Shown here: in pieces, positions 1 to 64,000 of the stretch | Layout of the letters: each line of letters starts with the position of its first letter | Numbering within the stretch: position 1 is the stretch's first letter | Assembly: GCA_902826615.1 (NCBI GenBank) | Contig: CADEFN010000001.1 | Coordinates: forward strand, 1,116,001 to 1,180,000 | Direction of reading: 5' to 3' | DNA: 64,000 nucleotides | From: an uncultured Gemmatimonadota bacterium | Lineage (GTDB): Bacteria > Gemmatimonadota > Gemmatimonadetes > Gemmatimonadales > Gemmatimonadaceae | Notes under the pieces: generated by a model | Told to the model about the DNA's origin: nothing | Databases searched by the model: none | Seen by the model: the letters and a program-made list of their open reading frames with translations, nothing else | Translations under genes and position numbers: made by a program

Positions 1-515
1 GGGACGCGGCGGCGCTGGTCAAGCCGATGCGTGATCTCATGGTGCGGAGTGTTCCAGACCGCCCGGTGTCCGCCGTGCGCCTGCAGGAAACGATTGACAC
101 CCAGCTCGGCGGGATGCGTACCAACGCGGCGCAGGCGGGGTGGATGGCGCTTGCCGGTTTGCTGATCGCGTGGATCGGTATCCATGGTGTGACGGCATAC
201 ACGGTTCGTCGGCGCACACGCGAGATCGGCATTCGCAGTGCCATGGGCGCCACACCACGCCACATCGTGCGCCTCCTGTTGCGAGAAGTTGTGGTCGCCG
301 GAATGTGCGGCGTCGCCTTGGGTCTTCCTCTCGCCCTCGCCGCAGGCCGGCTGATGGAGCCGGTACTCTTTCATGTCCGGGCCTTCGAACCGGGAATACT
401 CCTGGCGGTCGCGGCTGGCTTGCTGGGTGTGATGACGCTGGCTGCGGGCCTGCCGACGTGGCGCGCCCTGCACATTCCTGCCGTGGATGCGGTGCGCGCG
501 GACTCCTCAACCTGA
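1..515 (+). CDS. ABC transporter permease, C-terminal fragment (MacB/FtsX type)
   Basis: The window opens inside this gene; the first complete codon in frame is at position 3, so the N-terminus is missing. The visible ~170 residues hold the end of a FtsX/MacB permease. There is a membrane segment, then the signature REIGIRSAMGA followed by a basic stretch (the cytoplasmic loop that contacts the ATPase), and two further hydrophobic segments before the usual short tail ending in an Ala-Val-rich turn. In Acidobacteria and Gemmatimonadota such proteins usually belong to ~800-residue duplicated permeases without an adjacent ATPase. I cannot see whether this is one of them. Stop codon at 513-515. 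Confidence 0.85.
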   Translation, partial: DAAALVKPMRDLMVRSVPDRPVSAVRLQETIDTQLGGMRTNAAQAGWMALAGLLIAWIGIHGVTAYTVRRRTREIGIRSAMGATPRHIVRLLLREVVVAGMCGVALGLPLALAAGRLMEPVLFHVRAFEPGILLAVAAGLLGVMTLAAGLPTWRALHIPAVDAVRADSST

Positions 516-522
516 GGTCGAC

Positions 523-957
523 ATGAATATCGAACACGAACTCGTGATTGCCGCTCCCATCGAACAGGTCTTCGCCTGCTTCGCAACAGCCAGGGGCCTC
601 GATGCCTGGTGGCCCGCTACGTCAACGGCCGAAGCGACTCTGGGTGGTCGCTACACCTTCGGTTTCGACGAGGTACATCAATGGACCGGGATCGCTCGCG
701 TGTTCGAAGCACCAAACGCGATCGAGTTTGAAATGACCGAGACCGAGCCGATGGCGGACTGGCTCGGCACCCGCGTCGGCGCGCAACTCTCTGCCGAGGG
801 TCCGCACACCCGTTTGCACTTCTATCACAGAGGGTGGGAAGGGGCGACGCAGCACGAACGCATTTCGTCCTTCTGCTGGGCGATGTATCTGAGGCACCTC
901 GCCCGGTACTGCATGACGGGTGAGGTCGTTCCGTACGTTCGTCGTCTCGACCTCTGA
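523..957 (+). CDS. SRPBCC/AHSA1-type ligand-binding protein
   Basis: A 144-residue protein of the START/Bet v1-like superfamily, AHSA1 (activator of Hsp90 ATPase 1-like) branch. It begins with the typical strand IEHELVIAAPIEQVFACF, has the DAWWP segment after the first helix, and ends with the long C-terminal helix (around ISSFCWAMYLRHLARY). These proteins bind small hydrophobic ligands in a helix-grip pocket; members are often encoded next to ArsR regulators, but none is visible here. I take the ATG at 523 rather than an in-frame start 36 bases upstream because the domain begins exactly there. It lies 7 bases after the permease stop, so cotranscription is possible. Its substrate is unknown. 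Confidence 0.8.
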   Translation: MNIEHELVIAAPIEQVFACFATARGLDAWWPATSTAEATLGGRYTFGFDEVHQWTGIARVFEAPNAIEFEMTETEPMADWLGTRVGAQLSAEGPHTRLHFYHRGWEGATQHERISSFCWAMYLRHLARYCMTGEVVPYVRRLDL

Positions 958-1400
958 TCGCAATTGCGGTCAGAGGTGTCCGAAAGAGTCGCCACTGGCG
1001 GTGCATTCGATATCGTTTCGGATCCAACCTCTTCCTGCGGAACACCTAAGAGCTGGGAACCTGTTTTGTCAGATGGGGCGCCGGCGACGTGCGCCGCGAT
1101 CTAGGACCCGGCACGGCGCGTCCATCATGAACAGGCACACCCCCGACAAGGCAGTCAGGGAGACCCAAGGTCCAAGACGTGGATCGCGTTTCTGCGCTGA
1201 TTCTCAAGGTTGAGTCTGGCTACCGGGCAACGGCGCGATGTGAGGAGAAAGAACAAACGTCGGACGAGGTCGCTTGGCTCAGTTAGGATGTTACCAAATA
1301 AACACGCAATGTGTGATTTGCGATTCTGGCGCAAACTCCAAGCAGGGCATAGTTTGGTCAGACCGATGTGAGTTCATCTCTCGCGATCAGGAGGGAAACC
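958..1400. other. Intergenic region, 443 bases
   Basis: No convincing gene. Base composition drops here: the line at 1261 has only about 28 G+C in 60, while coding neighbours are mostly above 65 %. This fits a promoter region for the operon starting at 1401. A Shine-Dalgarno-like AGGAGG occurs at about 1388-1394 just before the ATG at 1401. Short open frames here look random in codon use. Confidence 0.5.
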
Positions 1401-2238
1401 ATGAAAGGCAAGTGCACAACGAGGTGGCACAGGGTGTGCTGGGGGGGGGCTTGGAACGCTCGCAGCTGCATGCGTAACCCCTGAGAATGGTCTTGATCCT
1501 GACAAGGCCCGCGAGCTGGCGCCAAGCTCAGCGGTAACAGCGTCGGCTAATTCCGGCCGCCCAGCGGAGATTGTCGGCGAGCTGGTGGTGAAATCGTCTC
1601 TGGTCGGCGCGGTCCGATCGCCTGTACAGCCTGCTCGTGAGCGCCGACTGCAGGCCACGGTCACGTTCAACGCCGACGGCTCGTCGGGCCTCACGTTCGA
1701 GCCAGTGAACTACCGGGGTCAACCCGCGGGGAGCGGCCAGGTTCGGATACCTGACCTTGCTTCCAGTCCGGCGAGGCAGTTCGTGAGGGCCTTCGAGGCC
1801 AACTTATCGCCGGAGGGCCGCGCAGAACTCGCGAAGCGGGTTGCCGAGCTCCAGAAGCAGAATTCACCCGGCACGTCCTCCGGCATCAAGAGGCAGCTGC
1901 TCGTGCTCGACGCGGCGACAGCGGCGGAGTACCGAACCCACGCCGAGTCGCGCTCCACGGTGAAGGGCGCCAGGGTCGGGACTGCTTCACGCACTTTGAT
2001 ACCGTTGAGCAATGCGGGCGAACTGGAAATACTCTTCGACCTTGCTACTGGGCTCCCGACGAACGAGAAGGTGCTTTCAGCCGGGCGCGTACGCGTGCAA
2101 CGTACGATACAGTACGCGCAGGTAGCGGGCACGGCCTTGTTCGCACGTTCGCGACAGATAACAGAGTTCCCGCACCCGTCCGACCCGACCAGCCGGATGG
2201 TGGTCGAGGAGACCTTCACACCAACGAGCGTGCGCTAA
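1401..2238 (+). CDS. Unknown envelope (probable lipo)protein, frame broken at a G9 tract
   Basis: A good ribosome-binding site and ATG at 1401 open a short basic leader, but that frame stops at 1482-1484. The long downstream frame (about 1441 to 2238) carries the rest of the protein and has no start with a ribosome-binding site until a GTG at 1585. The two frames meet at nine consecutive G at 1441-1449. Removing one G joins them into one protein of about 278 residues. Its N-terminus is then a basic stretch, a hydrophobic segment and LGTLAAAC, a plausible lipobox. The body (Glu/Ala/Val-rich strands and one helix rich in Ala, Arg and Glu) matches no family I recognise. The stop is 12 bases before the lipase gene, so it is probably the first gene of that operon. 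Either the tract is a true phase-variable switch or a sequencing/assembly indel. Confidence 0.55.
1441..1449 (+). repeat. G9 homopolymer tract inside a signal-peptide coding region
   Basis: Nine consecutive G residues, preceded by GCT and followed by CTT. They lie 40 bases after the start codon of the gene at 1401. Loss of one G (or gain of two) restores a continuous frame to 2238. Confidence 0.85.
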
Positions 2239-2250
2239 GGAGTAAGGCGT

Positions 2251-3330
2251 ATGACAGCAAACGCAATCTCGCCCAACCGCGGCGCCCTGCTCATCGCGGC
2301 GTTGATCCTGACATCGTCTGCGTCCGCTCAGCGGCCGGTCAGACTGGTCCACGGCCTCGGAGATGCTGCTAGCATCTGGGCCCAGGGAGAAAGCAATCTG
2401 AACTTCACCTTTGGATCACAAGTACAGGTTGCCAAGCCACAACTGAGCGGTCTCGCGAGTATAGGCCAGCAGGCCAGCCACCTCAGTTCGTTTGTTCCTT
2501 TGAGCGGCAACCTTGCAATCTCCATTGGGCACAGCGCGGGTGGTGTGGTCTCTCGCGAGCTTGACCGCACCTACGGTGACTTGTACGGAGTGATCACGGT
2601 CGGTACCCCCCACACGGGAGCCCCTGTCGCCTCGAACGAGACACAGGCGGTCTCATCGTTTACGCTATACATCGCCCAGCTGCTTCTGCCCGTGAACATC
2701 TACTGGGGATACTACGGAGACCACATGGCCATGGCCGCGGCTATCGATGCGGTTGTTCTGACGTCCGCCGCCACTGCTTACCTGTCCGAGTTACGGCCGG
2801 CGATAACCAGCGCGGCCGCGACGGATCTCAGGGTCGGGAGTGGGGTACTTGGGACCCTGAACTCGCCATCGAACCTCAGTCGTGAGGCGACCGTGATGGG
2901 GAACAGGCGAGTCAGTCTATTGGGCTGGATGCCAGGTGCTTCCCAGTTCTGCGCGGGGAGCAGTTGGAACTTCGTTGACACGTGTTTATTCACCATGGAC
3001 GCGGTGGGCGATGGCTACTACGGTCTTTGGCAGTACTACTCGAACTACTTCGATCCCAACGATCCGTGGATGTTCAACAAGCGTGAGAATGCCTTTACTT
3101 GGTTGCCAGGTGCGGTACAACTTTGGTGGCAGATGAACGAAGGCTGGTGCGGCATCACAGGCAATGGGGACTGCAATGGTGACGGCTTTATTCCTGTAGC
3201 GAATCAGGCGTGGCCGGGGGCGTTCAACGTGCTGCTGCCCGATCAAACGCCCCACCGTACCGAGCCGAACAGGCTGACGGTGCAGAATGCCATCGTGGCC
3301 GAACTCCGCGCTCGCTTCGGACTGATCTAG
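2251..3330 (+). CDS. Secreted triacylglycerol lipase-like alpha/beta hydrolase
   Basis: A 359-residue exported hydrolase. The N-terminus is a signal peptide with cleavage likely after ASA-Q near residue 27. The mature part starts with the lipase oxyanion-loop motif VHGLGD. The nucleophile elbow GHSAGG puts the catalytic Ser at residue 95. Near the C-terminus a GDG-FIPV segment should carry the Asp and TPHRTEPN the catalytic His, the order expected for LipA-type/PGAP1-like lipases. Several Cys pairs (SQFCAGSSW..DTCL; WCG..GDCNGDG) suggest disulfides, fitting an extracellular enzyme. A ribosome-binding site (AAGGAG) lies 10-15 bases before the ATG. It is the middle gene of a three-gene run, and only two bases separate it from the PQQ-propeller gene. 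The natural substrate (fatty ester or lipid) is not known. Confidence 0.85.
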   Translation: MTANAISPNRGALLIAALILTSSASAQRPVRLVHGLGDAASIWAQGESNLNFTFGSQVQVAKPQLSGLASIGQQASHLSSFVPLSGNLAISIGHSAGGVVSRELDRTYGDLYGVITVGTPHTGAPVASNETQAVSSFTLYIAQLLLPVNIYWGYYGDHMAMAAAIDAVVLTSAATAYLSELRPAITSAAATDLRVGSGVLGTLNSPSNLSREATVMGNRRVSLLGWMPGASQFCAGSSWNFVDTCLFTMDAVGDGYYGLWQYYSNYFDPNDPWMFNKRENAFTWLPGAVQLWWQMNEGWCGITGNGDCNGDGFIPVANQAWPGAFNVLLPDQTPHRTEPNRLTVQNAIVAELRARFGLI

Positions 3331-3332
3331 CG

Positions 3333-4529
3333 ATGAGAAGCATGTGGATCACGGGCAATCGCCCACTCCTGCTGGCGGGTGTGATCCTCGCGTGCGAGCC
3401 AAAGACGGAAGCGGGACCGGGGCCAGTTGGCCCCGGTCCCAGCGTCCCTCGCGCCGATTGGAGTGTAGGACGCGGGCAGGTGGCTTGGTCAAGCACCGAA
3501 GGTGAAGGTCGTGGGGTGGTGAGCCAGAACGACTCGCTCGTGTTCGTCCCGGGACGAGCGCGAACGTTGTACGCCTTCAGGAAGGCCACAGGTGAACTGG
3601 TGTGGAAGGCGCGGACCACGATGGAGCAGGGGGGCACACGAGGGTTAGGGTCGGCGGCAACGGCGAGTACCGTGGTGATGGCCGATGCGGACTTGCACGC
3701 CTTCGATACGCGGACCGGCGCTCGAAAGTGGCTTTTTTCGGGGGATGGCCAGTACCCCGGCAACTCGAATCCCGCAGCAGACCCCAATGGGCTGCGATTC
3801 TACAGTGGGTCGTTCCGCGGCACGGTCTGGGCGCTCGACGCTGAATCGGGTGCGGTACTCTGGTCGTCGCCGTCACCTGATGGCGACTCTTTGGCAGCGT
3901 TTGATCCCGTTATTGCGGGAAACGATGTATACGTGGGCTACTCGACGATGAACAATGTGCGCCGCGGGGGCCTCGCGGCATACGACGCTACGACTGGGCG
4001 ACGCCTTTGGTATCACAACTTCCGCCAGTATGTGACTGGTTTCGAATCGCCGAGCTGCTTTGGAAACGTGGCGGTCCTCGGTGACTTGGTCTATGCGACT
4101 GTGGATCAGGGATTCGTGGTCGCCATCGAGCGAAGTACGGGCAGCCTGCGATGGAAAACCGGTCCGTTTCCAGACGTATTCCCCGCGAGTCCCGATCCGC
4201 GAGGTGTGACGGTGGCAGGTGGGTATGTGGTCACCGTGGGGAGCCGAGGTGTCTTCAACGGCCTCGATCCTGCAACGGGTGCCATTCGCTGGAGAACGCC
4301 CGGGAACGCAGGATCATATAGTGCCTTTACTGTGGACTCCTCATTCGCGTACAGCGTGCTGACTGGGGACGGACTTGTCGTACTCAATCCAGTGAACGGA
4401 CAGGTTGCGTGGTCGGCAGGGGTTACCCCACCTGACTATCGGCGCCCCCCGGTCTCTGGACGGCCGGCAATTGACACGCGCGGTGTTTACGTCGGGTCAA
4501 CTGAAAGTGTCATGGCGTTCAAACGTTAG
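3333..4529 (+). CDS. PQQ-type beta-propeller lipoprotein
   Basis: A 398-residue protein starting at the ATG two bases after the lipase stop. The signal sequence ends in VILAC, a lipobox, so the protein is probably anchored in a membrane. It then repeats the PQQ_2/BamB-like blade pattern: LYAFRKATGELVWK, HAFDTRTGARKW, VWALDAESGAVLW, AYDATTGRRLW, VAIERSTGSLRW, LDPATGAIRW and VLNPVNGQVAW. These are seven to eight blades with the W-docking positions intact. PQQ-dehydrogenase catalytic residues are not evident, so an enzyme is unlikely; a BamB-like scaffold or binding role is more probable. It belongs with the lipase and the G-tract gene. The stop codon CGT-TAG lies in a CGTTAGGT word at 4524. Confidence 0.85.
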   Translation: MRSMWITGNRPLLLAGVILACEPKTEAGPGPVGPGPSVPRADWSVGRGQVAWSSTEGEGRGVVSQNDSLVFVPGRARTLYAFRKATGELVWKARTTMEQGGTRGLGSAATASTVVMADADLHAFDTRTGARKWLFSGDGQYPGNSNPAADPNGLRFYSGSFRGTVWALDAESGAVLWSSPSPDGDSLAAFDPVIAGNDVYVGYSTMNNVRRGGLAAYDATTGRRLWYHNFRQYVTGFESPSCFGNVAVLGDLVYATVDQGFVVAIERSTGSLRWKTGPFPDVFPASPDPRGVTVAGGYVVTVGSRGVFNGLDPATGAIRWRTPGNAGSYSAFTVDSSFAYSVLTGDGLVVLNPVNGQVAWSAGVTPPDYRRPPVSGRPAIDTRGVYVGSTESVMAFKR

Positions 4530-4894
4530 GTATAGGGCCCGTTCGCCCGGTGGTGGGGCTGCCGTTCTATGTCCGATGTCCTCGTGATCCACTGCTGGTG
4601 TGCACTTCAGCTGGCGTGCGGCGCCGGTCCCGTACGGCGCGCGTCTCCGTTGTCCTCTCCTTGAGTGATCCTCGGAGCAGCTCTCAACCTGTGTTGCGCA
4701 CGGCGGGCGGCATTGTCGGCAGGCCGGGTGATAGATCGGCCTTTTGCATAACTCCTTCGTAGCCCGAAGGTTAGCGATTGGCGCTCAGACATTTCGCGAA
4801 GGGCGCCTTGGGCGTATGCTTGAGTTCTCGCGGCGCGCGCGATACGACAGGTGTCGTTCCGGCGCACACGCCGCAGTCTCAACTCCCAAGCCCC
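4530..4894. other. Intergenic region with the promoter of the large amidohydrolase
   Basis: 365 bases without a supported gene. It contains a small CCTTCG/CGAAGG hairpin near 4752-4768 without a T-tract, and a good sigma70-type promoter at 4820-4848. An in-frame start at 4778 would extend the next gene, but the residues before 4895 do not form a signal peptide. Confidence 0.5.
4820..4848 (+). promoter_or_regulatory. Putative sigma70-type promoter for the amidohydrolase
   Basis: TTGAGT at 4820-4825 and TACGAC at 4843-4848 are separated by 17 bases. They lie 47 bases upstream of the ATG at 4895. No Shine-Dalgarno sequence is obvious before that ATG. Confidence 0.45.
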
Positions 4895-7800
4895 ATGCAA
4901 ATCCGACGTGTCCTCACCCTGACTGCGCTGCTTGCCGTGTGGACCAGCGCCGTCGCGGCCCAGGCGCCGGCGACACCGGCGGCCACCACCCTCCCGCTCA
5001 AGTCCGCGCGGACCCACTCGTTCACCACCAGCACCGGGACCTGGATCTCGCTCGACGTCTCACCCGACGGGCAGACCATCGTCTTCGACTTGTTAGGTGA
5101 TCTCTACACCCTGCCCATCGGCGGTGGCACGGCCACGCGCCTGACGAGTGGGATGGCGTACGACGCGATGCCGCGCTTCTCCCCGGACGGCAAACGCATC
5201 GTCTACGTCTCCGACCGCTCCGGCGGCGACAACGTCTGGATCCAGTCCCTCGACGGCAAGGACACCGTTCAGGTGACCAAGGGCAACAACGCCGAGTTCA
5301 TTTCCCCCGAATGGACGCCCGATGGCAAGTACGTCGTGGTGTCGCGCAATGGCAGCCTCTTCGGGACCGCCAAACTGTTCATGTACCATGTGGACGGCGG
5401 TAACGGAATGACGTTAGGCACCACACCGCCCCAGGTGAAACAACTCGGCGCCGCCTTTGGCAAGGACCCGCGCTACGTCTGGTTCGCTGACCGTGATGGC
5501 GATTGGAGCTACAATGCCGTCGGGCCGCAGTACCAGCTCGGTGTCTATGATCGTGAGACCGGCAAGACGGCGCGGATGTCGACGCGGCTCGGCTCGGCGT
5601 TCCGCCCGGCGCTTTCGCCGGACGGCAAGTGGCTGGTCTACGCCTCGCGCCACGAGATCAAGACAGGTCTTCGTCTGCGTAATCTCGAATCACAGGCCGA
5701 GGAGTGGCTGGCCTTCCCGGTGCAGCGCGACGACATCGAGTCACGCGCTCCGCTCGACGCCTATCCGGGCTATTCGTTTACGCCCGACTCACGCGCTGTG
5801 GTCGTGACGTATGGTGGCGAGATCTGGCGTGTGCCGGTCGACAAGACCGCGCCGACAAAGATCCCGTTCACTGCCAAGGTCGATATGGAGATGGGCCCCG
5901 AGGTCAAGTTCACCTACCGTGTGGATACGGCCTCCACCCTCACCGCAAAGCAGATTCGCGACATTCATCCATCGCCTGACGGCAAGCAGCTTGCCTTCTC
6001 GGCGCTCGATCGGGTGTACGTGATGGATTGGCCCGGTGGCACGCCGCGTCGTGTTTCCACCGCCGACATCGGAGAGTTTGGGCCGACCTGGTCGCCTGAC
6101 GGCAAGTCGCTGGCCTGGACGACCTGGAACGACACGCGCGGCGGCGATATTGTGCGCGCCACGTGGGATGCGACACGACGCACCTGGACCTCGCAGACCG
6201 TCACCATGGCGCGCGGGCTCTATTCCGACCTGGCCTGGTCTCCGGCCGGCGATCGTATTGTGGCCACACGTGCAGCCGCTCGTGAGCTGCAGGAGGCTGG
6301 TGGCGCGTTCTGGGGCGCGGCGGCGTCTGACCTGATCTGGGTACCGGCGAGCGGTGGCGCGGCCACACTCATTATGCCTTCGGGTGGCGTGGGCAACGCT
6401 CACTTCACGACTGATGCCACGCGCATCTTCGCCTACAGCGGGCGTGAGGGTCTTGTGTCGTTCCGCTGGGACGGTACCGACATGAAGTCACATCTCAAGG
6501 TGACCGGGCCCATGCCGCCGGGCTTCGGGGGTCAGCTGACCCTCGACGGCCAGATGGTGCGCAACATGGCGCGCAACACGTTAGGCGGCCGTGCCGCTCG
6601 CCCGATGATGGGAGACGAGAACTACCAGGGCCACCTGGGCGATGATACCGAACCCGCCCCGCCACAGGCACCGCCGGCTGGTCTGGTGATGATGGCGCCC
6701 AAGGGAGACCAGGCCCTGGCGATGGTCGGGATGGACTTCTATACCATCACCGTTCCGCAGGTCGGAGCCGCGCCGCCAACCGTGTCAGTGGCCGCACCGG
6801 GGGCGGCAGCGGTCCCGGTCAAGAAGCTCAACGAGGTTGGTGGGGAGTTTCCCATCTGGTCGTCTGACGGTCGCAAGGTGATGTGGGCGTTAGGCAATGC
6901 CTTATGGACGTACGACCTCGATCGATCGAAGGTGGTTGAGGATTCGCTCAAGGCCGACGCAAAGGCCAAGGCCGCGATGCCCAAGGACACCACCGTCAAG
7001 CCGGACACCACCAAGAAGGCGCCGACGGGTTACAAACCCGACGAAGTGCGTGTGGCCGTTACTGCTACACGCGACATCCCGCGTGGCGTGGCGGTGTTAC
7101 GTGGCGGCCGTGCCATCACGATGAAGGGCAACGAGATCATCGAAAATGCCGACATCGTCGTCCGGGACAACCGGATCGTCGCCATCGGCGCCCGTGGCAG
7201 TGTGACCATCCCCAGCGGTGCGCGCGAGATCAATGTGACCGGCAAGACCATCATTCCCGGTTTTGTCGACACACACTATCACCCGCAGTGGCTGACCCCG
7301 CAGATCCACAACACCCAGACCTGGCAGTACCTGACCACGCTGGCCTACGGCACTACCACCACCCGTGATCCGCAGACGGCCGTCACCGACTTTATGACGT
7401 ATGGCGATCGCGTGGAGACTGGTGAGATGGTGGGTCCCCGCATCTACACGACGGGCCCTGGCGTCTTCCTCGGCGAAATGATCCGGGACTCTGCCCACGC
7501 CGAGCAAGTGCTCAAGCGTTACAGCGATTACTACAGGACCGGCACTCTCAAGATGTACATGACGGGGAACCGTCAGCAGCGTCAGTGGGTGATCATGGCG
7601 GCGAAGAAGCTGGGCATCATGCCGACCACCGAAGGCGGGCTCGATCACAAACTCGACATCACACACGGCATCGACGGATATCCCGGTGTCGAGCACACCA
7701 TTCCGATCACGCCCAAGTACAACGATGTCTTCGAGTGGTACAAGGGAACGCAGACGCTCAACTCACCCACGCTGATCGTGGCCTACGGCGGCCCCTTCGG

Positions 7801-8368
7801 CGAGAACTACTGGTACACCAACGAAAACCTCGTCGGTGACGCCAAGCTGCGCCGCTTCACTCATCCGGTGGACTTTGATGGCAAAGTGCGCCGTCGTGGT
7901 TCAGGTGGTGGCGGGAGCCCCGGCCCCGGTGGCTGGTTCCTCAAGGAGGAGTACTCCTTCTTCCAGCACGCGCAGGACGTTGCGAAAACCGTGCAGTCGG
8001 GCGGACGCATCGGTGCCGGAAGCCATGGGCAGCTGCAGGGCCTCGGCATGCACTGGGAGATCTGGATGTTGCAGAGTGGTGGACTCTCCACGCATGACGC
8101 ACTCCGGGTGGCCACGATCTTCGGCGCCGAAGGCATCGGGATGGGCCAGGATATCGGCTCGCTCGAAGCCGGCAAGATGGCCGACCTGCTGGTGCTCGAC
8201 CGCGATCCGCTGGCCGACATTCGCAACACGAATTCGATCAGCAAGGTGATGGTGAACGGTCGTCTCTTCGACGGCAACACACTCGACGAAGAGTGGCCAC
8301 GTCAGCGCAAGCTGCCTCCCATGCCGTGGGGCAATCCCACGCCGGTGGCAGGAGCCGGCATCCGCTAA
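4895..8368 (+). CDS. Secreted TolB-propeller/amidohydrolase fusion (paralogue A)
   Basis: A 1157-residue protein with a signal peptide ending at about AVAAQ (residue 22). Residues ~40-660 are repeated PD40/TolB propeller blades, each with SPDGK or TPDG turns (for example FSPDGKRIVYVSD). From about residue 730 an imidazolonepropionase-like amidohydrolase follows. Its first metal site is DTHYH (His794, His796), later HGIDGYPGVEH and GSHGQ supply further ligand candidates, and it ends with the typical GSLEAGKMADLLVLD tail. Such fusions are annotated as metal-dependent hydrolases or dipeptidases and act outside the cytoplasm; the propeller probably selects or gates the substrate. The start at 4895 gives the signal peptide. 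A paralogue (1085 residues) lies at 25897-29154. Substrate unknown. Confidence 0.87.
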   Translation: MQIRRVLTLTALLAVWTSAVAAQAPATPAATTLPLKSARTHSFTTSTGTWISLDVSPDGQTIVFDLLGDLYTLPIGGGTATRLTSGMAYDAMPRFSPDGKRIVYVSDRSGGDNVWIQSLDGKDTVQVTKGNNAEFISPEWTPDGKYVVVSRNGSLFGTAKLFMYHVDGGNGMTLGTTPPQVKQLGAAFGKDPRYVWFADRDGDWSYNAVGPQYQLGVYDRETGKTARMSTRLGSAFRPALSPDGKWLVYASRHEIKTGLRLRNLESQAEEWLAFPVQRDDIESRAPLDAYPGYSFTPDSRAVVVTYGGEIWRVPVDKTAPTKIPFTAKVDMEMGPEVKFTYRVDTASTLTAKQIRDIHPSPDGKQLAFSALDRVYVMDWPGGTPRRVSTADIGEFGPTWSPDGKSLAWTTWNDTRGGDIVRATWDATRRTWTSQTVTMARGLYSDLAWSPAGDRIVATRAAARELQEAGGAFWGAAASDLIWVPASGGAATLIMPSGGVGNAHFTTDATRIFAYSGREGLVSFRWDGTDMKSHLKVTGPMPPGFGGQLTLDGQMVRNMARNTLGGRAARPMMGDENYQGHLGDDTEPAPPQAPPAGLVMMAPKGDQALAMVGMDFYTITVPQVGAAPPTVSVAAPGAAAVPVKKLNEVGGEFPIWSSDGRKVMWALGNALWTYDLDRSKVVEDSLKADAKAKAAMPKDTTVKPDTTKKAPTGYKPDEVRVAVTATRDIPRGVAVLRGGRAITMKGNEIIENADIVVRDNRIVAIGARGSVTIPSGAREINVTGKTIIPGFVDTHYHPQWLTPQIHNTQTWQYLTTLAYGTTTTRDPQTAVTDFMTYGDRVETGEMVGPRIYTTGPGVFLGEMIRDSAHAEQVLKRYSDYYRTGTLKMYMTGNRQQRQWVIMAAKKLGIMPTTEGGLDHKLDITHGIDGYPGVEHTIPITPKYNDVFEWYKGTQTLNSPTLIVAYGGPFGENYWYTNENLVGDAKLRRFTHPVDFDGKVRRRGSGGGGSPGPGGWFLKEEYSFFQHAQDVAKTVQSGGRIGAGSHGQLQGLGMHWEIWMLQSGGLSTHDALRVATIFGAEGIGMGQDIGSLEAGKMADLLVLDRDPLADIRNTNSISKVMVNGRLFDGNTLDEEWPRQRKLPPMPWGNPTPVAGAGIR

Positions 8369-8386
8369 CAACAAGACGCTTGCAGG

Positions 8387-8425
8387 CAAAGGGGCACGAG
8401 GGCATGACGCTCTCGTGCCCCTTTG
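8387..8425. terminator. Bidirectional terminator between convergent genes
   Basis: A perfect 14-base stem, CAAAGGGGCACGAG (8387-8400) with CTCGTGCCCCTTTG (8412-8425), and an 11-base loop. It is followed by TTGTG and preceded by CAGG. It sits between the amidohydrolase stop and the stop of the opposing RDD-SpoIIM gene. Confidence 0.8.
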
Positions 8426-8430
8426 TTGTG

Positions 8431-10191
8431 TCAGGCGGTCCCGGGAGTCCGTGATCGCGCGCTGTTCCAGAGCCAGGCGGCAAGGAGCACCGCACTCGTC
8501 AGGCTTGTCGCCACCTTGATGGATGGCGACGCCGTGCTGGTCGACAGAAAGCCCTCGATGAGCCCGGCGACGAGCAGACTGATGACACAAAAGCCCACCA
8601 GCCGCGCTGCCAGGCGACCACGCATCACCAGCGCATCGCGGCGGCTCCAGGGACCGGGGTTCACCAGGGCCGCGCCGAGCATGAAGCCCGCCGCTCCCGC
8701 GACCCAGATGGCGAAGAGCTCGAGCACGCCGTGGCCGGCAACAAAGGTCCAGAGGTAGTCGAGCAGGCCAACGTTATGGTAGTGCCCCGAGACGGCACCG
8801 ATCAGCAGTCCGTTGAAGGCGAGCGCGAGTAGCGAGCCGACGCCCACAAAGATGCCACCGGCAAAGCAGGAAAAGGCGACACCGATGTTGTTGGTGATGA
8901 TCGCCGACGCCACGTACGGGCGTTCGCCGGCCTGGGCCTCGGCGTATCCACGTCCGATCTTCTTTCGCTCGAGGCCTTCGTCGGCGCGTTCCAGCATGAC
9001 CGCGGGCAGCACCTCCTCGCCTAACGCCGGCCGTTCGCGGAGGGCGGCATACCCCGCGGCGGCCGGAACCGCAAAGGCCAGAAACCCTGCGAGGACGTAC
9101 CCGCGAGCCTCCACCACGGCGCCCGGCGCACCGGTGGCGATGAATTGCCAGAGGTCGCGCCATGTGCTGCGTTCGCTGCGGTAAAGCAAGTTGTGGCCGG
9201 CGGCCACCGCGCGCTCGAGACGCGAGCGGACGTAGGCATCGGCGCGGTAGGTCCGAACCCGGGCGAGGTCGGCTGCCACCTCGCGATAACGCGACGAGAA
9301 GTCGAGCAACTCGCTGGCGTTCAGGGAACTGAGTCCCCGATCGGTGGCCCGCTGAGCCAGGGCCTCGAATTCGTTCCAGCGCGCACTCTTCTGTGCCACC
9401 AGGCGTTGTGCCGCCGCCGACGATGACTTGACACCACGCGGGGCACGAACGGCAAACCGTGAGTTGCGTCTGGCACTTTCGTCCCGCAGCATCTGCTCCA
9501 GGAAGGCGGTGCCGTCCAGATGTCTCCCAGGCACCCGCTCGGCGAAGCGGGTGACCAGCGAGGCGGTGAGGCGCACACGTGTGGCCGGTTCGAGCGAAGG
9601 GGCACGCCCGATGAACTCGCGCAACACACTGAACTCACGGCCATCGAGGAGTGGTGCGCCCAGCGTCGCGTCGGAGGGCTCTGCCAGAGTTCTCCCCGCC
9701 TCCTTCTCCAGCGGCTGATCGCGAACGACCACTGTACCCGCCGCCAGATCGCCGAGGCGCTTGGCGCGCGGATGAATGGCCATCGTGAGGGCGCCGATCA
9801 GATAGGGCGGCGGGAGAAAGTCGGCGATGCGGATGAGATTCCGGACGACGGCGTCGCGCACGGTGATCCCATGACCGGTGTCCTGGATCACCCGGATGCC
9901 CATCTGCTTCTTGCCGGGGGTTTGTCCCTCTCGGAACCCCTCAAAGAACGCAAAGTAACCCCACACGATTGCAAACTGCGCGAAGCCGACGATGGCAAGG
10001 ATGGGCACGCCTGTCACGCGACGCTGCAGCCAGTAGCCCGCGAGGACCATGGAGAGCGCCACGACCAGAAGGATGAACGAGTCGATCAGCGCCGCCAGGG
10101 CACGGCTCCCGAGCCCGGCAATCTCGTAGTCGAGGACCACGTGCTCCGGTGTTTCCACTTCAAAGCGTTGCCGGAGATCCGGGACGGGCAT
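8431..10191 (-). CDS. RDD-domain / SpoIIM-domain fusion membrane protein
   Basis: A 586-residue membrane protein. Residues ~15-175 form an RDD domain: the GSRALAALIDSF start, then hydrophobic helices, then the loop containing EGFREGQTPGKKQMGIRV and the end LGDLAAGTVVV. Residues ~200-575 form a stage II sporulation protein M (DUF95) domain with a cytoplasmic helical part, then membrane segments including NNIGVAFSCFAGGIF and FVAGHGVLELFAIW. In many bacteria RDD and SpoIIM proteins are separate neighbours of MoxR and DUF58 genes; here they are one chain. I start at the ATG whose codon ends at 10191 (MPVPDLRQRF), because the upstream 46 residues look like untranslated leader. No sporulation genes are present, so the SpoIIM name should not be read as sporulation. 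It is divergent from the gene at 10275. Transport or envelope-stress roles are only inferred. Confidence 0.85.
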   Translation of the reverse strand: MPVPDLRQRFEVETPEHVVLDYEIAGLGSRALAALIDSFILLVVALSMVLAGYWLQRRVTGVPILAIVGFAQFAIVWGYFAFFEGFREGQTPGKKQMGIRVIQDTGHGITVRDAVVRNLIRIADFLPPPYLIGALTMAIHPRAKRLGDLAAGTVVVRDQPLEKEAGRTLAEPSDATLGAPLLDGREFSVLREFIGRAPSLEPATRVRLTASLVTRFAERVPGRHLDGTAFLEQMLRDESARRNSRFAVRAPRGVKSSSAAAQRLVAQKSARWNEFEALAQRATDRGLSSLNASELLDFSSRYREVAADLARVRTYRADAYVRSRLERAVAAGHNLLYRSERSTWRDLWQFIATGAPGAVVEARGYVLAGFLAFAVPAAAGYAALRERPALGEEVLPAVMLERADEGLERKKIGRGYAEAQAGERPYVASAIITNNIGVAFSCFAGGIFVGVGSLLALAFNGLLIGAVSGHYHNVGLLDYLWTFVAGHGVLELFAIWVAGAAGFMLGAALVNPGPWSRRDALVMRGRLAARLVGFCVISLLVAGLIEGFLSTSTASPSIKVATSLTSAVLLAAWLWNSARSRTPGTA

Positions 10192-10274
10192 GGGTGCAAA
10201 AGACGTGGGAGGTCCCTTCCTCACCGGGGACGGAGAGGCGAGTATTCCCGAAACCAAACGTCCGAGGGTGTGCA

Positions 10275-11042
10275 ATGCAAACTGGCACGATGCTGCGCCC
10301 CATGTCATTGGGGGAATTGCTCGACGCATCCTTTGGCGTCTACCGGCGTCAGTTTCTTCCGCTCGTCTTCATCGCATTGTTGTGCCAGGCCATTCCGTTG
10401 GCGCTCGGTGTGTACCTGGAGCTGCAGGGAGGTGTGGTGGCCAATCCAGCGCTGTGGGCGGTTAGCGCGATCGCCGCGATCTTGCTTGGGTCCATCGGGT
10501 CAGCCGCGTCCACATTTGTGGTGGCTGAGGCTTATCTGGGCGGGCAGATCACGCCGCAGCAGGCCTTCTCGCGCGCGGTGCCGTTCCTGGGACGGCTCAT
10601 CGCGGCGGCGCTCCTCTCGGCGTTGCTGTACGTCTTTGGTCTGTTGCTCCTTGTCATCCCAGGGATCATCGTGATCTGTGGCCTGGCGGTGACCGCGCCG
10701 GCCATTGTCATCGAGAACCAGCCCAGCGCCACGGCCGGCATGTCCCGGTCGTGGAACCTGAGCAAGGGTCTGCGCATGAAGGTCTTTGTCGCCTTCATCG
10801 TGGTCTTCCTCCTTATCGCCCTGCCCGGCATAGCCCTGGGCGCTGTTGGTCTGGTCGCGGCGGGGGAAGGAACCACCGAACTCGGCCTTACCATCGGGTT
10901 TCTGCTGATCCAGTCGGTGCTGCAGGTGCTCGCCTATCCATTCTTCTACGTACTCACCACCCTGCTGTACTACGATTTCCGTGTGCGCAAGGAAGCCTAC
11001 GACCTCGACATGCTGTCAGCAGCGTTAGGCAGTCCCGCCTGA
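10275..11042 (+). CDS. Multi-pass membrane protein of the MoxR-DUF58 locus
   Basis: A 255-residue integral membrane protein with about six hydrophobic segments. The N-terminus MLRPMSLGELLDASFGVYRRQF is the hallmark of the family often labelled 'glycerophosphoryl diester phosphodiesterase membrane domain' or DUF7544-like. It contains a conserved-looking amphipathic stretch (ENQPSATAGMSRSWNLSKG) between membrane segments. No catalytic domain is attached, so enzymatic activity is not implied. Start at ATG 10275 because the hydrophobic family start follows directly. Its stop TGA overlaps the next ATG (TGATG at 11040-11044), indicating translational coupling. It is divergent from the RDD-SpoIIM gene. 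Confidence 0.75.
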   Translation: MQTGTMLRPMSLGELLDASFGVYRRQFLPLVFIALLCQAIPLALGVYLELQGGVVANPALWAVSAIAAILLGSIGSAASTFVVAEAYLGGQITPQQAFSRAVPFLGRLIAAALLSALLYVFGLLLLVIPGIIVICGLAVTAPAIVIENQPSATAGMSRSWNLSKGLRMKVFVAFIVVFLLIALPGIALGAVGLVAAGEGTTELGLTIGFLLIQSVLQVLAYPFFYVLTTLLYYDFRVRKEAYDLDMLSAALGSPA

Positions 11043-11665
11043 TGCTGCTGCAGGACACCCGGATCCCGGCCGATTCGTTGCGGGGACTCATCGACACGGT
11101 GTTGTCGGGGAGCGCCTATCAGCAGCGGCTGCGTGAGGATCCGTGGGCGCCGATGCGACGGGCCTGGATGTCCCTCATGGATTGGATCGATGCACTGCGC
11201 GCGTCGAATCCGATGGCGTATTCGGCGCTCATCTGGACCATGGTCGGCGTCCTGCTGCTGATTGTGGCCCATGCCGCCTGGGTCGCCGCGCGGACGATTC
11301 ATGCGGGCACGGCACGCGCGGCGGGGGATGTGCCGGAATCCCGTGTCGTGGCCCGCGACGCCGCCTGGTACGCCAGAGAGGCCGAGCGACTGGCCGGCGA
11401 GACGCGTTATGCGGAGGCGATGCAGGCTGACTTCCTGCGACTGGTGCTCGAACTCGATGGGCGGGAGGTGACACGGTACCACCCAAGCAAGACCCCCATC
11501 GAGTATGCGCGCGAGGCCAGGATCAGCGATGAGGCACGCCAGGCGTTTCGCGACCTGATTCGGGTGTTGTACACCCATGCCTTTGCCCGCATCCCAGCCA
11601 GCGAAGCCACCTGGCTCGACTGGCGCACGGCCGCTGCCGCCGATCGTTATGCGCCTGCGCGCTGA
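11042..11665 (+). CDS. DUF4129-domain membrane protein
   Basis: A 207-residue protein with one clear membrane segment (MVGVLLLIVAHAAWVAA, about residues 66-82). A C-terminal cytosolic helical region of the DUF4129 type follows: DAAWYAREAERLAGETRYAEAMQADFLRL and the late segment TPIEYARE..FRDLIRVLYTHAF. DUF4129 domains are often found at the C-terminus of transglutaminase-like proteins in MoxR loci; here it stands alone. It is coupled to the gene before (TGATG) and overlaps the gene after by 17 bases. Likely one component of a membrane complex with DUF4350, MoxR and DUF58 proteins; the function is unknown. Confidence 0.78.
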   Translation: MLLQDTRIPADSLRGLIDTVLSGSAYQQRLREDPWAPMRRAWMSLMDWIDALRASNPMAYSALIWTMVGVLLLIVAHAAWVAARTIHAGTARAAGDVPESRVVARDAAWYAREAERLAGETRYAEAMQADFLRLVLELDGREVTRYHPSKTPIEYAREARISDEARQAFRDLIRVLYTHAFARIPASEATWLDWRTAAAADRYAPAR

Positions 11666-12863
11666 GCTCGCCATCGGTCTGGGCGCCTTCGCCGCCCTCA
11701 TTCTGCTCGCGGTCGCCGCCGGTCGGCGCGGTGCGGGGGAGTTCAGCACCGACTTGCGGACATCGAGTTTTCTCGCGGGTCCCACGGGCACGCAGGCGCT
11801 CGCCGAGGTGTTCGAACGCAGCGGTGGCCAGGTCACCCGCTGGCGTCAGCGACTCTCGCGGCTCGACACCGCACGGGCGAGAGGTACCCTGATCGTGGTG
11901 GTGCAGCCCCTGACGGAGCCCACCGCGGACGATGTGAACCACCTCTTCGAGCTGCAGAGTGCCGGGGCGCACCTCCTGGTCGGCGGGACAAACAACGAAC
12001 TGCTCCTGCGATGCCTCGGCTACACCCTCGACTATCGCGTGACCGACTCGGCCGGCGTGGTCGCACCGAGTGGAGTGGTCCGGAGTGGTGTGTGGACCAC
12101 CCTCAGTCTGTTGCCCGACACTGCGCGGACACTCCCTGCAGAGATGGGGGGCCGCCAGCCATGCCCATCAGCGGCAGTGGCCACCTCTCGCCCAATGCTG
12201 CGCACGCAGGACGACTCAGTGGTGGCGGTGCACTTCGATGGCACCGAAGGTGGGGGCTCGATCATCGCGCTGTCGTCGGCCACACTCATCACCAACGCCG
12301 GGTTGCGTGCGCCTGAACTCGCCGAGCGGTTCGTGGGAGAGCTGCGCGCCATCACCCCGCACGTCATCTTCGATGAGTACCACCAGCAACAGGGTGACGG
12401 TGGGGCGATGGGGCGTGTGGCGCTTGCCTGGAGCACCCGCAGCCCTGTCGGGTGGATGATCTGGCAGCTGGCCGGTGCCGGGCTCCTCGCGTTTCTGGCA
12501 GGCAGTATTCGATTTGGCCCCGTGCGTCAGGCGATCCCGCGGGAACGCCGGTCACCCCTTGAACATGTGAAGGCACTCGCCACCGCGCTCGGCGCCGCGG
12601 GAGGACACGACGCGGCCATTGCGGCGACCATTCGCGGACTGCGCCGCCGCCTGGGTGCGGCCTCCGGAGAAAGCCGTCGACAGATCGTGGGGCGCGACAC
12701 ATGGCGGCGATGGCTCGAAGAGTTACCCGTGCGGTTGCGTGACCCCTCGCAGCGGGCACTGGCCGAACGCCTGGGGCGATTTGCCGCCCCCGGACAAACC
12801 GATGCTGCCGTTCGTTTGGCAGCGCATACCGTGGAGGATGTGTGGGAAGCTCTGCACCACTGA
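11649..12863 (+). CDS. DUF4350-domain protein of the MoxR-DUF58 locus
   Basis: A 404-residue protein. An N-terminal membrane anchor (LAIGLGAFAALILLAVAAG) is followed by a DUF4350 domain in the non-cytoplasmic part: GTQALAEVFERSGGQVTRWR, then a GATase-like Rossmann core with LIVVVQPLTEPT and GAHLLVGG. A second membrane segment (WMIWQLAGAGLLAFLAGSIRFG, near residue 275) and a cytosolic helical tail follow. DUF4350 proteins accompany MoxR ATPases. Start chosen at ATG 11649, giving a 17-base overlap with the DUF4129 gene; it overlaps the MoxR gene by 22 bases at its end. Tight overlaps throughout support a single transcript and complex. Confidence 0.78.
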   Translation: MRLRAELAIGLGAFAALILLAVAAGRRGAGEFSTDLRTSSFLAGPTGTQALAEVFERSGGQVTRWRQRLSRLDTARARGTLIVVVQPLTEPTADDVNHLFELQSAGAHLLVGGTNNELLLRCLGYTLDYRVTDSAGVVAPSGVVRSGVWTTLSLLPDTARTLPAEMGGRQPCPSAAVATSRPMLRTQDDSVVAVHFDGTEGGGSIIALSSATLITNAGLRAPELAERFVGELRAITPHVIFDEYHQQQGDGGAMGRVALAWSTRSPVGWMIWQLAGAGLLAFLAGSIRFGPVRQAIPRERRSPLEHVKALATALGAAGGHDAAIAATIRGLRRRLGAASGESRRQIVGRDTWRRWLEELPVRLRDPSQRALAERLGRFAAPGQTDAAVRLAAHTVEDVWEALHH

Positions 12864-13822
12864 CTGATTCGGAACTGGCCCCACACGTGGCGCTGGCGCA
12901 GGAGATTGCCCGTCAGCTCGACGGCGTGGTGCTCGGGCAGGAAGCGGCCATTCGCGAGGCACTCATGGCGCTCATGGCACGTGGCCACGTGCTGCTGGAA
13001 GGGCCACCGGGTACCGCGAAAACGCTCCTCGTGCGCGCGCTGGCGGTCGCGCTGGGGCTGCGATTCCGGCGCATCCAGTTCACGCCAGACCTCATGCCTT
13101 CGGACATCACTGGCGTGAGCCTGCTGAGTGGAGATCGTTTCGTCTTTCGCGAAGGGCCACTCTTTGCCGATCTCGTCCTCGGCGATGAGATCAACCGTGC
13201 CCCGGCCAAAACACAGGCTGCGATGCTCGAAGCCATGCAGGAACGCAGCGTCACGGTCGACGGGGAGTCGCATCGTCTCAGTGACAGCTTCACCGTGTTT
13301 GCCACGCAGAACCCCATCGAGTTCGAAGGCACCTATCCGCTCCCCGAGGCAGAACTGGACCGCTTTCTGGTCAAGGTGATTCTTCGCTGGCCGTCGGCCG
13401 AAGCAGAACAGGGACTGCTGCAGCGGGTGCTTGGGGGCTTCGACGCCTCGAATGCCGCGAGCTTCGGGGTGCGGCCGGTCACTGATGCCCAGGGGCTCGA
13501 GGCCCTCCGGCAGGCGGTGCGCCGGGTGCGGGTGGAGCCGAGTCTGGTAGGGTACATCACGGCCCTGGTGCGCACCACGCGTGATGCCCCAACCATCACG
13601 TTAGGCGCCTCACCTCGTGCGAGTGTGGCACTCCTCACCATGGCGCAGGCGTCGGCGCTGCTCGATGGACGCACCTACGTGGTCCCCGACGACGTCAAGG
13701 CGCTGGCGGCGCCCGTGTTGCGGCATCGAGTGCAGGTGGCACCGGAACTCGAACTCGAAGGAGTGACACCCGACGCCGCCATTGCGTCGCTGGCCGAACG
13801 GGTCGAGGCACCGCGGGGATGA
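12842..13822 (+). CDS. MoxR-family AAA+ ATPase
   Basis: A 326-residue AAA+ ATPase. Walker A is GPPGTAKT (residues 54-61), Walker B is LVLGDEINRA, and sensor 1 follows in VFATQNPIEFEGTYPLPEAELDRF, the diagnostic MoxR block. The C-terminal lid has TLGASPRASVALLTMAQASALLDGR. MoxR ATPases act as chaperones that assemble or activate partner complexes, usually with a VWA/DUF58 protein, which is the next gene. The start GTG at 12842 lies inside the end of the DUF4350 gene. The stop overlaps the DUF58 start (ATGA at 13819-13822). Position 13599-13606 carries one CGTTAGGC word inside the codons for Leu-Gly. Confidence 0.93.
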   Translation: MGSSAPLTDSELAPHVALAQEIARQLDGVVLGQEAAIREALMALMARGHVLLEGPPGTAKTLLVRALAVALGLRFRRIQFTPDLMPSDITGVSLLSGDRFVFREGPLFADLVLGDEINRAPAKTQAAMLEAMQERSVTVDGESHRLSDSFTVFATQNPIEFEGTYPLPEAELDRFLVKVILRWPSAEAEQGLLQRVLGGFDASNAASFGVRPVTDAQGLEALRQAVRRVRVEPSLVGYITALVRTTRDAPTITLGASPRASVALLTMAQASALLDGRTYVVPDDVKALAAPVLRHRVQVAPELELEGVTPDAAIASLAERVEAPRG

Positions 13823-15141
13823 TTGTCCCGTCGCGCCCCTGGTTCATCGGGGCGGCCGCGCTGGCATGCCTTGCTCCACTCGGCTTTTGGTGGTCCGGGG
13901 CATTGACGCTGCTGGTGGTGGCGGACGTCGTGTGGGTGGCGGCGCTCATTGTGGATGCATGGCGCGTTGTCTCGGAGCCGTGGGACACCCTCGAGGTGAC
14001 CCGTGAGACACCGCCGGCCTTTTCGGTGGGCCGAGCGCTGCCGGTGCGCTGGCGCTGGCACAACCGTGGGCGTCGCGCCGCGCATGTTGAGGTGCGGGAG
14101 TTGTTTCCGGCGGCATTTGGCGACGGTTGGAATGTGCGTCGTATTGTGTCGCTCGCGCCGGGTGCGGTGGCCTGGGAAGAGACCGCGCTGACGCCCAGGG
14201 AGCGCGGGCACGCGCGCGAAGGGCGGTTGTTTCTGCGCCGGCGTGGTCCGTGGGGACTGGTGTGGCGGCATGGTGCACGCGCGCTGGCGTGGGATGTCAC
14301 CGTCTTTCCCGACTTGCAGGCGGTCGCGCTCCGTGCACTGCCTACACAGGCACAGCGACGGCGTGAGGTGGGGCTTCGCAATGTGCGCCGCTTGGGCGAA
14401 GGGCGTGTGTTCGAGAGTTTGCGGGAATGGGTGCCGGGTGACGACACCCGCACCATCGACTGGAAGGCCACCGCCAAACGCGGCAAGCCGATGGCACGGC
14501 AGTATGAAGACGAGCGACGGCAGCAGGTGCTGATTGTCATCGATGCCGGCCGCATGCTGACGGCAAAGTCCGAGGGACGCGCTCGGCTGGAATCGGTGAT
14601 CGACGCCGCATTGCAGCTGGCGTATGCCGCCGTGGAACACGATGACAATGTCGGGCTGATGGTGTTTGCCGATGAGGTGCAGCACTTCATCGCGCCGGCG
14701 CGCGGGCGGCGCGCCCTGCGGCAGATTCTCGAAGCCCTTGCAACGGTGGAGGGCAAACTCGTCGAGCCCGACTATCCCATGGCCTTTGCCCACCTTGCCG
14801 CGCACAACCGCAAGCGGGCGCTCACCGTGGTGTTCACCGACGTGATTGATCGCACCGCCAGCGATGCCCTGGTGGCGCATGTCGGGTCGTTGCGGCCGCG
14901 GCATCTCCCCCTGGCGGTGGCGTTGAGGAATCCTGAGCTCGAGCGGTTGGCGTCCGCGCGTCCGGCCCAGGTCTCGGACGCGTTCGAGCGGGCGGCGGCG
15001 GAGGAACTGCTGCAGGCACGTGAGGAGGCGCTGGCGGATATGCGGGGGCGGGGTGTGCTGATTCTGGACGTGCCGCCGTCGGGGGCTGCGAAGGCGGTGG
15101 TGGAGCAATACACGCAGCTCAAGCGGCGGGCGGCGATCTGA
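13819..15141 (+). CDS. DUF58 (VWA-like) partner of MoxR
   Basis: A 440-residue protein. Two short hydrophobic segments at the N-terminus (residues ~10-45) anchor it, then a beta-rich region follows and then the DUF58 block. That block has LGEGRVFESLREWVPGDDTRTIDWKATAKRGKPMARQYEDER, followed by a VWA-like fold with VLIVIDAGRMLT in the MIDAS position. The MIDAS-like motif reads DAGRM rather than a canonical DxSxS, as in many DUF58 proteins. It is the last gene of the overlapping run and the expected client/partner of the MoxR ATPase. Confidence 0.9.
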   Translation: MIVPSRPWFIGAAALACLAPLGFWWSGALTLLVVADVVWVAALIVDAWRVVSEPWDTLEVTRETPPAFSVGRALPVRWRWHNRGRRAAHVEVRELFPAAFGDGWNVRRIVSLAPGAVAWEETALTPRERGHAREGRLFLRRRGPWGLVWRHGARALAWDVTVFPDLQAVALRALPTQAQRRREVGLRNVRRLGEGRVFESLREWVPGDDTRTIDWKATAKRGKPMARQYEDERRQQVLIVIDAGRMLTAKSEGRARLESVIDAALQLAYAAVEHDDNVGLMVFADEVQHFIAPARGRRALRQILEALATVEGKLVEPDYPMAFAHLAAHNRKRALTVVFTDVIDRTASDALVAHVGSLRPRHLPLAVALRNPELERLASARPAQVSDAFERAAAEELLQAREEALADMRGRGVLILDVPPSGAAKAVVEQYTQLKRRAAI

Positions 15142-15253
15142 GGTTGTGAGTGCATGGTCGGCTCTTGGTGGCGAGCTCTCGCGCGGCGAGCCCAACACTA
15201 GTGAGGCATCAACAGGACGGGGCTGCTGCACCGTGACCATAGGGAAAATGACA

Positions 15254-15283
15254 TTGTGCATTTCTGCAGGGGGGGGGTACTGT
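15254..15283 (+). promoter_or_regulatory. Putative promoter with a G9 tract in its spacer
   Basis: TTGTGC at 15254-15259 and TACTGT at 15278-15283, spacer 18 bases, of which the last nine are G (15269-15277). The elements are weak matches to sigma70 consensus, and the start codon is 33 bases after the -10 element. A tract here would change promoter spacing when its length changes. Confidence 0.35.
15269..15277 (+). repeat. G9 homopolymer tract upstream of the small peptide gene
   Basis: Nine consecutive G residues, 40 bases upstream of the ATG at 15317. It is the second G9 tract noticed in the window; the first is at 1441. Confidence 0.85.
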
Positions 15284-15316
15284 GCGGTACCCTAACGTCA
15301 AGAAGGAGGAGCGCGT

Positions 15317-15511
15317 ATGCTGGCACAGCGACTTCTGATCGGCACGTTGGCTGGCGGACTCATCCTGGCTGCTCCACTTCGCTTTGATGCGGCGCAGCTC
15401 GCCGAAGGAGAAATGCCCATCGTGGCGAACACGGCGTGTGCTGATGGAGGATGCAGCTATGATCCCTCGAGTTTCTGCGGAAGCATCAGCAAGTCGAAGA
15501 ACGGGTTTTGA
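15317..15511 (+). CDS. Small secreted Cys-containing peptide (NVEALA-like precursor)
   Basis: A 64-residue precursor with a strong ribosome-binding site (AAGGAGGA, 15303-15310) 6 bases before the ATG. The N-terminus is a signal-like hydrophobic segment (LLIGTLAGGLILAAP). Then comes AAQLAEGE, which resembles the NVEALA-xGE motif of Bacteroidetes NVEALA peptides. The C-terminal tail has three Cys (41, 46, 54) and ends in Lys-Ser-Lys-Asn-Gly-Phe. NVEALA-type precursors in Bacteroides are encoded with 6-bladed propeller lipoproteins, as here: the stop TGA overlaps the ATG of the propeller gene (TGATG at 15509-15513). It is therefore likely to be made together with the propeller. Role of the peptide is unknown. 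The resemblance is by eye only. Confidence 0.65.
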   Translation: MLAQRLLIGTLAGGLILAAPLRFDAAQLAEGEMPIVANTACADGGCSYDPSSFCGSISKSKNGF

Positions 15512-16680
15512 TGAAGGGGCGCCAACCGCGCCTTTGCGCGTTGACCATGGCGGGGGTTTCCCTCGTCATGGTCATGTCCTGCGACCGCCCCGGGTCAAAC
15601 GTGCCGAACTTGGCTCAGCCTCCGGCAGGCACCCAGCAGCTGTCGGCCGTTTGGCAGTTCGACGGCGATTCGCTCGTCGCTTGGGCGGGGATCTCCGGTG
15701 CCGCACAGCTGGACGACTCATCGGTAGTGTTCGCGGATGTAGGGCAGGGCGCGCTTGTCGTTGTTGACTCGACAGGCGGTCTGATCCGAAAAGTGGGTCG
15801 AAGGGGACCGGGGCCAGGAGAGCACCAGTACATCCAGTGGTTTGGTGCGTGCTCCGATTCTGTTTTGGTCGCCTATGACCCGGCCAAAAACGAGATCGCC
15901 CTGCTTGACACTCAGCTCAAGGTGGTACGGACGGTCCTGACGCCCAGCGATTTGAGTCGCATGTCGGTGTTGGGCTGTCTGGAGGACGAGCGGCTCCTCT
16001 TTGCGCGCGAGCCCTCCATCATAGCGGGCTATGGTCCTCAAGTGTGGCCCCTTGCCCTGGTGAGCGTGCAGCTCACGTCGTCAAAGCTCGATACGGTTGC
16101 AACGCTGTTTGGGCGAGAGATGTTTGTGAGTCAGAAACACACTGCAACCATTCAGGTACCACTCGGCCGCCATACCCTGGTGTCGAGCGCAGATCGCACG
16201 GTATACGCCATGTCAAGTCACGGCGACTCTCTCCTTGTTTTTCAAGATGACGGTCCGCGCACGGTGATCCTCGAGGATTTACCCAGAGGTCTGAGTCGAT
16301 CGGCCCTCCTGTCACGGGCCAAACGCGAAGTCATCGAGGAATTTCCCGAGCGACGGAACCAGCGGGAGGCAGAACGTGTGATCGCGGAAATGGAAATTGG
16401 CGGCAACCCGCCTCGCGCTGAACGACTGCTGGGGACCAGTGACACGACACTCTGGATCGCGCTGCCAACCCCGGTCGATAGTACCCGGCTCTGGATCAAA
16501 TACAGCAACGAAGGCGAGCCACGTGCGCACGTATGGCTCCCCAGCGCATTCCGACCCTTCCTCGCGGACGATTCCTCCATGACGGGCTATCTTCGCGACA
16601 GTACTGGACTGGAATTGCCGCGGCGCTATCGCCTTCGAAGGGTGAACGGCGGCCGTGTGGGGGTCGATCCGCGCCCATAG
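15511..16680 (+). CDS. 6-bladed beta-propeller lipoprotein
   Basis: A 389-residue lipoprotein. The signal sequence ends in VMVMSC (lipobox-like). The repeats are of the 6-bladed propeller type: DDSSVVFADVGQGALVVVDSTGGLIRKVGRRGPGPGEH is the typical first blade with a GRxGxGPGE turn. It ends with LWIKYSNEGEPRAHVWLP. The ATG at 15511 overlaps the peptide stop; an in-frame TTG three bases upstream is an alternative start. It contains a TTA codon outside the TTAGG context at 16276, and its codon use looks slightly less GC-biased than that of its neighbours. Related proteins are abundant in Bacteroidetes and Gemmatimonadota. Function is probably binding on the envelope surface; the ligand is unknown. 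Confidence 0.8.
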   Translation: MKGRQPRLCALTMAGVSLVMVMSCDRPGSNVPNLAQPPAGTQQLSAVWQFDGDSLVAWAGISGAAQLDDSSVVFADVGQGALVVVDSTGGLIRKVGRRGPGPGEHQYIQWFGACSDSVLVAYDPAKNEIALLDTQLKVVRTVLTPSDLSRMSVLGCLEDERLLFAREPSIIAGYGPQVWPLALVSVQLTSSKLDTVATLFGREMFVSQKHTATIQVPLGRHTLVSSADRTVYAMSSHGDSLLVFQDDGPRTVILEDLPRGLSRSALLSRAKREVIEEFPERRNQREAERVIAEMEIGGNPPRAERLLGTSDTTLWIALPTPVDSTRLWIKYSNEGEPRAHVWLPSAFRPFLADDSSMTGYLRDSTGLELPRRYRLRRVNGGRVGVDPRP

Positions 16681-16767
16681 TCTGGCGCCCGTTGTCGTTG
16701 ACCCTCCCCGTCCGGAGAGCGAGTTTCCGTTCAGCAGAACCGCCACTCACTCTCGCGAATCCGGCAT

Positions 16768-18789
16768 ATGTCTCTTGCGAAGTTCTCCCGTGCGTGTTGT
16801 ACGGCACTTGTCGTTCTGGTGCCCGCCCTCATTGAGGCGCAGCAGGCGCCCCGCCTCGTGGTCACACCGGCCAACCCCCGGATGGTGTCGAAAGACACCC
16901 TGCGCCTCACCGCTCGTCTGGTTGATGCCAGCGGAGCGACGGTGCCTAACGCGCGCATCCGGTACTTCGCGGCTGGCGGAGGCTTCGAGGCGGCCGTTGA
17001 TAGCACCGGGCTCGTCACCTCGGGCGCGGTAGGCAAGTTTCCCGTGACCATCTCGGCCCTCGTGCCCGGGAGCCGCCCTGTCACACAGCGGGTGGAGGTC
17101 AACATGGTCGCTGGCCCCGCCGCGACCGCGACCATTACTCCTCAGCCGACGCGACTCCTCTCCGGACAGCGCTTGCAGCTCAACGCTCTGGCACGCTCCG
17201 CCGACGGCGACTCGGCGTCCGATCGCGTGACGTGGCGCTCGTCAGCACCCGCGGTTGCTGGTGTCAGCGAGCGCGGTGTGGTTTCGGCCCTTGCCCCCGG
17301 GCGCGCCACCATCACGGCGGCCGCGGGCGCGGCGAGTTCGTCCTTCGACGTGACGGTGGTCAACTCGGCCGGGGTGACCGTGACGGTGACGCCAGCGTCG
17401 GTGTCGGCACGTCAGGGGGACGTGGTGCGTTTCGCGACCGAGGTAAAGGATGCCTCGGGGCGCGCGATCGAGGGGTTGGTGCCGAGCTGGACGATGTCGC
17501 CCGGTCGCGGTGAAATCGGGAGTGACGGTGCCTTTGTTGGCCAAACGCCCGGCAGCTATCTGGTAACGGCAAACTTCGGCCGAGTGAGTGCCGATGTGCC
17601 AGTGACCCTGACAGAACGCAATGTGCGGCGCAAGACCACGGTGGTTGGCAGTGTGTTACGCACCGCCTTTGTGACCTCCGAAGTCTGGGTGCATCCCAAC
17701 GGCAAGGTCGCGTATCTGGGCACACACGCCGGTGGCGATCGCTTCTATACGATCGACATCTCCAACCCTGCCAAGCCGGTGGTGGTCGACTCGGTCATCG
17801 ACAACTTGCGTGTGCTCAACGACATCATGACCGACGAGAAGGGCGAGGTGTTGGTCTTCACGCGGGAAGGCGCCGACAACCGGAAGAACGGTATCGTCGT
17901 GATGACGCTGCAGGATCCTCTGCACCCCAAGAAGGTCGGCGAGTTTACCGACGGCGTCACCTCCGGGGTGCACTCGGCGTTCATCTACACCGATCCGAAG
18001 CACGGCCGTCATGCCTACATCACGAATGACGGCACCGGCGCCGTGCACATGATCAACATCGACGACCCCGCCAAGCCGCGCGAAGTGGCCCAGTGGAAGA
18101 CCCCGAGGCCCAACAACAGCGATGTTGGCCGCACCTTGCACGACGTGGATGTGCAGGACGGGCTGCTCTACGGCAGCTGGTGGAACGACGGCCTCATCAT
18201 TCTCGATGTCGGCAATGGCATCAGGGGCGGCACGCCGAGCAAGCCGGTGCTGGTGTCGCAATTCAAGTACGATCTGGACGCCCTCTACCGCACCCGGGTC
18301 GAAACCGACGCCGGCTCGGGTTACATCCGCGGAACCCACACCGCCTGGCGGCACAAGAACTACGTCTTTATTGCCGATGAGGTGTTCGATCCCGTGGAAG
18401 TGAATGCCGCGTTAGGCGGCAAGGTGGGGCGGGCCTATGGGCGTCTCCAGGTGGTCGACGTTTCGGATGTGACGAAACCGAAGTCGGTGGCGCATTACGA
18501 GCCCGAGTTTGGCGGGGTGCACAACATCTGGGCCGCCGGCGACACCTTGTACATGGGCGCCTACAATTCGGGCTTCCACGCATTCGACATCTCGGGTGAA
18601 CTCAAGGGCGATCTGCAGGCACAGGGGCGCGAGATGTCGCACTTCCAGCCGCAAAGCCCGCAGGGCAAGATCCCCAACGCCACCATGACCTGGGGTGTGG
18701 TGGTCAAGAACAATCTGATCTTCCTCAACGATATGAACTCGGGGCTCTGGATCGTGAAGATGGAGCCCAAGCCCTCCGTCGTTCCCTGA
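16768..18789 (+). CDS. Ig-like/LVIVD-repeat secreted protein, paralogue 1
   Basis: A 673-residue exported protein with a signal peptide ending near IEAQQ (residue 25). Residues ~27-290 hold three Ig-like (Big-type) modules: VVTPANPRMVSKDTLRL, then ITPQPTRLLSGQRLQL with WRSSAPAVAGVS, then VTPASVSARQGDVV. The remainder is an LVIVD-repeat propeller (YTIDISNPAKPVVVDS, MINIDDPAKPREVAQW, LQVVDVSDVTKPKSVAHYEPEFGGVHNIW) ending in KMEPKPSVVP. LVIVD proteins are thought to be cell-surface propellers. A second paralogue begins 24 bases later and a third lies at 49551. There is no catalytic motif, so adhesion or binding is the likeliest role. Confidence 0.85.
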   Translation: MSLAKFSRACCTALVVLVPALIEAQQAPRLVVTPANPRMVSKDTLRLTARLVDASGATVPNARIRYFAAGGGFEAAVDSTGLVTSGAVGKFPVTISALVPGSRPVTQRVEVNMVAGPAATATITPQPTRLLSGQRLQLNALARSADGDSASDRVTWRSSAPAVAGVSERGVVSALAPGRATITAAAGAASSSFDVTVVNSAGVTVTVTPASVSARQGDVVRFATEVKDASGRAIEGLVPSWTMSPGRGEIGSDGAFVGQTPGSYLVTANFGRVSADVPVTLTERNVRRKTTVVGSVLRTAFVTSEVWVHPNGKVAYLGTHAGGDRFYTIDISNPAKPVVVDSVIDNLRVLNDIMTDEKGEVLVFTREGADNRKNGIVVMTLQDPLHPKKVGEFTDGVTSGVHSAFIYTDPKHGRHAYITNDGTGAVHMINIDDPAKPREVAQWKTPRPNNSDVGRTLHDVDVQDGLLYGSWWNDGLIILDVGNGIRGGTPSKPVLVSQFKYDLDALYRTRVETDAGSGYIRGTHTAWRHKNYVFIADEVFDPVEVNAALGGKVGRAYGRLQVVDVSDVTKPKSVAHYEPEFGGVHNIWAAGDTLYMGAYNSGFHAFDISGELKGDLQAQGREMSHFQPQSPQGKIPNATMTWGVVVKNNLIFLNDMNSGLWIVKMEPKPSVVP

Positions 18790-18813
18790 CGCCACTCGCC
18801 CCCTCGTCATCCC

Positions 18814-20796
18814 ATGCTGATTCCACTGCTGCTGTTGCAGGCAACCGCCGCCAGTCCGGTTGCCCGCGTGGTCATCACCCCGTCGAAACCCGAGATGGTA
18901 GCGGGCGACACGTTGCGTCTCCGCGCACAGGCCCTCGACGCCAGCGGGCAGCCGGTGCCTAACGCACGTATCCGGTTTCAGGCCGACGGCGGGGATTTTG
19001 AGGCCGAGGTGGACTCGGCGGGGCTGGTACGATCGGGGGCGACGGGAACCATTCCGGTGGTAGTAGTCGCCACTGTCGCCGGCGCTCGCCCCATGGTGAC
19101 ACGGGTGGACGTGCGCATGGTGCCGGGGCCGGCCGCTCGCATTGCGACGGATCTTCGCCAGCTCAAGCTGGCGGCGGGGCAGTCCTTTCGGCTTGGCGCC
19201 AAGGTGTTCTCGAAAACGGGTGATGAACGACCGGGCGATCGGGTGATCTGGCAGGCGTCATCCGCGGTGGCAACGGTGGATGGCTCCGGGGTGGTGCGTG
19301 GCGTGCGTGCGGGGCGCGGTGTCATCACCGCGCGTGCTGGCGAGGCCACCATCACCGTGCCGGTGGAGGTTGTTCCCACGGCGGTCGCTGCGGTCGACGT
19401 CTCACCACCTCGGGTGGAGGTGCGCCAGGGTGATGTGGTCAAACTCGCCGCAACTGCTCGCGATCGCAGCGGCAAGGTGATCACTGGTTTGACTACCAGC
19501 TGGTCCTTTGCTCCTGGCCAGGGTGTGATCGACCAGCAGGGGAGCTTTGTGGCGTATGAACCCGGTGAGTATCTCGTCACCGGGTCGCAGGGTGATCGCA
19601 CCGCACATGCCGTGATCCGCGTGGCTCCGCGTGAGGTGCGTCGGCCGATGAGTGTGGTGGGTCGTCTGCCGCGCACCCGCTTTCGCACCGAGGAACTCTG
19701 GCTGCACCCCGATGGCAAACACGCGTATCTCGGTTCGGGCCGAGGCGGCGATGTGATGTATGCCATCGACATCAGCAACCCGTCGAAGCCGACTGTGACG
19801 GATTCCATCGTCACCAACACGCGTCGTGTGAACGATATCATGACGACGCCGGACGGGAAGTTCCTGGTCTTCACGCGTGAAGGCGCGAGTGACCGCAAAA
19901 ATGGCATCGTGATCTGCTCGCTCGAGGACCCCAAACACCCGAAGATCATCAGTGAGTTCACGGAGGGCGTGACCTCGGGAGTCCACTCGGCGTTCATCTT
20001 CAAGCAGGAGAAGTTCGGCACCCACGTCTATCTCACGAATGACGGCACGGGCGCACTTCATGTCGTGGACATCACCGACCCCTACAAGCCGAAGGAAGTC
20101 GCGCAGTGGAAGACACCCAAGGCCCACGGTGATGCCGGGCGTTCGCTGCACGACATCGACATTCAGGATGGTTTGCTCTACGCCAGCTGGTGGAACGACG
20201 GGTTGGTGGTGCTCGATGTCGGGAATGGGATGAAGGGCGGATCGCCGTCGAGCCCGCAGTTGGTCACGCAGTACAAGTACGACCTCAACGCGCTGTATCG
20301 CGACGTCGAGGCGGTCGGCGGACCCGGGTTCATTCGCGGGACACATACCGCGTGGCGCCACAAGAACTATGTGTTCATCGCCGACGAGGTCTTTGCTGCA
20401 AAGGAAGTGCAGGGCGCGAAGGATGCGTCGGCCTCACGGGCCTACGGGCGACTGCAGGTGATCGACGTGAGTGATATGGCCAACCCCAGGAGTGTGGCCT
20501 ACTACGAGCCCGAATACGGTGGTGTCCACAACGTCTGGGTGACCGGTGATACCCTGTTCATGGGCGCCTATGAAGCTGGCTTCCGCGCGTTTGACATCTC
20601 CGGGGAGTTGCGGGGCGATCTCCGCGCGCAGGGTCGCGAGATCGGTCACGTCAACACCGCCGACATGGATGGCAAGGTGCAGAACGCGTCGCGTGTGTGG
20701 GGCGTGATCTACAAGAACGGGCTTGCGTGGGTGAACGACAACCAGAACGGATTGTGGGTGATCCGGATGGAGCCAAAGCCGACTGTGGTTCCGTAA
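18814..20796 (+). CDS. Ig-like/LVIVD-repeat secreted protein, paralogue 2
   Basis: A 660-residue protein with the same architecture as its upstream neighbour: Ig-like modules, then an LVIVD propeller ending in RMEPKPTVVP. It follows paralogue 1 after 24 bases and is probably cotranscribed. Its signal sequence is unusually short (MLIPLLLLQATAAS) and lacks the basic residues normally found at the start of a signal peptide. No better in-frame start is available upstream. It is more similar to paralogue 3 at 49551 than to paralogue 1 (shared AYLGSG.GGDVMYAIDIS, TRRVNDIMTTPDGK and KAHGDAGRSLHDIDIQDG-like stretches), so the local pair is not the most recent duplication. Confidence 0.84.
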   Translation: MLIPLLLLQATAASPVARVVITPSKPEMVAGDTLRLRAQALDASGQPVPNARIRFQADGGDFEAEVDSAGLVRSGATGTIPVVVVATVAGARPMVTRVDVRMVPGPAARIATDLRQLKLAAGQSFRLGAKVFSKTGDERPGDRVIWQASSAVATVDGSGVVRGVRAGRGVITARAGEATITVPVEVVPTAVAAVDVSPPRVEVRQGDVVKLAATARDRSGKVITGLTTSWSFAPGQGVIDQQGSFVAYEPGEYLVTGSQGDRTAHAVIRVAPREVRRPMSVVGRLPRTRFRTEELWLHPDGKHAYLGSGRGGDVMYAIDISNPSKPTVTDSIVTNTRRVNDIMTTPDGKFLVFTREGASDRKNGIVICSLEDPKHPKIISEFTEGVTSGVHSAFIFKQEKFGTHVYLTNDGTGALHVVDITDPYKPKEVAQWKTPKAHGDAGRSLHDIDIQDGLLYASWWNDGLVVLDVGNGMKGGSPSSPQLVTQYKYDLNALYRDVEAVGGPGFIRGTHTAWRHKNYVFIADEVFAAKEVQGAKDASASRAYGRLQVIDVSDMANPRSVAYYEPEYGGVHNVWVTGDTLFMGAYEAGFRAFDISGELRGDLRAQGREIGHVNTADMDGKVQNASRVWGVIYKNGLAWVNDNQNGLWVIRMEPKPTVVP

Positions 20797-20823
20797 CACC
20801 AGGATCCGTCCGACAAGGAAGAA

Positions 20824-20853
20824 GCCGCCCAGCCACACAACGTGCTGGGCGGC
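20824..20853. terminator. Hairpin terminator between convergent genes
   Basis: A perfect 10-base stem, GCCGCCCAGC (20824-20833) with GCTGGGCGGC (20844-20853), and a 10-base loop. There is no long T-tract, but its place between the stop of LVIVD paralogue 2 and the stop of the opposing epimerase gene fits a terminator. Confidence 0.6.
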
Positions 20854-20863
20854 GCTCCCGGGT

Positions 20864-22960
20864 TTATCGACTGGCCGCGGCTTGTGGACTCTCTACCAGC
20901 GGAATGGACTTTCCCAAGCCATCGCGTTGAGGGTTGTCTGCGCTGGCCATAAAGCTCAGCAACGCGCGCGATAACTCCTCCGCTTTTTCGAACTGCACCG
21001 CATGTCCGGCGTCCAGTTCCATGACACGATTCTGTGGTGCGTGAAGCAGGGGCGCCAAATAGAGGCGGCCTTTGTGATTGTCTACGAGACGGTCGTGCGT
21101 CGCTGTCACCACCAACATCGGCAGCTTGACCTTCAAGATGGACTCCCACGACCGCTCCTGCACTTCGTCCATCACGATCACGGACTTCAGAGTGACTTCG
21201 GTCGTCTTCAACGCATCAGCGTCGATGAAATCGAGGCCGTCCGCCGAGAGCGTGAAATCGGTTGCCTGCAATGGAATCGGCACGAACGCCTCTTCCCGGG
21301 CAGGCGCGAGTTCGAAGTGCGTCAGCAACGCCTGCACTACACGTTCAGTCATGTCAATCACCGAGCGGAAGCGCGCGTTCCAGAAGAGTCCGGGTGTAAT
21401 CAGTAACACCGTCGCCAGCGCCCCTTCGTCCTGCAATCGCTCAGCAACGATCGCCGCATATTGCGCCCCCTGACACCAGCCGGCCAGATGAATCCGGTTG
21501 AAGCGTTTCGAGAGCATCTGCACGTGTTCGACCACATCTTCTATCGTGCGTGCAGCGCTCGCCAGATCACCACGGTCGCCGTTCGCTCCACAACCGCGAC
21601 GGTCAGGCGCAAAGACAGACACTTCTGATTGCGCACACACCGCTTGCGCCAGCGGACGTTGCCACAAGGAATGGCTCATGCCACCGTGCAAAACAACCAG
21701 AACATCAGAGCCGCTTTCCGGCCCCCAGAAGCGGTAGTTGATGCCGTAACCGTCCGACATGATCTGACGTGCGACGCTTTCCGTTTTTTTCCAACCATTG
21801 CCCCCCATGCGGCACGACAAGCCCCAGCCACGCCCCCACGCGTTAGGAGGCGTCAATTGCAATCCTTCGGTCGTGACTTCGGCGTAGGTGTTCCGCAGAT
21901 CCAGAAATCCGCCACGCCCCCAACGCAAGCTGGGACTCGCTGGTTCACGCTCGACCAGGCGCGAGCCGAATGCGCCTTCCTGAGCCACCAGTAAATCGCC
22001 TGCCGACCCAGCCAACAACATCGCGGCGCGCGTCAAGACCGAAGTCTCTCCGACGTGTGCCCCGATGATGACAGGCCATTCGCGCTTCTTGAGTTCTTCC
22101 AGCAGTCGCAGGCCGCGCAAGACGCCGCCGACACGCGAGACTTTCAGATTTGCCACAAAGCGCCCCGGCGCGCCGTCATAACGCGCCAGGTCAGCCATCG
22201 TACACAGGCTTTCATCCAGGATGATCGGGCATCTCAGAGCGACGCTGATCTGGCTGTGTTGCTCGACGTCACGCGGCTTCACGGGTTCTTCGACACCGAA
22301 CAGCTCGTGACCAAGCGCGCGTAAGTACGGCAGCGCTGCGCCGGGCGCATCGGCCCAGAGGTTGTTCGCGTCGACTCGCATCCTGAATCCAGCCACACCG
22401 TGCCAGGCCGTCAGTTCCTCGACGCTGCGGAGCTTTTCCCGATCCAGTTCCAGCTCGCCCCCCAACTTCACCTTGAAGTCCTTCACGCCAAGAATCAGGT
22501 ATTGATCGATGAGGAAGCGCGTCTTCCACGATTCGTCATTGCCCAACACCGCCGAATACACGTGCGGCCCGCCCGGGCCTGCCAGCCCGAGCAGTGCTTC
22601 GACGCTTTGCCCGCGTTCGCGCGCAAAGAGATCAAGCAGCGCACTCTCGATCGCGCACCACACCGACGGCGCACGGTCAATGTCGGAGGAATGCTCGACG
22701 ACCCAGCCTTGCATGGCTTCGAAACTCGAGCATTCACTCTGAATGGCCGCGTGCCACGTGGCTGCCCATTGTTGGCACGACGCTCGCGTTTCGCCTGTCA
22801 CATAGGCGCGCGGACAACCTTCGCCGTACCCGCGCACATCAGCGCGCGCAGCCTCTACCCACACGCTCTCGCCATGCGTGCGCGCCGTGGACGCGTGGCG
22901 AAACGTCATTCTCAGCGGAACCCGCAGTTCCGAAAACCGCAAACGCAAGGGAGCGGTCAT
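20864..22960 (-). CDS. Enolase-superfamily epimerase fused to an alpha/beta hydrolase
   Basis: A 698-residue fusion. Residues 1-380 are an enolase-superfamily enzyme of the dipeptide-epimerase/muconate-cycloisomerase group: KVK at 163-165, metal ligands Asp197 (RVDANN), Glu224 (GVEEPV) and Asp249 (ILDES), and the second catalytic Lys273 (NLKVSRVGG). Residues ~400-685 are an alpha/beta hydrolase with VLHGGMSHS as oxyanion loop, nucleophile elbow GWCQGA (Cys496 in place of Ser), Asp623 in ATHDRLVD and His653 in DAGHAVQFE. The codon for residue 496 is TGT at 21473-21475 (minus strand), so the Cys is really in the sequence. The start ATG overlaps the upstream gene stop (ATGA, 22957-22960). G+C is lower than in the neighbours. 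The fusion suggests one pathway where a racemised or cycloisomerised product is hydrolysed or acyl-transferred; substrates unknown. Confidence 0.82.
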   Translation of the reverse strand: MTAPLRLRFSELRVPLRMTFRHASTARTHGESVWVEAARADVRGYGEGCPRAYVTGETRASCQQWAATWHAAIQSECSSFEAMQGWVVEHSSDIDRAPSVWCAIESALLDLFARERGQSVEALLGLAGPGGPHVYSAVLGNDESWKTRFLIDQYLILGVKDFKVKLGGELELDREKLRSVEELTAWHGVAGFRMRVDANNLWADAPGAALPYLRALGHELFGVEEPVKPRDVEQHSQISVALRCPIILDESLCTMADLARYDGAPGRFVANLKVSRVGGVLRGLRLLEELKKREWPVIIGAHVGETSVLTRAAMLLAGSAGDLLVAQEGAFGSRLVEREPASPSLRWGRGGFLDLRNTYAEVTTEGLQLTPPNAWGRGWGLSCRMGGNGWKKTESVARQIMSDGYGINYRFWGPESGSDVLVVLHGGMSHSLWQRPLAQAVCAQSEVSVFAPDRRGCGANGDRGDLASAARTIEDVVEHVQMLSKRFNRIHLAGWCQGAQYAAIVAERLQDEGALATVLLITPGLFWNARFRSVIDMTERVVQALLTHFELAPAREEAFVPIPLQATDFTLSADGLDFIDADALKTTEVTLKSVIVMDEVQERSWESILKVKLPMLVVTATHDRLVDNHKGRLYLAPLLHAPQNRVMELDAGHAVQFEKAEELSRALLSFMASADNPQRDGLGKSIPLVESPQAAASR

Positions 22961-24072
22961 GCCGCATCCTTCTTGCGCGCGCCAAAGAGCGCGCGGAAGA
23001 ATTGCTCCATCCCGTAGAGGTGCTCACGATGAAAGGTCCAGCACGTGTAATCTTTCACCTTCGAGAAACCCGCGGCCGTAAATGCCGAGAGGTTGTCGCC
23101 TTCTTCCAGGGCGATGCATTGCATGCGACCCAGGGCAGCGTAACGTCGTCGGGCTGCATCAGCCAACGCATGACGGGCTGCATCGTCCGTGTCGTCCAGC
23201 ACATGCACGGTGAATGAATTGGTCAGCTCGCTGAAATTCATTCCCAATGAAGCAATCTCCAGGAGTGCAAAGCCTGCCACACGGCCATGCCGCTGAGCAA
23301 TGAGCGATTCACGGCGACGCAGCAAGCCAGCTTCTTCATATGCTCGCGAGATGTTCTCCACTCCGCGACAGCCGGCCTGCAGCTGATTGGCCTGCACCTC
23401 CACCATGCGGCCACGTGCGGTGAACCACTCTTCAATCATCGCGCGGTCTTCCTCTGCGCCGACTCGCACTTCGACCCCAGTGGGCGACTGTATGGCTGAG
23501 CCAATTGTCGATGCGACCAGGTAATGAGAGGTTCGCAAATCGGACGTCGCCGGATCTGTGACTCGCTTCGCGTATCCGCCAAACACCCGCGTCGGCCACA
23601 GGTTGTTTGGGCGAAAGTACATCTTGCCCCACACGAAGTCCGGTCGTAGTTGGCCGTATTGCGTGAACCCCAGCGCCACCTGAGCCGAAGCAGACATTCT
23701 GCGCGCCGACATCGGCAGAGCGGCCAGATGCTGCACGATCCAGGTCTGTTCGCACCAGCGAAGACTGCCCAGATGCGCTTCCAGGCTTTTGGCGCCACGC
23801 ATCACCGCTGTTGCCATCAGATTGCCATTGGCCAGCAGCAACTGGCGCACGGTCTGTTGAATATCAGGCAACACCGGCTCCAGCCGAGCCACTTTTTCAG
23901 GGTAGAGAAAGCCGCTGTCCAACAACAATTGCCAGACATCTTCAAAGGTGACATCGTGTGCCACCCGCAATCCCGGATAGTCCGCCTCAACCTGCCGGGC
24001 ATATTCGTGTTGTGCGTTGTACGACCGAAACGCCGTTGGTGCTGGTCGGTGAATGGTTGACGTGCTTAGCAT
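22957..24072 (-). CDS. GNAT-like acyltransferase candidate
   Basis: A 371-residue protein with no confident family. The C-terminal third reads like a GNAT fold: ESLIAQRHGRVAGFALLEIASLG (strand-turn-strand), TNSFTVHVLDD, then an Ala/Arg-rich helix and GRMQCIALEEGDNLSAFTAAGFSKVKDYTCWTF, similar to the GNAT C-terminal strand. The N-terminal part may be a diverged second copy. The ATG at 24070-24072 has a good ribosome-binding site (AAGGAG, 8 bases before it). An upstream in-frame GTG is less likely. It is the first gene of a two-gene operon, and its stop overlaps the epimerase-hydrolase start. Both genes share the lower G+C of this 3.2-kb stretch, so horizontal acquisition is likely. Function not assigned. 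Confidence 0.6.
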   Translation of the reverse strand: MLSTSTIHRPAPTAFRSYNAQHEYARQVEADYPGLRVAHDVTFEDVWQLLLDSGFLYPEKVARLEPVLPDIQQTVRQLLLANGNLMATAVMRGAKSLEAHLGSLRWCEQTWIVQHLAALPMSARRMSASAQVALGFTQYGQLRPDFVWGKMYFRPNNLWPTRVFGGYAKRVTDPATSDLRTSHYLVASTIGSAIQSPTGVEVRVGAEEDRAMIEEWFTARGRMVEVQANQLQAGCRGVENISRAYEEAGLLRRRESLIAQRHGRVAGFALLEIASLGMNFSELTNSFTVHVLDDTDDAARHALADAARRRYAALGRMQCIALEEGDNLSAFTAAGFSKVKDYTCWTFHREHLYGMEQFFRALFGARKKDAA

Positions 24073-24391
24073 CACTTCCGCTCCTTGCCGTTGACTGCCC
24101 TTGATTCGATCTCCGCGCTATCTGAGCCGGAGAGAAGATTGCGGTGAGCGAGCTCAAGGATTCCCTGGCTCATCGCTCACCGTCACGAATGCGCAGGTTG
24201 CGGGCGAATCCCGCCAAGCAGGGTCAGATTTGTCAGAGAAGGGGCTTCTGCAGCCAGCGGTTCGAGGACCGCCGGGGCGCTGAGACCTCGCACGTCCTCG
24301 AGTGGGGTGGGCGCCAACCTCGATCCAGAGGCTTGCCTCGTCATGCCCGCCAGGGCATTCTCACGCCCTGCCGACCACCCCACACCGCCTG
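24073..24391. other. Divergent intergenic region, about 320 bases
   Basis: It separates the GNAT-like gene (minus) from the FHA-transglycosylase gene (plus). There is no supported gene. The only clear structure is the inverted repeat at 24142-24182. Confidence 0.5.
24142..24182. repeat. Inverted repeat in the divergent intergenic region
   Basis: CGGTGAGCGA (24142-24151) pairs perfectly with TCGCTCACCG (24173-24182) around a 21-base loop. No T-tract follows. It could be an operator or a terminator-like structure; it lies about 70 bases upstream of the minus-strand gene and 210 bases upstream of the plus-strand gene. Confidence 0.5.
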
Positions 24392-25801
24392 ATGCCCAGC
24401 GAGCTGCACGTCTTCGTAGCCGGGAGCCCGGAGATACTCCGCTTCACCGACACCGTCAGGCTCGGCCGTGACCCTCGCAACGCCATTGTTGTCGACCACG
24501 AGGTGGTGAGCAGCGAACACCTCGAGCTGCAGCTCGAAGGTGATGTGTGGACGCTCGTCGATCTCAACAGCACCAACGGCACGTTCGTCGAGGGCACCCG
24601 TGTGGCGCGCGCTCGTCTCGACGCTTTCACAAAAGTTCGGCTTGGTCCCGGGGGTCCCCAGATCGAGTTCACGGTTCCCGGGAAGCTGGAACGGGGGTCA
24701 ACCAGGGAGCTGGTCGCTGAGGACATCGCGGACCGCTACTTCGCCGCTGATGAGCCCGAGGGCATGTCCACGCGGACCGCCATGATCCGTGCTGCCTTCC
24801 AGCAGAACCGGCAGCAGGACACCACGTCGTGGATCAAGCGCTTGCGCACGCTGCGTGTAGTCATCGCCGTGCTGGTGCTGGTGGCCGCTGGGGCGGGTGG
24901 CGTTGCGGCCTGGCAGGCGCGCCGTGTGGCGGCGCTCCGTGTCGTGGCGGGTGGTGTGTTCAACACCATGAAGGCAATCGAACTTGATGTACGTCGTCTG
25001 CAGGCTACGGCCGTGGCAGACAGCGGTCTCGCGGCACGCCGTGAACGTCTGGAGCGACAGTACGAGGATCTGCTCAAGACGCTGGGCATCTACAGTGACC
25101 GCACGCCCGCCGATGTCCAGCTCATCTATCGCACCGTGCACCGGTTGGGTGAGTCCGAGGCCACGGTACCGCAGGGCGTTGTGGATGAGGTACGCAAGTA
25201 CATCAAACAGTGGCGAGGCGACTGGGAAGCCGGACTCACTCGCGCCAGGGCAGCAGGACTCGGTCCCGAGGTGAGCGAGGTTCTTCGTCAGCACCACCTG
25301 CCGCGCGAGTTTTTCTACATCGCGCTACAGGAGAGTAAGCTCGACACTCGCGCCATAGGACCCTCCACTCGATCGGGCGTGCCGAAAGGACTCTGGCAGC
25401 TCATCCCATCAACCGCCCAGGCATATGGGCTGCGGCTGGGCGCGCTGCAGGGGGAGCGCGTGTTCGACCCGTCGGATGAGCGCCACGATCCGGGCAAATC
25501 CACTGCCGCCGCGGCGCGGTACCTGGCAGACCTCTACACAACTGATGCGCAAGCGTCCGGGCTGCTCGTCATGGCGTCGTATAACATGGGCGAGACGCGC
25601 CTGCGCAGCCTCCTCCGTTCGCTGCCAGCATCACCAGCGGAGCGCAACTTCTGGGATCTGCTCGAGAAACACCGGGACCGCATCCCGGTGGAGACGTACA
25701 ACTACGTGTTCCGCGTCGTGGCCGCAGCGGTCATCGGTGCCAATCCGCGCCTCTTCGGCTTTGACCTCGAGCCGCCCCTGGGGGAGTTGCCCGGCCCCTG
25801 A
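24392..25801 (+). CDS. FHA domain fused to a membrane-anchored lytic transglycosylase
   Basis: A 469-residue protein. Residues ~8-75 form an FHA domain with all phosphopeptide-binding positions: GR (25-26), SSEH (40-43), and the NSTNGTFV turn (59-66). A membrane segment at ~154-175 follows a basic stretch. The rest should be periplasmic: a helical linker, then an SLT lysozyme-like domain with the catalytic Glu in ALQESKLD (Glu314), GLWQ (333-336), QLIPSTAQAYGL, and later ASYNMGE. FHA domains bind phospho-threonine peptides in the cytoplasm; SLT domains cleave peptidoglycan and release anhydro-muropeptides. The fusion would link Ser/Thr phosphorylation to wall remodelling across the membrane. 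Start at 24392 because FHA begins there. A kinase gene is in the window (46804) but not nearby. Confidence 0.88.
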   Translation: MPSELHVFVAGSPEILRFTDTVRLGRDPRNAIVVDHEVVSSEHLELQLEGDVWTLVDLNSTNGTFVEGTRVARARLDAFTKVRLGPGGPQIEFTVPGKLERGSTRELVAEDIADRYFAADEPEGMSTRTAMIRAAFQQNRQQDTTSWIKRLRTLRVVIAVLVLVAAGAGGVAAWQARRVAALRVVAGGVFNTMKAIELDVRRLQATAVADSGLAARRERLERQYEDLLKTLGIYSDRTPADVQLIYRTVHRLGESEATVPQGVVDEVRKYIKQWRGDWEAGLTRARAAGLGPEVSEVLRQHHLPREFFYIALQESKLDTRAIGPSTRSGVPKGLWQLIPSTAQAYGLRLGALQGERVFDPSDERHDPGKSTAAAARYLADLYTTDAQASGLLVMASYNMGETRLRSLLRSLPASPAERNFWDLLEKHRDRIPVETYNYVFRVVAAAVIGANPRLFGFDLEPPLGELPGP

Positions 25802-25896
25802 CAGGGTCCATCGCTGTGGTGCAGCAAAAGGAACTGGCGTGAACCGATCCCGGGGGATACCCCTTAGGCATCACCCTCTTCAAGCGGCCCACGATC

Positions 25897-28800
25897 ATGG
25901 CGACTCGTTCCTCGCGTGCGGTGTTGTACACCCTGTGCGCTCTGCTTCTCGCGGGCGGCGACAACGCGCTGTGGGCTCAAGCCGACTCGGCGCGCGCTCG
26001 CACCCGGCCCAATCTGGGCGCGCTCAAGACCATCACCTTCGACACTGACGAAGGCACCTATCTCTCGCTCGATGTGAGCCCAGATGGTCAGTCGATTGCC
26101 TTCGATATGCTGGGCGACATCTACGTCATGCCCATCGCGGGGGGAGAGGCGCGAGCGCTGACCAGCGGATTGTCGTGGGACCAGCAGCCGCGCTGGTCTC
26201 CTGACGGACGACGCATCGCCTTTGTGAGTGATCGCGACGGTTCGTCGAACCTGTGGATCATGAACGCAGACGGTTCGGCGGCGCGGCAGCTGTCGCGCGG
26301 GCGGAAGGACACCTTCATCTCACCGGCCTGGCTCCCGGACGGACCGGCGATCATGGTGCGCATGAACCAGTGGAGCGGGAGCGGGACGCCACCAACCGGC
26401 AACGATCTTTATGTCTACTACCCCGAGGGCGGCTCGATGCGGCTGGCCGAGGGAAAGCTCACTGGCGCCGGGAACGCGGCGGCATCTCCAGATGGGCGCT
26501 ACATCTACTATCCAGGGCAGGGGACATTCGCCTTTGGTGGGTCCGGACCGATCAACCGGTTCGACCGTGTCACGGGGACGATGATTCCACTGACCTGGTC
26601 CGGCCGAAACTTCCGGCCGGCGGCGTCACCTGATGGCAAACATCTGGCCTTCTTGCGCAAGGTTGATGAGCGCCTCGATCTGCGGCTCCGAGATCTGACA
26701 ACCGGTGATGAGCGTGTGCTTGTTCCCGGTCTTTGGGCTGAGGAAATTGGTTCGTCGGGCAATCAGGGAGACTATCCCGGCTATTCGTTTACCCCCGACA
26801 GCCGGGCCATCATCATCTGGGCGCGCGGCAAGATCCATCGGGTCGACGTTGGCACCGGTGCGCTGACCGTGATCCCGATGCGTGTGCGTGTCTCCCTCCA
26901 GGTGGCCGAACGCATCATGAAACCTCGGCGCCTTACCAGTGATTCGGTGGTGAGTCGCATCGTGCGCTGGCCTCGAGTATCCCCGGATGGCCGACGACTT
27001 GTGTTCAGTTCACTGGCCCGAGTGTACGTGATGGACCTTCCCGGCGGAACACCGCGCCGCCTGACGACGTCCTCCGAGGGCGAATACGCGCCGGCCATTT
27101 CCCCGGACGGACGGTCAGTGGCCTACACCACCTGGAGTGACTCGCTGGTGGGGGGCCACCTCAAGGTGGTCTCCATCGACGGTGGGAGTGCCCGGCAGGT
27201 GACGACCCAGTCAGGGCAGTATCTGAACCCCGCATGGTCACCCGATGGCACCCGCATCGCCTACGTCGTGGGCAGCCCGATCTCGGAGCAGATCGCCTGG
27301 CAACCAGACGAAAGCATGCCATACGCACTCCGCTGGGTGCCGGCATCCGGTGGGGAGTCGACACTGCTCACCCACATTCCGACCCCTAACTGGGCCGAAC
27401 ACTCGCATGCCACGTTGTCGTGGTCGGGCGACAACTCGCGTGTGTACTTCACCGAGATGGTCACCGGCCCCCGGGCCAAACGTGCGCTGACCTCGATTCG
27501 GCTGGACGGGTCCGACAAGCAGGTGCACCTCCGCTTCAATCCGGGCGACGAAGCGGTGGTGTCGCCAGACGGACGCCGCGTGGCGATCACGCGGGGCGAC
27601 AACGTGTATGTCACCGTGCTCCCGATGTACACCCCAACGACGATTGACTACACGTTCGAAGGGGGACCGCTGCCGACACTGCGTCTCACCAAGGACGGTG
27701 GTGACTTTCCGCAGTGGCTCGATGCCAGCACCCTCATCTGGGGGAATGGGACGCGTGTGCATCGCCGCCGCTTTGCCCAGGCAGGGATTGCTCCCGGTGA
27801 CACCGCAACACCAGCGGAAACACTCGGGCAGGTACGGCTGATGGTGCCACGGGAGGTACCGCAGGGTGTCATCGCTTTCACCGGCGCGCGTGTGGTCACC
27901 ATGCGTGGTGGTACGCAGGAAGTGCTGAATGGCGCGACCATCGTCGTGACCGGTGATCGCATTTCGGCCATCGGTCGCGGTGTCCCCATTCCGCGCGGCG
28001 CAACAGTGGTGAGTGCCGCAGGAACGACGATCATCCCGGGTCTGCACGATGCCCATGCGCACATGCAGTTCAATCCGTACGGAACGTACCCCCAACAGAA
28101 GTGGCCACAGATCGTCAACCTTGCCTACGGTATCACCGCAACGATGGATCCGTGGAACCCGAGCCACGAGATCTTCGAGCAATCCGACATGGTGGATGCG
28201 GGACTGATGCTCGGCCCTCGTCTCTTTTCCACCGGCACCTGGATCGACGGGCGGCGCGAGGAGTTGCCGCAGTTCCTCGACATTCGCACCATCGACGACG
28301 CGCGTTCCATCGTCCGGCGTCTCAAGACGTTAGGCGCCGACATGCTCAAGGAGTACATGCAACCGCGGCGCGAGGCGAGGCAGTTCCTGTCGCAGGCCGC
28401 CCGTGAAGAGGGAGTGCCGTTGACGGCCGAGGGTGCCGGGGACTGGGCCCGGAACCTGAGCATGGTCATGGATGGATTCTCCGCCTTTGAGCATACGCTG
28501 CCCATCGCGCCGCTCTACAAGGACGTGATCGAGTTGCTCGCGCAGTCGAAGGTGTTCTACACACCGACGTTGATGGTGACGTACGGTGGCGAGGCGCTCA
28601 ACAACTACTACTATGGCGAGACCAATCCCCACGACGATCCCAAGGTGCGTCGCTTCACTCCTGAGGAGCGCATGGATGAGGGGCGGCGCTGGGTGAAGGT
28701 GCCGGAGAAGGAGCTCTTCTTCAAGCAGATTGCGCGTGACCTGGTGAAGATCAATCGCGCTGGAGGCTACACACCGTTAGGCGCCCACGGGAACCGGCAG

Positions 28801-29154
28801 GGGATTGGTGTGCATTGGGAGTTGTGGGGCAAGGTCTCAGGCGGTCAGACACCCTGGGAAGCGTTGCGTGATGCGACCTGGCGTCCGGCGGAAAAGCTGG
28901 GACTCGAACGTGACCTGGGTTCACTCGAAGTGGGGAAACTGGCCGACTTTGTGGTACTGACCCGAGACCCACTCCTGAACATTCGCAACAGCGACGCCAT
29001 CCGCTGGGTGGTGAAAGGTGGCGTGGTGTACGACGCCAATTCCATGACCACCCTGTACCCATCACGAAAGGCGCTCGAACGCTTCTTCTGGCAAACACTT
29101 GCAGACCACGAGCGGTTCAAGGCTCCCGAGCCACCTCCGTTCGGGCGGAGGTAG
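25897..29154 (+). CDS. Secreted TolB-propeller/amidohydrolase fusion (paralogue B)
   Basis: A 1085-residue protein of the same architecture as the one at 4895: signal peptide ending near ALWAQ, PD40/TolB propeller blades with repeated SPDG turns, and a C-terminal amidohydrolase. The metal motif is DAHAH (His720, His722); HTLPI, LGAHGNRQGIG and the GSLEVGKLADFVVLTRDP tail follow. It is about 70 residues shorter than paralogue A, mainly between propeller and hydrolase, where A carries a Pro/Ala/Thr/Lys-rich insert. A TTAGGC word lies at 25864-25869, 33 bases before the ATG, and two CGTTAGGC words lie inside the gene. Likely an extracytoplasmic peptidase or lactonase-like enzyme; substrate unknown. 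Confidence 0.86.
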   Translation: MATRSSRAVLYTLCALLLAGGDNALWAQADSARARTRPNLGALKTITFDTDEGTYLSLDVSPDGQSIAFDMLGDIYVMPIAGGEARALTSGLSWDQQPRWSPDGRRIAFVSDRDGSSNLWIMNADGSAARQLSRGRKDTFISPAWLPDGPAIMVRMNQWSGSGTPPTGNDLYVYYPEGGSMRLAEGKLTGAGNAAASPDGRYIYYPGQGTFAFGGSGPINRFDRVTGTMIPLTWSGRNFRPAASPDGKHLAFLRKVDERLDLRLRDLTTGDERVLVPGLWAEEIGSSGNQGDYPGYSFTPDSRAIIIWARGKIHRVDVGTGALTVIPMRVRVSLQVAERIMKPRRLTSDSVVSRIVRWPRVSPDGRRLVFSSLARVYVMDLPGGTPRRLTTSSEGEYAPAISPDGRSVAYTTWSDSLVGGHLKVVSIDGGSARQVTTQSGQYLNPAWSPDGTRIAYVVGSPISEQIAWQPDESMPYALRWVPASGGESTLLTHIPTPNWAEHSHATLSWSGDNSRVYFTEMVTGPRAKRALTSIRLDGSDKQVHLRFNPGDEAVVSPDGRRVAITRGDNVYVTVLPMYTPTTIDYTFEGGPLPTLRLTKDGGDFPQWLDASTLIWGNGTRVHRRRFAQAGIAPGDTATPAETLGQVRLMVPREVPQGVIAFTGARVVTMRGGTQEVLNGATIVVTGDRISAIGRGVPIPRGATVVSAAGTTIIPGLHDAHAHMQFNPYGTYPQQKWPQIVNLAYGITATMDPWNPSHEIFEQSDMVDAGLMLGPRLFSTGTWIDGRREELPQFLDIRTIDDARSIVRRLKTLGADMLKEYMQPRREARQFLSQAAREEGVPLTAEGAGDWARNLSMVMDGFSAFEHTLPIAPLYKDVIELLAQSKVFYTPTLMVTYGGEALNNYYYGETNPHDDPKVRRFTPEERMDEGRRWVKVPEKELFFKQIARDLVKINRAGGYTPLGAHGNRQGIGVHWELWGKVSGGQTPWEALRDATWRPAEKLGLERDLGSLEVGKLADFVVLTRDPLLNIRNSDAIRWVVKGGVVYDANSMTTLYPSRKALERFFWQTLADHERFKAPEPPPFGRR

Positions 29155-29260
29155 CGGGCGAGGTGGCAGGGCGGCACGATGGCCTGGGACCACTGGTGGA
29201 ACGGCTCGGATCGCAGCATTCTCACGCGCTGACTCTCCCAGACTCCCAGCCCATCCCATC

Positions 29261-30757
29261 ATGCGCCGTTTGCTCGTTGGCACCGCCCTGCTAACCCTGG
29301 CCTGCGGCGGCTCAGAGGTCACTCCCGAACCGAGCCAGCGCAGTCCGCAGCTGGCCGCGCTGATCGCTCGTGGTGACTCGTTGATGTTGCCGGGGGAGTG
29401 GACACCACCGCCGGGTGACGGGCAGGAGCATTCCATCGCTGGCTTCGCCACAACACTCTGTGCCGCGGTGTTCATTACCGGGCTCGACCCTGCCGATGCG
29501 GCGGCCAACGTGGGATGGTTCACTTCGCCACCCGAGGATCGCCGTGTGGTCACTGATACGGTGATCGACCGGGCCCGGCAATCGGTTCGCCTCAAGCTTC
29601 CCTCGGGTGTGTGGCGCGAGGCCCGGAAGTTCGGCAGCCAGGGATGTGTGCCCCTGCCCAAGGGAGAGGACTCAGTCCACTTCACGCCCGTGGTCGTCAC
29701 ACCCAACCTGCCAGACGCTGCCACCACCCCGTGGCCGATGGGCGACGTGATCACGCCGGCTCCCTGGCCGGCAGGCGTCGATTCGGCCAAACTCGCAGAA
29801 GCGGTTACCACTGCGTTCGGCCCGGACTCGGCGATGACGCTGGCATTTCTCGTGACTCACAAGGGGCGGATCCTGGCTGAGCGATACGCCACCGGGATAG
29901 GCATCCATACGCCACTCGAGAGCTGGTCGATGGGGAAAAGCCTGACCGGCACACTCGTGGCTCGTCTGATTCAGCTGGGGACCTACACCCTCGATCAGCC
30001 GGCGCCCATTCCCCAGTGGCAGCAACCCGGTGATCCGAGGCAGGAGATTCGTATCAGCGACATCATGCGCATGTCGAGCGGTCTCCGGATTCGTGCACCG
30101 CAGGACCCCGGCCACGACCCCACACTCGGGTACCCGGACCACCTCTGGTACTACACAGGTGCCGGCAACTCGTTTGAGTGGGCGGCAACTCGTCCGCAGC
30201 AGTGGAAGCCGAACACTGTCGGGCGGTATCGCAACACCGACCCGGTGCTGGCAAACTATCTCGTGCGACTCGGCGTCGAGAAGCGTGGAGAGGACTACCG
30301 GAGCTGGCCCCAGCGGAATCTCTTCGACAAGATCGGGATTCGCGACGCGGTGCTCCTGACCGACCCGTATGGCAACAACCTCACACAGGGCGCCGAGTAT
30401 CTACCAGCGCGTGATTGGGCGCGTCTGGCAAACTTGTATGTGCAGGATGGCATGTGGAACGGCGAGCGATTGCTCCCCGAGGGCTACGTGGACCACGTGA
30501 AAACCGTGGCGCCAGCGTGGGTCGCAGACGGACGCCTGGTGTATGGTGGTGGCTTCATGTGGGTCAATGGCGATGGCGCCGATCCCATGCCCAAGGATGC
30601 CTTTTCTTTTCGCGGCGCCGGTGGCCAGAGCACCATCATCGTGCCTGACCGCGACCTCGTGGTGGTGCGTATTGGAAAGTATGCAGGATCGCGAAAGGGC
30701 GACGCTGTCCTCAAGGATGCGCTGAAAATCCTGATGGAGGCTGTGAAGCCGGACTAA
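29261..30757 (+). CDS. Class C beta-lactamase-like serine hydrolase (lipoprotein)
   Basis: A 498-residue lipoprotein (signal ending TLAC, Cys at residue 15). The catalytic domain of the class C/CubicO family starts near residue 170. The SxxK motif is SMGK, followed by LTGTL; the Tyr-x-Asn motif is YRN in RYRNTDPVLANYLV; and the third motif region is FRGAGGQSTIIV before RDLVVVRIGK. These are the three motifs of penicillin-recognising serine hydrolases. Such proteins are mostly esterases or D-aminopeptidases and not true beta-lactamases. Start at 29261 gives the lipobox. It stands in a run after the amidohydrolase and before an unknown envelope protein. Confidence 0.87.
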   Translation: MRRLLVGTALLTLACGGSEVTPEPSQRSPQLAALIARGDSLMLPGEWTPPPGDGQEHSIAGFATTLCAAVFITGLDPADAAANVGWFTSPPEDRRVVTDTVIDRARQSVRLKLPSGVWREARKFGSQGCVPLPKGEDSVHFTPVVVTPNLPDAATTPWPMGDVITPAPWPAGVDSAKLAEAVTTAFGPDSAMTLAFLVTHKGRILAERYATGIGIHTPLESWSMGKSLTGTLVARLIQLGTYTLDQPAPIPQWQQPGDPRQEIRISDIMRMSSGLRIRAPQDPGHDPTLGYPDHLWYYTGAGNSFEWAATRPQQWKPNTVGRYRNTDPVLANYLVRLGVEKRGEDYRSWPQRNLFDKIGIRDAVLLTDPYGNNLTQGAEYLPARDWARLANLYVQDGMWNGERLLPEGYVDHVKTVAPAWVADGRLVYGGGFMWVNGDGADPMPKDAFSFRGAGGQSTIIVPDRDLVVVRIGKYAGSRKGDAVLKDALKILMEAVKPD

Positions 30758-30791
30758 GGGCAAACACAATGACCCTCGCGCAGGAGGTCTG

Positions 30792-31667
30792 ATGAAGCAA
30801 ACGTTGAAGGCCGCATTCCTCGGCGGCATGGTCTTTATGCTTCCCGCAGTCGCTCACCCCCAAGCTGGCGAAAGCGTGCCACGCGAGCTGGCGGAAGCAC
30901 TGCTCGGCGCCATGATGGGTGGAGGGTCGGGGATACGCGTGGGGTCCGCGCCCGTGGGCTTCCCCGCATCGCTCACGCAGGATCCATTGCAGGTGCTTGG
31001 TAGCCTGGCGCGCGGGAACATGGGCCAGACGGTGCTCGCCACGTTTCTCAAGCCGGACAGTGCGCGCAAGCTTCTGCGAGCGAGGCTGCTCTCCGAGGGT
31101 TTCGAGTCGCGTCAGCAGCCCGTGTCACCTGCCTCCTCCGGGGGTGGGTTTGTCTCCGCCGGTGCAGGCAGTTCCGAGGTGCCTGAGATGCTCTGCAAGG
31201 GAAGTGAGTTTGCCTTTGTCAGCACCTGGCTGCGCAAGGCGCCGGCGGTTGGCTCACTTGCGATGATCAGCGTGCAACGCGCCTCGGGGGGAATGTGCGA
31301 CGTCGTGCCCAACCCCGAAATGCTCCGCTTTCAGGGGATCCCGGTTCCGCTCCTGCGTCTGCCAGACGATGCAGAGACCGATGCCTTCCGGGGCGGCGGC
31401 TCATCCGGCGGGATGGATGAACGCACCGTGCAGACAACGTTCCGCTGGAAGGGTGATCTGGCTGGTCTGGCCAAACACTTCGCCGATCAGCTGGTTGAGC
31501 AGAAGTGGGTGCCGGGTCCGGCGACCGGGGTCGACGGGCTTCATGTCGCGCTCTACACCTTGAAAAACGAGAAGAAGGAGGAGTACACCGGCACATTGGT
31601 GATTCGGGGTACGCTGGAGCGGAGAGCGAGCTTTTCATCTCAGCGGGTGGAGCCTGGATCGCGTTAG
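30792..31667 (+). CDS. Unknown exported protein
   Basis: A 291-residue protein with a clear ribosome-binding site (CAGGAGGT) and a signal peptide ending near AVAHPQ (residue 24). It contains Gly/Ser-rich linkers (residues ~105-120 and ~198-205) and two Cys in the central domain. A C-terminal region with FRWKGDLAGLAKHFADQLVEQKW resembles a small alpha/beta sandwich. I do not recognise the family. It is probably cotranscribed with the serine hydrolase (34-base gap). The stop TAG overlaps the stop of the opposing gene within the word CGTTAGGG at 31662-31669. Confidence 0.6.
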   Translation: MKQTLKAAFLGGMVFMLPAVAHPQAGESVPRELAEALLGAMMGGGSGIRVGSAPVGFPASLTQDPLQVLGSLARGNMGQTVLATFLKPDSARKLLRARLLSEGFESRQQPVSPASSGGGFVSAGAGSSEVPEMLCKGSEFAFVSTWLRKAPAVGSLAMISVQRASGGMCDVVPNPEMLRFQGIPVPLLRLPDDAETDAFRGGGSSGGMDERTVQTTFRWKGDLAGLAKHFADQLVEQKWVPGPATGVDGLHVALYTLKNEKKEEYTGTLVIRGTLERRASFSSQRVEPGSR

Positions 31668-32593
31668 GGAAGCCGCAGTCCCAGAACACGCGCCGAGATC
31701 ACCATCACGTCCTCACGCTCGGGGGCGGCACCGGGTTTGGTGCCGCGTATCATGCGTGTGAAGAAGAGGTGCTTCCCGTCCGGCGAAACGGACTGGGCGA
31801 ATTCCGACGCAGCCGTGTTCACCTCTGGCCCAAGCGGTCTCGCCTTACGCCAGCCATTGCCCTCGCGTTCGACCACATAAAGCTCGGCGTCTCCTTGCTC
31901 GGGGGGGCGCCGCACGTTGACAAGAAGCCAGGACTCGTCAGGCGCCACAAAGAGATTGTTGAAGTATTCCTTCTCACCTCCAACGCCTTGCAACGTGTCG
32001 AGTTGCGTCACGCGACCGTCTGTCCCAAACTGCGCGCGCACATTCACCTGCAGCAGATTGGCTCCGCCCCGCGCCGTGTAGTAGAGCACACCGGTACTGG
32101 TCGGCGTCGCGAAGTACTCGTCGAGTGACGAATTAACGACAGATGTGATTCTCACCGGTTCGCCCCAGGCGGCCCCCGTCCGCTCCACGTACCATATATC
32201 GTAGTCCGTGGCCGTTGGAGCGCGATCGGGATGCGGTCGGTCCGAATTGAAGTAGAGCCGCTTGCCATCAGGGGCAAAGGCCGGGTCGATATCCCGCCAG
32301 GGACCGGAGAACGGCACCGGCGTTGCCTTGGACCACGCTCCGCCGCTAAACCGGGACTCGAGAATGGTCAGCTTCAGCGTCCCATCGGCACGATCGACAC
32401 GCTCGTTGAGAAGGAAGTGGGTGCCGTCTGGAGACAACGTGCCGCCAAAGTTGAGGCCGGCGGAAATCACACCCGGCAGAAAAATCCGCGCGGTGTCGTC
32501 AGAAACCACCGAGCTGAAGTTCCTTTGGCCCGCGCCCGATTGGCAACTTACGGATACCGACCAGACCAGCAGTGCAGCGACAGCCCGCTTCAT
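31664..32593 (-). CDS. PD40/TolB-type beta-propeller lipoprotein
   Basis: A 309-residue lipoprotein (lipobox-like VSVSC near residue 17). PD40 blades are visible as LSPDGTHFLLNE, FAPDGKRLYFNSDRP, VAPDESWLLVN and VSPDGKHLFFT. It is a compact single propeller without an enzymatic domain. The gene is divergent from the LytTR regulator at 32666 (72 bases between start codons) and convergent with the unknown exported protein at 30792. A binding or sensing role outside the cytoplasm is likely; the partner is not known. Confidence 0.8.
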   Translation of the reverse strand: MKRAVAALLVWSVSVSCQSGAGQRNFSSVVSDDTARIFLPGVISAGLNFGGTLSPDGTHFLLNERVDRADGTLKLTILESRFSGGAWSKATPVPFSGPWRDIDPAFAPDGKRLYFNSDRPHPDRAPTATDYDIWYVERTGAAWGEPVRITSVVNSSLDEYFATPTSTGVLYYTARGGANLLQVNVRAQFGTDGRVTQLDTLQGVGGEKEYFNNLFVAPDESWLLVNVRRPPEQGDAELYVVEREGNGWRKARPLGPEVNTAASEFAQSVSPDGKHLFFTRMIRGTKPGAAPEREDVMVISARVLGLRLP

Positions 32594-32665
32594 CTCCTTG
32601 ACTCCGTGAACTCGACCTGCTCACAGTGTGGTATCGCATCCTGAATTGACAGGGTGGAGTGACCG

Positions 32666-33526
32666 ATGAAGGTGTTCATGGTGCAAATGACAGGAGGGAC
32701 GCTGGCGGCGACATGGCGAGAAGGTGCGAGCCCTTGGCGACATCCCGCGATCGCCCTCCTCGCCGCCTCGATCCTGACGGTGTTCCTCGCCGCGACAAGT
32801 GTCATGAGTCATTCGGTTCAGGGCAGAACGACGTTGTGGACTTCGGCCGTGTCGTGGGCCGCCGCGACGTCGGTCACCTGGCTTCTGGTAACGGTAGTCT
32901 CGCTGAACGGGTTCGCACGTTTGGGCCGGGGAGCAAGTGCGGGGTGGCGAACCGTCGCTGGGTGCGTGGCACTTGCCGGTGTGGTCCTGGTTCTCGCGCC
33001 TGTGCTGAGGGCGGCCCTCGATCTCCTTCTTCCGCAGACCGCTCAGCTTGGCGGACCGTTCGCAGACCGCGCAATTCGCTTTGCCCTCCGTTGGCTGGAC
33101 TCCGGCATTCTCGCCTATGCGCTGCTGCTGATCGCCGGGTTCTGGTGGTCACGACACGCCGCGACTGCACATGGCGTGGAGCGCGCCTCAGAGGGCGTGC
33201 CCGCCATTGTCATTCGACATGGAGAGCGTTCCATCACTGTACGGCACGAGCAGATCGACTACGTGCGTGGTGCCGGCAACTACGTCGAGATCCATGCGGA
33301 CAGTGCTCGTCACCTGGCGCGCCGCAGCATGAGTCGCATGCAGGAGGACCTGGGCAACACCCACTTTGTGCGAGTCCATCGCAGCGCCATTGTCGCACGC
33401 TCGGCCATTCGTGAGGTGATACGGCGCGATGGCGCGGTATCGGTGGTGGTTCGCGACGGAACCGAGATACCTGTCAGCAGAATGGGTCGCCGCGCACTCG
33501 AGGCGATGCTCGGCCCGCGCGCCTAA
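32666..33526 (+). CDS. Membrane-bound LytTR transcription regulator
   Basis: A 286-residue protein with four hydrophobic segments in the first ~165 residues and a C-terminal LytTR DNA-binding domain (about 183-284). Diagnostic blocks are [39 protein letters not shown] and [16 protein letters not shown]. There is no receiver domain, so the membrane part should sense directly and control DNA binding. The start codon is 72 bases from the divergent propeller gene, a likely target. It ends in a GCCTAACG word at 33521-33528, where its TAA overlaps the TAG of the opposing acyl-CoA dehydrogenase. Confidence 0.85.
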
Positions 33527-34716
33527 CGCAACTCCAGCCGGGCGACGGTGCGCTGATGCACCTCGTCCGGCCCATCGGCGATCCGCAGCGAGCGCTGCCC
33601 GGCGTACATCGACGCCAGGGGATGATCCGCGGATAGCCCACCACCCCCGTGTGCCTGGATCGCGAGGTCGATCACGCGGCAGGCCACGTTGGGGGCGACC
33701 ACCTTGATCATCGCGATCTCCTTCTGCGCACCCTTGATCCCCACGGTGTCCATCATCCACGCCGCCTTGAGTACCAGCAGGCGCGCCATGTCGATGTCAC
33801 ACCGCGCCTCGGCGATCCGTGCGTGCCACAACGACTGTTCTGCCACAGGTTTCCCGAATGCAACGCGCGATTTGAGTCTCGCGCACATCAGCTCAAAGGC
33901 GCGTTCGGCGGAACCGATCGACCGCATGCAGTGATGAATACGCCCGGGGCCAAGGCGGCCCTGGGCGATCTCGAACCCGCGGCCCTCACCAAGGAGCATG
34001 TTGTCTGCGGGCACTCGCACGTTCGAGAAGTCGATCTCACAGTGCCCATGCGGGGCGTCATCGTATCCGAAGACTGACAACTTGCGCACCACCGTGACCC
34101 CCGGCGTCTCCAGGGGCACGAGGATCATGGAGTGCTGCTCGTGGCGTGCTCCGGACGTGCTCGAACGACCCATGACAATGAGCAGCTTGCAGCGGGCATC
34201 GCCGGCGTTGGTCGCCCACCATTTGCGCCCGTTGAGTACGTACTCGTCACCGTCGCGACGAATTTCCAGGGCGATATTGGTCGCGTCCGATGACGCCACA
34301 TCGGGCTCGGTCATCACGTACGCCGAGCGGATCTCGGCGCTCAGGAGTGGGGTCAGCCATTGCTCCTGCTGCGCGGGTGTGCCGTACCGGTCGAGCACTT
34401 CCATGTTCCCGGTATCGGGGGCGGCGCAGTTGAACACCTCGGGTGCCCACTCCACACGTCCCATCACCTCCGCCAGCGATGCATACTCGAGGTTGGTGAG
34501 ACCGGGGCCGCGCTGGCTGTGAGTCAGGAAGAGATTCCACAACCCGGCAGCGCGGGCTTCGGAGCGGAGTTCGTCGATGAGTGGCACCACGGCCCACCGG
34601 TCACCGCGCTCCACCTCGTGGCGGTACCGGATCTCGTTAGGGTAGACGTGACGAGCCATGAAGGCGCTGAGCTGGCCGAGCAGCGCCTGGGTGCGTGGCG
34701 AAAGGGCGAAGTCCAT
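33523..34716 (-). CDS. Acyl-CoA dehydrogenase (ACAD10/11-like)
   Basis: A 397-residue flavoenzyme oxidising an acyl-CoA to the trans-2-enoyl-CoA. Visible blocks are [20 protein letters not shown] (the TEP substrate/FAD block), [47 protein letters not shown] and [22 protein letters not shown]. The last has Arg at positions typical of the ACAD10/11 group. Length fits the family. A phosphotransferase of the type fused to ACAD10/11 in animals is encoded at 40858-41907, so the two may work on hydroxyacyl-CoA substrates together. Its stop overlaps the LytTR stop. Confidence 0.9.
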
Positions 34717-34761
34717 TCGGGCAAACTACGCTCCCGTCAGGCCGCCGTCATTCCCTCCCGC

Positions 34762-36264
34762 TCAGCGGCCACCCTGGGCGTCGACCGTCCGCTCACTCGC
34801 CCAGGAGCGCAGCGTGGACAACCGCTCCTGCATGGTACGCGAGAGGGGGCGGGTGGCCTGGAGTTCTGCCAGCAGGTGCGCGGTTCCGAGCGGACCACCG
34901 GCATGGAACGCCGTGAACAGGGCGCTCACGACCGCCTGCTCGATTTCGGCGCCGCTGAAGCCATCACTCGCGGCTGCGATGGCGTCGACATCAACCGCCG
35001 CGGTGAGCTGCCGTCGTTTGCGCAGGTGGATGCGGAAGATCTCGGCGCGCGCCGCGGGGCCGGGCAGGTCCACAAAGAACACTTCGTCAAAGCGGCCCTT
35101 GCGCACAAACTCCGGCGGGAGCGCCGAGACGTCATTGGAGGTGGCGACCACAAAGACATCGCCACGGCGTTCCTGGAGCCACGACAAGAAGCCACCAAAC
35201 ACACGTTGCGACACGCCGCCGTCCTGCTCGCCAGCGTTTCCGGAGAAGGCCTTCTCCAATTCGTCGATCCACAACACGATCGGGGCCATACGTTCGGCGG
35301 TGCGAAGTGCGCGCTTGAAGTTCTTCTCGCTGTCACCCACAAACTTGTCGTAGAGCAACGCTGGGTCGAGCCGAAGAAGGGGCAGGTCCCATTCATGAGC
35401 GACGGCCTTGGCGCAGAGGCTCTTGCCGCACCCCGGCACGCCCATGAGCAGGATACCCTTGGGAAAGGGAAGCCCGAAACCGGCCGCACGTTCGGGGTCG
35501 GCGATGCTCACGTGCCGCTTGGTGAGCCACGCCTTGAGCCCGTCGAGCCCGGCCACATCACTCATCCGTTCGGTTGCGCTCCAGTATTCGAGCAGGCCAT
35601 CCTGCTCCACGGCCTGCCGCTTGGCGGTGGCCACACGTGGAATGTCGCTGGCCGACAGCGCACCATCCACCATGATCAGGCGTGTGAGAATCTTCTCCGC
35701 TTCTACAAGGGTGAGTCCAAGCAGATTGTGCAGGAGCCGGGCCCGATCTTCCGCCGTGAGCTTGACCTTCACCGGCATGCGGGCGGTGTGGTCGCGAATC
35801 ACGCGCTCCATCAGGACGCGGTAGTCGTCGAGCACCGGGGCGGGAAGGCGTACCACAATGGCATGTGGCCTGAGGGCCTCTGGCAGCCGAACGTCGCCTC
35901 CGCTGATCACCACGGCACCACGCCGTACCTCAAAGCGATCGACCACATCTCGCAGGTGCGACACCACCAGTGGATCGTTGAGATATTCCCCAAACAACGG
36001 CAAGTGAAAGACCCCCGCCTCACGTTCGACAAGCCGCAACACATCGGCGGGCGCGGCACTGTCCTCGACGAAGGGCGCATTGGATTCACCGCCGAACTGG
36101 AGGCCTTTGGAACGCCGCCACCCGTGGTAGCGCAGCGAGAGTTTGGCCGCGACCTGGCGCAGCGCGTCATCGGCGCGGTCCAGCTCCCAGGTGTCGATCA
36201 CGATCAGGGCATACCGCGACCGGATCAGCAGTTCGAGTTCGTCGACGAATTCGTGAAATCGCAT
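34762..36264 (-). CDS. Ycf46-like AAA+ ATPase
   Basis: A 500-residue protein. The N-terminal ~240 residues match the plan of Ycf46 proteins: the start ELELLIRSRYALIVIDTWEL, a degenerate P-loop-like domain, then an alpha-helical bridge. The C-terminal AAA+ module has Walker A GVPGCGKS, Walker B IVLWIDELEKAF, sensor VVATSNDVSALP and the Arg-finger block VRKGRFDEVFFVDLP. Ycf46 is encoded in algal plastids and cyanobacteria; other bacteria have homologues of unknown role. It is divergent (222 bases) from a SWIM zinc-finger gene and may cooperate with it. Arrangement with SWIM and a large helical protein suggests a multi-component chaperone or quality-control system. That is an inference. Confidence 0.82.
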   Translation of the reverse strand: MRFHEFVDELELLIRSRYALIVIDTWELDRADDALRQVAAKLSLRYHGWRRSKGLQFGGESNAPFVEDSAAPADVLRLVEREAGVFHLPLFGEYLNDPLVVSHLRDVVDRFEVRRGAVVISGGDVRLPEALRPHAIVVRLPAPVLDDYRVLMERVIRDHTARMPVKVKLTAEDRARLLHNLLGLTLVEAEKILTRLIMVDGALSASDIPRVATAKRQAVEQDGLLEYWSATERMSDVAGLDGLKAWLTKRHVSIADPERAAGFGLPFPKGILLMGVPGCGKSLCAKAVAHEWDLPLLRLDPALLYDKFVGDSEKNFKRALRTAERMAPIVLWIDELEKAFSGNAGEQDGGVSQRVFGGFLSWLQERRGDVFVVATSNDVSALPPEFVRKGRFDEVFFVDLPGPAARAEIFRIHLRKRRQLTAAVDVDAIAAASDGFSGAEIEQAVVSALFTAFHAGGPLGTAHLLAELQATRPLSRTMQERLSTLRSWASERTVDAQGGR

Positions 36265-36486
36265 GGTCTGAGGGGGGGCTGCTATCAGACGGCGCCCTCC
36301 GTGGTCGCGTCACCCCGAGGCTCCAGGGAAGTGGTACCGCGCCCGGCCGTCGCAGTCCAGCGCACCCTCTCAAGGGCCGGGGTCCAGATACTCGCGGGTC
36401 ACGCCCTCGCTGAGGCGGGGAAGACGCCACATCTTCCCCGGCGAACCACAGCTGACCTTCGTCACCTCCCCGTCGTCCTTCAGTCT

Positions 36487-37848
36487 GTGACCAGCATCGA
36501 GCACGCGTACCGGTATTCGTATCCCTCGGCGGTCACTCCGGCCGAGGGGCAGGCGGGCCGTGTCGAGTTGGCGACAAGCGGAGGTGAGCAGGCCAGCCCC
36601 TTGTACTTCGAAGGGCAGCTCGTGTACCCGCGGGAGACGGCCGACTTTCTGCGTGCGCTCATCGACGTGGTGCACGCGCGCTACCACGTCCCGGCGGCGA
36701 TGCTGCAGCGGATCCTGATCATGGCCGATCCCGTGGTCACGTGCACGGAAGGACGCCTGCGCTTCGAAGGGTTCTCATCCTGCTGCGGTGTGTACGCGCG
36801 GCTGGACGTGCTCGAGAACGGATTGCGAGGCACCACCTTCGGCCGCGGAACCACCAACGTCGACTTCAATCCACCCATGCTGGCGGCGCTTGCGCGGGTG
36901 CGCGAGAGCGACGCACTGGGCCTCTCGGTTGGCCGCGATCATGTCGCGGCCTCTACGACCCGGGACACCGTGATTGAACGTCGTGTGCCGCTGCCCGCGC
37001 GGTGGGTGCGTGGGTTTGGCGAAGTGCAAGCGTGCCTGGCCCGCATGACGCAGCGTTGCGAGATCCCGGGTGTCGAGGCTCGGCGCTTTCTTCGTGCGCT
37101 GCCCAAAGCCAGCATGCATCGCCGCGCCACATGGATCACCGCGGCGGGTGCCGGGTTGCGAGTGTCGCAGCTGGAAACGCCGCAGGGCGTGCGCGTTGGG
37201 GGAGTGGAGCGGCTGCGTGTGCTGACGCCGGTCATTCACCACGCCGAGCTGCTGCGTGTCTATAGCGACGACACGACGGGGGCGAGTGCCTGGGAGATCG
37301 TGGCGACCGGGATGCGGTATCTGGTCGCCTTCAGTCCGGAAGTGTGGCGTGGCTTCTCCGGAGAAGGCCAGCTGCTGCGCGAGATGGCAGCGAGTGATCG
37401 CGACGCCCTGTTGTCACGAGTGCGGGCAGCCCTCACCTGGGAGTGGCTGCTGGATGTTGACGTGCTGGCGGCCGAGGTTGGCGCACCGGTGTCGCAGGTG
37501 CGCAGCGCACTCGCCGTGTTGAGCAGTCGCGGGCTGGTCGGATACGATCTGGCGGAGCGAGGTTTTTTTCATCGTGTGCTGCCGTTTGATCTTGGCCAGG
37601 TCGAGCGATTGCAGCCGCGGTTGCGGGCGGCGCGGCGGCTGGTTGCTGAGGGCGCCGTGCGAGTCGAGGAGAATGCGGACTCGCACCTGGTGGGCGTCGT
37701 GGTGAGTGATGCGGTCGAACATCGGGTGCGGCTCAGCGCCGACTCGTTCAGCTGCACGTGCCCCTGGTACGCCAAACATCGGCAGGCACGTGGCGAATGC
37801 AAACATGTGCTCGCCGTCCGCCTCACCCTGGAGGCAGCCGATGTCTGA
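36487..37848 (+). CDS. SWIM zinc-finger protein
   Basis: A protein of about 453 residues. The C-terminus has a SWIM finger, CxC (423, 425) then CxH (438, 440), in FSCTCPWYAKHRQARGECKHVL. The central part is helical with a winged-helix-like stretch (SQVRSALAVLSSRGLVGYD). SWIM domains bind DNA or protein. I take GTG at 36487 because the residues from there on look protein-like and the open frame upstream is antisense to the ATPase gene; no good ribosome-binding site is seen, so the start is uncertain. It overlaps the next gene by 8 bases (ATGTCTGA at 37841-37848). It is the core of the Ycf46/SWIM/large-protein cluster. Confidence 0.75.
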   Translation: MTSIEHAYRYSYPSAVTPAEGQAGRVELATSGGEQASPLYFEGQLVYPRETADFLRALIDVVHARYHVPAAMLQRILIMADPVVTCTEGRLRFEGFSSCCGVYARLDVLENGLRGTTFGRGTTNVDFNPPMLAALARVRESDALGLSVGRDHVAASTTRDTVIERRVPLPARWVRGFGEVQACLARMTQRCEIPGVEARRFLRALPKASMHRRATWITAAGAGLRVSQLETPQGVRVGGVERLRVLTPVIHHAELLRVYSDDTTGASAWEIVATGMRYLVAFSPEVWRGFSGEGQLLREMAASDRDALLSRVRAALTWEWLLDVDVLAAEVGAPVSQVRSALAVLSSRGLVGYDLAERGFFHRVLPFDLGQVERLQPRLRAARRLVAEGAVRVEENADSHLVGVVVSDAVEHRVRLSADSFSCTCPWYAKHRQARGECKHVLAVRLTLEAADV

Positions 37849-40783
37849 GCTGCTCCTCGACGCCGCGGAACGAGGGGACGCCAGCGCCGTGGTCGCGGCT
37901 CTCACCGGGATGCCCGAAGCCGCGCGGCGGGGGGCGGCGCCCCGGGTCCTGAGCGCGATCCGTGAGGCGTCACGTGGGTACGGCATGCCAAACGGTGCAC
38001 TGCAGCTCGCCGCGCTTGGGGTGTGCACCCTGAGCGAATTGGAGCACCTGCCGCGCCATGCCCGTGCGCGTGGGGCGGAGGCCATCGTTGTCCTGCGCGA
38101 TCGTCGACCGGAGTGGTTGCCGAGGTGGGTGGAAACCCTCATGGAGGATGAGTTCTACTGGACCTGGTTCCCGTTGGTTCGAACCCTGGTGCGCGACGGG
38201 CTGTGTCCGCGGCCAGATCATCCGCACTACCCCCTCGGCATGATCACGGGGCTTCGTGCACTTCGTTCGGCGGCGCCCAACCCGCCCATCCAGGACGTGT
38301 TGCGTCAGGATCCTGACTTGCTGCCAGAGATCTGGCACCTGTTCGAACTGGAAGGGGGCGGCGAGAACAGTCTGGCCAACTACGACCGTTTTTCGTTCGG
38401 GTCGACCTGGTCAGAGGCGTTCCTCGCACTCATGCGAGACGGCACGTTACCGCGCGAACGTCTTCTGGATGCCACGATCGCCGCGTTAGGGCGCGACTTC
38501 AATCACTATCGGGCCAAGTGGTTCATCGACTTCCATGACAAGCTTGCGCCGACGCCAGGGGAGCTCACGGCGCGTGCGGCGCACTATCTCGAACTGCTGC
38601 ATCGCAGCACGCCCAATGTGGTCGCGTTTGCGCTCAAGACGGTCGAGAAACTCGATCGAGCACAGCCGCTTGATGATCACGCGCTCCTCGCCGGCTTGCG
38701 GTCACGCATGCGGTCCGAGGTGGCGTCCCAGGTGCGAAGCGTCATCAAGTGGATATCCCGAGTTGCGAAGCGAAACCCGGCGGTGACCGCGGAATGCATG
38801 ACGATCGTGAGCGAGGCCGTGTTGCACGAGCACAAGGAGGTGCAGCACGACGCGCTGGCGTGGATTCAGCAGCAGAAGGGCACGCTCACTCCTGCGCACC
38901 GCGCCTTGCTGGAGCGGGCGCGCGGAATGGTGGCGGCGAGCAACACCGAGCTCCTCGCGTCGCTCATCGGCACGGCCAGCGCACCGGTGCCCACGCCCAT
39001 ACCGACCGGAACACCCGCCCGACACGTGTCCCCCTGGTCGCGGCTCGCCGGGCTCGATCTGCTTGATACACCTGGCGTCGAACTGGAATCGTTAGGGCCG
39101 GCGCCGTTCGACGGCACCGACGTGCCCCGTTTGCACGCGTCGGAGACGGTGGTGCCGGCGGAGGACCTCGCCGCGCTCATCGAACGTTGTGCCAGCGCTA
39201 TTGAAAATGCCGGTGATGTACTGGAGTATGAACTGGCGCTCGACAGCATCGCACGGCTTGCTGATCAGCGCCCGCCAGACTTTGCCAAGCGACTCAGCCC
39301 CCTGACAAAGCGCAGCGCCAAGCGCCTCGCGGCTCGTGGTGCGGTGCCATTCTCAGGGCAGGACCACACGCTGGACTTGTGTGCCGTGATTCATGCCTGG
39401 GCCACGCAACAGGTGCTCGACCCAATTCGCATGACGGAGTACGAGCGCGATTTCCTGCGCTCACCGTTGCAGGCAGATGGTCCGGGAGTACCAGTCGAAT
39501 GGCGGCGGTCGGTCGCCGGCTATGTCGCACGGCGCGCGCTGGCCGTCGCGCGGCAAGTCTCGACGGGGACAGCGCTTCCCCTGTTGAGCACTCCCACGCA
39601 CGCTTCTGGACTGATTGATCCTCATGCACTCGCCGTGCGCACGCAGGTGTGGGTGGCCGCGCAGGCGACGCCCGACCCGCACGACGTGACACTGGCCATG
39701 TTGCGCGTGGCGCCCGACGACCGTGCGAAGGCGTTGCAGAACTTCCCCAACGGGCCTGCAGAATGGGTGTTGTCCTTGCGATACGCACTGGGCGGCGACC
39801 ATGCGATTGGTGAATCGGTGCAGCTGTGGACCGCAGCCGCTTTCGCACGTGCACCCTTCGCGACTGATGAGGTCCTGTGCACGCATCACCCCGCATTGGG
39901 CGCCGACGCAGGGGTCCCCGCTCGTTATGCACCGCAGGTCACGTCATGGGAGTCACATGGCCATACGCACCACCGGCTGCGGGTGGACGTCGCGCCGGCA
40001 CCATCACTACGCGTCGACGTCCTGCCCGCCGCCTTTTTCGCCGAGCCGAGTGCGGATCGATACTTCACCGAGTCGTGCCTTGGCCCGCGCTCGGATGGTG
40101 CCTATCGGCTGGCCGCGTCGGTGAGTCCCGTGGTGGCCGATGCACTGGCGGCCGAGTCCGCGTGCATTCTTGGCGCCAACCTGGACTGGTGGGAGGCGCA
40201 GTGGGCCAACAAGGTGTTGCTCGAGCCCTGGGCGAATCCCGACCTTCCGTTGCGCGACATGCCACGCCTGCTGCTGGTGCTTGGTCTTGCTGCCAAGGAT
40301 CCCGGAGAGCACGGGCTTGCCTCGGATGTCGCCATTCGAGCCATCGAAGACGGGCGTCTGGTCGGTGATGAGCTCGGTGCAACCATGTCCCTGTTGCTTC
40401 CCACAGGGTTGGTCAAGCCGGCACGGTGGGCGCGGTCGCTCAAGGACGTGGCGCGTCACTCGGCGTGGCACACGTTGACGGTGCGCGTGGCGATCGAACG
40501 TGTCTGTGGCGCCAGTGTCGGCGTACCGCCGCGCGAACTCCTGGAGCTGCTCCTGGAGTTGTGCACCGAGTGTGGGTGTGCGGCGTCTGGCGCTGCCGTG
40601 CGCAAGTCGCTGGCACGAGCGGGGACGAAGGGAAAGGTGGGCGCCACTGCGACCGCCTTGCTCGCGCTGCAGCAGCGAGACGCCACACATGCCACGCATC
40701 AGGCGCAGGCCAGGAGCGCGGCGTACGAAGGACGTCGTGCGCGTGCCGAGCGTTGGGGGCAGATGCGAGAAGGGCTCTCGTAA
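37841..40783 (+). CDS. Large helical protein paired with SWIM (DUF6493-like)
   Basis: A 980-residue cytosolic protein that is mostly helical. The first ~330 residues read like HEAT/ARM repeats (Ala/Leu/Arg-rich paired helices such as LLDAAERGDASAVVAALTGMPEAARRG). The middle is Ala/Pro-rich with a linker near residue 360-385. The C-terminal half has more varied content, including AESACILGANLDWWEAQWANKVLLEPWANP. The plan is similar to proteins annotated DUF6493 that accompany SWIM zinc-finger genes, but I cannot confirm this without a profile search. It overlaps the SWIM gene, so the two are translated together. No catalytic motif found. Likely a scaffold. Confidence 0.7.
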   Translation: MSELLLDAAERGDASAVVAALTGMPEAARRGAAPRVLSAIREASRGYGMPNGALQLAALGVCTLSELEHLPRHARARGAEAIVVLRDRRPEWLPRWVETLMEDEFYWTWFPLVRTLVRDGLCPRPDHPHYPLGMITGLRALRSAAPNPPIQDVLRQDPDLLPEIWHLFELEGGGENSLANYDRFSFGSTWSEAFLALMRDGTLPRERLLDATIAALGRDFNHYRAKWFIDFHDKLAPTPGELTARAAHYLELLHRSTPNVVAFALKTVEKLDRAQPLDDHALLAGLRSRMRSEVASQVRSVIKWISRVAKRNPAVTAECMTIVSEAVLHEHKEVQHDALAWIQQQKGTLTPAHRALLERARGMVAASNTELLASLIGTASAPVPTPIPTGTPARHVSPWSRLAGLDLLDTPGVELESLGPAPFDGTDVPRLHASETVVPAEDLAALIERCASAIENAGDVLEYELALDSIARLADQRPPDFAKRLSPLTKRSAKRLAARGAVPFSGQDHTLDLCAVIHAWATQQVLDPIRMTEYERDFLRSPLQADGPGVPVEWRRSVAGYVARRALAVARQVSTGTALPLLSTPTHASGLIDPHALAVRTQVWVAAQATPDPHDVTLAMLRVAPDDRAKALQNFPNGPAEWVLSLRYALGGDHAIGESVQLWTAAAFARAPFATDEVLCTHHPALGADAGVPARYAPQVTSWESHGHTHHRLRVDVAPAPSLRVDVLPAAFFAEPSADRYFTESCLGPRSDGAYRLAASVSPVVADALAAESACILGANLDWWEAQWANKVLLEPWANPDLPLRDMPRLLLVLGLAAKDPGEHGLASDVAIRAIEDGRLVGDELGATMSLLLPTGLVKPARWARSLKDVARHSAWHTLTVRVAIERVCGASVGVPPRELLELLLELCTECGCAASGAAVRKSLARAGTKGKVGATATALLALQQRDATHATHQAQARSAAYEGRRARAERWGQMREGLS

Positions 40784-40857
40784 GGCTGGTCGCAAGCCGT
40801 ACCGAACGCGGGTGACGCTGGGCGCTCGCGCAATGCGGGCGGGCGATGCGACGCGTT

Positions 40858-41907
40858 TCAGCCGAGCAACGTACAGGCCCGCTCGGCGATGGGCTCGACC
40901 AGCTGAGCCATGTCATGTGCGCGGCGACTCGACGCGTTGCCCTCGATGGCTCGCCGCGCCACGCCTTCCAGGATGGCGGCGAGGCGAAACATGTTGAACG
41001 CAAGACAGACCGACCAGTCCGCCGGAATGACTCCGCCTGCAACTGAGAGGTAGGTATCGATGTACTGGCGCTCGGTCGGGATCCCGGCAGTAGCGACGTC
41101 AACACCGGCGAGACTTCCGAACGCCCCGGGTGGCAAGTGCCACAGCATGCACTGATAACTCAGATCGGCCAGCGGATCGCCCAGTGTGGAGAGTTCCCAG
41201 TCGATGACGGCGCGGACGTCGAGTGTCGCCGAATCGAAGATCACGTTATCCAGGCGGAAGTCGCCATGAATGACACACTGCCGACCGCTTCCCGCCGGGG
41301 GCTGCTCCTGCAGCCGACGCATGAGGGTGTCCATCGCCGGAATTTCGCGTGTCTTCGCTGCCAGGTATTGCTGGCTCCACCGCGTGATTTGGCGTTGGAA
41401 GTAATCGCCCGGTCGCCCGAAGTCGTCGAGCCCGGCCTGTTGCACCGGAACCTTGTGGAGACCGGCCAGTGTCTCCGCCAGAGAGCGAAAGAGCTGGTGC
41501 CGTTCTGCCGGCTGAAGGCCGGGGAGCGACGGATCCCAGAAGATTCGGCCCTCCACGCATTCCATCACAAAGAAGGGAGTCTCCATCACCTCGCGGTCGT
41601 CGCAGAATGCCAGGGGTCGAGCGACCGGCACGCCGTGAGAATGCAGTGCGGAGGTGATGCGAAACTCGCGATCGACGGCGTGGGCCGTTTTGAGGGTGGG
41701 GCCGCCGGGCTTCCGGCGCAGGACGTATCGCTGAGATGGCGTTTGGAGGAGGAAGGTAGGGTTCGACTGCCCGCCCTTGAACTGAGAGACCTGCACCGGC
41801 CCCGCGAATCCCGGGATCGCGCTCTCGAGCCAGCGGCTCACCCGCTCCACATCAAAGGCATGTGCGGGCGCGACGGGACCGGTCCCTTCAAAGGCATGGG
41901 TATCCAT
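40858..41907 (-). CDS. APH-type phosphotransferase (ACAD10/11 N-domain-like)
   Basis: A 349-residue protein of the aminoglycoside-phosphotransferase/choline-kinase fold. Key motifs are QFKGGQSNPTFLL (nucleotide loop), YVLRRKP (ATP-binding Lys), CVIHGDFRLDNVIFD (catalytic HGDxxxxN) and AVIDWELSTLGDPLADL (metal-binding DWE). These are the positions seen in the kinase domain of ACAD10/11, which phosphorylates 4-hydroxyacyl-CoAs before elimination by the dehydrogenase domain. In this genome the dehydrogenase (33523) is a separate gene about 6 kb away. Start at the ATG ending at 41907; a TTG three codons upstream is an alternative. Antibiotic resistance is not implied. Confidence 0.86.
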   Translation of the reverse strand: MDTHAFEGTGPVAPAHAFDVERVSRWLESAIPGFAGPVQVSQFKGGQSNPTFLLQTPSQRYVLRRKPGGPTLKTAHAVDREFRITSALHSHGVPVARPLAFCDDREVMETPFFVMECVEGRIFWDPSLPGLQPAERHQLFRSLAETLAGLHKVPVQQAGLDDFGRPGDYFQRQITRWSQQYLAAKTREIPAMDTLMRRLQEQPPAGSGRQCVIHGDFRLDNVIFDSATLDVRAVIDWELSTLGDPLADLSYQCMLWHLPPGAFGSLAGVDVATAGIPTERQYIDTYLSVAGGVIPADWSVCLAFNMFRLAAILEGVARRAIEGNASSRRAHDMAQLVEPIAERACTLLG

Positions 41908-41979
41908 CAGCCACAAGATACGGATGCGGCGGTCGGAGGGGTGCGGCCCCCCGGAGATCCGGGAGACCGCGTCTCCGTA

Positions 41980-43173
41980 TTATGGCAGCGGCGCCACCAG
42001 ATTCAGGTCGGCGGCAAGCGCCAGGGCGGCCGCGTTGCGACCCAGCGCCAGTCCTGCGACGGTGTCGAACCGGTAGTGGATGCCCGCATAGATTCGCGAA
42101 AGACCCGACTCCTGCGCGAGGTTGTCCAGTCGCGCTCGCTCGCTTGGGAAGAACGCCGAGAGCACGCCGTTGGCCGCGCCAGAGACACAAGAGTGCGCAG
42201 CCGGGTATGACGGGTGAGGAGGCGTCGGAAACACCGTGACGATGCCCGGATCGGCTTGTGGTGGCCGAATGAACCAGTAGGTGTACTTGGCTTCGAAGCA
42301 ACCGGCGACTGCATCAAACGCTGCCGCATTCAGCAGGAACATGATCCGCGCGGCCTCCGCATCCTTGCGGCGGTACGCCACGATCAGTTCGCGCGCAACG
42401 CCCATGATGGCCGCGTTCGATCGCGGCGACTGGTTCACGTTCCAGTAGTTGGCAATCGCTGTTTGTTCCGGGGTCCGTGACAGCGAGATCTGACGCACTT
42501 CGGCCAACGCCTGGTTGTACTCCGCACTGCCGAAGGCTGGCGGCGGCGGAGGCCGCAATTGACTGCCTGACGTCATGAAGAAGGGACGACCGCCGAGCCC
42601 GCCGCGCGCAATCGGTCCGCCATTGTAGATCCAGCGGTCCGGTCCGACCGGTGGCGGCCCAAACGGCGGCAGCAGGGGGTTGGTGAGGCCAATGCCGTCC
42701 CCCTGGGCGAAGGCCAGTACACGCGCGCCGATCGCGCGACCGATGGTCTCACCCGCTGCGAAGTCGACGTGTTTATCGCCCGGCCACGGGCTGGAGTTCT
42801 CCTGGGCATCGAGTACGGCTTCGTTCTCGACGATGTCGAGCGGGAAGAACGCATTCAGTACTGCCACGGAGGCGCCAGCGATCGCGGCTGCGACCGGTGG
42901 ATGCGCTCCCGGGGTCTGCTCCGCAGCCTCCGAGGCCCGAAATTGGGCGTACGACAAGTACGCATACATTCGGTTGACATCAACGACACGGGCAGCGGCG
43001 AGCCTCGTAGCCCGCGTGTTCCAGCTGACCGTCGAACCGACCTCCCAGAACTTGACCGCGTCAAGCGCGAGGGTCGCCTCGGTTGGTGCGACGACATGGG
43101 CCGTCGTTGGTGCGTCGCTGCAGGCCGCTAGTGCGAGCAGCAATGCGACCGACGCCGTTGTTCGGGCATTCAT
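41980..43173 (-). CDS. Vanadium haloperoxidase/PAP2-family lipoprotein
   Basis: A 397-residue protein, probably a lipoprotein (signal ends LLALAAC). It has the PAP2/vanadium-haloperoxidase core near the C-terminus: KYTYWFIRPPQ (Lys and Arg), HPSYPAAHSCVSGAA (His in the acid-phosphatase block) and AGIHYRFDTVAG (HxxxD-type). The N-terminal helices and long Pro-rich loop (PPPPPAF) are typical of the larger haloperoxidase-like group. Whether it acts as a haloperoxidase or phosphatase cannot be decided from sequence. Start at the ATG ending at 43173 yields a lipobox. Confidence 0.83.
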   Translation of the reverse strand: MNARTTASVALLLALAACSDAPTTAHVVAPTEATLALDAVKFWEVGSTVSWNTRATRLAAARVVDVNRMYAYLSYAQFRASEAAEQTPGAHPPVAAAIAGASVAVLNAFFPLDIVENEAVLDAQENSSPWPGDKHVDFAAGETIGRAIGARVLAFAQGDGIGLTNPLLPPFGPPPVGPDRWIYNGGPIARGGLGGRPFFMTSGSQLRPPPPPAFGSAEYNQALAEVRQISLSRTPEQTAIANYWNVNQSPRSNAAIMGVARELIVAYRRKDAEAARIMFLLNAAAFDAVAGCFEAKYTYWFIRPPQADPGIVTVFPTPPHPSYPAAHSCVSGAANGVLSAFFPSERARLDNLAQESGLSRIYAGIHYRFDTVAGLALGRNAAALALAADLNLVAPLP

Positions 43174-43395
43174 GGGCACTCTCCAAAGTGCAGGTGAGCG
43201 AGACCGAACACCGCCTCGCAAGCCCGAACACGACAAATCGAGGTGTACTGCGACATATCGCGCCTCGGCGGCGAATCCGTGATCGAGGATGTCGCAAGGG
43301 ACGCGGAATTGTCGTGAGAAGAGGAAGCCGCGGTCCGGCCGAGTCGACTCCGGAGCCGAGGCTTTACCTGGCATCCGTGTTATCGGGGAGGATAA

Positions 43396-44424
43396 ATGTT
43401 GACCAAGCCCTTCAGGTTGCGAGCGCGCCATCGTGTGTCGCGGCTCGTATCAGTTTGCTTTCTCCTGGCCTGCGGCGCGCCGCAGGAACCGATCGACCGA
43501 CCCGCCAAGGCCGGGCCACTGCCCACCGCCGTGATTCGGATCCCGGGGGACCCCAACCTGGCCCTGACGATCGGGGCAGGGGTCCAGCTGTCCGCTGTTA
43601 TGGAGGACACACGTGGCGTTGAGGTCCTGGTCCCTGCCACCTGGAGCTCGTCGAACACCACTGTGGTGGAGGTGGACAGCTCCGGTAGCGTGAGTGCGGT
43701 TGGCTACGGTGAGGCAAGCATCTCGGCGTTTTACGGCGGGGGGCTGGCCAAGGTGATGGTATCGACCCGTCCCGGCGGACTTCGAGTCAGACAACTGGCC
43801 GGCGGCGTGGTCGTCGAGGAAGGTGAATCTGCCGTTGTCGTGGCGGAGTTCCTGGACGTCAACGGCGAAGTCATCGTGATGCCGTGGGACGTGACGTGGG
43901 CGACGTCAGCGGGTACCCTGGTGCCTGGGAACACACAGCAGACGCAGCTGTTGCGAGGGCTGCCGGCAGGGGAAATCGGTGTGGTCGCGACGTCAGGACC
44001 GTTTCGCGCATCCCTGAGGTTGCCGGTTCGTCCCGGAACTGGGACTAAGCTCACGGTGCCGCACTTCACCCTATGGGCTGACGCGCTGCCGAATGGACAG
44101 ATGACCTTCTACCCCGACCTCGTCGTGGTCGCGCCGTTCGAGGCCACGATCGAACGGCTCGAATTCAGTCGACCGTTCAAGTCCGTCTGCGCGAACGCGG
44201 CGATCGCACCGGATGCCACGACGCCGCTCTTCGACTTCATCCCCTACGACTTTTCGTGGCAGGACGGGTCACTCACTCCGGGCTCCGTGGTTGAGGTGGC
44301 CATCACCTACGGGCGCAGCGACGGGAGTTTCCAGACGACGCGAGCACTGGGTCTGGTCACGCCGTGGCAAAGAGGCAGTGTGATCGACTATAGCACAGGA
44401 GGCTTCTCCTGGCGTGCGTGCTGA
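43396..44424 (+). CDS. Ig-like (Big_2) domain lipoprotein
   Basis: A 342-residue lipoprotein with ribosome-binding site GGGGAGGA and lipobox CFLLAC (Cys about residue 26). Residues ~45-125 hold a Big_2/BID_2-type Ig domain with ATWSSSNTTVVEVDSSGSVSAVGYGEASISA. A second Ig-like region (residues ~130-215) is followed by a C-terminal beta-rich region with two or more Cys. It belongs to the envelope-lipoprotein set of this region; no operon partner is coupled to it. Function probably structural or adhesive. Confidence 0.75.
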   Translation: MLTKPFRLRARHRVSRLVSVCFLLACGAPQEPIDRPAKAGPLPTAVIRIPGDPNLALTIGAGVQLSAVMEDTRGVEVLVPATWSSSNTTVVEVDSSGSVSAVGYGEASISAFYGGGLAKVMVSTRPGGLRVRQLAGGVVVEEGESAVVVAEFLDVNGEVIVMPWDVTWATSAGTLVPGNTQQTQLLRGLPAGEIGVVATSGPFRASLRLPVRPGTGTKLTVPHFTLWADALPNGQMTFYPDLVVVAPFEATIERLEFSRPFKSVCANAAIAPDATTPLFDFIPYDFSWQDGSLTPGSVVEVAITYGRSDGSFQTTRALGLVTPWQRGSVIDYSTGGFSWRAC

Positions 44425-44538
44425 TTGCCGAATTGCTGACCTCGAGTTGCGTACCATGTCGCAAAGACGCGGATTTCTCGTGATCCAGGGAGACGCCACA
44501 GGCCAACCAGGACTGGTGGCGAACTCCCAGAGGCTCAC

Positions 44539-46092
44539 ATGCTCAGCTGCCGCGCGCTGTTCACGTCGGTTCGCCCCACCCGCGTCGTCGCCACACCCCT
44601 CATCCTCGCAGTCGCGCTCCTGACCGGGTGTGACCTGGTGGACCCGGCGGGACCCAACGTCGCCTTGGGGCCGAGAGTGGAGATGTGCGACCCCACCGGC
44701 AGTCAGCGCATCATCATCCCGCTGGCCAGTGAGGTGGCGGCCCTCCGGCGGCGGGGAAGCTACGTCACCCAGCTCCTGGTTGACCCGACGAAGCCCCCAC
44801 AAACCGACAGCATCAACTTCCGCCGTCTCACCGACGCCCTCGATGTGGCGCGTGCAGGTCGAGTCAGCCGCAAAGAGTTCACGAGTGCCGCGTGCCGCAT
44901 CACCATCACCGTCGCCAGCGGCACGCTGCGCGGGAGTGCCGTGGAGTCGAGCGATCCGGCTACGGAACGCTTCCCGTTTCTGATCGACGTGCCAGACATC
45001 ACGGTACGAGGGGCCCTTCAGGTTCAGCTGGACGACGATGGCGTGGCACGAACACCTGCCAGTGAAGCGATGACAACAAAGATCGAACCCTCACCGGCCC
45101 TCGCTGTCGTCGGTGCGGCCGGAGGTCAGCAAGGCCTCTCCCAACCGATCTTCGTGGTGAATGGCTTACCCGATGGCAGTCGCGGCGGCCATCGGGCCAT
45201 CATCCGGGGCTTCAGTATGACATCCGGGCATGCGGTCGGCGACACAACGTTAGGCGGGCAAGCTATCCTCGCCCTCCGGGTGCAAGGACTCGTGGTGCTC
45301 AACAACGACTTCCAGGGCAACTTCACCGAGCGCATAGACCTTCGTGCATCCGATGGCGATGTCTATGCCAACGTCTCGCGTGGAACCGGCAACTCCTGCG
45401 ATTTCTGTGTCGCTGGACCCGGGACGTACACGGTCGTTGGGAACCGCCTCATCGGTGGCGGGATCCCGGGCATCTATGTGTCGCCAACAGTCCTCCTCCC
45501 AGTGCCGACTGGCGTCGACCAATACCAGCTCCCCAGCGAGGCTGAGGTCACCGCGACGGTTTCGAACAACGTGGTCGCCGACCACCTGCGGCGTCCGGTG
45601 GGCGCGGGGTTGCGGCTCAGTGCCATTGGCGTGGGGGCGCCTAACGTGAAGGGACTGGTCCGTGCGTCGTTGCGGGACAACACCCTGATCAACAACACCT
45701 TTGGCATCCTCGTCGAAGCGGGCTTCCCGGTCGCGGGCACCTTGCTCCGCGGGGACATCAGGGCCGAGATCACTGGCAACACAATCTCCGGGAGTTGCCA
45801 GGCACCCCTGTTCGTTTCGTTCAGCCGACATACGACCGGACTCGGCCTGAACAACCTCCCCTACCTGCAGAACTCCACATACACCCTGACGAACGCGGAC
45901 CGTAACGATGACCCCGTTCCGTGGGAGGGGCAGGCCTGGTACGCCCACCCGGGGAACAGGGGGAATACGCTGACCGTGAACGGCAGCGCCGTGACGCCGG
46001 GGAATCGCTCTGCGTACGACGCGATCGGCTGCCCCAAATACGGAACGGCAGCCATCAACCAACCGATACACGATGTTACCCAACAACGCTGA
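44539..46092 (+). CDS. Right-handed parallel beta-helix lipoprotein
   Basis: A 517-residue lipoprotein (lipobox LLTGC at residue ~32). After an N-terminal domain, repeated short strands with Asn/Gly turns (VVLNNDFQGNF, ASDGDVYANVSRGTGNS, YTVVGNRLIGGGIPGIYVS, VTATVSNNVVADH, ASLRDNTLINNTFGILVEAG, AEITGNTISGSCQAPLF) form a right-handed beta helix like those of pectate-lyase-fold proteins. No catalytic residues of a polysaccharide lyase are obvious. Two CGTTAGGC words (45248, 45639) lie within it, in different frames. Role unknown; carbohydrate binding or surface structure is plausible. Confidence 0.78.
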   Translation: MLSCRALFTSVRPTRVVATPLILAVALLTGCDLVDPAGPNVALGPRVEMCDPTGSQRIIIPLASEVAALRRRGSYVTQLLVDPTKPPQTDSINFRRLTDALDVARAGRVSRKEFTSAACRITITVASGTLRGSAVESSDPATERFPFLIDVPDITVRGALQVQLDDDGVARTPASEAMTTKIEPSPALAVVGAAGGQQGLSQPIFVVNGLPDGSRGGHRAIIRGFSMTSGHAVGDTTLGGQAILALRVQGLVVLNNDFQGNFTERIDLRASDGDVYANVSRGTGNSCDFCVAGPGTYTVVGNRLIGGGIPGIYVSPTVLLPVPTGVDQYQLPSEAEVTATVSNNVVADHLRRPVGAGLRLSAIGVGAPNVKGLVRASLRDNTLINNTFGILVEAGFPVAGTLLRGDIRAEITGNTISGSCQAPLFVSFSRHTTGLGLNNLPYLQNSTYTLTNADRNDDPVPWEGQAWYAHPGNRGNTLTVNGSAVTPGNRSAYDAIGCPKYGTAAINQPIHDVTQQR

Positions 46093-46151
46093 GGGGGTGG
46101 TCGTGATGGCAAGCGGACCCAGCAGCGAGCCGAAGCGCGGGAGGGCCGAGG

Positions 46152-46189
46152 TGTTGCGGGTGCCTAAGCATGAAAACACCTTTAGGCGA
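46152..46189. repeat. Nested inverted repeats upstream of the sigma-factor gene
   Basis: GGTGTT (46152-46157) pairs with AACACC (46177-46182), and GCCTAA (46164-46169) pairs with TTAGGC (46184-46189). They are interleaved, not a simple hairpin. They lie about 75-110 bases upstream of the GTG at 46262 and could be an operator. They reuse the TTAGGC core. Confidence 0.4.
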
Positions 46190-46261
46190 CCCTCGCGCGG
46201 GGCCGCCTCGCGTGCGTGGCTGGGCATCGCGCTGATAGCCCCTCATGTAGCCCCCGACATC

Positions 46262-46807
46262 GTGACCACTGAACGGCGACCCGTCGTCAACGCAAGCCCG
46301 CGTGAGGCGCTCGACCGGCTCACGCGCGAGTGGTACGATGAGCTGCGCGTGGTTGCCCGTCGGCAGCTCGCTGTGCGCGCCGGTGGCGGTACGCTGTCCA
46401 CGACTGGGCTGGTGCATGAGGCATGGCTCAAGCTGCGGGCGCAGGATCGCATCAGCTGGAAGGACGAGATGCACTTCATGGCCCTCGCGAGTCTCGCCAT
46501 GCGCCATGTGCTGGTCGATCGCGCCAAGGCACGATTCGCGCGCAAGCGTGACGGGTTCCAGCTCCAGCACTCGCTCGACGACGCCTTCATCCCGTCCGAG
46601 GCGCAGCCGGAGCTCCTTCTGCAGCTGAACGACGCCATCGATCGCCTCGCGGCCGTCGACCTCAGGCTCGCCCAGGTGGTGGACTGCCGGTTCTTCGGAG
46701 GATTGAGCGACCAGGAGATCGCGTCTGCGATGGGCGTGACGACACGGACCGTCCAACGCGACTGGCTCAAGGCACGCATGCTCCTCCGACGCGCGATGGC
46801 GCCATGA
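46262..46807 (+). CDS. ECF-like RNA polymerase sigma factor (X6/TIGR02999 type)
   Basis: A 181-residue sigma factor. Region 2 includes LTREWYDELRVVARRQLAVR and LVHEAWLKL; region 4 is the helix-turn-helix DLRLAQVVDCRFFGGLSDQEIASAMGVTTRTVQRDWLKARMLLRR. This is the type found in Acidobacteria and Planctomycetes next to Ser/Thr kinases, as here. I start at GTG 46262, which gives the normal family length; the frame continues upstream but those residues look random. The stop overlaps the kinase ATG (ATGA at 46804-46807), so kinase and sigma factor are translated together. The kinase may control it by phosphorylation; that is known for some relatives only in outline. Confidence 0.88.
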   Translation: MTTERRPVVNASPREALDRLTREWYDELRVVARRQLAVRAGGGTLSTTGLVHEAWLKLRAQDRISWKDEMHFMALASLAMRHVLVDRAKARFARKRDGFQLQHSLDDAFIPSEAQPELLLQLNDAIDRLAAVDLRLAQVVDCRFFGGLSDQEIASAMGVTTRTVQRDWLKARMLLRRAMAP

Positions 46808-49269
46808 GTGTCGACGACTCCTTCCTCCCCCCGAACTGGGAATCGATCGGGCCACAGCTCGACCGTCTCCTCGAGGCCGACCCCGCGCAACGGGCGCAAC
46901 TGCTCGCGGAGATCACGGGTGAGGACACCGAACGTGGGCACGCCCTCGAACAGCTGCTGGCCGAATGCGAGCGCGACATGCCGCTGCTCGATGGACCGGC
47001 GAGCGAGCGACTGGCTGACCTTGCCCGTGACGATGACTCGTTAGGTTACGAGCCGCCGACCATGCTCGGTGGGCGCTATCGCATCGGCCACGAGCTGGGG
47101 CAGGGGGGCATGGCTCGTGTCTTCAGCGCCGAGGACATGCGGCATGGACGACCCGTTGCGGTGAAGGTGATCCGGCCGGAACTCTCGGCGTCACTGGGAC
47201 GAGGGCGCTTTCTCCGCGAAATCGGGATGGTGGCTCGCTTGCGTCATCCAAACATCATGCCGCTCTTTGATTCCGGCGATGATGATGGCGTGTTGTACTA
47301 CGTGATGCCGCTCGAAGTTGGAGCATCGCTCAAGGCTCGGCTCTCCAGTGGCACGCCGCTCCCAGTCGCGGAAGGGCTCTCCATTCTCCGCGACGTGGCC
47401 CGTGCGATTGCCCATGCCCACTCAGAAGGGGTGGTGCATCGCGACATCAAGCCGGCCAATGTGATGCTCTCTGGTGGAGCCGCGGTGGTGGCCGACTTCG
47501 GTATCGGCAAGGCGATCACGGTCGCGCGCGATGCCGGGGTTGACCCGCACGAGACATCGGAAGGCGCGATCATCGGCACTCCCGCCTACATGGCTCCCGA
47601 GCAGTCGGCGGGAGACCCCGGGGCCAACCACCGCGCCGACCTGTATTCCTTCGGTTGTCTGGCGTACGAGGTGCTGACGGGCGCTCCGCCATTTCACGGC
47701 AGGGCGACGGAGGTCATCGCTGGTCACCTGGGCGCACCACCCCCACCGCTCGCATCATTGCGGCCGGACCTTCCGCCGCCGGTGGTGCGTGTCGTCGAAC
47801 AGTGTCTGCGCAAGGCTCCTGCCGAACGTCCATCGAGTGCTCGCGAGGTGCTCGACGTCCTCGAAGAGCCGATGGTGGCGCCTGCGCGTCGGCTGCGCCT
47901 CGCGACGGTACGATGGGCGGCACTGCTGGGAGTCGCGGCGCTCGGGGCGTTTGTCGTGCAGAGCGTGTGGCCGAGTGCGGGACTGGACACCACGCTGCCC
48001 GTCGTTATGCTGCCGATTCGCAATCAGACGGGCGATGTCGAGCACGACTACCTCGCTCGCGGCCTCGCCGTGGAAGTCGGGCGATCGCTGAGTCGGGAAG
48101 GGGTGAAGCTCAGCTCGCGGGCGCGGTCTGCGTGGGATGACCCCAGGAACGATCTGCGCGCTATTGAGCGAATGCATGGCCACGCGACGACGCTCAGTGG
48201 CTCCCTGCGCGCCAGTGGCGACACGTTTGAGGTCCAGCTGGTGGTGTCTGATACTCGAGCCCGATGGAAGCGAACGATTGCGACGGCGCGGTTCGTCCAG
48301 CGTGAGATTCAAGACGCCCAGCTTGACCTTGCCGCTGCCGCCGCCGCGCAGCTTGGCATGCCCCTTCTGAAGGCCAACCCGCCGACCGTGCGACTGCACC
48401 CCGAGTCGTACCGCCTCATGCTGGTCGGCTACTACTGGCTGGATGAAGACGAAGGCGGCTCGCCGGGGGGGCGCGCGACGAGGGCGTTCGATGAAGCGAT
48501 TCGTTTGGATCTTCGCAATGCGGGTGCCTTCGCTGGCCTCGGCGCGGCTGAGCGAAAGCAACGGTTCCTGGGTTTCCTCCACGGTGATGCGGGCAGGGGA
48601 GACTTCGGGTTCGACATCGATTCGACGCCTCCGCTGATTCTGGCCATGCGAGGACATCTCGAGGTGGTCGCAAGGAAGCAGCTCGGCCGGGGGCTCTCGC
48701 GACTCCGTCGCGCGGCGGAACTCGCGCCCAGCGAGGCGGAGGTCCACTACCTGCTCGCCAGTGCGCTGATTGAGGGGGGCCAGGTACAGGAGGCGCGATT
48801 TGCGATACAAACTGCACGACGACTGGAGCCGCTCACGCATGCGTATGGTGAGCTGGAGGCTCGTATCGAGGCTTGCGCCGACAACCCGAAGCGGGTACTT
48901 GAAATTCGTGAGGAGGAGATTGCCGCAAGGCCCGATGACCCGCACGTGGCACTCGGGCGCGCTGAGCCCCTCGCAATGATGGGTCGATTCGCCGAGGCAG
49001 TCTCCGAATGGCGATCGGTGAAGGGAGCGTGGTCGGACCAGGAGTATGACCCGCAAGAAGTCCCGCTAGGTCCGGAAGGCTATTGGCAGTTGGAATACAC
49101 CCTCAAAAGCAGACCCCTTGAAACCGCACTTGTCCCCGCCCGGCATCGCCCGATTCTCTCGGCGCTCACCGCTCGGGACACGGGTCAACTGTCAGCACTT
49201 CTCATGGTGCTGGCGCGGGATCGTTTGTGTCGCCCGGCGACGGTGTACTCGTGGCTGGTGAACCAGTAG
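46804..49269 (+). CDS. Membrane Ser/Thr protein kinase with C-terminal TPR-like region
   Basis: An 821-residue receptor-type kinase. The kinase domain begins near residue 88: GQGGMARVF (P-loop), VAVKVI (Lys), HRDIKPANVM (catalytic Asp), DFGIGK (Mg site), GTPAYMAPEQ (activation segment). All catalytic residues are present. A membrane segment (AALLGVAALGAFVVQSV, about residue 375-391) follows. The outside region contains a TolB-like N-domain (VVMLPIRNQTGDVEHDYLARGLAVEVGRSL) and then TPR-like helical pairs. It is coupled to the sigma gene upstream. It may also be a kinase for the FHA protein at 24392, but there is no positional link. Confidence 0.9.
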   Translation: MSVDDSFLPPNWESIGPQLDRLLEADPAQRAQLLAEITGEDTERGHALEQLLAECERDMPLLDGPASERLADLARDDDSLGYEPPTMLGGRYRIGHELGQGGMARVFSAEDMRHGRPVAVKVIRPELSASLGRGRFLREIGMVARLRHPNIMPLFDSGDDDGVLYYVMPLEVGASLKARLSSGTPLPVAEGLSILRDVARAIAHAHSEGVVHRDIKPANVMLSGGAAVVADFGIGKAITVARDAGVDPHETSEGAIIGTPAYMAPEQSAGDPGANHRADLYSFGCLAYEVLTGAPPFHGRATEVIAGHLGAPPPPLASLRPDLPPPVVRVVEQCLRKAPAERPSSAREVLDVLEEPMVAPARRLRLATVRWAALLGVAALGAFVVQSVWPSAGLDTTLPVVMLPIRNQTGDVEHDYLARGLAVEVGRSLSREGVKLSSRARSAWDDPRNDLRAIERMHGHATTLSGSLRASGDTFEVQLVVSDTRARWKRTIATARFVQREIQDAQLDLAAAAAAQLGMPLLKANPPTVRLHPESYRLMLVGYYWLDEDEGGSPGGRATRAFDEAIRLDLRNAGAFAGLGAAERKQRFLGFLHGDAGRGDFGFDIDSTPPLILAMRGHLEVVARKQLGRGLSRLRRAAELAPSEAEVHYLLASALIEGGQVQEARFAIQTARRLEPLTHAYGELEARIEACADNPKRVLEIREEEIAARPDDPHVALGRAEPLAMMGRFAEAVSEWRSVKGAWSDQEYDPQEVPLGPEGYWQLEYTLKSRPLETALVPARHRPILSALTARDTGQLSALLMVLARDRLCRPATVYSWLVNQ

Positions 49270-49550
49270 TGAGCTGAGGCGCTGGACGGCGTTCGGATCC
49301 GGCCGTCGGCGGCGTCGCAACCAGACAAGGCATGTGCAGGGAGTGCTGCCGGACACCGATAGCGAATGTGGCGCTGCGCACCCCCACCACGGGTGCAGTG
49401 ACTTGCGGCCGTGCACGGGCTGTCACAGGAGGTGCTCGGGGTGACCGCTGGCTGATTTGTCGCGAGGCGACGATATGACCGTTGCCCGGAGTGTACCCAC
49501 CGGTACATCGTGTAGGGCGCGGCGAAGGGCCGCGACCCACCCTGAGAATC

Positions 49551-51563
49551 ATGCCAATGAAACGTGTTGCAGCAGGAGCCATCCTCGTGCTGGCTTCGAC
49601 GGCGTCCGCGCAATCGTCGCAGGTCGCCCGTATCGCGATCTCACCGGCCAAGCCAGTCGTGACCGCGGGCGATACCATGCGCATCAGCGCGCAGGCGCTC
49701 GACGCAGCGGGCAAGGTGGTGCCGGGTGTCCGCGTCAGGTTCCAGGCCCAGGGTGGCCGATTCGAGGGGGATGTCGACTCGTTAGGTCTGGTGACCTCTG
49801 GCGCTACGGGCACCCTCCCGATCGCCGTGGTTGCCATCATTCCTGGTGAGCGGCCTCGCACCGAGCGGATCGAGGTCAAAATGGTCCCCGGTCCCGCCGC
49901 CGCCATCACGCCAACCTACACGAGCGTCCGGATGGCCCTGGGTCAGCGCCTGCGCGTGGGCGGACAGGTGTTCTCCAAGACGGGTGATCCCCGCCCCGAC
50001 GAGCGCATTACCTGGAAATCATCGGCGCCCGCAGTTGCCCGTGTAGACGCCGACGGCATGGTCGCCAGCGCGGCGGCCGGCAAGGCGACGCTGACCGGCA
50101 CCTCGGGCGCTGCCACGGTGAACGTGCCCGTTGAGGTCATGCCGACGCAGATCGCGAGTCTCGAACTCTTTCCGGCACGCGTCGACGCCAGACAGGGCGA
50201 TGTGATCCGTCTCAAGGCAACCGCCAAGGACGCGCGCGGCAAGGAGATCGCCGGGCTCTCCACGGGCTGGTCGTTCTCCCCGGGTGAAGGGGTGATCGGC
50301 CAGGATGGCGCCTTTACCGGGTATGCACCGGGCGAGTACGTCATCACCGCCAGTCAGGGTTCGCGGACCGCGCAGACCGTGGTGCGCCTCACCGCCCGCG
50401 ACGTGCGCCGACCGCTCTCCGTGGTTGGTCGCCTTCCGCGGACCCGCTTCTCCACTGAAGAAGTCTGGATCCACCCCGATGGCAAACATGCCTACCTCGG
50501 TTCGGGTTCGGGGGGTGACGTGATGTACGCGATCGACATCAGTGACCCGGCCAAGCCGACGGTCACCGATTCCATCGTGTCCAACACCCGCCGCGTCAAC
50601 GACGTGATGACCACGCCCGATGGCAAGTATCTCGTCTTCACGCGCGAAGGCGCGAGCGACCGCAAGAACGGCATCGTCATCTGCTCGCTCGAAGACCCGA
50701 AACATCCCAAGGTCATCAGCGAGTTCACCGATGGCGTCACCTCCGGCGTGCACTCGGCCTTCATCTACCAGCAGCCCAAGTTCGGCACCCACGTCTACCT
50801 CACCAATGACGGCACGGGCGCGCTGCACGTGCTGGACATCAGCGATCCCTACAAGCCGAAAGAAGTGGCGCAATGGAAAACGCCCAAAACGCATGGAGAT
50901 GTCGGCCGCACGCTGCATGATATCGATGTGCAGGACGGTCTCCTCTACGGCAGCTGGTGGAACGACGGCCTGGTGATCCTCGACGTCGGCAACGGCATCA
51001 AGGGCGGCTCGCCATCCAACCCCGTCATGGTGTCGCAGTTCAAGTACGATCTCAACGCCATGTACCGCGATGTCGAAGCGAGTGGTGGCCCGGGCTTCAT
51101 CCGCGGCACCCACACGGCCTGGCGTCACAAGAACTACGTCTTCATTGCCGACGAGGTCTTCCCTGCTGCCGGTGTAAAGGGCGCCAAGGACGCGTCAGCA
51201 GGTCGCGCCTACGGCCGCCTGCAGGTGATTGACGTCAGCGACATGAACAACCCCAAGTCGGTCGCGCACTATGAACCCGAGTTTGGTGGTGTGCACAACG
51301 TGTGGGTGGCGGGTGACACGCTGTACATGGGGGCCTACAACGGCGGCTTCCGCGCGTTTGACGTCGGTGGCGAGCTGCGTGGCGACCTGCGCGCGCAGGG
51401 CAGGGAGATCGGGCATCTCAACACTGCCGACATGGACGGCCGCGTGAAGAACACCGCCATGACCTGGGGTGTGGTCGTGAAAAACGGCCTCGCCTATGTG
51501 AACGACATGTACAACGGGCTCTGGATCGTGAAAATCGAACCCAAGCCGTCAGTGGTGCCTTAG
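49551..51563 (+). CDS. Ig-like/LVIVD-repeat secreted protein, paralogue 3
   Basis: A protein of about 670 residues (start at 49551; ATG at 49557 is equally possible). Signal peptide ends near ASAQ. Ig-like modules are followed by an LVIVD propeller with the same sequence blocks as paralogues 1 and 2, ending KIEPKPSVVP. It is close to paralogue 2 (AYLGSGSGGDVMYAIDISDPAKPTVTDSIVSNTRRVND). It stands alone about 29 kb from the other two. Its convergent neighbour on the 3' side is a plug-like lipoprotein, with the palindrome at 51565-51682 between them. Function as for the others. Confidence 0.84.
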   Translation: MPMKRVAAGAILVLASTASAQSSQVARIAISPAKPVVTAGDTMRISAQALDAAGKVVPGVRVRFQAQGGRFEGDVDSLGLVTSGATGTLPIAVVAIIPGERPRTERIEVKMVPGPAAAITPTYTSVRMALGQRLRVGGQVFSKTGDPRPDERITWKSSAPAVARVDADGMVASAAAGKATLTGTSGAATVNVPVEVMPTQIASLELFPARVDARQGDVIRLKATAKDARGKEIAGLSTGWSFSPGEGVIGQDGAFTGYAPGEYVITASQGSRTAQTVVRLTARDVRRPLSVVGRLPRTRFSTEEVWIHPDGKHAYLGSGSGGDVMYAIDISDPAKPTVTDSIVSNTRRVNDVMTTPDGKYLVFTREGASDRKNGIVICSLEDPKHPKVISEFTDGVTSGVHSAFIYQQPKFGTHVYLTNDGTGALHVLDISDPYKPKEVAQWKTPKTHGDVGRTLHDIDVQDGLLYGSWWNDGLVILDVGNGIKGGSPSNPVMVSQFKYDLNAMYRDVEASGGPGFIRGTHTAWRHKNYVFIADEVFPAAGVKGAKDASAGRAYGRLQVIDVSDMNNPKSVAHYEPEFGGVHNVWVAGDTLYMGAYNGGFRAFDVGGELRGDLRAQGREIGHLNTADMDGRVKNTAMTWGVVVKNGLAYVNDMYNGLWIVKIEPKPSVVP

Positions 51564-51564
51564 G

Positions 51565-51682
51565 GGCGGAAGCACGAGAAGCACGAGAAGCACGGGAAGT
51601 ACGAGTAGGAGAGGCACGAGAGGCACAAGAATCGCACTCCCCCGTGCCTCTCGTGCCTCTCGTGCTTCCCGTACTTCCGCCT
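51565..51682. repeat. Long imperfect palindrome built from GCACGAG units; probable bidirectional terminator
   Basis: The core stem is 18 bases: 51609-51626 (containing GAGGCACGAGAGGCAC) pairs with 51644-51661, with a 17-base loop. Flanking it, GGCGGAAGCACGAGAAGCAC on the left pairs with the strand GTGCTTCCCGTACTTCCGCC on the right with two mismatches. The left arm is itself five tandem 9-10-base units of the form AAGCACGAG or GAGGCACGAG. The stops of the two convergent genes lie on either side (51563 and 51683). The stem of the terminator at 8387 uses the same GGCACGAG core. Confidence 0.75.
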
Positions 51683-52114
51683 CTAGCGCTTCGTCACAAT
51701 CTCGATCGCGCCGCTGCTGTGCCCTGTCCCGAAACGCTGCGTGGCGTCTGTCGGGCTGTAGTAGCGAATCTCCTTGATCATCGCGAACTGGATCGACCGC
51801 AGACCCTGCACATCGCCCACCTTCACGCCGTCGACGTACGAGGCAATGGGTTCAGCTCCCGAGGTGGTTCCTCCGCGGGGCCGCAGCATGGCAGGACGCA
51901 ACTGCTCGACAATCTCCAGGCCGGTTTCCGCCCGTCCCGCGAGGGTCGCGATTTCGTCTTGCGTGATGAGGTTGGCGTTGCGGCGCGTCGTGGCCGTCCG
52001 CGTTTGTGCTGGCGCTGGTGTGGCAGGTGATGCGCCTGTCGACGGGGCTGGGGTGCTGCCGCCACACGCCGCGAGGCTGAGGAACGCGCAGGTAACAACC
52101 AGACGTGTGCTCAT
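51683..52114 (-). CDS. Small TonB-plug-like lipoprotein
   Basis: A 143-residue lipoprotein (lipobox SLAAC, about residue 16). After a Pro/Ala/Thr-rich linker (TPAPSTGASPATPAPA), residues ~60-143 look like the plug domain of TonB-dependent receptors: ASYVDGVKVGDVQGLRSIQFAMIKEIRYYSPTDATQRFGTGHSSGAIEIVTKR contains the typical 'VDGV...I..I....A..YG....GAI.I.TK' pattern. There is no barrel. Such standalone plug-like lipoproteins are frequent in Gemmatimonadota. Start ATG at 52112-52114. Role unknown. Confidence 0.78.
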   Translation of the reverse strand: MSTRLVVTCAFLSLAACGGSTPAPSTGASPATPAPAQTRTATTRRNANLITQDEIATLAGRAETGLEIVEQLRPAMLRPRGGTTSGAEPIASYVDGVKVGDVQGLRSIQFAMIKEIRYYSPTDATQRFGTGHSSGAIEIVTKR

Positions 52115-52176
52115 GAGGACTCCGGGAAGGATAGGGCGCACGATGCTCGCAGCTAGCGGCGGGCAGCGCAAGAGTG

Positions 52177-53577
52177 TCAGAGAAAGGAGCGGCCGTCGAG
52201 CCCGGGGGGAATGGGCTTGCCGAGTGCGGCGAGAGCGGAGGGCATCACATCCACGGTACGTCGTGGCGGGCGGACGACCGGATGGTTGGTGACCAGCGGC
52301 ACAAGCATGTGCTCGCGATGTAGTGCGCCATGCGAGGAGACGTGCGGGATTGGTTCGTATTGCTCTCGCAAATCCCACAGTCGCGCCGCCGACAATATCA
52401 CATCACCCGAACGGGCGGACGCCGCCAGGTGCGCAATCTGCACCACACTGTCCGGGTAGTCCGTGTCTGCGGTTGCTTCGAGCGCCGCGCAGGCGCACAC
52501 ATCAGACAACTCGCCAAGTCCCAGCGGGTCTCCCGTTTCGGGGCGATAACTGAAGGTCCCGTTGTGCCGGCTGACAACGGCCGAGCCATGGTGGGCACTC
52601 CGCACCTCCGCACTCCCCGGTCCCTGCGGAATCACGGCCAGGTCGACCGACGGCCGCCTCATCACTTCATCCAGTGGCTCCCGCCAGCGTGGTGAGAGGG
52701 CTGGCCAGAAGGAGCGCGTGCGGTTGCGCAGATCCACGTACAGGTGCGCCATCGCGTTCCCGCTCACCATGACGGCAATGTCGTGTGCCGTGCCAAAGGT
52801 CCAGGGGTGCGCTAACGTTCTGAAGCCGGTGGCCCGGAAATGTGCGGCGATGTCGTCGTGCTGGGTCACGGGGGAGTGCCCGTGGTCACTCACGATCCAG
52901 AGGTGGGTCTCTTCCCACGTGCCGGCACGCTCGGCATCATGCCGGATCTCTGCCGCGGTGGCATCCACGATTTTCATCGCGTCGCGCACCACCTGCGAGT
53001 TGTGACCCTCGGAATGCGACGTTTTGTCGATGCCCGTGAGTGCGGCAAAGACAAACTCGGGATTGTCTTTCCGGATCCGGCGGGCCAGCGTGGAGCCGAT
53101 GTCCCTGTCGATCGCCAGCCAGCCTCGCACGTTCCCGCGGAAGTGCGTCCATCCCGCACGCAGGGCGAACCCGGCGGAGTAGCCGATCCGGTCGCGAAAA
53201 GGGAGCCCGCGCTGGATCACATTGAGTGCACCGAGTTTGCGCTGAGTCAGCTCGAACATGGTCGGAGCGCCGGCATCGAGGTCGGTGTCCACTTGCCGCA
53301 TCTCCGAGCCGACGTAGCTGCGAGCATGCCCGAAGAGCCCGCTGATCCGGCGCGAGCGATCGAACCATCTGAGCCCCGGGAGCCCGACCGGCCCGGGAAA
53401 TCGCCCCATCAGGAAGGGCGTGTAGGCCATACCGGTCACAGAGGGCCAGCTGGTCACCACCGTGTGCGCGCCGCCCTCGGCGCGAAGACGCGCCAGGGCA
53501 GGGAGGTCGCCGCGGTCCATCGCCTCAGCGAGGGAATCCGGGCGCGCCCCGTCGGCAACGAGGATGATGACGGGCAT
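52177..53577 (-). CDS. Alkaline-phosphatase-superfamily (type I phosphodiesterase-like) enzyme
   Basis: A 466-residue enzyme of the nucleotide pyrophosphatase/phosphodiesterase superfamily. The N-terminus IILVADGARPDSL holds the first metal Asp. SWPSVTGMAYTPFLMGRFPG carries the nucleophile (Ser/Thr). FAALTGIDKTSHSEGHNS contains Asp and His metal ligands, and VSDHGHSPVTQHDD the second Asp-His pair. There is no signal peptide, so it is probably cytosolic. It lies 62 bases from the plug-lipoprotein gene on the same strand and is divergent from the LOG gene (63 bases between start codons). Substrate unknown. Confidence 0.82.
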   Translation of the reverse strand: MPVIILVADGARPDSLAEAMDRGDLPALARLRAEGGAHTVVTSWPSVTGMAYTPFLMGRFPGPVGLPGLRWFDRSRRISGLFGHARSYVGSEMRQVDTDLDAGAPTMFELTQRKLGALNVIQRGLPFRDRIGYSAGFALRAGWTHFRGNVRGWLAIDRDIGSTLARRIRKDNPEFVFAALTGIDKTSHSEGHNSQVVRDAMKIVDATAAEIRHDAERAGTWEETHLWIVSDHGHSPVTQHDDIAAHFRATGFRTLAHPWTFGTAHDIAVMVSGNAMAHLYVDLRNRTRSFWPALSPRWREPLDEVMRRPSVDLAVIPQGPGSAEVRSAHHGSAVVSRHNGTFSYRPETGDPLGLGELSDVCACAALEATADTDYPDSVVQIAHLAASARSGDVILSAARLWDLREQYEPIPHVSSHGALHREHMLVPLVTNHPVVRPPRRTVDVMPSALAALGKPIPPGLDGRSFL

Positions 53578-53640
53578 ACGGGCGGGCGATTAGACTCAGG
53601 CGCGCTGCGGCGCCGGGAATTCTCTCTCAGAAAGCTATCG

Positions 53641-54573
53641 ATGGCAAATAAGAAACCGCGCGCGGGTGTGGCGAAATCGGCCGCAGGGACCAGGATGAGC
53701 GCTGACCGGCTCCTGCACGCAAGCCAGGAAGCGGTGGAAGGGCTTCGCGAACGCACCGAAACGGGACATCGGGCCGCGGGGCGCACTCCGCCGTCCGAGA
53801 ACTCGTCGGCCCGCACCAGTGGAGCGCATCGCGCTATCGACACGTCCATCCGCGAAATCCTCCCCACCACCGAAGACGCCAAGCTGCTTCAGCAGCCGGG
53901 ACCCCGAGCCGACTTCACGCGCAGCGATCCCTGGCGCGTGATGCGCATCATGTCGGAATTCATCGAGGGGTTCGATGTGCTCGCCGACGTGGAGAAGGGT
54001 GTCGCCCTCTTCGGCTCAGCGCGCACGGGTCCCGACGACCCGCAATACGCGGCGGCCCAGGAAACGGCACGACTCCTCGCCGAGGCGGGATTCGCCATTA
54101 TCACCGGTGCTGGCCCCGGCATCATGGAGGCGGCCAACAAGGGCGCCAAGCTCGGAAATGGCCGCTCCATCGGTTGCAACATCGAGCTGCCGTTCGAGCA
54201 GGGGGCCAATCCCTACGTCGATACCCTCATCAACTTTCGCTACTTCTTTGTGCGGAAGACGATGTTCATCAAATACTCCAACGCCTTCATCATCTTTCCC
54301 GGCGGCTTTGGAACGTTCGATGAGCTGTTCGAGGCCCTCACCCTCATTCAAACCGGGAAGATCTACCAGTTCCCGGTCATTCTGTTTGGCCGGCACTACT
54401 GGGCGGGTCTGGTGCGATGGCTGCAGTCGCGGGTACTCAGCGAACGCAAGATTTCGCCGGGGGATATGGACCTGATGCTGGTGACCGATGATCCGCAGGA
54501 GGCGGTGGACGCTGTAGTCGCTGCCTACGATGCCCAACTTGATGCCGCACGGCGGCGTATGGAGGTCAGGTGA
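53641..54573 (+). CDS. LOG-family (TIGR00730) protein with a long N-terminal extension
   Basis: A 310-residue protein of the LOG (lonely guy) family. The motifs are [14 protein letters not shown] and [14 protein letters not shown] (the PGGxGT-E box). Activated LOG enzymes release cytokinin free bases from nucleotides; most bacterial members act on nucleotides with ribose 5-phosphate release. The first ~100 residues are a hydrophilic extension absent from ordinary LOG proteins (rich in Arg, Ala, Ser). It overlaps the next gene (GTGA at 54570-54573), and that gene resembles deoxyhypusine synthase, an uncommon pair. ATG 53641 is taken because the frame upstream is antisense to the phosphodiesterase gene. 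Confidence 0.82.
54561..54566 (+). promoter_or_regulatory. Ribosome-binding site deciding the GTG start of the deoxyhypusine-synthase-like gene
   Basis: GGAGGT, 3 bases before the GTG at 54570 (spacing CAG). It lies within the end of the LOG gene and supports translation from the overlapping GTGA. Confidence 0.6.
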
Positions 54574-55835
54574 AGAAGAAGACGGCAAATGGCAAAGGGC
54601 AGACGGCAGCGGGGCGCTCGTTAGGTCTCAAGGCGTCGCGCGTGGGGAAACCTGTGCAACGTGCGTCAGCGGCGGGTGACAAGTCGTCACAAAAGGCACA
54701 GGCTGAGGCGCGCGAGAGGGCGGGCAAGGGGCACGCAACCGTGGCGGCGTCGCGGTTTCTGCGTGGCGCGAAGATCAGCCCGCGCAAACTCAACGGGAAA
54801 GAACGGGTCGTCGATCTCATCGACGGCACGTTCCAGGCGTACAACGCAGGTCGTCTGCGCGAGGGCTGTCAGCTCTTCGCCGAAAAAATGCTGGAGAGCG
54901 ACGTGACCGTTGGGGTCACCATGACCGGCGCGCTGACGCCCGCTGGCCTCGGCATGTCGGCGGTCATCCCGCTCATCGAAGCCGGGTTCATCGACTGGAT
55001 CATTTCCACCGGCGCCAATCTCTACCACGACACACACTTCGGCCTCGGATTGGCCATGCATCGGGGCAACCCGACCACGTCCGACGTCGTGCTGCGCGAA
55101 GAGGGCATCGTCCGCATCTACGACATCTTCTTCGACTACGATGTGCTGCTGTCCACCGATGCCTTCTTCCGGGCCATCGTGCAGGGGAAGGAATTCCAGC
55201 GTGCCATGTCGAGCGCGGAATTTCACTGGCTCTGCGGCAAATACGTCGCCGAACGTGAACGCAAGCTCGGGATCGGGCAGAAGTCCCTGCTAAGTGCGGC
55301 GTACAAGGCGAATGTACCGATCTACACCTCGTCCCCCGGCGACTCGTCCATCGGCATGAACGTCGCGGCCCTTTCCCTGGACGGCAACAAGTGTGTGATC
55401 GACCCTAACGCCGACGTGAATGAAACGGCGTCGATTGTCCTCGATGCCAAACGCGGCGGTGGCAAAAGCGCCATCCTCATCCTGGGGGGCGGCAGCCCCA
55501 AGAACTTCGCCCTGCAGACGGAGCCCCAGATCCAGGAAGTGCTCGGCATCGACGAACGGGGGCACGACTACTTCCTGCAGATTACCGATGCCCGACCCGA
55601 CACCGGCGGCCTCTCTGGTGCCACACCAGCCGAAGCCGTCAGTTGGGGCAAAATCGACCCGGACCGCCTGCCAGATGCCGTGGTCTGTTATCTCGATTCC
55701 ACCGTAGCCCTCCCGCTCCTCACCTCGTACGCCCTCGCCAAGCGCAAGAAGCGCCCCCTCAAGAAGCTCTACATGCGGCGGGAGGCCCTGATGGATCGGC
55801 TGCGCAAGGAGTACGAGAAGACCCGGAAGGGGTAG
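54570..55835 (+). CDS. Deoxyhypusine-synthase-like protein
   Basis: A 421-residue protein. After a Lys/Ala/Arg-rich extension of ~65 residues it follows the deoxyhypusine synthase fold: [65 protein letters not shown], and the active-site loop [10 protein letters not shown], which keeps the Lys that forms the enzyme-spermidine intermediate. Bacteria lack eIF5A, so the role is not hypusine formation; related bacterial proteins make homospermidine or other polyamine products. It follows LOG with a GTGA overlap. The extension resembles the N-terminus of LOG's partner only in composition. The Pro-Asn codons at 55400 lie in a CCCTAACG word. Confidence 0.83.
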
Positions 55836-55897
55836 CACCTGCAGTCGCCCCTACCCCCTGCAACCCGCGACACCTACCTTAAGAATCAACATCGGAC

Positions 55898-55940
55898 GCG
55901 CCCGGCCCCCCACCACACGGCCGGGCGCTCCACTTTTTTT
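55898..55940 (+). terminator. Intrinsic terminator in the greA leader
   Basis: A perfect 10-base stem GCGCCCGGCC (55898-55907) and GGCCGGGCGC (55919-55928) with an 11-base loop, then a short gap and seven T at 55934-55940. It ends 16 bases before the greA ATG and 63 bases after the preceding stop codon. Confidence 0.85.
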
Positions 55941-55956
55941 ATCCCGGTGAGTCCCC

Positions 55957-56427
55957 ATGCTAGAGGCCCTCAAGGAAAAACTCGCTGCTGAGGCCGAAAA
56001 GCTGCAGCACGAGCTCAACGTCATTATCCCCAACGAGATCCGGAAAGCCGTCGAGCTCGGGGACCTGAGGGAAAACAGCGAATACAAGGCCGCCCTCGAA
56101 CGACAGCAGTTTGTCCAGGCACGATTGGGTCAGCTTCGCCAGCGGCTGAGCAAACTGGCCGCCGTCGACATGTCCCAGATCCCGACCGACAGGGTCGGCC
56201 TGGGTTCAAAAGTCGTCGTGGAATGCCAGGATACGAGCGTCGTGGAGACCTACCACCTGGTCTTCGGGGATTCGGAGAACTTCGAGGATGGGCACGTGAC
56301 CATGTCGTCTCCCATCGGACGGGCCCTCGTCGGCAAGACCATTGGCGAGATAGCCTTCCTCAAGCTTCCGGCAAAAACACGGCGGCTCAAGATCACGGAA
56401 TTGCTGACCATCCATCAGATAGACTGA
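55957..56427 (+). CDS. greA: Transcript cleavage factor GreA
   Basis: A 156-residue protein. The N-terminal coiled coil reads ALKEKLAAEAEKLQHELNVIIPNEIRKAVELGDLRENSEYKAALERQQFVQ, with the acidic tip motif GDLRENSEY that reaches the RNA polymerase active site. The C-terminal FKBP-like domain has SPIGRALVGKTIGEIAFLKLPAKTRRLKITELL. GreA makes stalled polymerase cleave backtracked RNA. Ribosome-binding site GGTGAG is 5 bases before ATG. A strong terminator sits directly upstream, so transcription must pass or start inside it. Confidence 0.95.
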   Translation: MLEALKEKLAAEAEKLQHELNVIIPNEIRKAVELGDLRENSEYKAALERQQFVQARLGQLRQRLSKLAAVDMSQIPTDRVGLGSKVVVECQDTSVVETYHLVFGDSENFEDGHVTMSSPIGRALVGKTIGEIAFLKLPAKTRRLKITELLTIHQID

Positions 56428-56487
56428 GGTCAGCGGCACCTCCGTCACGCTCAGGGGTACGGAACGCCACGACCCACGGGTACTACG

Positions 56488-57219
56488 ATGCGAACCTACA
56501 AATTCCTCCTCGTCTCATCGCTGCTGGTGGCATCCAGCGCACAGGCCCAGCGCTTTGAAGGCATCATCGTCGCCGGGCAGGCCAAACAGACCGTGCAAAA
56601 AGCACAGGTGCTTCTGCTCGGCAGGCGCGATGTCATCGTCGACAGCGCCACCACCGACGTCTTCGGCGGTTTCTCCGTCGCTGCCGAGAAACCCGGCAAG
56701 TACACCCTTCTGGTGCGTCGAAAGGGGTATCTCCCGCTGACCACTGAGGCCTTCCAGCTCCCCGAAGGCGAGGTCCTCACGGACACCGTCTTTCTCACCG
56801 GCCGTCAGGCCGAGCTGGAAACGAAGGATGCGCTACAGGCCAGTATGCGACGCGTATTTGGCGGTGGTGTGCTCGGTGGGATGATGCGCTGGCTCGGACC
56901 GGATTCGGTGGCGACCCTGCGGGAACGCTTCATCTCACTCGGCGACCTGGTCAGAACAGGGCGTTTGCTTGGGCTCAGCCTTCCGGGGGGATCGACCTCC
57001 TCCTGTCTGCGATTCTCCGGTGAGAGCGGGTGCGCCCAGTTGTTCCTCGACGAGCTCCCGGTGTTCCTCTTCCCCGACCAGATAGCCCTGGCTGATGTCG
57101 AGGCCATCGTGCCTATCCGGAGCATCGAACTCGGGCAGGCCGCGACCACCGGTCGCAGGGGCGACAACAGCCGGTTTGGGGTGGTGATGATTTATACGAA
57201 CCGGTTCTACCTGCGGTAG
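56488..57219 (+). CDS. Carboxypeptidase-regulatory-like / plug-like exported protein
   Basis: A 243-residue exported protein with a signal peptide ending at AQAQ (residue 21). Residues ~23-108 look like a carboxypeptidase regulatory domain: GIIVAGQAKQTVQKAQVLLLGRRDVIVDSATTDVFGGFSVAAEKPGKYTLLVRRKGYLP. The C-terminal part has LFLDELPVFLFPDQIALADVEAIVPIRSIELGQAATTGRRGDNSRFGVVMIYTN, similar to the end of a TonB plug. There is no barrel, as in the lipoprotein at 51683. Two Cys are in the central region. Confidence 0.75.
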   Translation: MRTYKFLLVSSLLVASSAQAQRFEGIIVAGQAKQTVQKAQVLLLGRRDVIVDSATTDVFGGFSVAAEKPGKYTLLVRRKGYLPLTTEAFQLPEGEVLTDTVFLTGRQAELETKDALQASMRRVFGGGVLGGMMRWLGPDSVATLRERFISLGDLVRTGRLLGLSLPGGSTSSCLRFSGESGCAQLFLDELPVFLFPDQIALADVEAIVPIRSIELGQAATTGRRGDNSRFGVVMIYTNRFYLR

Positions 57220-57239
57220 AAGACCCCTCTCAAGCAGTG

Positions 57240-57272
57240 ACGGCCTCGCCTCGTGACACCTGGCGGGGCCGT
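57240..57272 (+). terminator. Putative terminator
   Basis: ACGGCCTCGCC (57240-57250) pairs with GGCGGGGCCGT (57262-57272) with one U-G wobble and an 11-base loop. There is no T-tract. It follows the gene ending at 57219. Confidence 0.45.
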
Positions 57273-57346
57273 TGTGCGTACGGAGGTTAACTGCGTCATT
57301 TCCGGCGATTCCAGCCGTGCCGCTCTCTCCGTTATTGGAGGCCCTC

Positions 57347-58036
57347 ATGAAGTTCGTGACCAAGCTGTTCGTTTTCGCCGTCGGCCTGACTGCCATCATG
57401 GGTGTCTGGCGGGTGGGAAAGTTCTTCAGCAATGACCATGACGAAGCGCATGTAGAAGTCGCTGAGCGGCCAGAGGCCCCCGAGCCGCCGGAAGCGCCCG
57501 AAGCCCCGGAAGCGCCCGAACCTATGGAAGCCCTCGCTCCTCTCGCCGTTGAGACACCGGTGGTGGCGGACGTGCCCGGACCGGCCTCCGATGTTCAGGT
57601 GCGCACCATCGTGATGACCCCCCTCAAGAAGGGCGAGGTCAGAATTCTCACCAGGAATGGTGCCGGGTTCCTCTCACTTCAGAACGATGACCTGATCGCC
57701 GGCTTCAGCGACTCGCTCGTGCAGTCCGCGAAGATGGAGATGCAGCGCGAGATGAACAGCGAGGGCGACGCCGGCAAACTCGGCGAGTTGATCAAGAGCG
57801 CCGTGCAGTCTGGGGTCGGCAAGGTCCTGAACCATCGCATCACGATGCCGGTCTCGGAAATCCGTTCTATCGACTACAAGGGCGAGCGCATCGTTATCGC
57901 CTACAAGCGGGAGCACAAGAAGGCACTGCTCGACTTCGAAGGGCTCAAAATGGAGAACGAAACGCCGTTCCTGGCCAGCTTCAAGGAAAACGAGGCACGT
58001 CGGCTGGTCGAGGCTGTGCGCGTGCGGATCAGGTAA
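57347..58036 (+). CDS. Unknown membrane-anchored protein with a PEAP-rich linker
   Basis: A 229-residue protein with N-terminal hydrophobic segment (FVTKLFVFAVGLTAIMGVW) after a basic start, which may be an uncleaved anchor or a signal peptide. A linker of Pro-Glu-Ala repeats (residues ~45-62, PEAPEPPEAPEAPEAPEP) separates it from a folded domain, which contains LNHRITMPVSEIRSIDYKGERIVIAYKREHKKALLDFEGLK. Start at ATG 57347, with an SD-like TGGAGG 5-6 bases before it. I do not recognise the family. Confidence 0.6.
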   Translation: MKFVTKLFVFAVGLTAIMGVWRVGKFFSNDHDEAHVEVAERPEAPEPPEAPEAPEAPEPMEALAPLAVETPVVADVPGPASDVQVRTIVMTPLKKGEVRILTRNGAGFLSLQNDDLIAGFSDSLVQSAKMEMQREMNSEGDAGKLGELIKSAVQSGVGKVLNHRITMPVSEIRSIDYKGERIVIAYKREHKKALLDFEGLKMENETPFLASFKENEARRLVEAVRVRIR

Positions 58037-58056
58037 CGGACAAGGTCAAGAGAAGG

Positions 58057-58092
58057 GGCGGCGATCTTTGGCGGATCGCCGCCTTTGCTTTT
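58057..58092 (+). terminator. Intrinsic terminator before the thiolase gene
   Basis: A perfect 10-base stem GGCGGCGATC (58057-58066) and GATCGCCGCC (58074-58083), loop of 7, then TTTGCTTTTG. It overlaps the region where a -35 element of the next promoter would lie. Confidence 0.75.
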
Positions 58093-58096
58093 GTCG

Positions 58097-58102
58097 TATA
58101 AT
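58097..58102 (+). promoter_or_regulatory. Consensus -10 element giving a leaderless transcript
   Basis: TATAAT at 58097-58102, a perfect match. With the usual distance the start of transcription is 58109, the A of the thiolase ATG. No Shine-Dalgarno sequence is between them. The -35 region (around 58073-58079) has no good hexamer and lies in the terminator stem. Confidence 0.55.
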
Positions 58103-58108
58103 TCCGGC

Positions 58109-59398
58109 ATGTCTTACGGAAATGGACGGCGCGTAGCCATTGTCGCGGGAATTCGAACGCCGTTCGTGCGGTCCGGCACCCTCTTCAAGTCACTCTCCGC
58201 AATCGACCTCGGGCGGCAGAATGTCGCTGAGCTGATCCAGCGCACGGCGCTCGCTCCGCAGGATGTCGAGCTGCTGGTCTACGGTACCGTCCTCCCGTCG
58301 GCCACCGCGCCCAATATCGCGCGAGAGGTGGCGCTGATTCCGCATCTCGGGAAAAACGTGCAGGCCTTCACGGTGGGACGTGCGTGTGCGTCGGCCAACC
58401 AGGCGATCACTGATGCGGCCGACCAGATCGCGCTCGGTCACGCCGACGTCGCAATTGCCGGTGGAGCGGAGTCATTGTCGAACGTGCCGATTCTGCACTC
58501 TCGCGGCTTCAGCGACGCACTTGTAGCGGCCTCGCGTGCGCGCACCCTGTCACAACGCATGCAGGCGCTCGCGAAAATCCGCCCGCGTGACCTGGTGCCG
58601 GTCACCCCCGCGATTGCCGAGCCCAGCACTGGCGAGACGATGGGCCAGTCGGCCGACAAGATGGCCAAGATCAATGGCATCTCGCGGGAGGAGCAGGATC
58701 AGTTTGCGCTGCGTTCACATCGCCTTGCCCACGCCGGTGCACAGGACGGGCGTCTCGCGGCAGAAATCGCTCCGGTGTACGTCTCGCCCAGGTTCACCCC
58801 TGTGACGGCCGACAACGGCATTCGGGCTGACACCAGCCTTGAGCAACTGGCGGCGCTGCGTCCCGTGTTCGACAAACGATACGGAACGGTCACCGCCGGC
58901 AATGCGTCACCGCTCACCGACGGCGCCGCCGCCGTGCTGTTGATGAGCGAGGAGCGTGCCCGTGCGATGGGATACACCCCGTTGGCCTACATCCGATCGT
59001 ATGCGTATGCCGCCCTCGACCCCGGAGAACAACTCCTCATGGCACCCGTGCTGGCAGCGCCAATTGCACTGGCCCGCGCCGGGCTCACACTAGCCGATAT
59101 GGAAGTGGTCGAGATGCACGAAGCGTTTGCGGCCCAGGTGCTCTGCAATCTCGCGGGGCTCCGGTCCCGCGAGTGGGCGAGCCGGGCCGGTATCACCACT
59201 CCCGTTGGTGAGGTGGACCGGTCGCGTCTCAACGTGATGGGGGGCTCGGTGTCGATCGGGCATCCCTTCGGAGCAACCGGTGCGCGCATCACGACCACCC
59301 TGTGTCACGAACTCAAACGCCGCAACGGACAGTTTGGGCTGATGACCGTGTGCGCCGCTGGCGGGATGGGGTTCGCCATGGTCGTGGAGCGCGCATGA
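58109..59398 (+). CDS. Acetyl-CoA acyltransferase (thiolase, fadI-like)
   Basis: A 429-residue thiolase catalysing the last step of beta-oxidation, releasing acetyl-CoA from 3-ketoacyl-CoA. Visible are the acyl-binding Cys93 in VGRACASANQAI, HEAFAAQ (usual NEAF with His in place of Asn), NVMGGSVSIGHPFGATGAR (catalytic His) and CAAGGMGFAM (second Cys). The pair thiolase-FadJ type enzyme in one operon is typical of FadIJ. The stop overlaps the next gene start (ATGA at 59395-59398). Start at 58109 is supported by the promoter position; a TTG upstream is rejected. Confidence 0.93.
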   Translation: MSYGNGRRVAIVAGIRTPFVRSGTLFKSLSAIDLGRQNVAELIQRTALAPQDVELLVYGTVLPSATAPNIAREVALIPHLGKNVQAFTVGRACASANQAITDAADQIALGHADVAIAGGAESLSNVPILHSRGFSDALVAASRARTLSQRMQALAKIRPRDLVPVTPAIAEPSTGETMGQSADKMAKINGISREEQDQFALRSHRLAHAGAQDGRLAAEIAPVYVSPRFTPVTADNGIRADTSLEQLAALRPVFDKRYGTVTAGNASPLTDGAAAVLLMSEERARAMGYTPLAYIRSYAYAALDPGEQLLMAPVLAAPIALARAGLTLADMEVVEMHEAFAAQVLCNLAGLRSREWASRAGITTPVGEVDRSRLNVMGGSVSIGHPFGATGARITTTLCHELKRRNGQFGLMTVCAAGGMGFAMVVERA

Positions 59399-61599
59399 GC
59401 GCCGTCACCATCGAGCGGCACGATGAGGTCGCGGTCCTCACGTTCGACCTGCCAGGCGAAAGTGTCAACAAGTTCTCGCGGGCGGTGAAGGACGAGTTCG
59501 CGGCGGTCCTGTCGCAGCTCGATCGCGATGCCAATGTGAAAGCCGCCGTGCTCATCAGCGGCAAGCCCGACACCTTCATTGCGGGTGCGGACATCGAGGA
59601 GTTCCTGGGGTGGACCACCGGCGCCCAGGCCGCTGCCGCTTCGGCAGAAGGACACGCGATGCTCGAGCGGCTGGAAGACGGCCGTGTGCCCATAGTGGCC
59701 GCCATTCATGGTGCCTGCCTTGGTGGTGGGCTCGAAGTGGCGCTGGCGTGTGCGTATCGCATTGCCACGGATCACCCCAAAACGGTGCTTGCGCTACCCG
59801 AGGTCCAGCTCGGTCTCATCCCGGGGGCCGGGGGCACACAACGCCTGCCGCGGACAGTTGGACTTCAGGCGGCGCTCGACATGATTCTCACGGGCAAGAA
59901 CATCCGTGCGCGCAAGGCCTCGCAGATCGGGCTGGTGCATGAGCTGGTCCATCCCGCCATCCTGCGCAACATCGCCATCGCGCGCGCGCGGGAGCTCGCC
60001 GCCGGTTCGCTCAAGCGCAACCCGCAGGCCCGCGAACGCACCGCCAAGACGCTGCTGCTCGATGACAACCCGGTCGGTCGCTCACTCGTCCTGCGTCAGG
60101 CACGTGAGCTCACGCTCAAGAAGTCTCGGGGGCACTATCCGGCACCGCTGGCCGCCATCGATGCGGTGGCCGCCGGCTACCATGGCACCGAGAAAGGATA
60201 CGCCGAAGAGGCGCGCATCTTTGGCGAGCTGGCGTCGTCACCGGTGTCGAGGGAACTGATTTTCCTCTTCTTCGCGACGACCGCACTCAAGAAGGACTCG
60301 GGGGTCGCTCGCAGCCGTGACGGTCATGAAGGCGGGGATTTGCCGGCCGGCACACCCGGGCAAACTCAGGAAACACTGACAAGTATTGGCAAGCTTGGCG
60401 TGCTCGGTGCCGGCTTCATGGGCTCGGGCATTGCGGCCGTTGCCGCGCAGTCTGGCGTGATGGTCCGCATGAAGGACTCGGAGCCGGACCGGGTCGCGAA
60501 AGGACTCGGCGCGGTGCGTGACATTTTCCAGGATCGCCTCACCAAGCGACAGATCACCCGGCAGCAGTTTGACGACCAGCTGCTCCTGGTTGGGGGCACC
60601 ACCGACTACTCCGGTTTTGCAAACGCCGACCTCGTGATCGAGGCGGTCTTCGAGGACCTCACCGTCAAGCACCGGGTGGTGCGGGAGCTGGAGGCGGTCA
60701 TCGGAGCCGACGCCATTGTGGCGTCGAATACCAGTACCATCCCCATCCTTCGGATTGCCGAGGCCTCGCAACGCCCCGAGCGAGTGCTGGGCATGCATTT
60801 CTTTTCGCCCGTGCACAAGATGCCGCTGCTCGAGATCATCGTGACATCGATGACCGATCCTGCGGTGATCGCGACGGCGGTGGCCTTTGGCAAACGGCTG
60901 GGAAAGACGGTCATCGTGGTGCGGGATGCACCGGGCTTCTACGTCAATCGCATCCTCACGCCCTACCTCAACGAAGCGGGCCGCTTTCTCGACCTCGGTG
61001 CGACGGTGGATGCCGTCGACAACGCGATGCTCGCCTTCGGCTTTCCTGTGGGCCCCATCACATTGCTCGACGAGGTGGGCCTCGATATTGCCGGCAAGTC
61101 GGGGGCAATATTCCTCGAAGCGTTTGGGGAGCGAATGGCGCCGGCCCAGTCGCTACGGGCTGTGGTGGAGGCGGGCCGCCTGGGACGGAAAGGAAAGAAT
61201 GGCTTCTACTCGTATGACGCAGACGGCAAGAAGGGGGACGTCGATGCGTCGGTGTACACCCTGCTCCCGACGGGTACCACACGGCATGAGGTGCCGGCAG
61301 CGGATATCCAGGGCCGATTGTCCCTCGTCATGGTGAATGAAGCCGTTCGGTGTCTCGAGGAGGGCATCATCCAGTCACCACGGGATGGGGATATCGGGGC
61401 TGTGTTCGGGTTCGGCTTCCCGCCATTTCGGGGCGGGCCGTTCCGATACATCGACACGTTAGGCGCGGGCGCCGTGGTGACGCAGCTCGAAGAAATTGAT
61501 GCACGATATCCCGGACGTTTTGTCGCGGCCGAGACGCTCATTCGCATGGCTCGGCGGGGCGAGCGGTTCTACCCGGCCACCGGACACCCCCTGATCTGA
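59395..61599 (+). CDS. Multifunctional enoyl-CoA hydratase/3-hydroxyacyl-CoA dehydrogenase (fadJ-like)
   Basis: A 734-residue enzyme. The crotonase domain (residues 1-~290) has the oxyanion-hole motifs FIAGADIEEFLG and GACLGGGLEVALACAYRIATD and the catalytic Glu region LPEVQLGLIPGAGGTQRLPR. The dehydrogenase part (from ~residue 325) starts with GVLGAGFMGSGIA (NAD site) and contains ASNTSTIPI, GMHFFSPVHKMPLLEII and a helical C-domain with FGFPPFRGGPFRYID. It converts enoyl-CoA to 3-ketoacyl-CoA, supplying the thiolase encoded just before. It may pair with the acyl-CoA dehydrogenase at 33523 in fatty-acid use. A CGTTAGGC word lies at 61457. Confidence 0.94.
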   Translation: MSAVTIERHDEVAVLTFDLPGESVNKFSRAVKDEFAAVLSQLDRDANVKAAVLISGKPDTFIAGADIEEFLGWTTGAQAAAASAEGHAMLERLEDGRVPIVAAIHGACLGGGLEVALACAYRIATDHPKTVLALPEVQLGLIPGAGGTQRLPRTVGLQAALDMILTGKNIRARKASQIGLVHELVHPAILRNIAIARARELAAGSLKRNPQARERTAKTLLLDDNPVGRSLVLRQARELTLKKSRGHYPAPLAAIDAVAAGYHGTEKGYAEEARIFGELASSPVSRELIFLFFATTALKKDSGVARSRDGHEGGDLPAGTPGQTQETLTSIGKLGVLGAGFMGSGIAAVAAQSGVMVRMKDSEPDRVAKGLGAVRDIFQDRLTKRQITRQQFDDQLLLVGGTTDYSGFANADLVIEAVFEDLTVKHRVVRELEAVIGADAIVASNTSTIPILRIAEASQRPERVLGMHFFSPVHKMPLLEIIVTSMTDPAVIATAVAFGKRLGKTVIVVRDAPGFYVNRILTPYLNEAGRFLDLGATVDAVDNAMLAFGFPVGPITLLDEVGLDIAGKSGAIFLEAFGERMAPAQSLRAVVEAGRLGRKGKNGFYSYDADGKKGDVDASVYTLLPTGTTRHEVPAADIQGRLSLVMVNEAVRCLEEGIIQSPRDGDIGAVFGFGFPPFRGGPFRYIDTLGAGAVVTQLEEIDARYPGRFVAAETLIRMARRGERFYPATGHPLI

Positions 61600-61745
61600 C
61601 CCGCACGCGACGCCAGGACCGCATATCTTGGAGCTCGCGCTGACCGGGCCGGTCCGACGGATGTCGCGCTCAAGTCGTTGCAGAACAAGGTCTTAGGCGG
61701 CCGCTACTACGGTCGGGCCCGCCAATTTGCGCAACCCGTTGACGA

Positions 61746-62309
61746 ATGGCGCTCTCACAGGGTCTCCCTATACAGAACGACGACGCTGAGATCGTGGCGA
61801 AGGTGTTGGCCGGTGATACGGCCGCCTACGCAACGCTCGTGGCGCGGTATCGGGCGCAATTCGGGCGGTACGCCGTACGAATGCTCGGTACGCGGGAAGA
61901 CGCGGAAGAGGCGCTGCAGGATGCCTTTCTCCGGGCCTACCGGTCGCTGGCCAAGTGTGACGATCCGGAGCGTTTCGGTTCCTGGTTGTTCCGCATCCTG
62001 GCCAATCGGTGCCGCACGGCAGGTACCCGTCGCGGTCGCCGGGACAAGACGTTTGTTCGGGACGAAGTGGCTCTCATGGATGCGGCCCAGCAGCATCCGG
62101 CAGAGCGCGAGGCGTGGCGGGAGGAGATCGACCGGGCGCTGATGATGCTTGAGCCGGAACAGCGCGAGGCCTTTCTCCTCAAACATGTGGAAGATCTGGG
62201 GTACGAGGAGATGGCCGAGATCACCGGTGTTGGTGTGTCGGCACTCAAGATGAGAGTCAAGCGAGCCTGTGAGCGATTGCGGGTGCTGCTTCAGGAGGTT
62301 CAGGGGTGA
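61746..62309 (+). CDS. ECF sigma factor (RpoE-like)
   Basis: A 187-residue ECF sigma factor. Region 2 holds LVARYRAQFGRYAVRMLGTREDAEEALQDAFLRAYRSLAKC; region 4 holds LMMLEPEQREAFLLKHVEDLGYEEMAEITGVGVSALKMRVKRACERLR. Its stop overlaps the start of the next gene (GTGA at 62306-62309), which encodes a membrane protein, the usual position for an anti-sigma factor. A TTAGGC word is at 61693-61698, 48 bases upstream of the ATG. Target promoters are not known. Confidence 0.92.
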   Translation: MALSQGLPIQNDDAEIVAKVLAGDTAAYATLVARYRAQFGRYAVRMLGTREDAEEALQDAFLRAYRSLAKCDDPERFGSWLFRILANRCRTAGTRRGRRDKTFVRDEVALMDAAQQHPAEREAWREEIDRALMMLEPEQREAFLLKHVEDLGYEEMAEITGVGVSALKMRVKRACERLRVLLQEVQG

Positions 62310-62902
62310 ACGATCACGAGTTTGACCCATTCATAGCGAAGATCGCGCGGGAGCTCAAAGAGCCCGTGCGTCTTGATCCGCGCTTTGATGAGCGCGTGAT
62401 GGCTGCGCTCGAGCCCGACGTCATCTCCATTGCGTCGCGCCGGATCGAGGCGCCCTGGTATCGCCGCCGGGTATCGGTGTCGGCACCAATGGTTGGTCTG
62501 GCCGCCGCCGCGGCCTTCGGTGGCATTGCAGCCGTCGGTGTGCTTGCGTCGCGCCAATCCCCCCAAGCGGTCTACGTTCAGGTGGACCAGCCGGTGCTGG
62601 AGCCCGTGGCAAACCGGCCCGTCGACTCGGCAAACGACATACAGCAGATCCAGTTCATCTACGTCGCAGGCGAGGCGCAGTCCGTTGCCCTCATCGGCGA
62701 CTTCAACGATTGGCAGCCCACCCCAATGGTCAAGGACACGGCCAGCGGCGGATGGACGGTATCGATTCCTCTCCCGGCCGGACGTCACCAGTACCAGTTC
62801 CTGCTCGATGGAACGCGTCACGTGACCGATCCCACCGCCCCCATGGCGTCCGGCGACTTCGGGTCGCCCAACTCCGTGGTCACTGTAAGCCCGAGGCCCT
62901 GA
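62306..62902 (+). CDS. Putative anti-sigma protein with a CBM48-like domain
   Basis: A 198-residue protein with a cytosolic N-terminal part of ~50 residues, a single membrane segment (~59-81) and an outside domain from residue ~114. The latter is an early-set/CBM48 (AMPK glycogen-binding, isoamylase N-terminal) Ig-like domain: VALIGDFNDWQP, GGWTVSIPLPAGRHQYQFLLDG. The Trp136 and Trp150 positions fit carbohydrate contact. The N-terminal part is short and acidic and lacks a zinc-type ZAS motif, so the anti-sigma role rests on position and topology. If correct, the sigma factor would respond to a polysaccharide or a protein bound outside the membrane. Confidence 0.7.
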   Translation: MNDHEFDPFIAKIARELKEPVRLDPRFDERVMAALEPDVISIASRRIEAPWYRRRVSVSAPMVGLAAAAAFGGIAAVGVLASRQSPQAVYVQVDQPVLEPVANRPVDSANDIQQIQFIYVAGEAQSVALIGDFNDWQPTPMVKDTASGGWTVSIPLPAGRHQYQFLLDGTRHVTDPTAPMASGDFGSPNSVVTVSPRP

Positions 62903-62906
62903 GCCC

Positions 62907-63695
62907 ATGTTCCGCCGAGCGTACTTCCTGAGTGCGGGCGCGGCCCTGCTGACCGCAGCGGCCCTGCTATCCGACGATCAGCGACTCGCTGGCCGTCTGG
63001 ATGATCGCACACGTGAGGCGGTGGTGGCGGTTCTCGAGTCAGCGCGCAACGAAGGTCTCCCCACCGAGCCGCTCATCGACAAGGCGCTCGAAGGCGCCAG
63101 CAAGAAGGCCAGCGGAACAGTGATCGTGTCGGTGGTGCGGAGCCTGGTCGGCGACCTGCGTCGCGCCAAGGAAGCCCTTGGTCCCGGCACAAACCCCCGT
63201 GATGTGGAAGCGGGCGCCAATGCGTTGCGGGCCGGTGTGCCCATGCGCGAACTGGAGCGCCTGCGGGTTGCACGGACCAATATTCGCCTGGCTCAGGCAC
63301 TCAACGTGATGAGTGTGCTCTCCAACGATGGTGTGCCGCCTGACAGCATCGCCCCGCGTGTGGTGAACCTCGTGCTGGCCGGTGCCACTGAAGATCAGCT
63401 CATCACGCTGCGGCAGGACATCAAGCGCGACATCAACGGCGGTGTGGCGGCCACAACCGCAGCGTCGCTGCGGGGCGATGGGCTGGCCCAACAGCTGGCA
63501 GAGCAGCGTGCGTCTGGCAATAGCGGTGGTCCGGGGAGCCCGTTACCTTCGGTTCGGGGCCAATCGCGCGTGGCAGACCCGCTCGCCACACCACAAGCCG
63601 TGGGGTCGGTGCAGGGGAATGCCAATGTCTCCGGTGCGGGCGAAGGAGCGCGTCCGGCTGGCCCGCGTGGCAAGCCGAAACCCAAGAGCCCGTAA
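62907..63695 (+). CDS. Unknown protein downstream of the ECF sigma operon
   Basis: A 262-residue protein with a short hydrophobic N-terminus (YFLSAGAALLTAAALL), probably a signal or anchor. The middle is helical (Ala/Arg/Leu-rich, e.g. TREAVVAVLESARNEGLPTEPLIDKALEGASKKASG). The C-terminal ~60 residues are low complexity (Gly, Ser, Pro, Lys) and end in KPKPKSP. It starts 5 bases after the CBM48 gene and belongs to the sigma operon. Family not recognised. Confidence 0.6.
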   Translation: MFRRAYFLSAGAALLTAAALLSDDQRLAGRLDDRTREAVVAVLESARNEGLPTEPLIDKALEGASKKASGTVIVSVVRSLVGDLRRAKEALGPGTNPRDVEAGANALRAGVPMRELERLRVARTNIRLAQALNVMSVLSNDGVPPDSIAPRVVNLVLAGATEDQLITLRQDIKRDINGGVAATTAASLRGDGLAQQLAEQRASGNSGGPGSPLPSVRGQSRVADPLATPQAVGSVQGNANVSGAGEGARPAGPRGKPKPKSP

Positions 63696-63722
63696 GAACC
63701 CCTTCGTCGCATTCCGCGTTCA

Positions 63723-64000
63723 ATGCTGCGCGGCGGGGCTGCTGCCCCCGCCGCGTTTTTCTTTGCCTGCCTGACGAGTGCCGTGGGTGCGCCCGCTCGT
63801 GTGCGCGCCCAGGGCCCGATCCGCTCACGCGATGTCGGCGTGGCGACCGTCTCGTATGACAACGGACTCACCTTCACGGCGCTCACACTCAACGAGACCG
63901 CGGTGGTTGAGCGCGAGTCGGGAAGCCTCATCGCCAACGCCCTCCTCTCGATGTTCCAGGATGGACGCTGGAGTATGCAGGGGCTGCTCTCGGGTTCGCG
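63723..64000 (+). CDS. Exported protein, N-terminal part only
   Basis: The gene runs off the window end. From ATG 63723 it encodes a basic residue, an Ala-rich hydrophobic stretch with FFFACLTSA and a possible cleavage at VRAQ, followed by a mature domain: GVATVSYDNGLTFTALTLNETAVVERESGSLIANALLSMFQDGRWSMQG. The first codons overlap the terminator at 63729-63764. The later GTG at 63783 is an alternative start, but it would lose the hydrophobic part. No family assigned. Confidence 0.55.
   Translation, partial: MLRGGAAAPAAFFFACLTSAVGAPARVRAQGPIRSRDVGVATVSYDNGLTFTALTLNETAVVERESGSLIANALLSMFQDGRWSMQGLLSGS
63729..63764 (+). terminator. Intrinsic terminator inside the start of the next gene
   Basis: A perfect 10-base stem CGCGGCGGGG (63729-63738) and CCCCGCCGCG (63746-63755), loop of 7, then TTTTTCTTT. 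It is the natural end of the sigma operon (stop at 63695) and at the same time lies in the first codons of the next frame. Confidence 0.85.

Follow-up and report, generated by a model that had tools for sequence, protein, structure and literature searches.

The two-gene unit and its products

The window, by which we mean the whole 64-kb stretch of DNA analysed, carries on its minus strand a two-gene unit (20864..24075). The first gene of the pair, P2 (22957..24072), encodes a GNAT-like protein, a putative N-acyl(amino acid)transferase; the second, P1 (20864-22960), encodes a 698-aa protein in which an enolase-superfamily domain of the muconate-lactonizing/epimerase type (21881..22960, residues ~1-360) is fused to an alpha/beta-hydrolase domain (20867..21772, residues ~397-698). 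Open reading frame calls placed both genes where an earlier sequence-only reading had located them, with P2 ending at 22957 and measuring 371 aa from the ATG at 24072, or 372 aa from a GTG at 24075. A 4-nt start/stop overlap (ATGA, 22957..22960) joins P2 to P1, is present in 5/5 loci and suggests translational coupling. The neighbours look unrelated to the pair by their Pfam matches, with two LVIVD-repeat proteins on one side and an FHA/transglycosylase protein on the other. Three paralogous Ig-like/LVIVD-repeat proteins are found in the window (16768-18789, 18814-20796 and 49482-51563); several copies are kept in congeners, and the third is the syntenic one in G029.

With 60.2% GC, against a mean of 64.3 +/- 1.5% for stretches of equal length in the window, the unit is the lowest-GC stretch of its length in these 64 kb (0/272 equal-length stretches not touching it are as low), the contrast being modest. 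The sequence-only reading had argued for low GC from three 60-base lines, and its counts were exact (32, 31 and 31 G+C, against 43 in the line at 13441). The minimum itself stands, but these hand-picked lines exaggerate the contrast: 60-base lines average 36.1 G+C inside the unit and 38.7 outside, and lines with at most 32 G+C make up 11% inside and 3.4% outside. GC3 is 0.698 for P1 and 0.649 for P2, against an ORF mean of 0.741 +/- 0.036, and the ORFs that outrank P1 or P2 in codon-use deviation are all shorter than that gene, both genes being deviant for their length. A GC profile equal to that of the neighbours, which would have counted against the sequence-only reading, is thus not what is seen; taken alone, the composition is weak evidence for transfer.

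The proposed fusion of an enolase with an alpha/beta hydrolase was borne out by Pfam matches of P1 to MR_MLE_C (residues 158-329, 6.6e-21) and Hydrolase_4 (residues 420-641, 1.1e-17; Abhydrolase_6, 1e-16), with NCBIfam models that start at residue 10 and take in the N-terminal part of the enolase domain. The enolase catalytic residues are indeed all present (K163, K165, D197, E224, D249 and K273) and invariant in 5/5 fusions; the lysines and metal ligands align with those of the L-Ala-D/L-Glu epimerase 1jpm (3jva was also aligned), and the KxK motif, the D-E-D metal ligands and the second Lys are those of the MLE subgroup of the enolase superfamily. The name "epimerase" is best read as a family-level label, since the domain falls far short of the cutoff in each of the curated models for epimerases and racemases. 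TIGR01928 (NSAR/OSBS) gives 69.8 bits (2e-19) against a curated cutoff of 200.65, the N-acetyl-D-Glu racemase model NF042940 gives 1.2e-18, also under its cutoff, and the dipeptide epimerase models of NCBIfam give 40.4 and 35.6 bits against cutoffs of 343 and 500.

In the hydrolase domain, the nucleophile had been read as Cys496 in GWCQG. The triad C496, D623 and H653, with C496 in the GWCQG elbow, is invariant in 5/5 fusions, and the combination of GxCxG with Asp and His recurs in one free-standing relative (L030). The same reading would have been abandoned had homologues mostly carried Ser; among the five fusions and L030, all have Cys and no Ser-nucleophile homologue was found. A search of 199 genomes of the L004 phylum returned no relative of the P1 hydrolase at E <= 1e-15 besides the fusion itself. 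The best-scoring models for this domain are those of PHA depolymerase and lactonase, while the OlsI model NF052614 gives 23.3 bits (4e-5) over 69 residues, under its cutoff of 385. The predicted structure of P1 (mean pLDDT 51) was too poor to use. Since the catalytic residues are kept in all five fusions, both halves of P1 look like working enzymes under selection.

The description of P2 as GNAT-like was upheld in part: its C-terminal core is GNAT-like in a low-confidence model (mean pLDDT 47.7), but neither P2 nor its relatives match a GNAT profile in Pfam or NCBIfam, and P2 matches no other family of these libraries. The Foldseek matches listed for the model are GNATs (best E 1.1e-3), and its better-scored stretches correspond to this core (residues ~200-330). 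The matches are spread over all kinds of GNAT without preference, include some tandem GNATs and comprise, at rank 31, the tRNA-dependent peptide synthase Sba18 (9wqy). Comparison of the N and C halves of P2 by hhalign, made to look for an internal duplication as in tandem GNATs, gave nothing better than an E of 0.61, from only 5 rows. Since P2 falls into no family of these libraries, its fold model is weak and the usual GNAT CoA-binding loop is not recognisable by eye, it may not be a CoA-dependent acyltransferase. It is best called GNAT-like, from a family outside the searched libraries, with a weakly supported GNAT fold predicted for its C-terminal core. Its best distant homologue (L013; 25% over 265 aa) has no enolase nearby; there, a protein of 689 aa (L013:8597-10666) carries the P2-like domain as its C-terminal part, its N-terminal part being PilZ-like by eye, with no such match in Pfam.

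Distribution and horizontal transfer of the pair

A pattern search of 84,980 species genomes, which detects close relatives only, found P2 at four loci beyond the window (L003, L004, L005 and L006), all in Acidobacteriota MAGs, two of which are named Bryobacteraceae. The fusion is present in all four with its Cys kept, at 70-84% identity to the P1 of the window (54-76% for P2), and P1 directly follows P2 with an identical 4-nt overlap. The GNAT-like gene is therefore adjacent to the fusion in 5/5 loci, and this constant pairing goes against the outcome in which the two genes would have been found in unrelated contexts. By profile search of 249 genomes sampled from the window's own phylum, which its gene content suggests is Gemmatimonadota, P2 was recovered in the window's genome only (1/249). 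In the L004 phylum it was recovered in 2/396 genomes, one being the genome of L004 itself and the other a distant partial case, and in the L004 family in 3/150. At the DNA level, the unit is 78% identical to L003, whose contig has 54% GC, without meaningful homology in the flanks. The acquisition by transfer suggested by the sequence-only reading is thus strengthened: because five homologous pairs occur in two phyla, the DNA homology ends at the unit and a single one of 249 own-phylum genomes has P2, these comparisons make horizontal transfer of the pair between distantly related bacteria well supported.

Only one congener, G870 (L048), covers the junction at this site, and there the same LVIVD pair is followed by an OmpA-type gene in place of the unit. 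Synteny with the congeners G029 and G871 at the unit site was considered and rejected, as it belongs to the third LVIVD paralogue (49482-51563). Carriage by plasmids or phages was also rejected, P2 having no match in plasmids or viral contigs; the P1 matches in plasmids were distant dipeptide epimerases only. The L004 locus contains a 468-base direct repeat (97.7%; 10858-11324 and 16496-16963) which carries the P1 3' end and flanks a TonB-type gene region, and which is either a recombination scar or an assembly effect.

Free-standing enolase relatives and their gene company

Free-standing relatives of the P1 enolase domain were found in the L004 phylum (L019, L020 and L021, with 41%, 39% and 31% identity) and in the window's own class (L029 and L030, with 43% and 29%). 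A GH3 gene adjoins the enolase in 5/5 of them, the L020 contig ending inside its GH3 gene; the window's genome has no GH3 gene. Against the model of OlsH, the lyso-ornithine-lipid synthetase, the GH3 protein scores 8.6e-35 in L030 and 4.6e-29 in L019, both under the cutoff. A fatty-acid hydroxylase gene also accompanies L019, L021 and L029, two of these three having a full CocE/S15-type hydrolase, and the five fusion loci have no such hydroxylase or other lipid gene linked to them. L019:5186-11106 and L029:2941-8829, from different phyla, present CocE/S15 hydrolase, fatty-acid hydroxylase, GH3 and enolase in equal order.

The genes at L030:6695-11692, whose ends overlap, encode in turn an alpha/beta hydrolase, an enolase, a GH3 protein and an FAA-hydrolase-like protein. 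The free-standing hydrolase has a GHCFG elbow, with Asp and His in register with the P1 triad; its homology to the P1 hydrolase domain extends over 259 aa at 25% identity (7.6e-12). Given this gene order and this homology, the P1 fusion looks like joined neighbours of a GH3 set, and the L030 Cys hydrolase and enolase genes look like its split form. The L030 gene set probably corresponds to an unexplored N-acyl amino acid pathway; a literature search found no paper that deals with fusions of enolase and hydrolase or with GH3 and enolase together.

Position 273/302 is Arg/Gln in 5/5 GH3-linked enolases and Lys/His in 5/5 GNAT-linked fusions. The two groups separate on the tree (91/100), where deeper branches are long and unresolved, and because of this separation the Arg/Lys difference counts as one evolutionary contrast, not ten. 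Since the GH3-linked enolases have Arg where P1 has K273, their reaction may differ from that of P1.

Proposed function and relation to known systems

Our preferred reading, which we hold tentatively and at somewhat less than even confidence, is that the pair is a transferred module for the synthesis or remodelling of N-acyl amino acids, whether free or of an aminolipid-like kind. P2 would acylate an amino acid at its alpha-amine, forming an amide, and would take the place of the GH3/OlsH-type amide synthetase of the related gene sets. The metal of the P1 enolase domain would then bind this N-acyl amino acid by its carboxylate, K165 and K273 moving the alpha-proton to give the other stereoisomer. 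The fused Cys-Asp-His domain would then form an acyl-thioester enzyme and pass the acyl group on, either by O-acyl transfer as in OlsI or by release. Of this scheme, the gene pair, its overlap, its conserved catalytic residues, its transfer and the GH3/Cys-hydrolase company of its relatives are observed; the substrates, the direction, the stereochemistry and the choice between transfer and hydrolysis are inferred. Enolase-type enzymes act on the alpha-carbon of a carboxylate, and their NSAR kin use N-acyl amino acids. A GH3 enzyme and an alpha/beta-hydrolase O-acyltransferase make ornithine lipids by N-acylation of the amino acid followed by O-acylation (PMC12493201), N-acyl amino acids are also the products of some GNATs of bacteria (PMC11631085), and GNAT-type enzymes are able to perform N-acylation (PMC8762209). 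Against the proposal stand the missing family match and weak fold model of P2, the Arg that GH3-linked enolases carry in place of K273, the marginal OlsI similarity of the hydrolase and the lack, at the five fusion loci, of a linked fatty-acid hydroxylase or other lipid gene.

A possible but rather unlikely alternative is D-to-L or L-to-D amino-acid conversion, in which the GNAT would short-acylate the D-amino acid, the enolase racemise it and the hydrolase deacylate it; a conversion route made of a GNAT, an N-succinylamino-acid racemase (NSAR/OSBS) and a hydrolase was reportedly described by Sakai and colleagues in 2006. The same three catalytic roles appear here in order, the enolase matches TIGR01928 and NF042940 (under their cutoffs, as given above), and P1 has both K165 and K273, as in racemases. 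A GNAT acylating aromatic D-amino acids and the N-acyl racemases are cited in PMC8762209. However, the genome already owns such a set: at G000:C1:915488-918613 (L049:3489-6614), a GNAT-like gene with a weak Acetyltransf_7 match, a TIGR01928 protein (327 bits against the cutoff of 200.65) and an M20 peptidase lie in a row, the arrangement expected for N-succinylamino-acid racemisation, so that the window pair would not be needed for this reaction. Moreover, the nearest kin of the P1 enolase adjoin GH3 and not M20, and the hydrolase, with its Cys nucleophile, does not belong to the M20 type.

We regard as distinctly unlikely that the Cys domain is a thioesterase or esterase and P2 an aminoacyl-tRNA- or carrier-dependent transferase, the product being a small peptide-like metabolite. 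The unrecognisable CoA loop of P2, the presence of Sba18 and tandem GNATs among its fold matches and the best scores of the hydrolase domain with PHA depolymerase and lactonase models would suit this idea, but the fold matches favour no GNAT kind and no carrier protein or NRPS gene was seen nearby in the five loci. That P1 and P2 are non-functional or neutral passenger genes agrees with their sporadic distribution and is nevertheless very improbable, given that intact frames, the 4-nt overlap and every catalytic residue persist across 5 loci at identities as low as 70%. Finally, a MenC-MenH-like fusion (o-succinylbenzoate synthase with SHCHC synthase) for menaquinone synthesis is scarcely credible and was rejected: the MenC models TIGR01928 and TIGR01927 match the P1 enolase and MenH is, like P1 domain 2, of the alpha/beta-hydrolase type, but the scores are far under cutoffs, a separate protein of the genome does exceed the TIGR01928 cutoff, MenH uses a Ser nucleophile, the idea gives the GNAT-like partner no role and hardly any genome of the phylum has the pair.

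We conclude that the pair is genuine, horizontally transferred and conserved, and that within the searched library it is undescribed. A bolder form of the N-acyl amino acid reading, which we consider unlikely as a whole, is that such modules combine an interchangeable amide former (GH3 or a new GNAT-like protein) with an epimerase of the enolase type and an alpha/beta acyltransferase that depends on Cys, and so make amino-acid lipids or N-acyl D-amino acids of a class not yet described; the GNAT-like partner would have been gained with the fusion and with the Arg/Lys change at the second catalytic position, separating a one-base enzyme from a racemase. If the N-acyl amino acid reading is right, stereochemical inversion of such a compound would be built into the lipid or signal synthesis of environmental bacteria, a new GNAT-like family would join OlsB, FeeM and GH3 as an amide-making route, many bacterial GH3 proteins of unknown product would receive a concrete enzyme set, and the enolase superfamily would offer a testable Arg/Lys switch.

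Among known systems, the Sakai-type NSAR route shares with the pair a GNAT-like gene, an MLE-type enolase with KxK and second Lys, and an acyl-bond hydrolase; it differs in that the P1 enolase falls outside TIGR01928, that a fused Cys alpha/beta hydrolase replaces the separate M20 enzyme and that the genome's own NSAR-linked set lies elsewhere. The L-Ala-D/L-Glu epimerases 3jva and 1jpm are the best solved relatives, with metal ligands and catalytic lysines that all align, whereas P1-type domains carry their own conserved segments (G[AC][HQ]VGETS and EGxFGxxL) and score far under the dipeptide epimerase cutoffs of NCBIfam. PHA synthase, whose box is GxCxG with a C-H-D triad (PMC7175313), has in common with the P1 hydrolase domain the alpha/beta fold, the Cys in GxCxG and the Cys-His-Asp triad, but PhaC models do not match P1 and the domain is closer to Hydrolase_4/Abhydrolase_6. 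The FeeM/NAS N-acyl amino acid synthases and the GNAT-type OlsB have the fold class and the role proposed for P2, which, unlike them, is unmatched by any Pfam or NCBIfam GNAT model. As for the OlsH-OlsI pathway of Singulisphaera acidiphila (PMC12493201), where an enolase is not mentioned, the window pair has no GH3 and its hydrolase domain is marginally OlsI-like, but the GH3 found beside the enolase relatives matches the OlsH model.

Follow-up and report, generated by a model that had tools for sequence, protein, structure and literature searches.

Three neighbouring genes of an uncultured Gemmatimonadota bacterium, encoding an AAA+ ATPase, a SWIM zinc-finger protein and a very large helical-repeat protein, raise the question of whether they form a single system and, if they do not, which of them belong together. 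The window analysed here is a stretch of 64,000 nucleotides, taken from a genome of 5.9 Mb that is spread over 98 contigs. All three open reading frames (ORFs) are found at the positions given in an earlier note on this DNA, with the ATPase gene facing away from the SWIM gene (Table 1); the two are divergent and 222 bases separate their starts, while the SWIM ORF (end 37848) and the ATG of the DUF6493 gene (37841) share the 8-base overlap that the note had reported. The mechanical ORF of the SWIM gene is longer, but its start was set at GTG 36487 (453 aa), since the homologues align from this codon. The 500-residue ATPase is labelled Ycf46-type on its architecture, a family to which we assume it belongs. 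The observation of three genes is not a chance one, because two of the three belong to curated families and the third, the SWIM protein, is recognised by the PADLOC model SWIM_XIII at 1.2e-57. The earlier note had taken the ATPase, the SWIM protein and the large protein as one candidate system; the link between SWIM and DUF6493 stands, being present in 76 of 80 loci, and the ATPase falls away, being near none of the same 80 (the best 80 of at least 564). The unit is a pair of two genes, SWIM-DUF6493, not three; it is widespread in bacteria, conserved and co-inherited.

Table 1. Features of the locus, with positions in the window.
Feature	Position	Strand	Evidence	Remark
ACAD gene	33523-34716	-		Block flank
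Block holding all three genes, 6.1 kb	34717-40857	.		Between ACAD and APH genes
Ycf46-type AAA+ ATPase, 500 aa	34762-36264	-	ORF; Pfam AAA 6.8e-28	Block neighbour, not a conserved part of the SWIM-DUF6493 pair
SWIM protein gene, 453 aa, GTG start	36487-37848	+	ORF; homologue alignment; PADLOC SWIM_XIII 1.2e-57; hhalign against retron SWIMs; model pLDDT 89.9	
Predicted PCNA/sliding-clamp fold, residues 40-287	36604-37347	+	VIA-align Z 17.2; Foldseek PDB 2.3e-9, viral library 3.7e-9	
Winged-helix-like segment, about residues 303-362	37393-37572	+	Model secondary structure; weak regulator matches	
SWIM zinc-finger ligands C423, C425, C438, H440 (residues 423-440)	37753-37806	+	CxC...CxH	
DUF6493 gene, 980-aa helical-repeat protein	37841-40783	+	Pfam; model pLDDT 91.0, pTM 0.89; ARM/HEAT-type matches	
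PF20103 (DUF6493), residues 53-286	37997-38698	+	Pfam 9.5e-19; 68.1 bits, cut-off 25	
PF25148 (DUF7824), residues 452-675	39194-39865	+	Pfam 1.4e-17	Above cut-off
PF25149 (DUF7825), residues 759-886	40115-40498	+	Pfam 6.3e-5; 23.1 bits, cut-off 27.4	Below cut-off
APH gene	40858-41916	-		Block flank

The pairing was established by scanning the SWIM alignment against a collection of genome contigs; at least 564 loci came up, of which the best 80 (L012-L091) were kept. In 76 of these best 80, a DUF6493 gene lies within 10 kb of the SWIM gene, and in 71 it sits directly downstream on the same strand; 68 of the 71 follow from a script rule, and L032, L051 and L083, in which DUF6493 overlaps the SWIM end and which the script had classed as "elsewhere", were recounted as adjacent. 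DUF6493 is found directly upstream in L014, upstream on the opposite strand in L068, and some kilobases downstream on the opposite strand in L058, L067 and L075; the four remaining contigs stop 201, 370, 487 and 1855 bases past the SWIM match. Across 67 pairs, the divergence of one protein tracks that of the other (r 0.93 between their distances, with a shuffled maximum of 0.15), a coefficient that still contains the common ancestry of these related genomes. SWIM-DUF6493 is almost certainly a real unit. Independent distribution of the families, which the earlier note had set as the refutation of its proposal, holds for the ATPase and fails for SWIM and DUF6493. At least 16 of the best 80 loci (of at least 564) carry two or more DUF6493 matches near SWIM, often in tandem, some of which could represent a single gene that the search divided.

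The pair is spread across several phyla in a patchy manner: within one actinobacterial family, 49 of 120 genomes are positive (6 of the 49 with fragments only), DUF6493 occurs in a single one of 200 Gemmatimonadota genomes, the window's own, and the SWIM gene in one of the five genomes of the window's genus. Eight plasmid loci were inspected; the pair is carried by L004, L005, L006, L007 and L010, a SWIM homologue alone, without DUF6493, by L008, and DUF6493 alone, without SWIM, by L009. The plasmid pair, or one gene of it, lies near an integrase, insertion-sequence or toxin-antitoxin gene in L005, L007, L009 and L010. A metagenome bin titled Klebsiella pneumoniae (L082, CAMAVY010000083.1) also carries the pair; in the tree, its SWIM protein is placed close to those of Alphaproteobacteria and Planctomycetes, and the label of the bin is probably wrong.

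Sliding clamps hold DNA-copying enzymes on DNA, and it is to this class of proteins that the predicted structure of the SWIM protein leads. In an AlphaFold2 model built on 58 aligned SWIM proteins (pLDDT 89.9, pTM 0.88), residues 40-287 very probably adopt the two-domain fold of a PCNA-like clamp: VIA-align superposes them on 2izo_B (213 residues, rmsd 2.9 A), the top 50 listed entries are all PCNA clamps, and Foldseek retrieves hits for the predicted model both in the PDB and, in a viral library, to a viral PCNA (scores in Table 1). No clamp is found by sequence, either in Pfam or among PDB sequences searched with the SWIM profile up to E 10, so that the resemblance is visible in structure only. 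The likeness to PCNA and the archaeal clamps lies in the predicted fold of residues 40-287; the modelled SWIM protein differs from them in carrying additional parts, namely a hairpin at the N-terminus, a winged helix and a SWIM finger, and in lacking a clamp membership detectable by sequence. Narrow searches of listings of the open-licence literature gave no report of a clamp fold in this SWIM family and none on DUF6493; the SWIM component itself is related to a retron protein that is already catalogued.

For the winged-helix-like segment, the resemblance to regulators with a winged helix is weak (best E 0.16) and the Pfam DprA_WH match of 0.0012 lies below cut-off; the zinc finger scores 14.6 bits with the Pfam SWIM model (PF04434), under its gathering cut-off of 19.6. 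The SWIM alignments A3 and A7 comprised 66 and 58 rows respectively, from which near-copies were left out. The four zinc-finger ligands are conserved in both the DUF6493-type and the retron-type rows, as are residues including D81, P82, E94, G121, T122, T123, E164, P170, W173 and R242. The loop at 288-294 (RGFSGEG) is near invariant in the DUF6493-type proteins only, and could be a contact specific to the partner. A strongly basic lining of a putative ring was considered and is not seen in the putative lining helices: the mean net charges of the four helices that would face the ring are -0.03, 1.20, 1.06 and 1.66 in the DUF6493-type rows, and the retron-type rows differ. As these helices are only mildly basic, encirclement of DNA is not assumed; the clamp-like part may close into a ring on DNA or may instead serve as a decoy or as a platform for docking.

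The large protein had been described as HEAT-like, and a confident model now backs this: apart from one long beta hairpin, it is an all-helical solenoid. Its structural matches are ARM/HEAT scaffolds, the best of which (VIA-align Z 12.3) is within the range of unrelated helical models, so that the claim for its fold is limited to "helical repeat". PF20103 had been named as a family to compare it with, and the match is above cut-off; the 980-aa protein belongs with the Pfam DUF6493/DUF7824/DUF7825 proteins by PF20103 and PF25148, although its DUF7825 part stays below the cut-off.

What such a pair does is approached here through the clamp fold and through the relationship of the SWIM protein to type XIII retrons, both of which point towards a nucleic-acid or defence machine, two of the possibilities offered in the earlier note for the three genes. 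Most likely, the pair is a retron-free module for DNA surveillance, perhaps for defence. In its full form, this reading holds that the clamp-like SWIM protein and the DUF6493 solenoid make up a two-gene replication-surveillance module that works without a reverse transcriptase, with the ATPase as a passenger or local recruit; its probability is put at about 0.5. With its clamp-like platform, its winged helix and its zinc finger, the SWIM protein would bind to DNA or to proteins of replication, and DUF6493 would serve as a scaffold or effector arm that reads the state of the SWIM protein. Together, the two may watch for abnormal replication, such as that of phage or damaged DNA, and shut down either the intruder or the cell itself. 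The same sensor-like protein is coupled, in type XIII retrons, to a reverse transcriptase (with msDNA) and to a WGR/HEAT protein. Defence is the leading role because the closest relatives are retron accessory proteins and the presence of the pair is patchy, and its chances are set a little short of even.

According to the strongest competitor, the pair serves chromosomal DNA maintenance or repair and not defence: the clamp-like protein would handle forks or ends, DUF6493 would recruit partners, and the retrons would have borrowed the SWIM protein later. In its favour, each of the three parts of the SWIM protein (clamp, winged helix and zinc finger) is a module for nucleic acids, the distribution over several phyla is broad, and the neighbourhoods agree with it, for no defence island is apparent among 131 ORFs taken from 19 of 24 chosen loci and read without a control set; in these, PADLOC matches at 1e-10 are few and mostly to general enzymes, and Pfam gives three phage integrases, so that the neighbours lend no support to a defence role. 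Against a housekeeping role of this kind stand the patchiness and the fragments in the actinobacterial family, the near absence from Gemmatimonadota and the insertion of the genes as a block in this genome, and a repair module is possible but held to be unlikely.

The block itself lies between an ACAD and an APH gene. In two genomes of the same genus (L240 and L241), ACAD comes directly after APH, in the same orientation and with fewer than 100 bases between the matches (identity to the window 66% and 61% for APH, 78% and 80% for ACAD); as the two genes are contiguous there and split by 34717-40857 here, the block entered, or was built, at one site. Its edges show no clear direct repeats, only 8-base matches of the kind expected by chance, and its GC content resembles that of the flanks, so that composition gives no sign of a foreign origin. 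Within the window, there is no tRNA insertion site and no known RNA element. A viral origin was considered and rejected, since a comparison of the SWIM alignment with viral contigs gave 14 pattern matches, none of which was confirmed as a relative. Two other parts of the window, 17355-20781 and 49598-51548, match the same region beside APH-ACAD in L241, which makes the genes there paralogous.

That all three genes sit together inside the APH-ACAD pair is the part of the three-gene proposal that stands; elsewhere, the distribution of the ATPase is independent. Searched for up to 10 kb away at E 1e-4, the ATPase turns up at none of the 80 SWIM loci (the best 80 of at least 564); at the plasmid locus L004, an AAA protein of distant similarity (32% across some 125 residues) is encoded about 5 kb off. 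Near full-length matches to the ATPase occur in 23 of 150 Gemmatimonadota genomes including the window's own, one match being partial; in the 22 positive genomes among the 149 others, identity is 43-71%. The ATPase is present in three of the five genomes of the window's genus, two of which (G629 and G029) have no SWIM gene. In G629, it is located on a different contig from APH-ACAD, which is why its presence in the block may reflect a local move. The ATPase loci of 11 relatives share no family with the window except the ATPase itself, shadow ORFs apart. In this one genome, the ATPase is best seen as a passenger or as recruited locally.

A machine made of all three products would have the ATPase load or remodel the clamp-like SWIM protein, as clamp loaders do with PCNA, on a DUF6493 scaffold. 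Such an arrangement is suggested by the single block, set between two genes that adjoin each other in L240 and L241, and by the divergent ATPase and SWIM genes sharing a short intergenic region. It is rejected on distribution and mostly refuted already: to the empty count at the SWIM loci (0 of the best 80 of at least 564) and the two congeners that have the ATPase and lack the SWIM gene are added the contrast between an ATPase in 23 of 150 Gemmatimonadota genomes and a DUF6493 in 1 of 200, and the best solved relatives of the ATPase, which are of the CDC48/VCP type and not clamp loaders. The three-gene machine is thus highly improbable. The yehL/yehM/yehP/yehQ-type loci, to which the earlier note had pointed, likewise group a SWIM protein with an ATPase; in the window, the ATPase lies outside the conserved pair.

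In type XIII retrons, the SWIM protein works with a reverse transcriptase, msDNA and a WGR/HEAT protein. The SWIM protein of the window is homologous over its full length to this retron protein, judging by profile comparison (hhalign 100%, E 3.9e-60, residues 3-453); its SWIM_XIII score is 194 bits, and true retron members reach about 750. One such member came from the scan itself, in a Massilia genome whose second SWIM_XIII match is much the stronger, at 754 bits. Its locus (L122, SWIM gene at 11183-12835) reads WGR_XIII/HEAT-ARM_XIII (1095 bits), SWIM_XIII and RT_XIII (622 bits), a complete type XIII protein set in which the first gene overlaps the second by 4 bases. Further retron-type loci were collected from the family of this genome, where the profile matches 3 of 97 genomes, and from Myxococcota, where it matches 28 of 188, three of these only weakly. 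A related reverse transcriptase lies beside the SWIM gene in 28 of the 31 retron-type loci, the other three being cut at a contig end, and DUF6493 is found in none of the 31. Conversely, no reverse transcriptase was detected in any DUF6493-type locus, nor in the window at E<=1, with a single Massilia RT_XIII query that could miss very different enzymes. Type XIII is also among the PADLOC retron calls for a Variovorax (PMC11953036), and a plasmid of Methylobacterium bullatum (L011), whose record carries no annotation here, has a type XIII retron in the order ARM, SWIM, RT. The SWIM_XIII profile matches in Methanosarcina acetivorans as well, so that an archaeal member exists.

The two systems are alike in their SWIM protein and in encoding a large helical-repeat protein adjacent to it; they differ in the reverse transcriptase, in the identity of the partner (DUF6493 instead of WGR/HEAT-ARM) and in gene order, which is partner, SWIM, RT in L122 and SWIM then partner in the window. 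The large protein has no PADLOC match, no WGR_XIII or HEAT-ARM_XIII partner occurs within the window, and hhalign gives DUF6493 and the retron WGR/HEAT protein a probability of 4%, that is, no detectable relatedness. An Rfam scan of the window gave no match, with a database that may or may not include the type XIII msr-msd. In an unrooted tree of 120 SWIM proteins from a quick search, one branch with support 100 splits 31 retron from 89 DUF6493 rows, placing the DUF6493 type on a separate branch; left out were L008 (SWIM without DUF6493), the shorter copies L126-L128, L154 and L155, and L131-L153, L159 and L160, which are short or the same loci as L161 onwards. Three genomes (G203, G273 and G316) each carry both SWIM types, which therefore do not replace each other. 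Full-length SWIM homology and a large helical partner in both systems might suggest that the pair arose from a type XIII retron, by decay or derivation, through loss of the reverse transcriptase and msDNA. This is very unlikely given a DUF6493 type that forms a separate and broader branch not nested in the retrons of the unrooted tree, partner proteins without detectable relatedness and a reverse transcriptase never found, with the one RT_XIII query, beside a DUF6493-type SWIM gene.

A retron-free surveillance pair remains the preferred reading, and a PADLOC SWIM_XIII match by itself does not denote a retron, a point of which annotators should be warned. On homology, the retron-type SWIM proteins presumably have the clamp fold too. 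If the fold is real, an accessory protein of type XIII retrons gains a concrete biochemical identity, that of a clamp-like DNA or replisome platform, and the retron-free sister pair offers a simple two-gene system in which to examine such a platform. More tentatively, fusions of sliding clamp, winged helix and SWIM finger might form an exchangeable core for DNA surveillance, with one branch built on a reverse transcriptase and msDNA and another, retron-free, on DUF6493 for defence, sensing or mimicking the replication clamp; were this true, the retron would guard, or be built around, a clamp mimic. A real clamp fold would also hint at a way in which retrons could detect the replication of phages.
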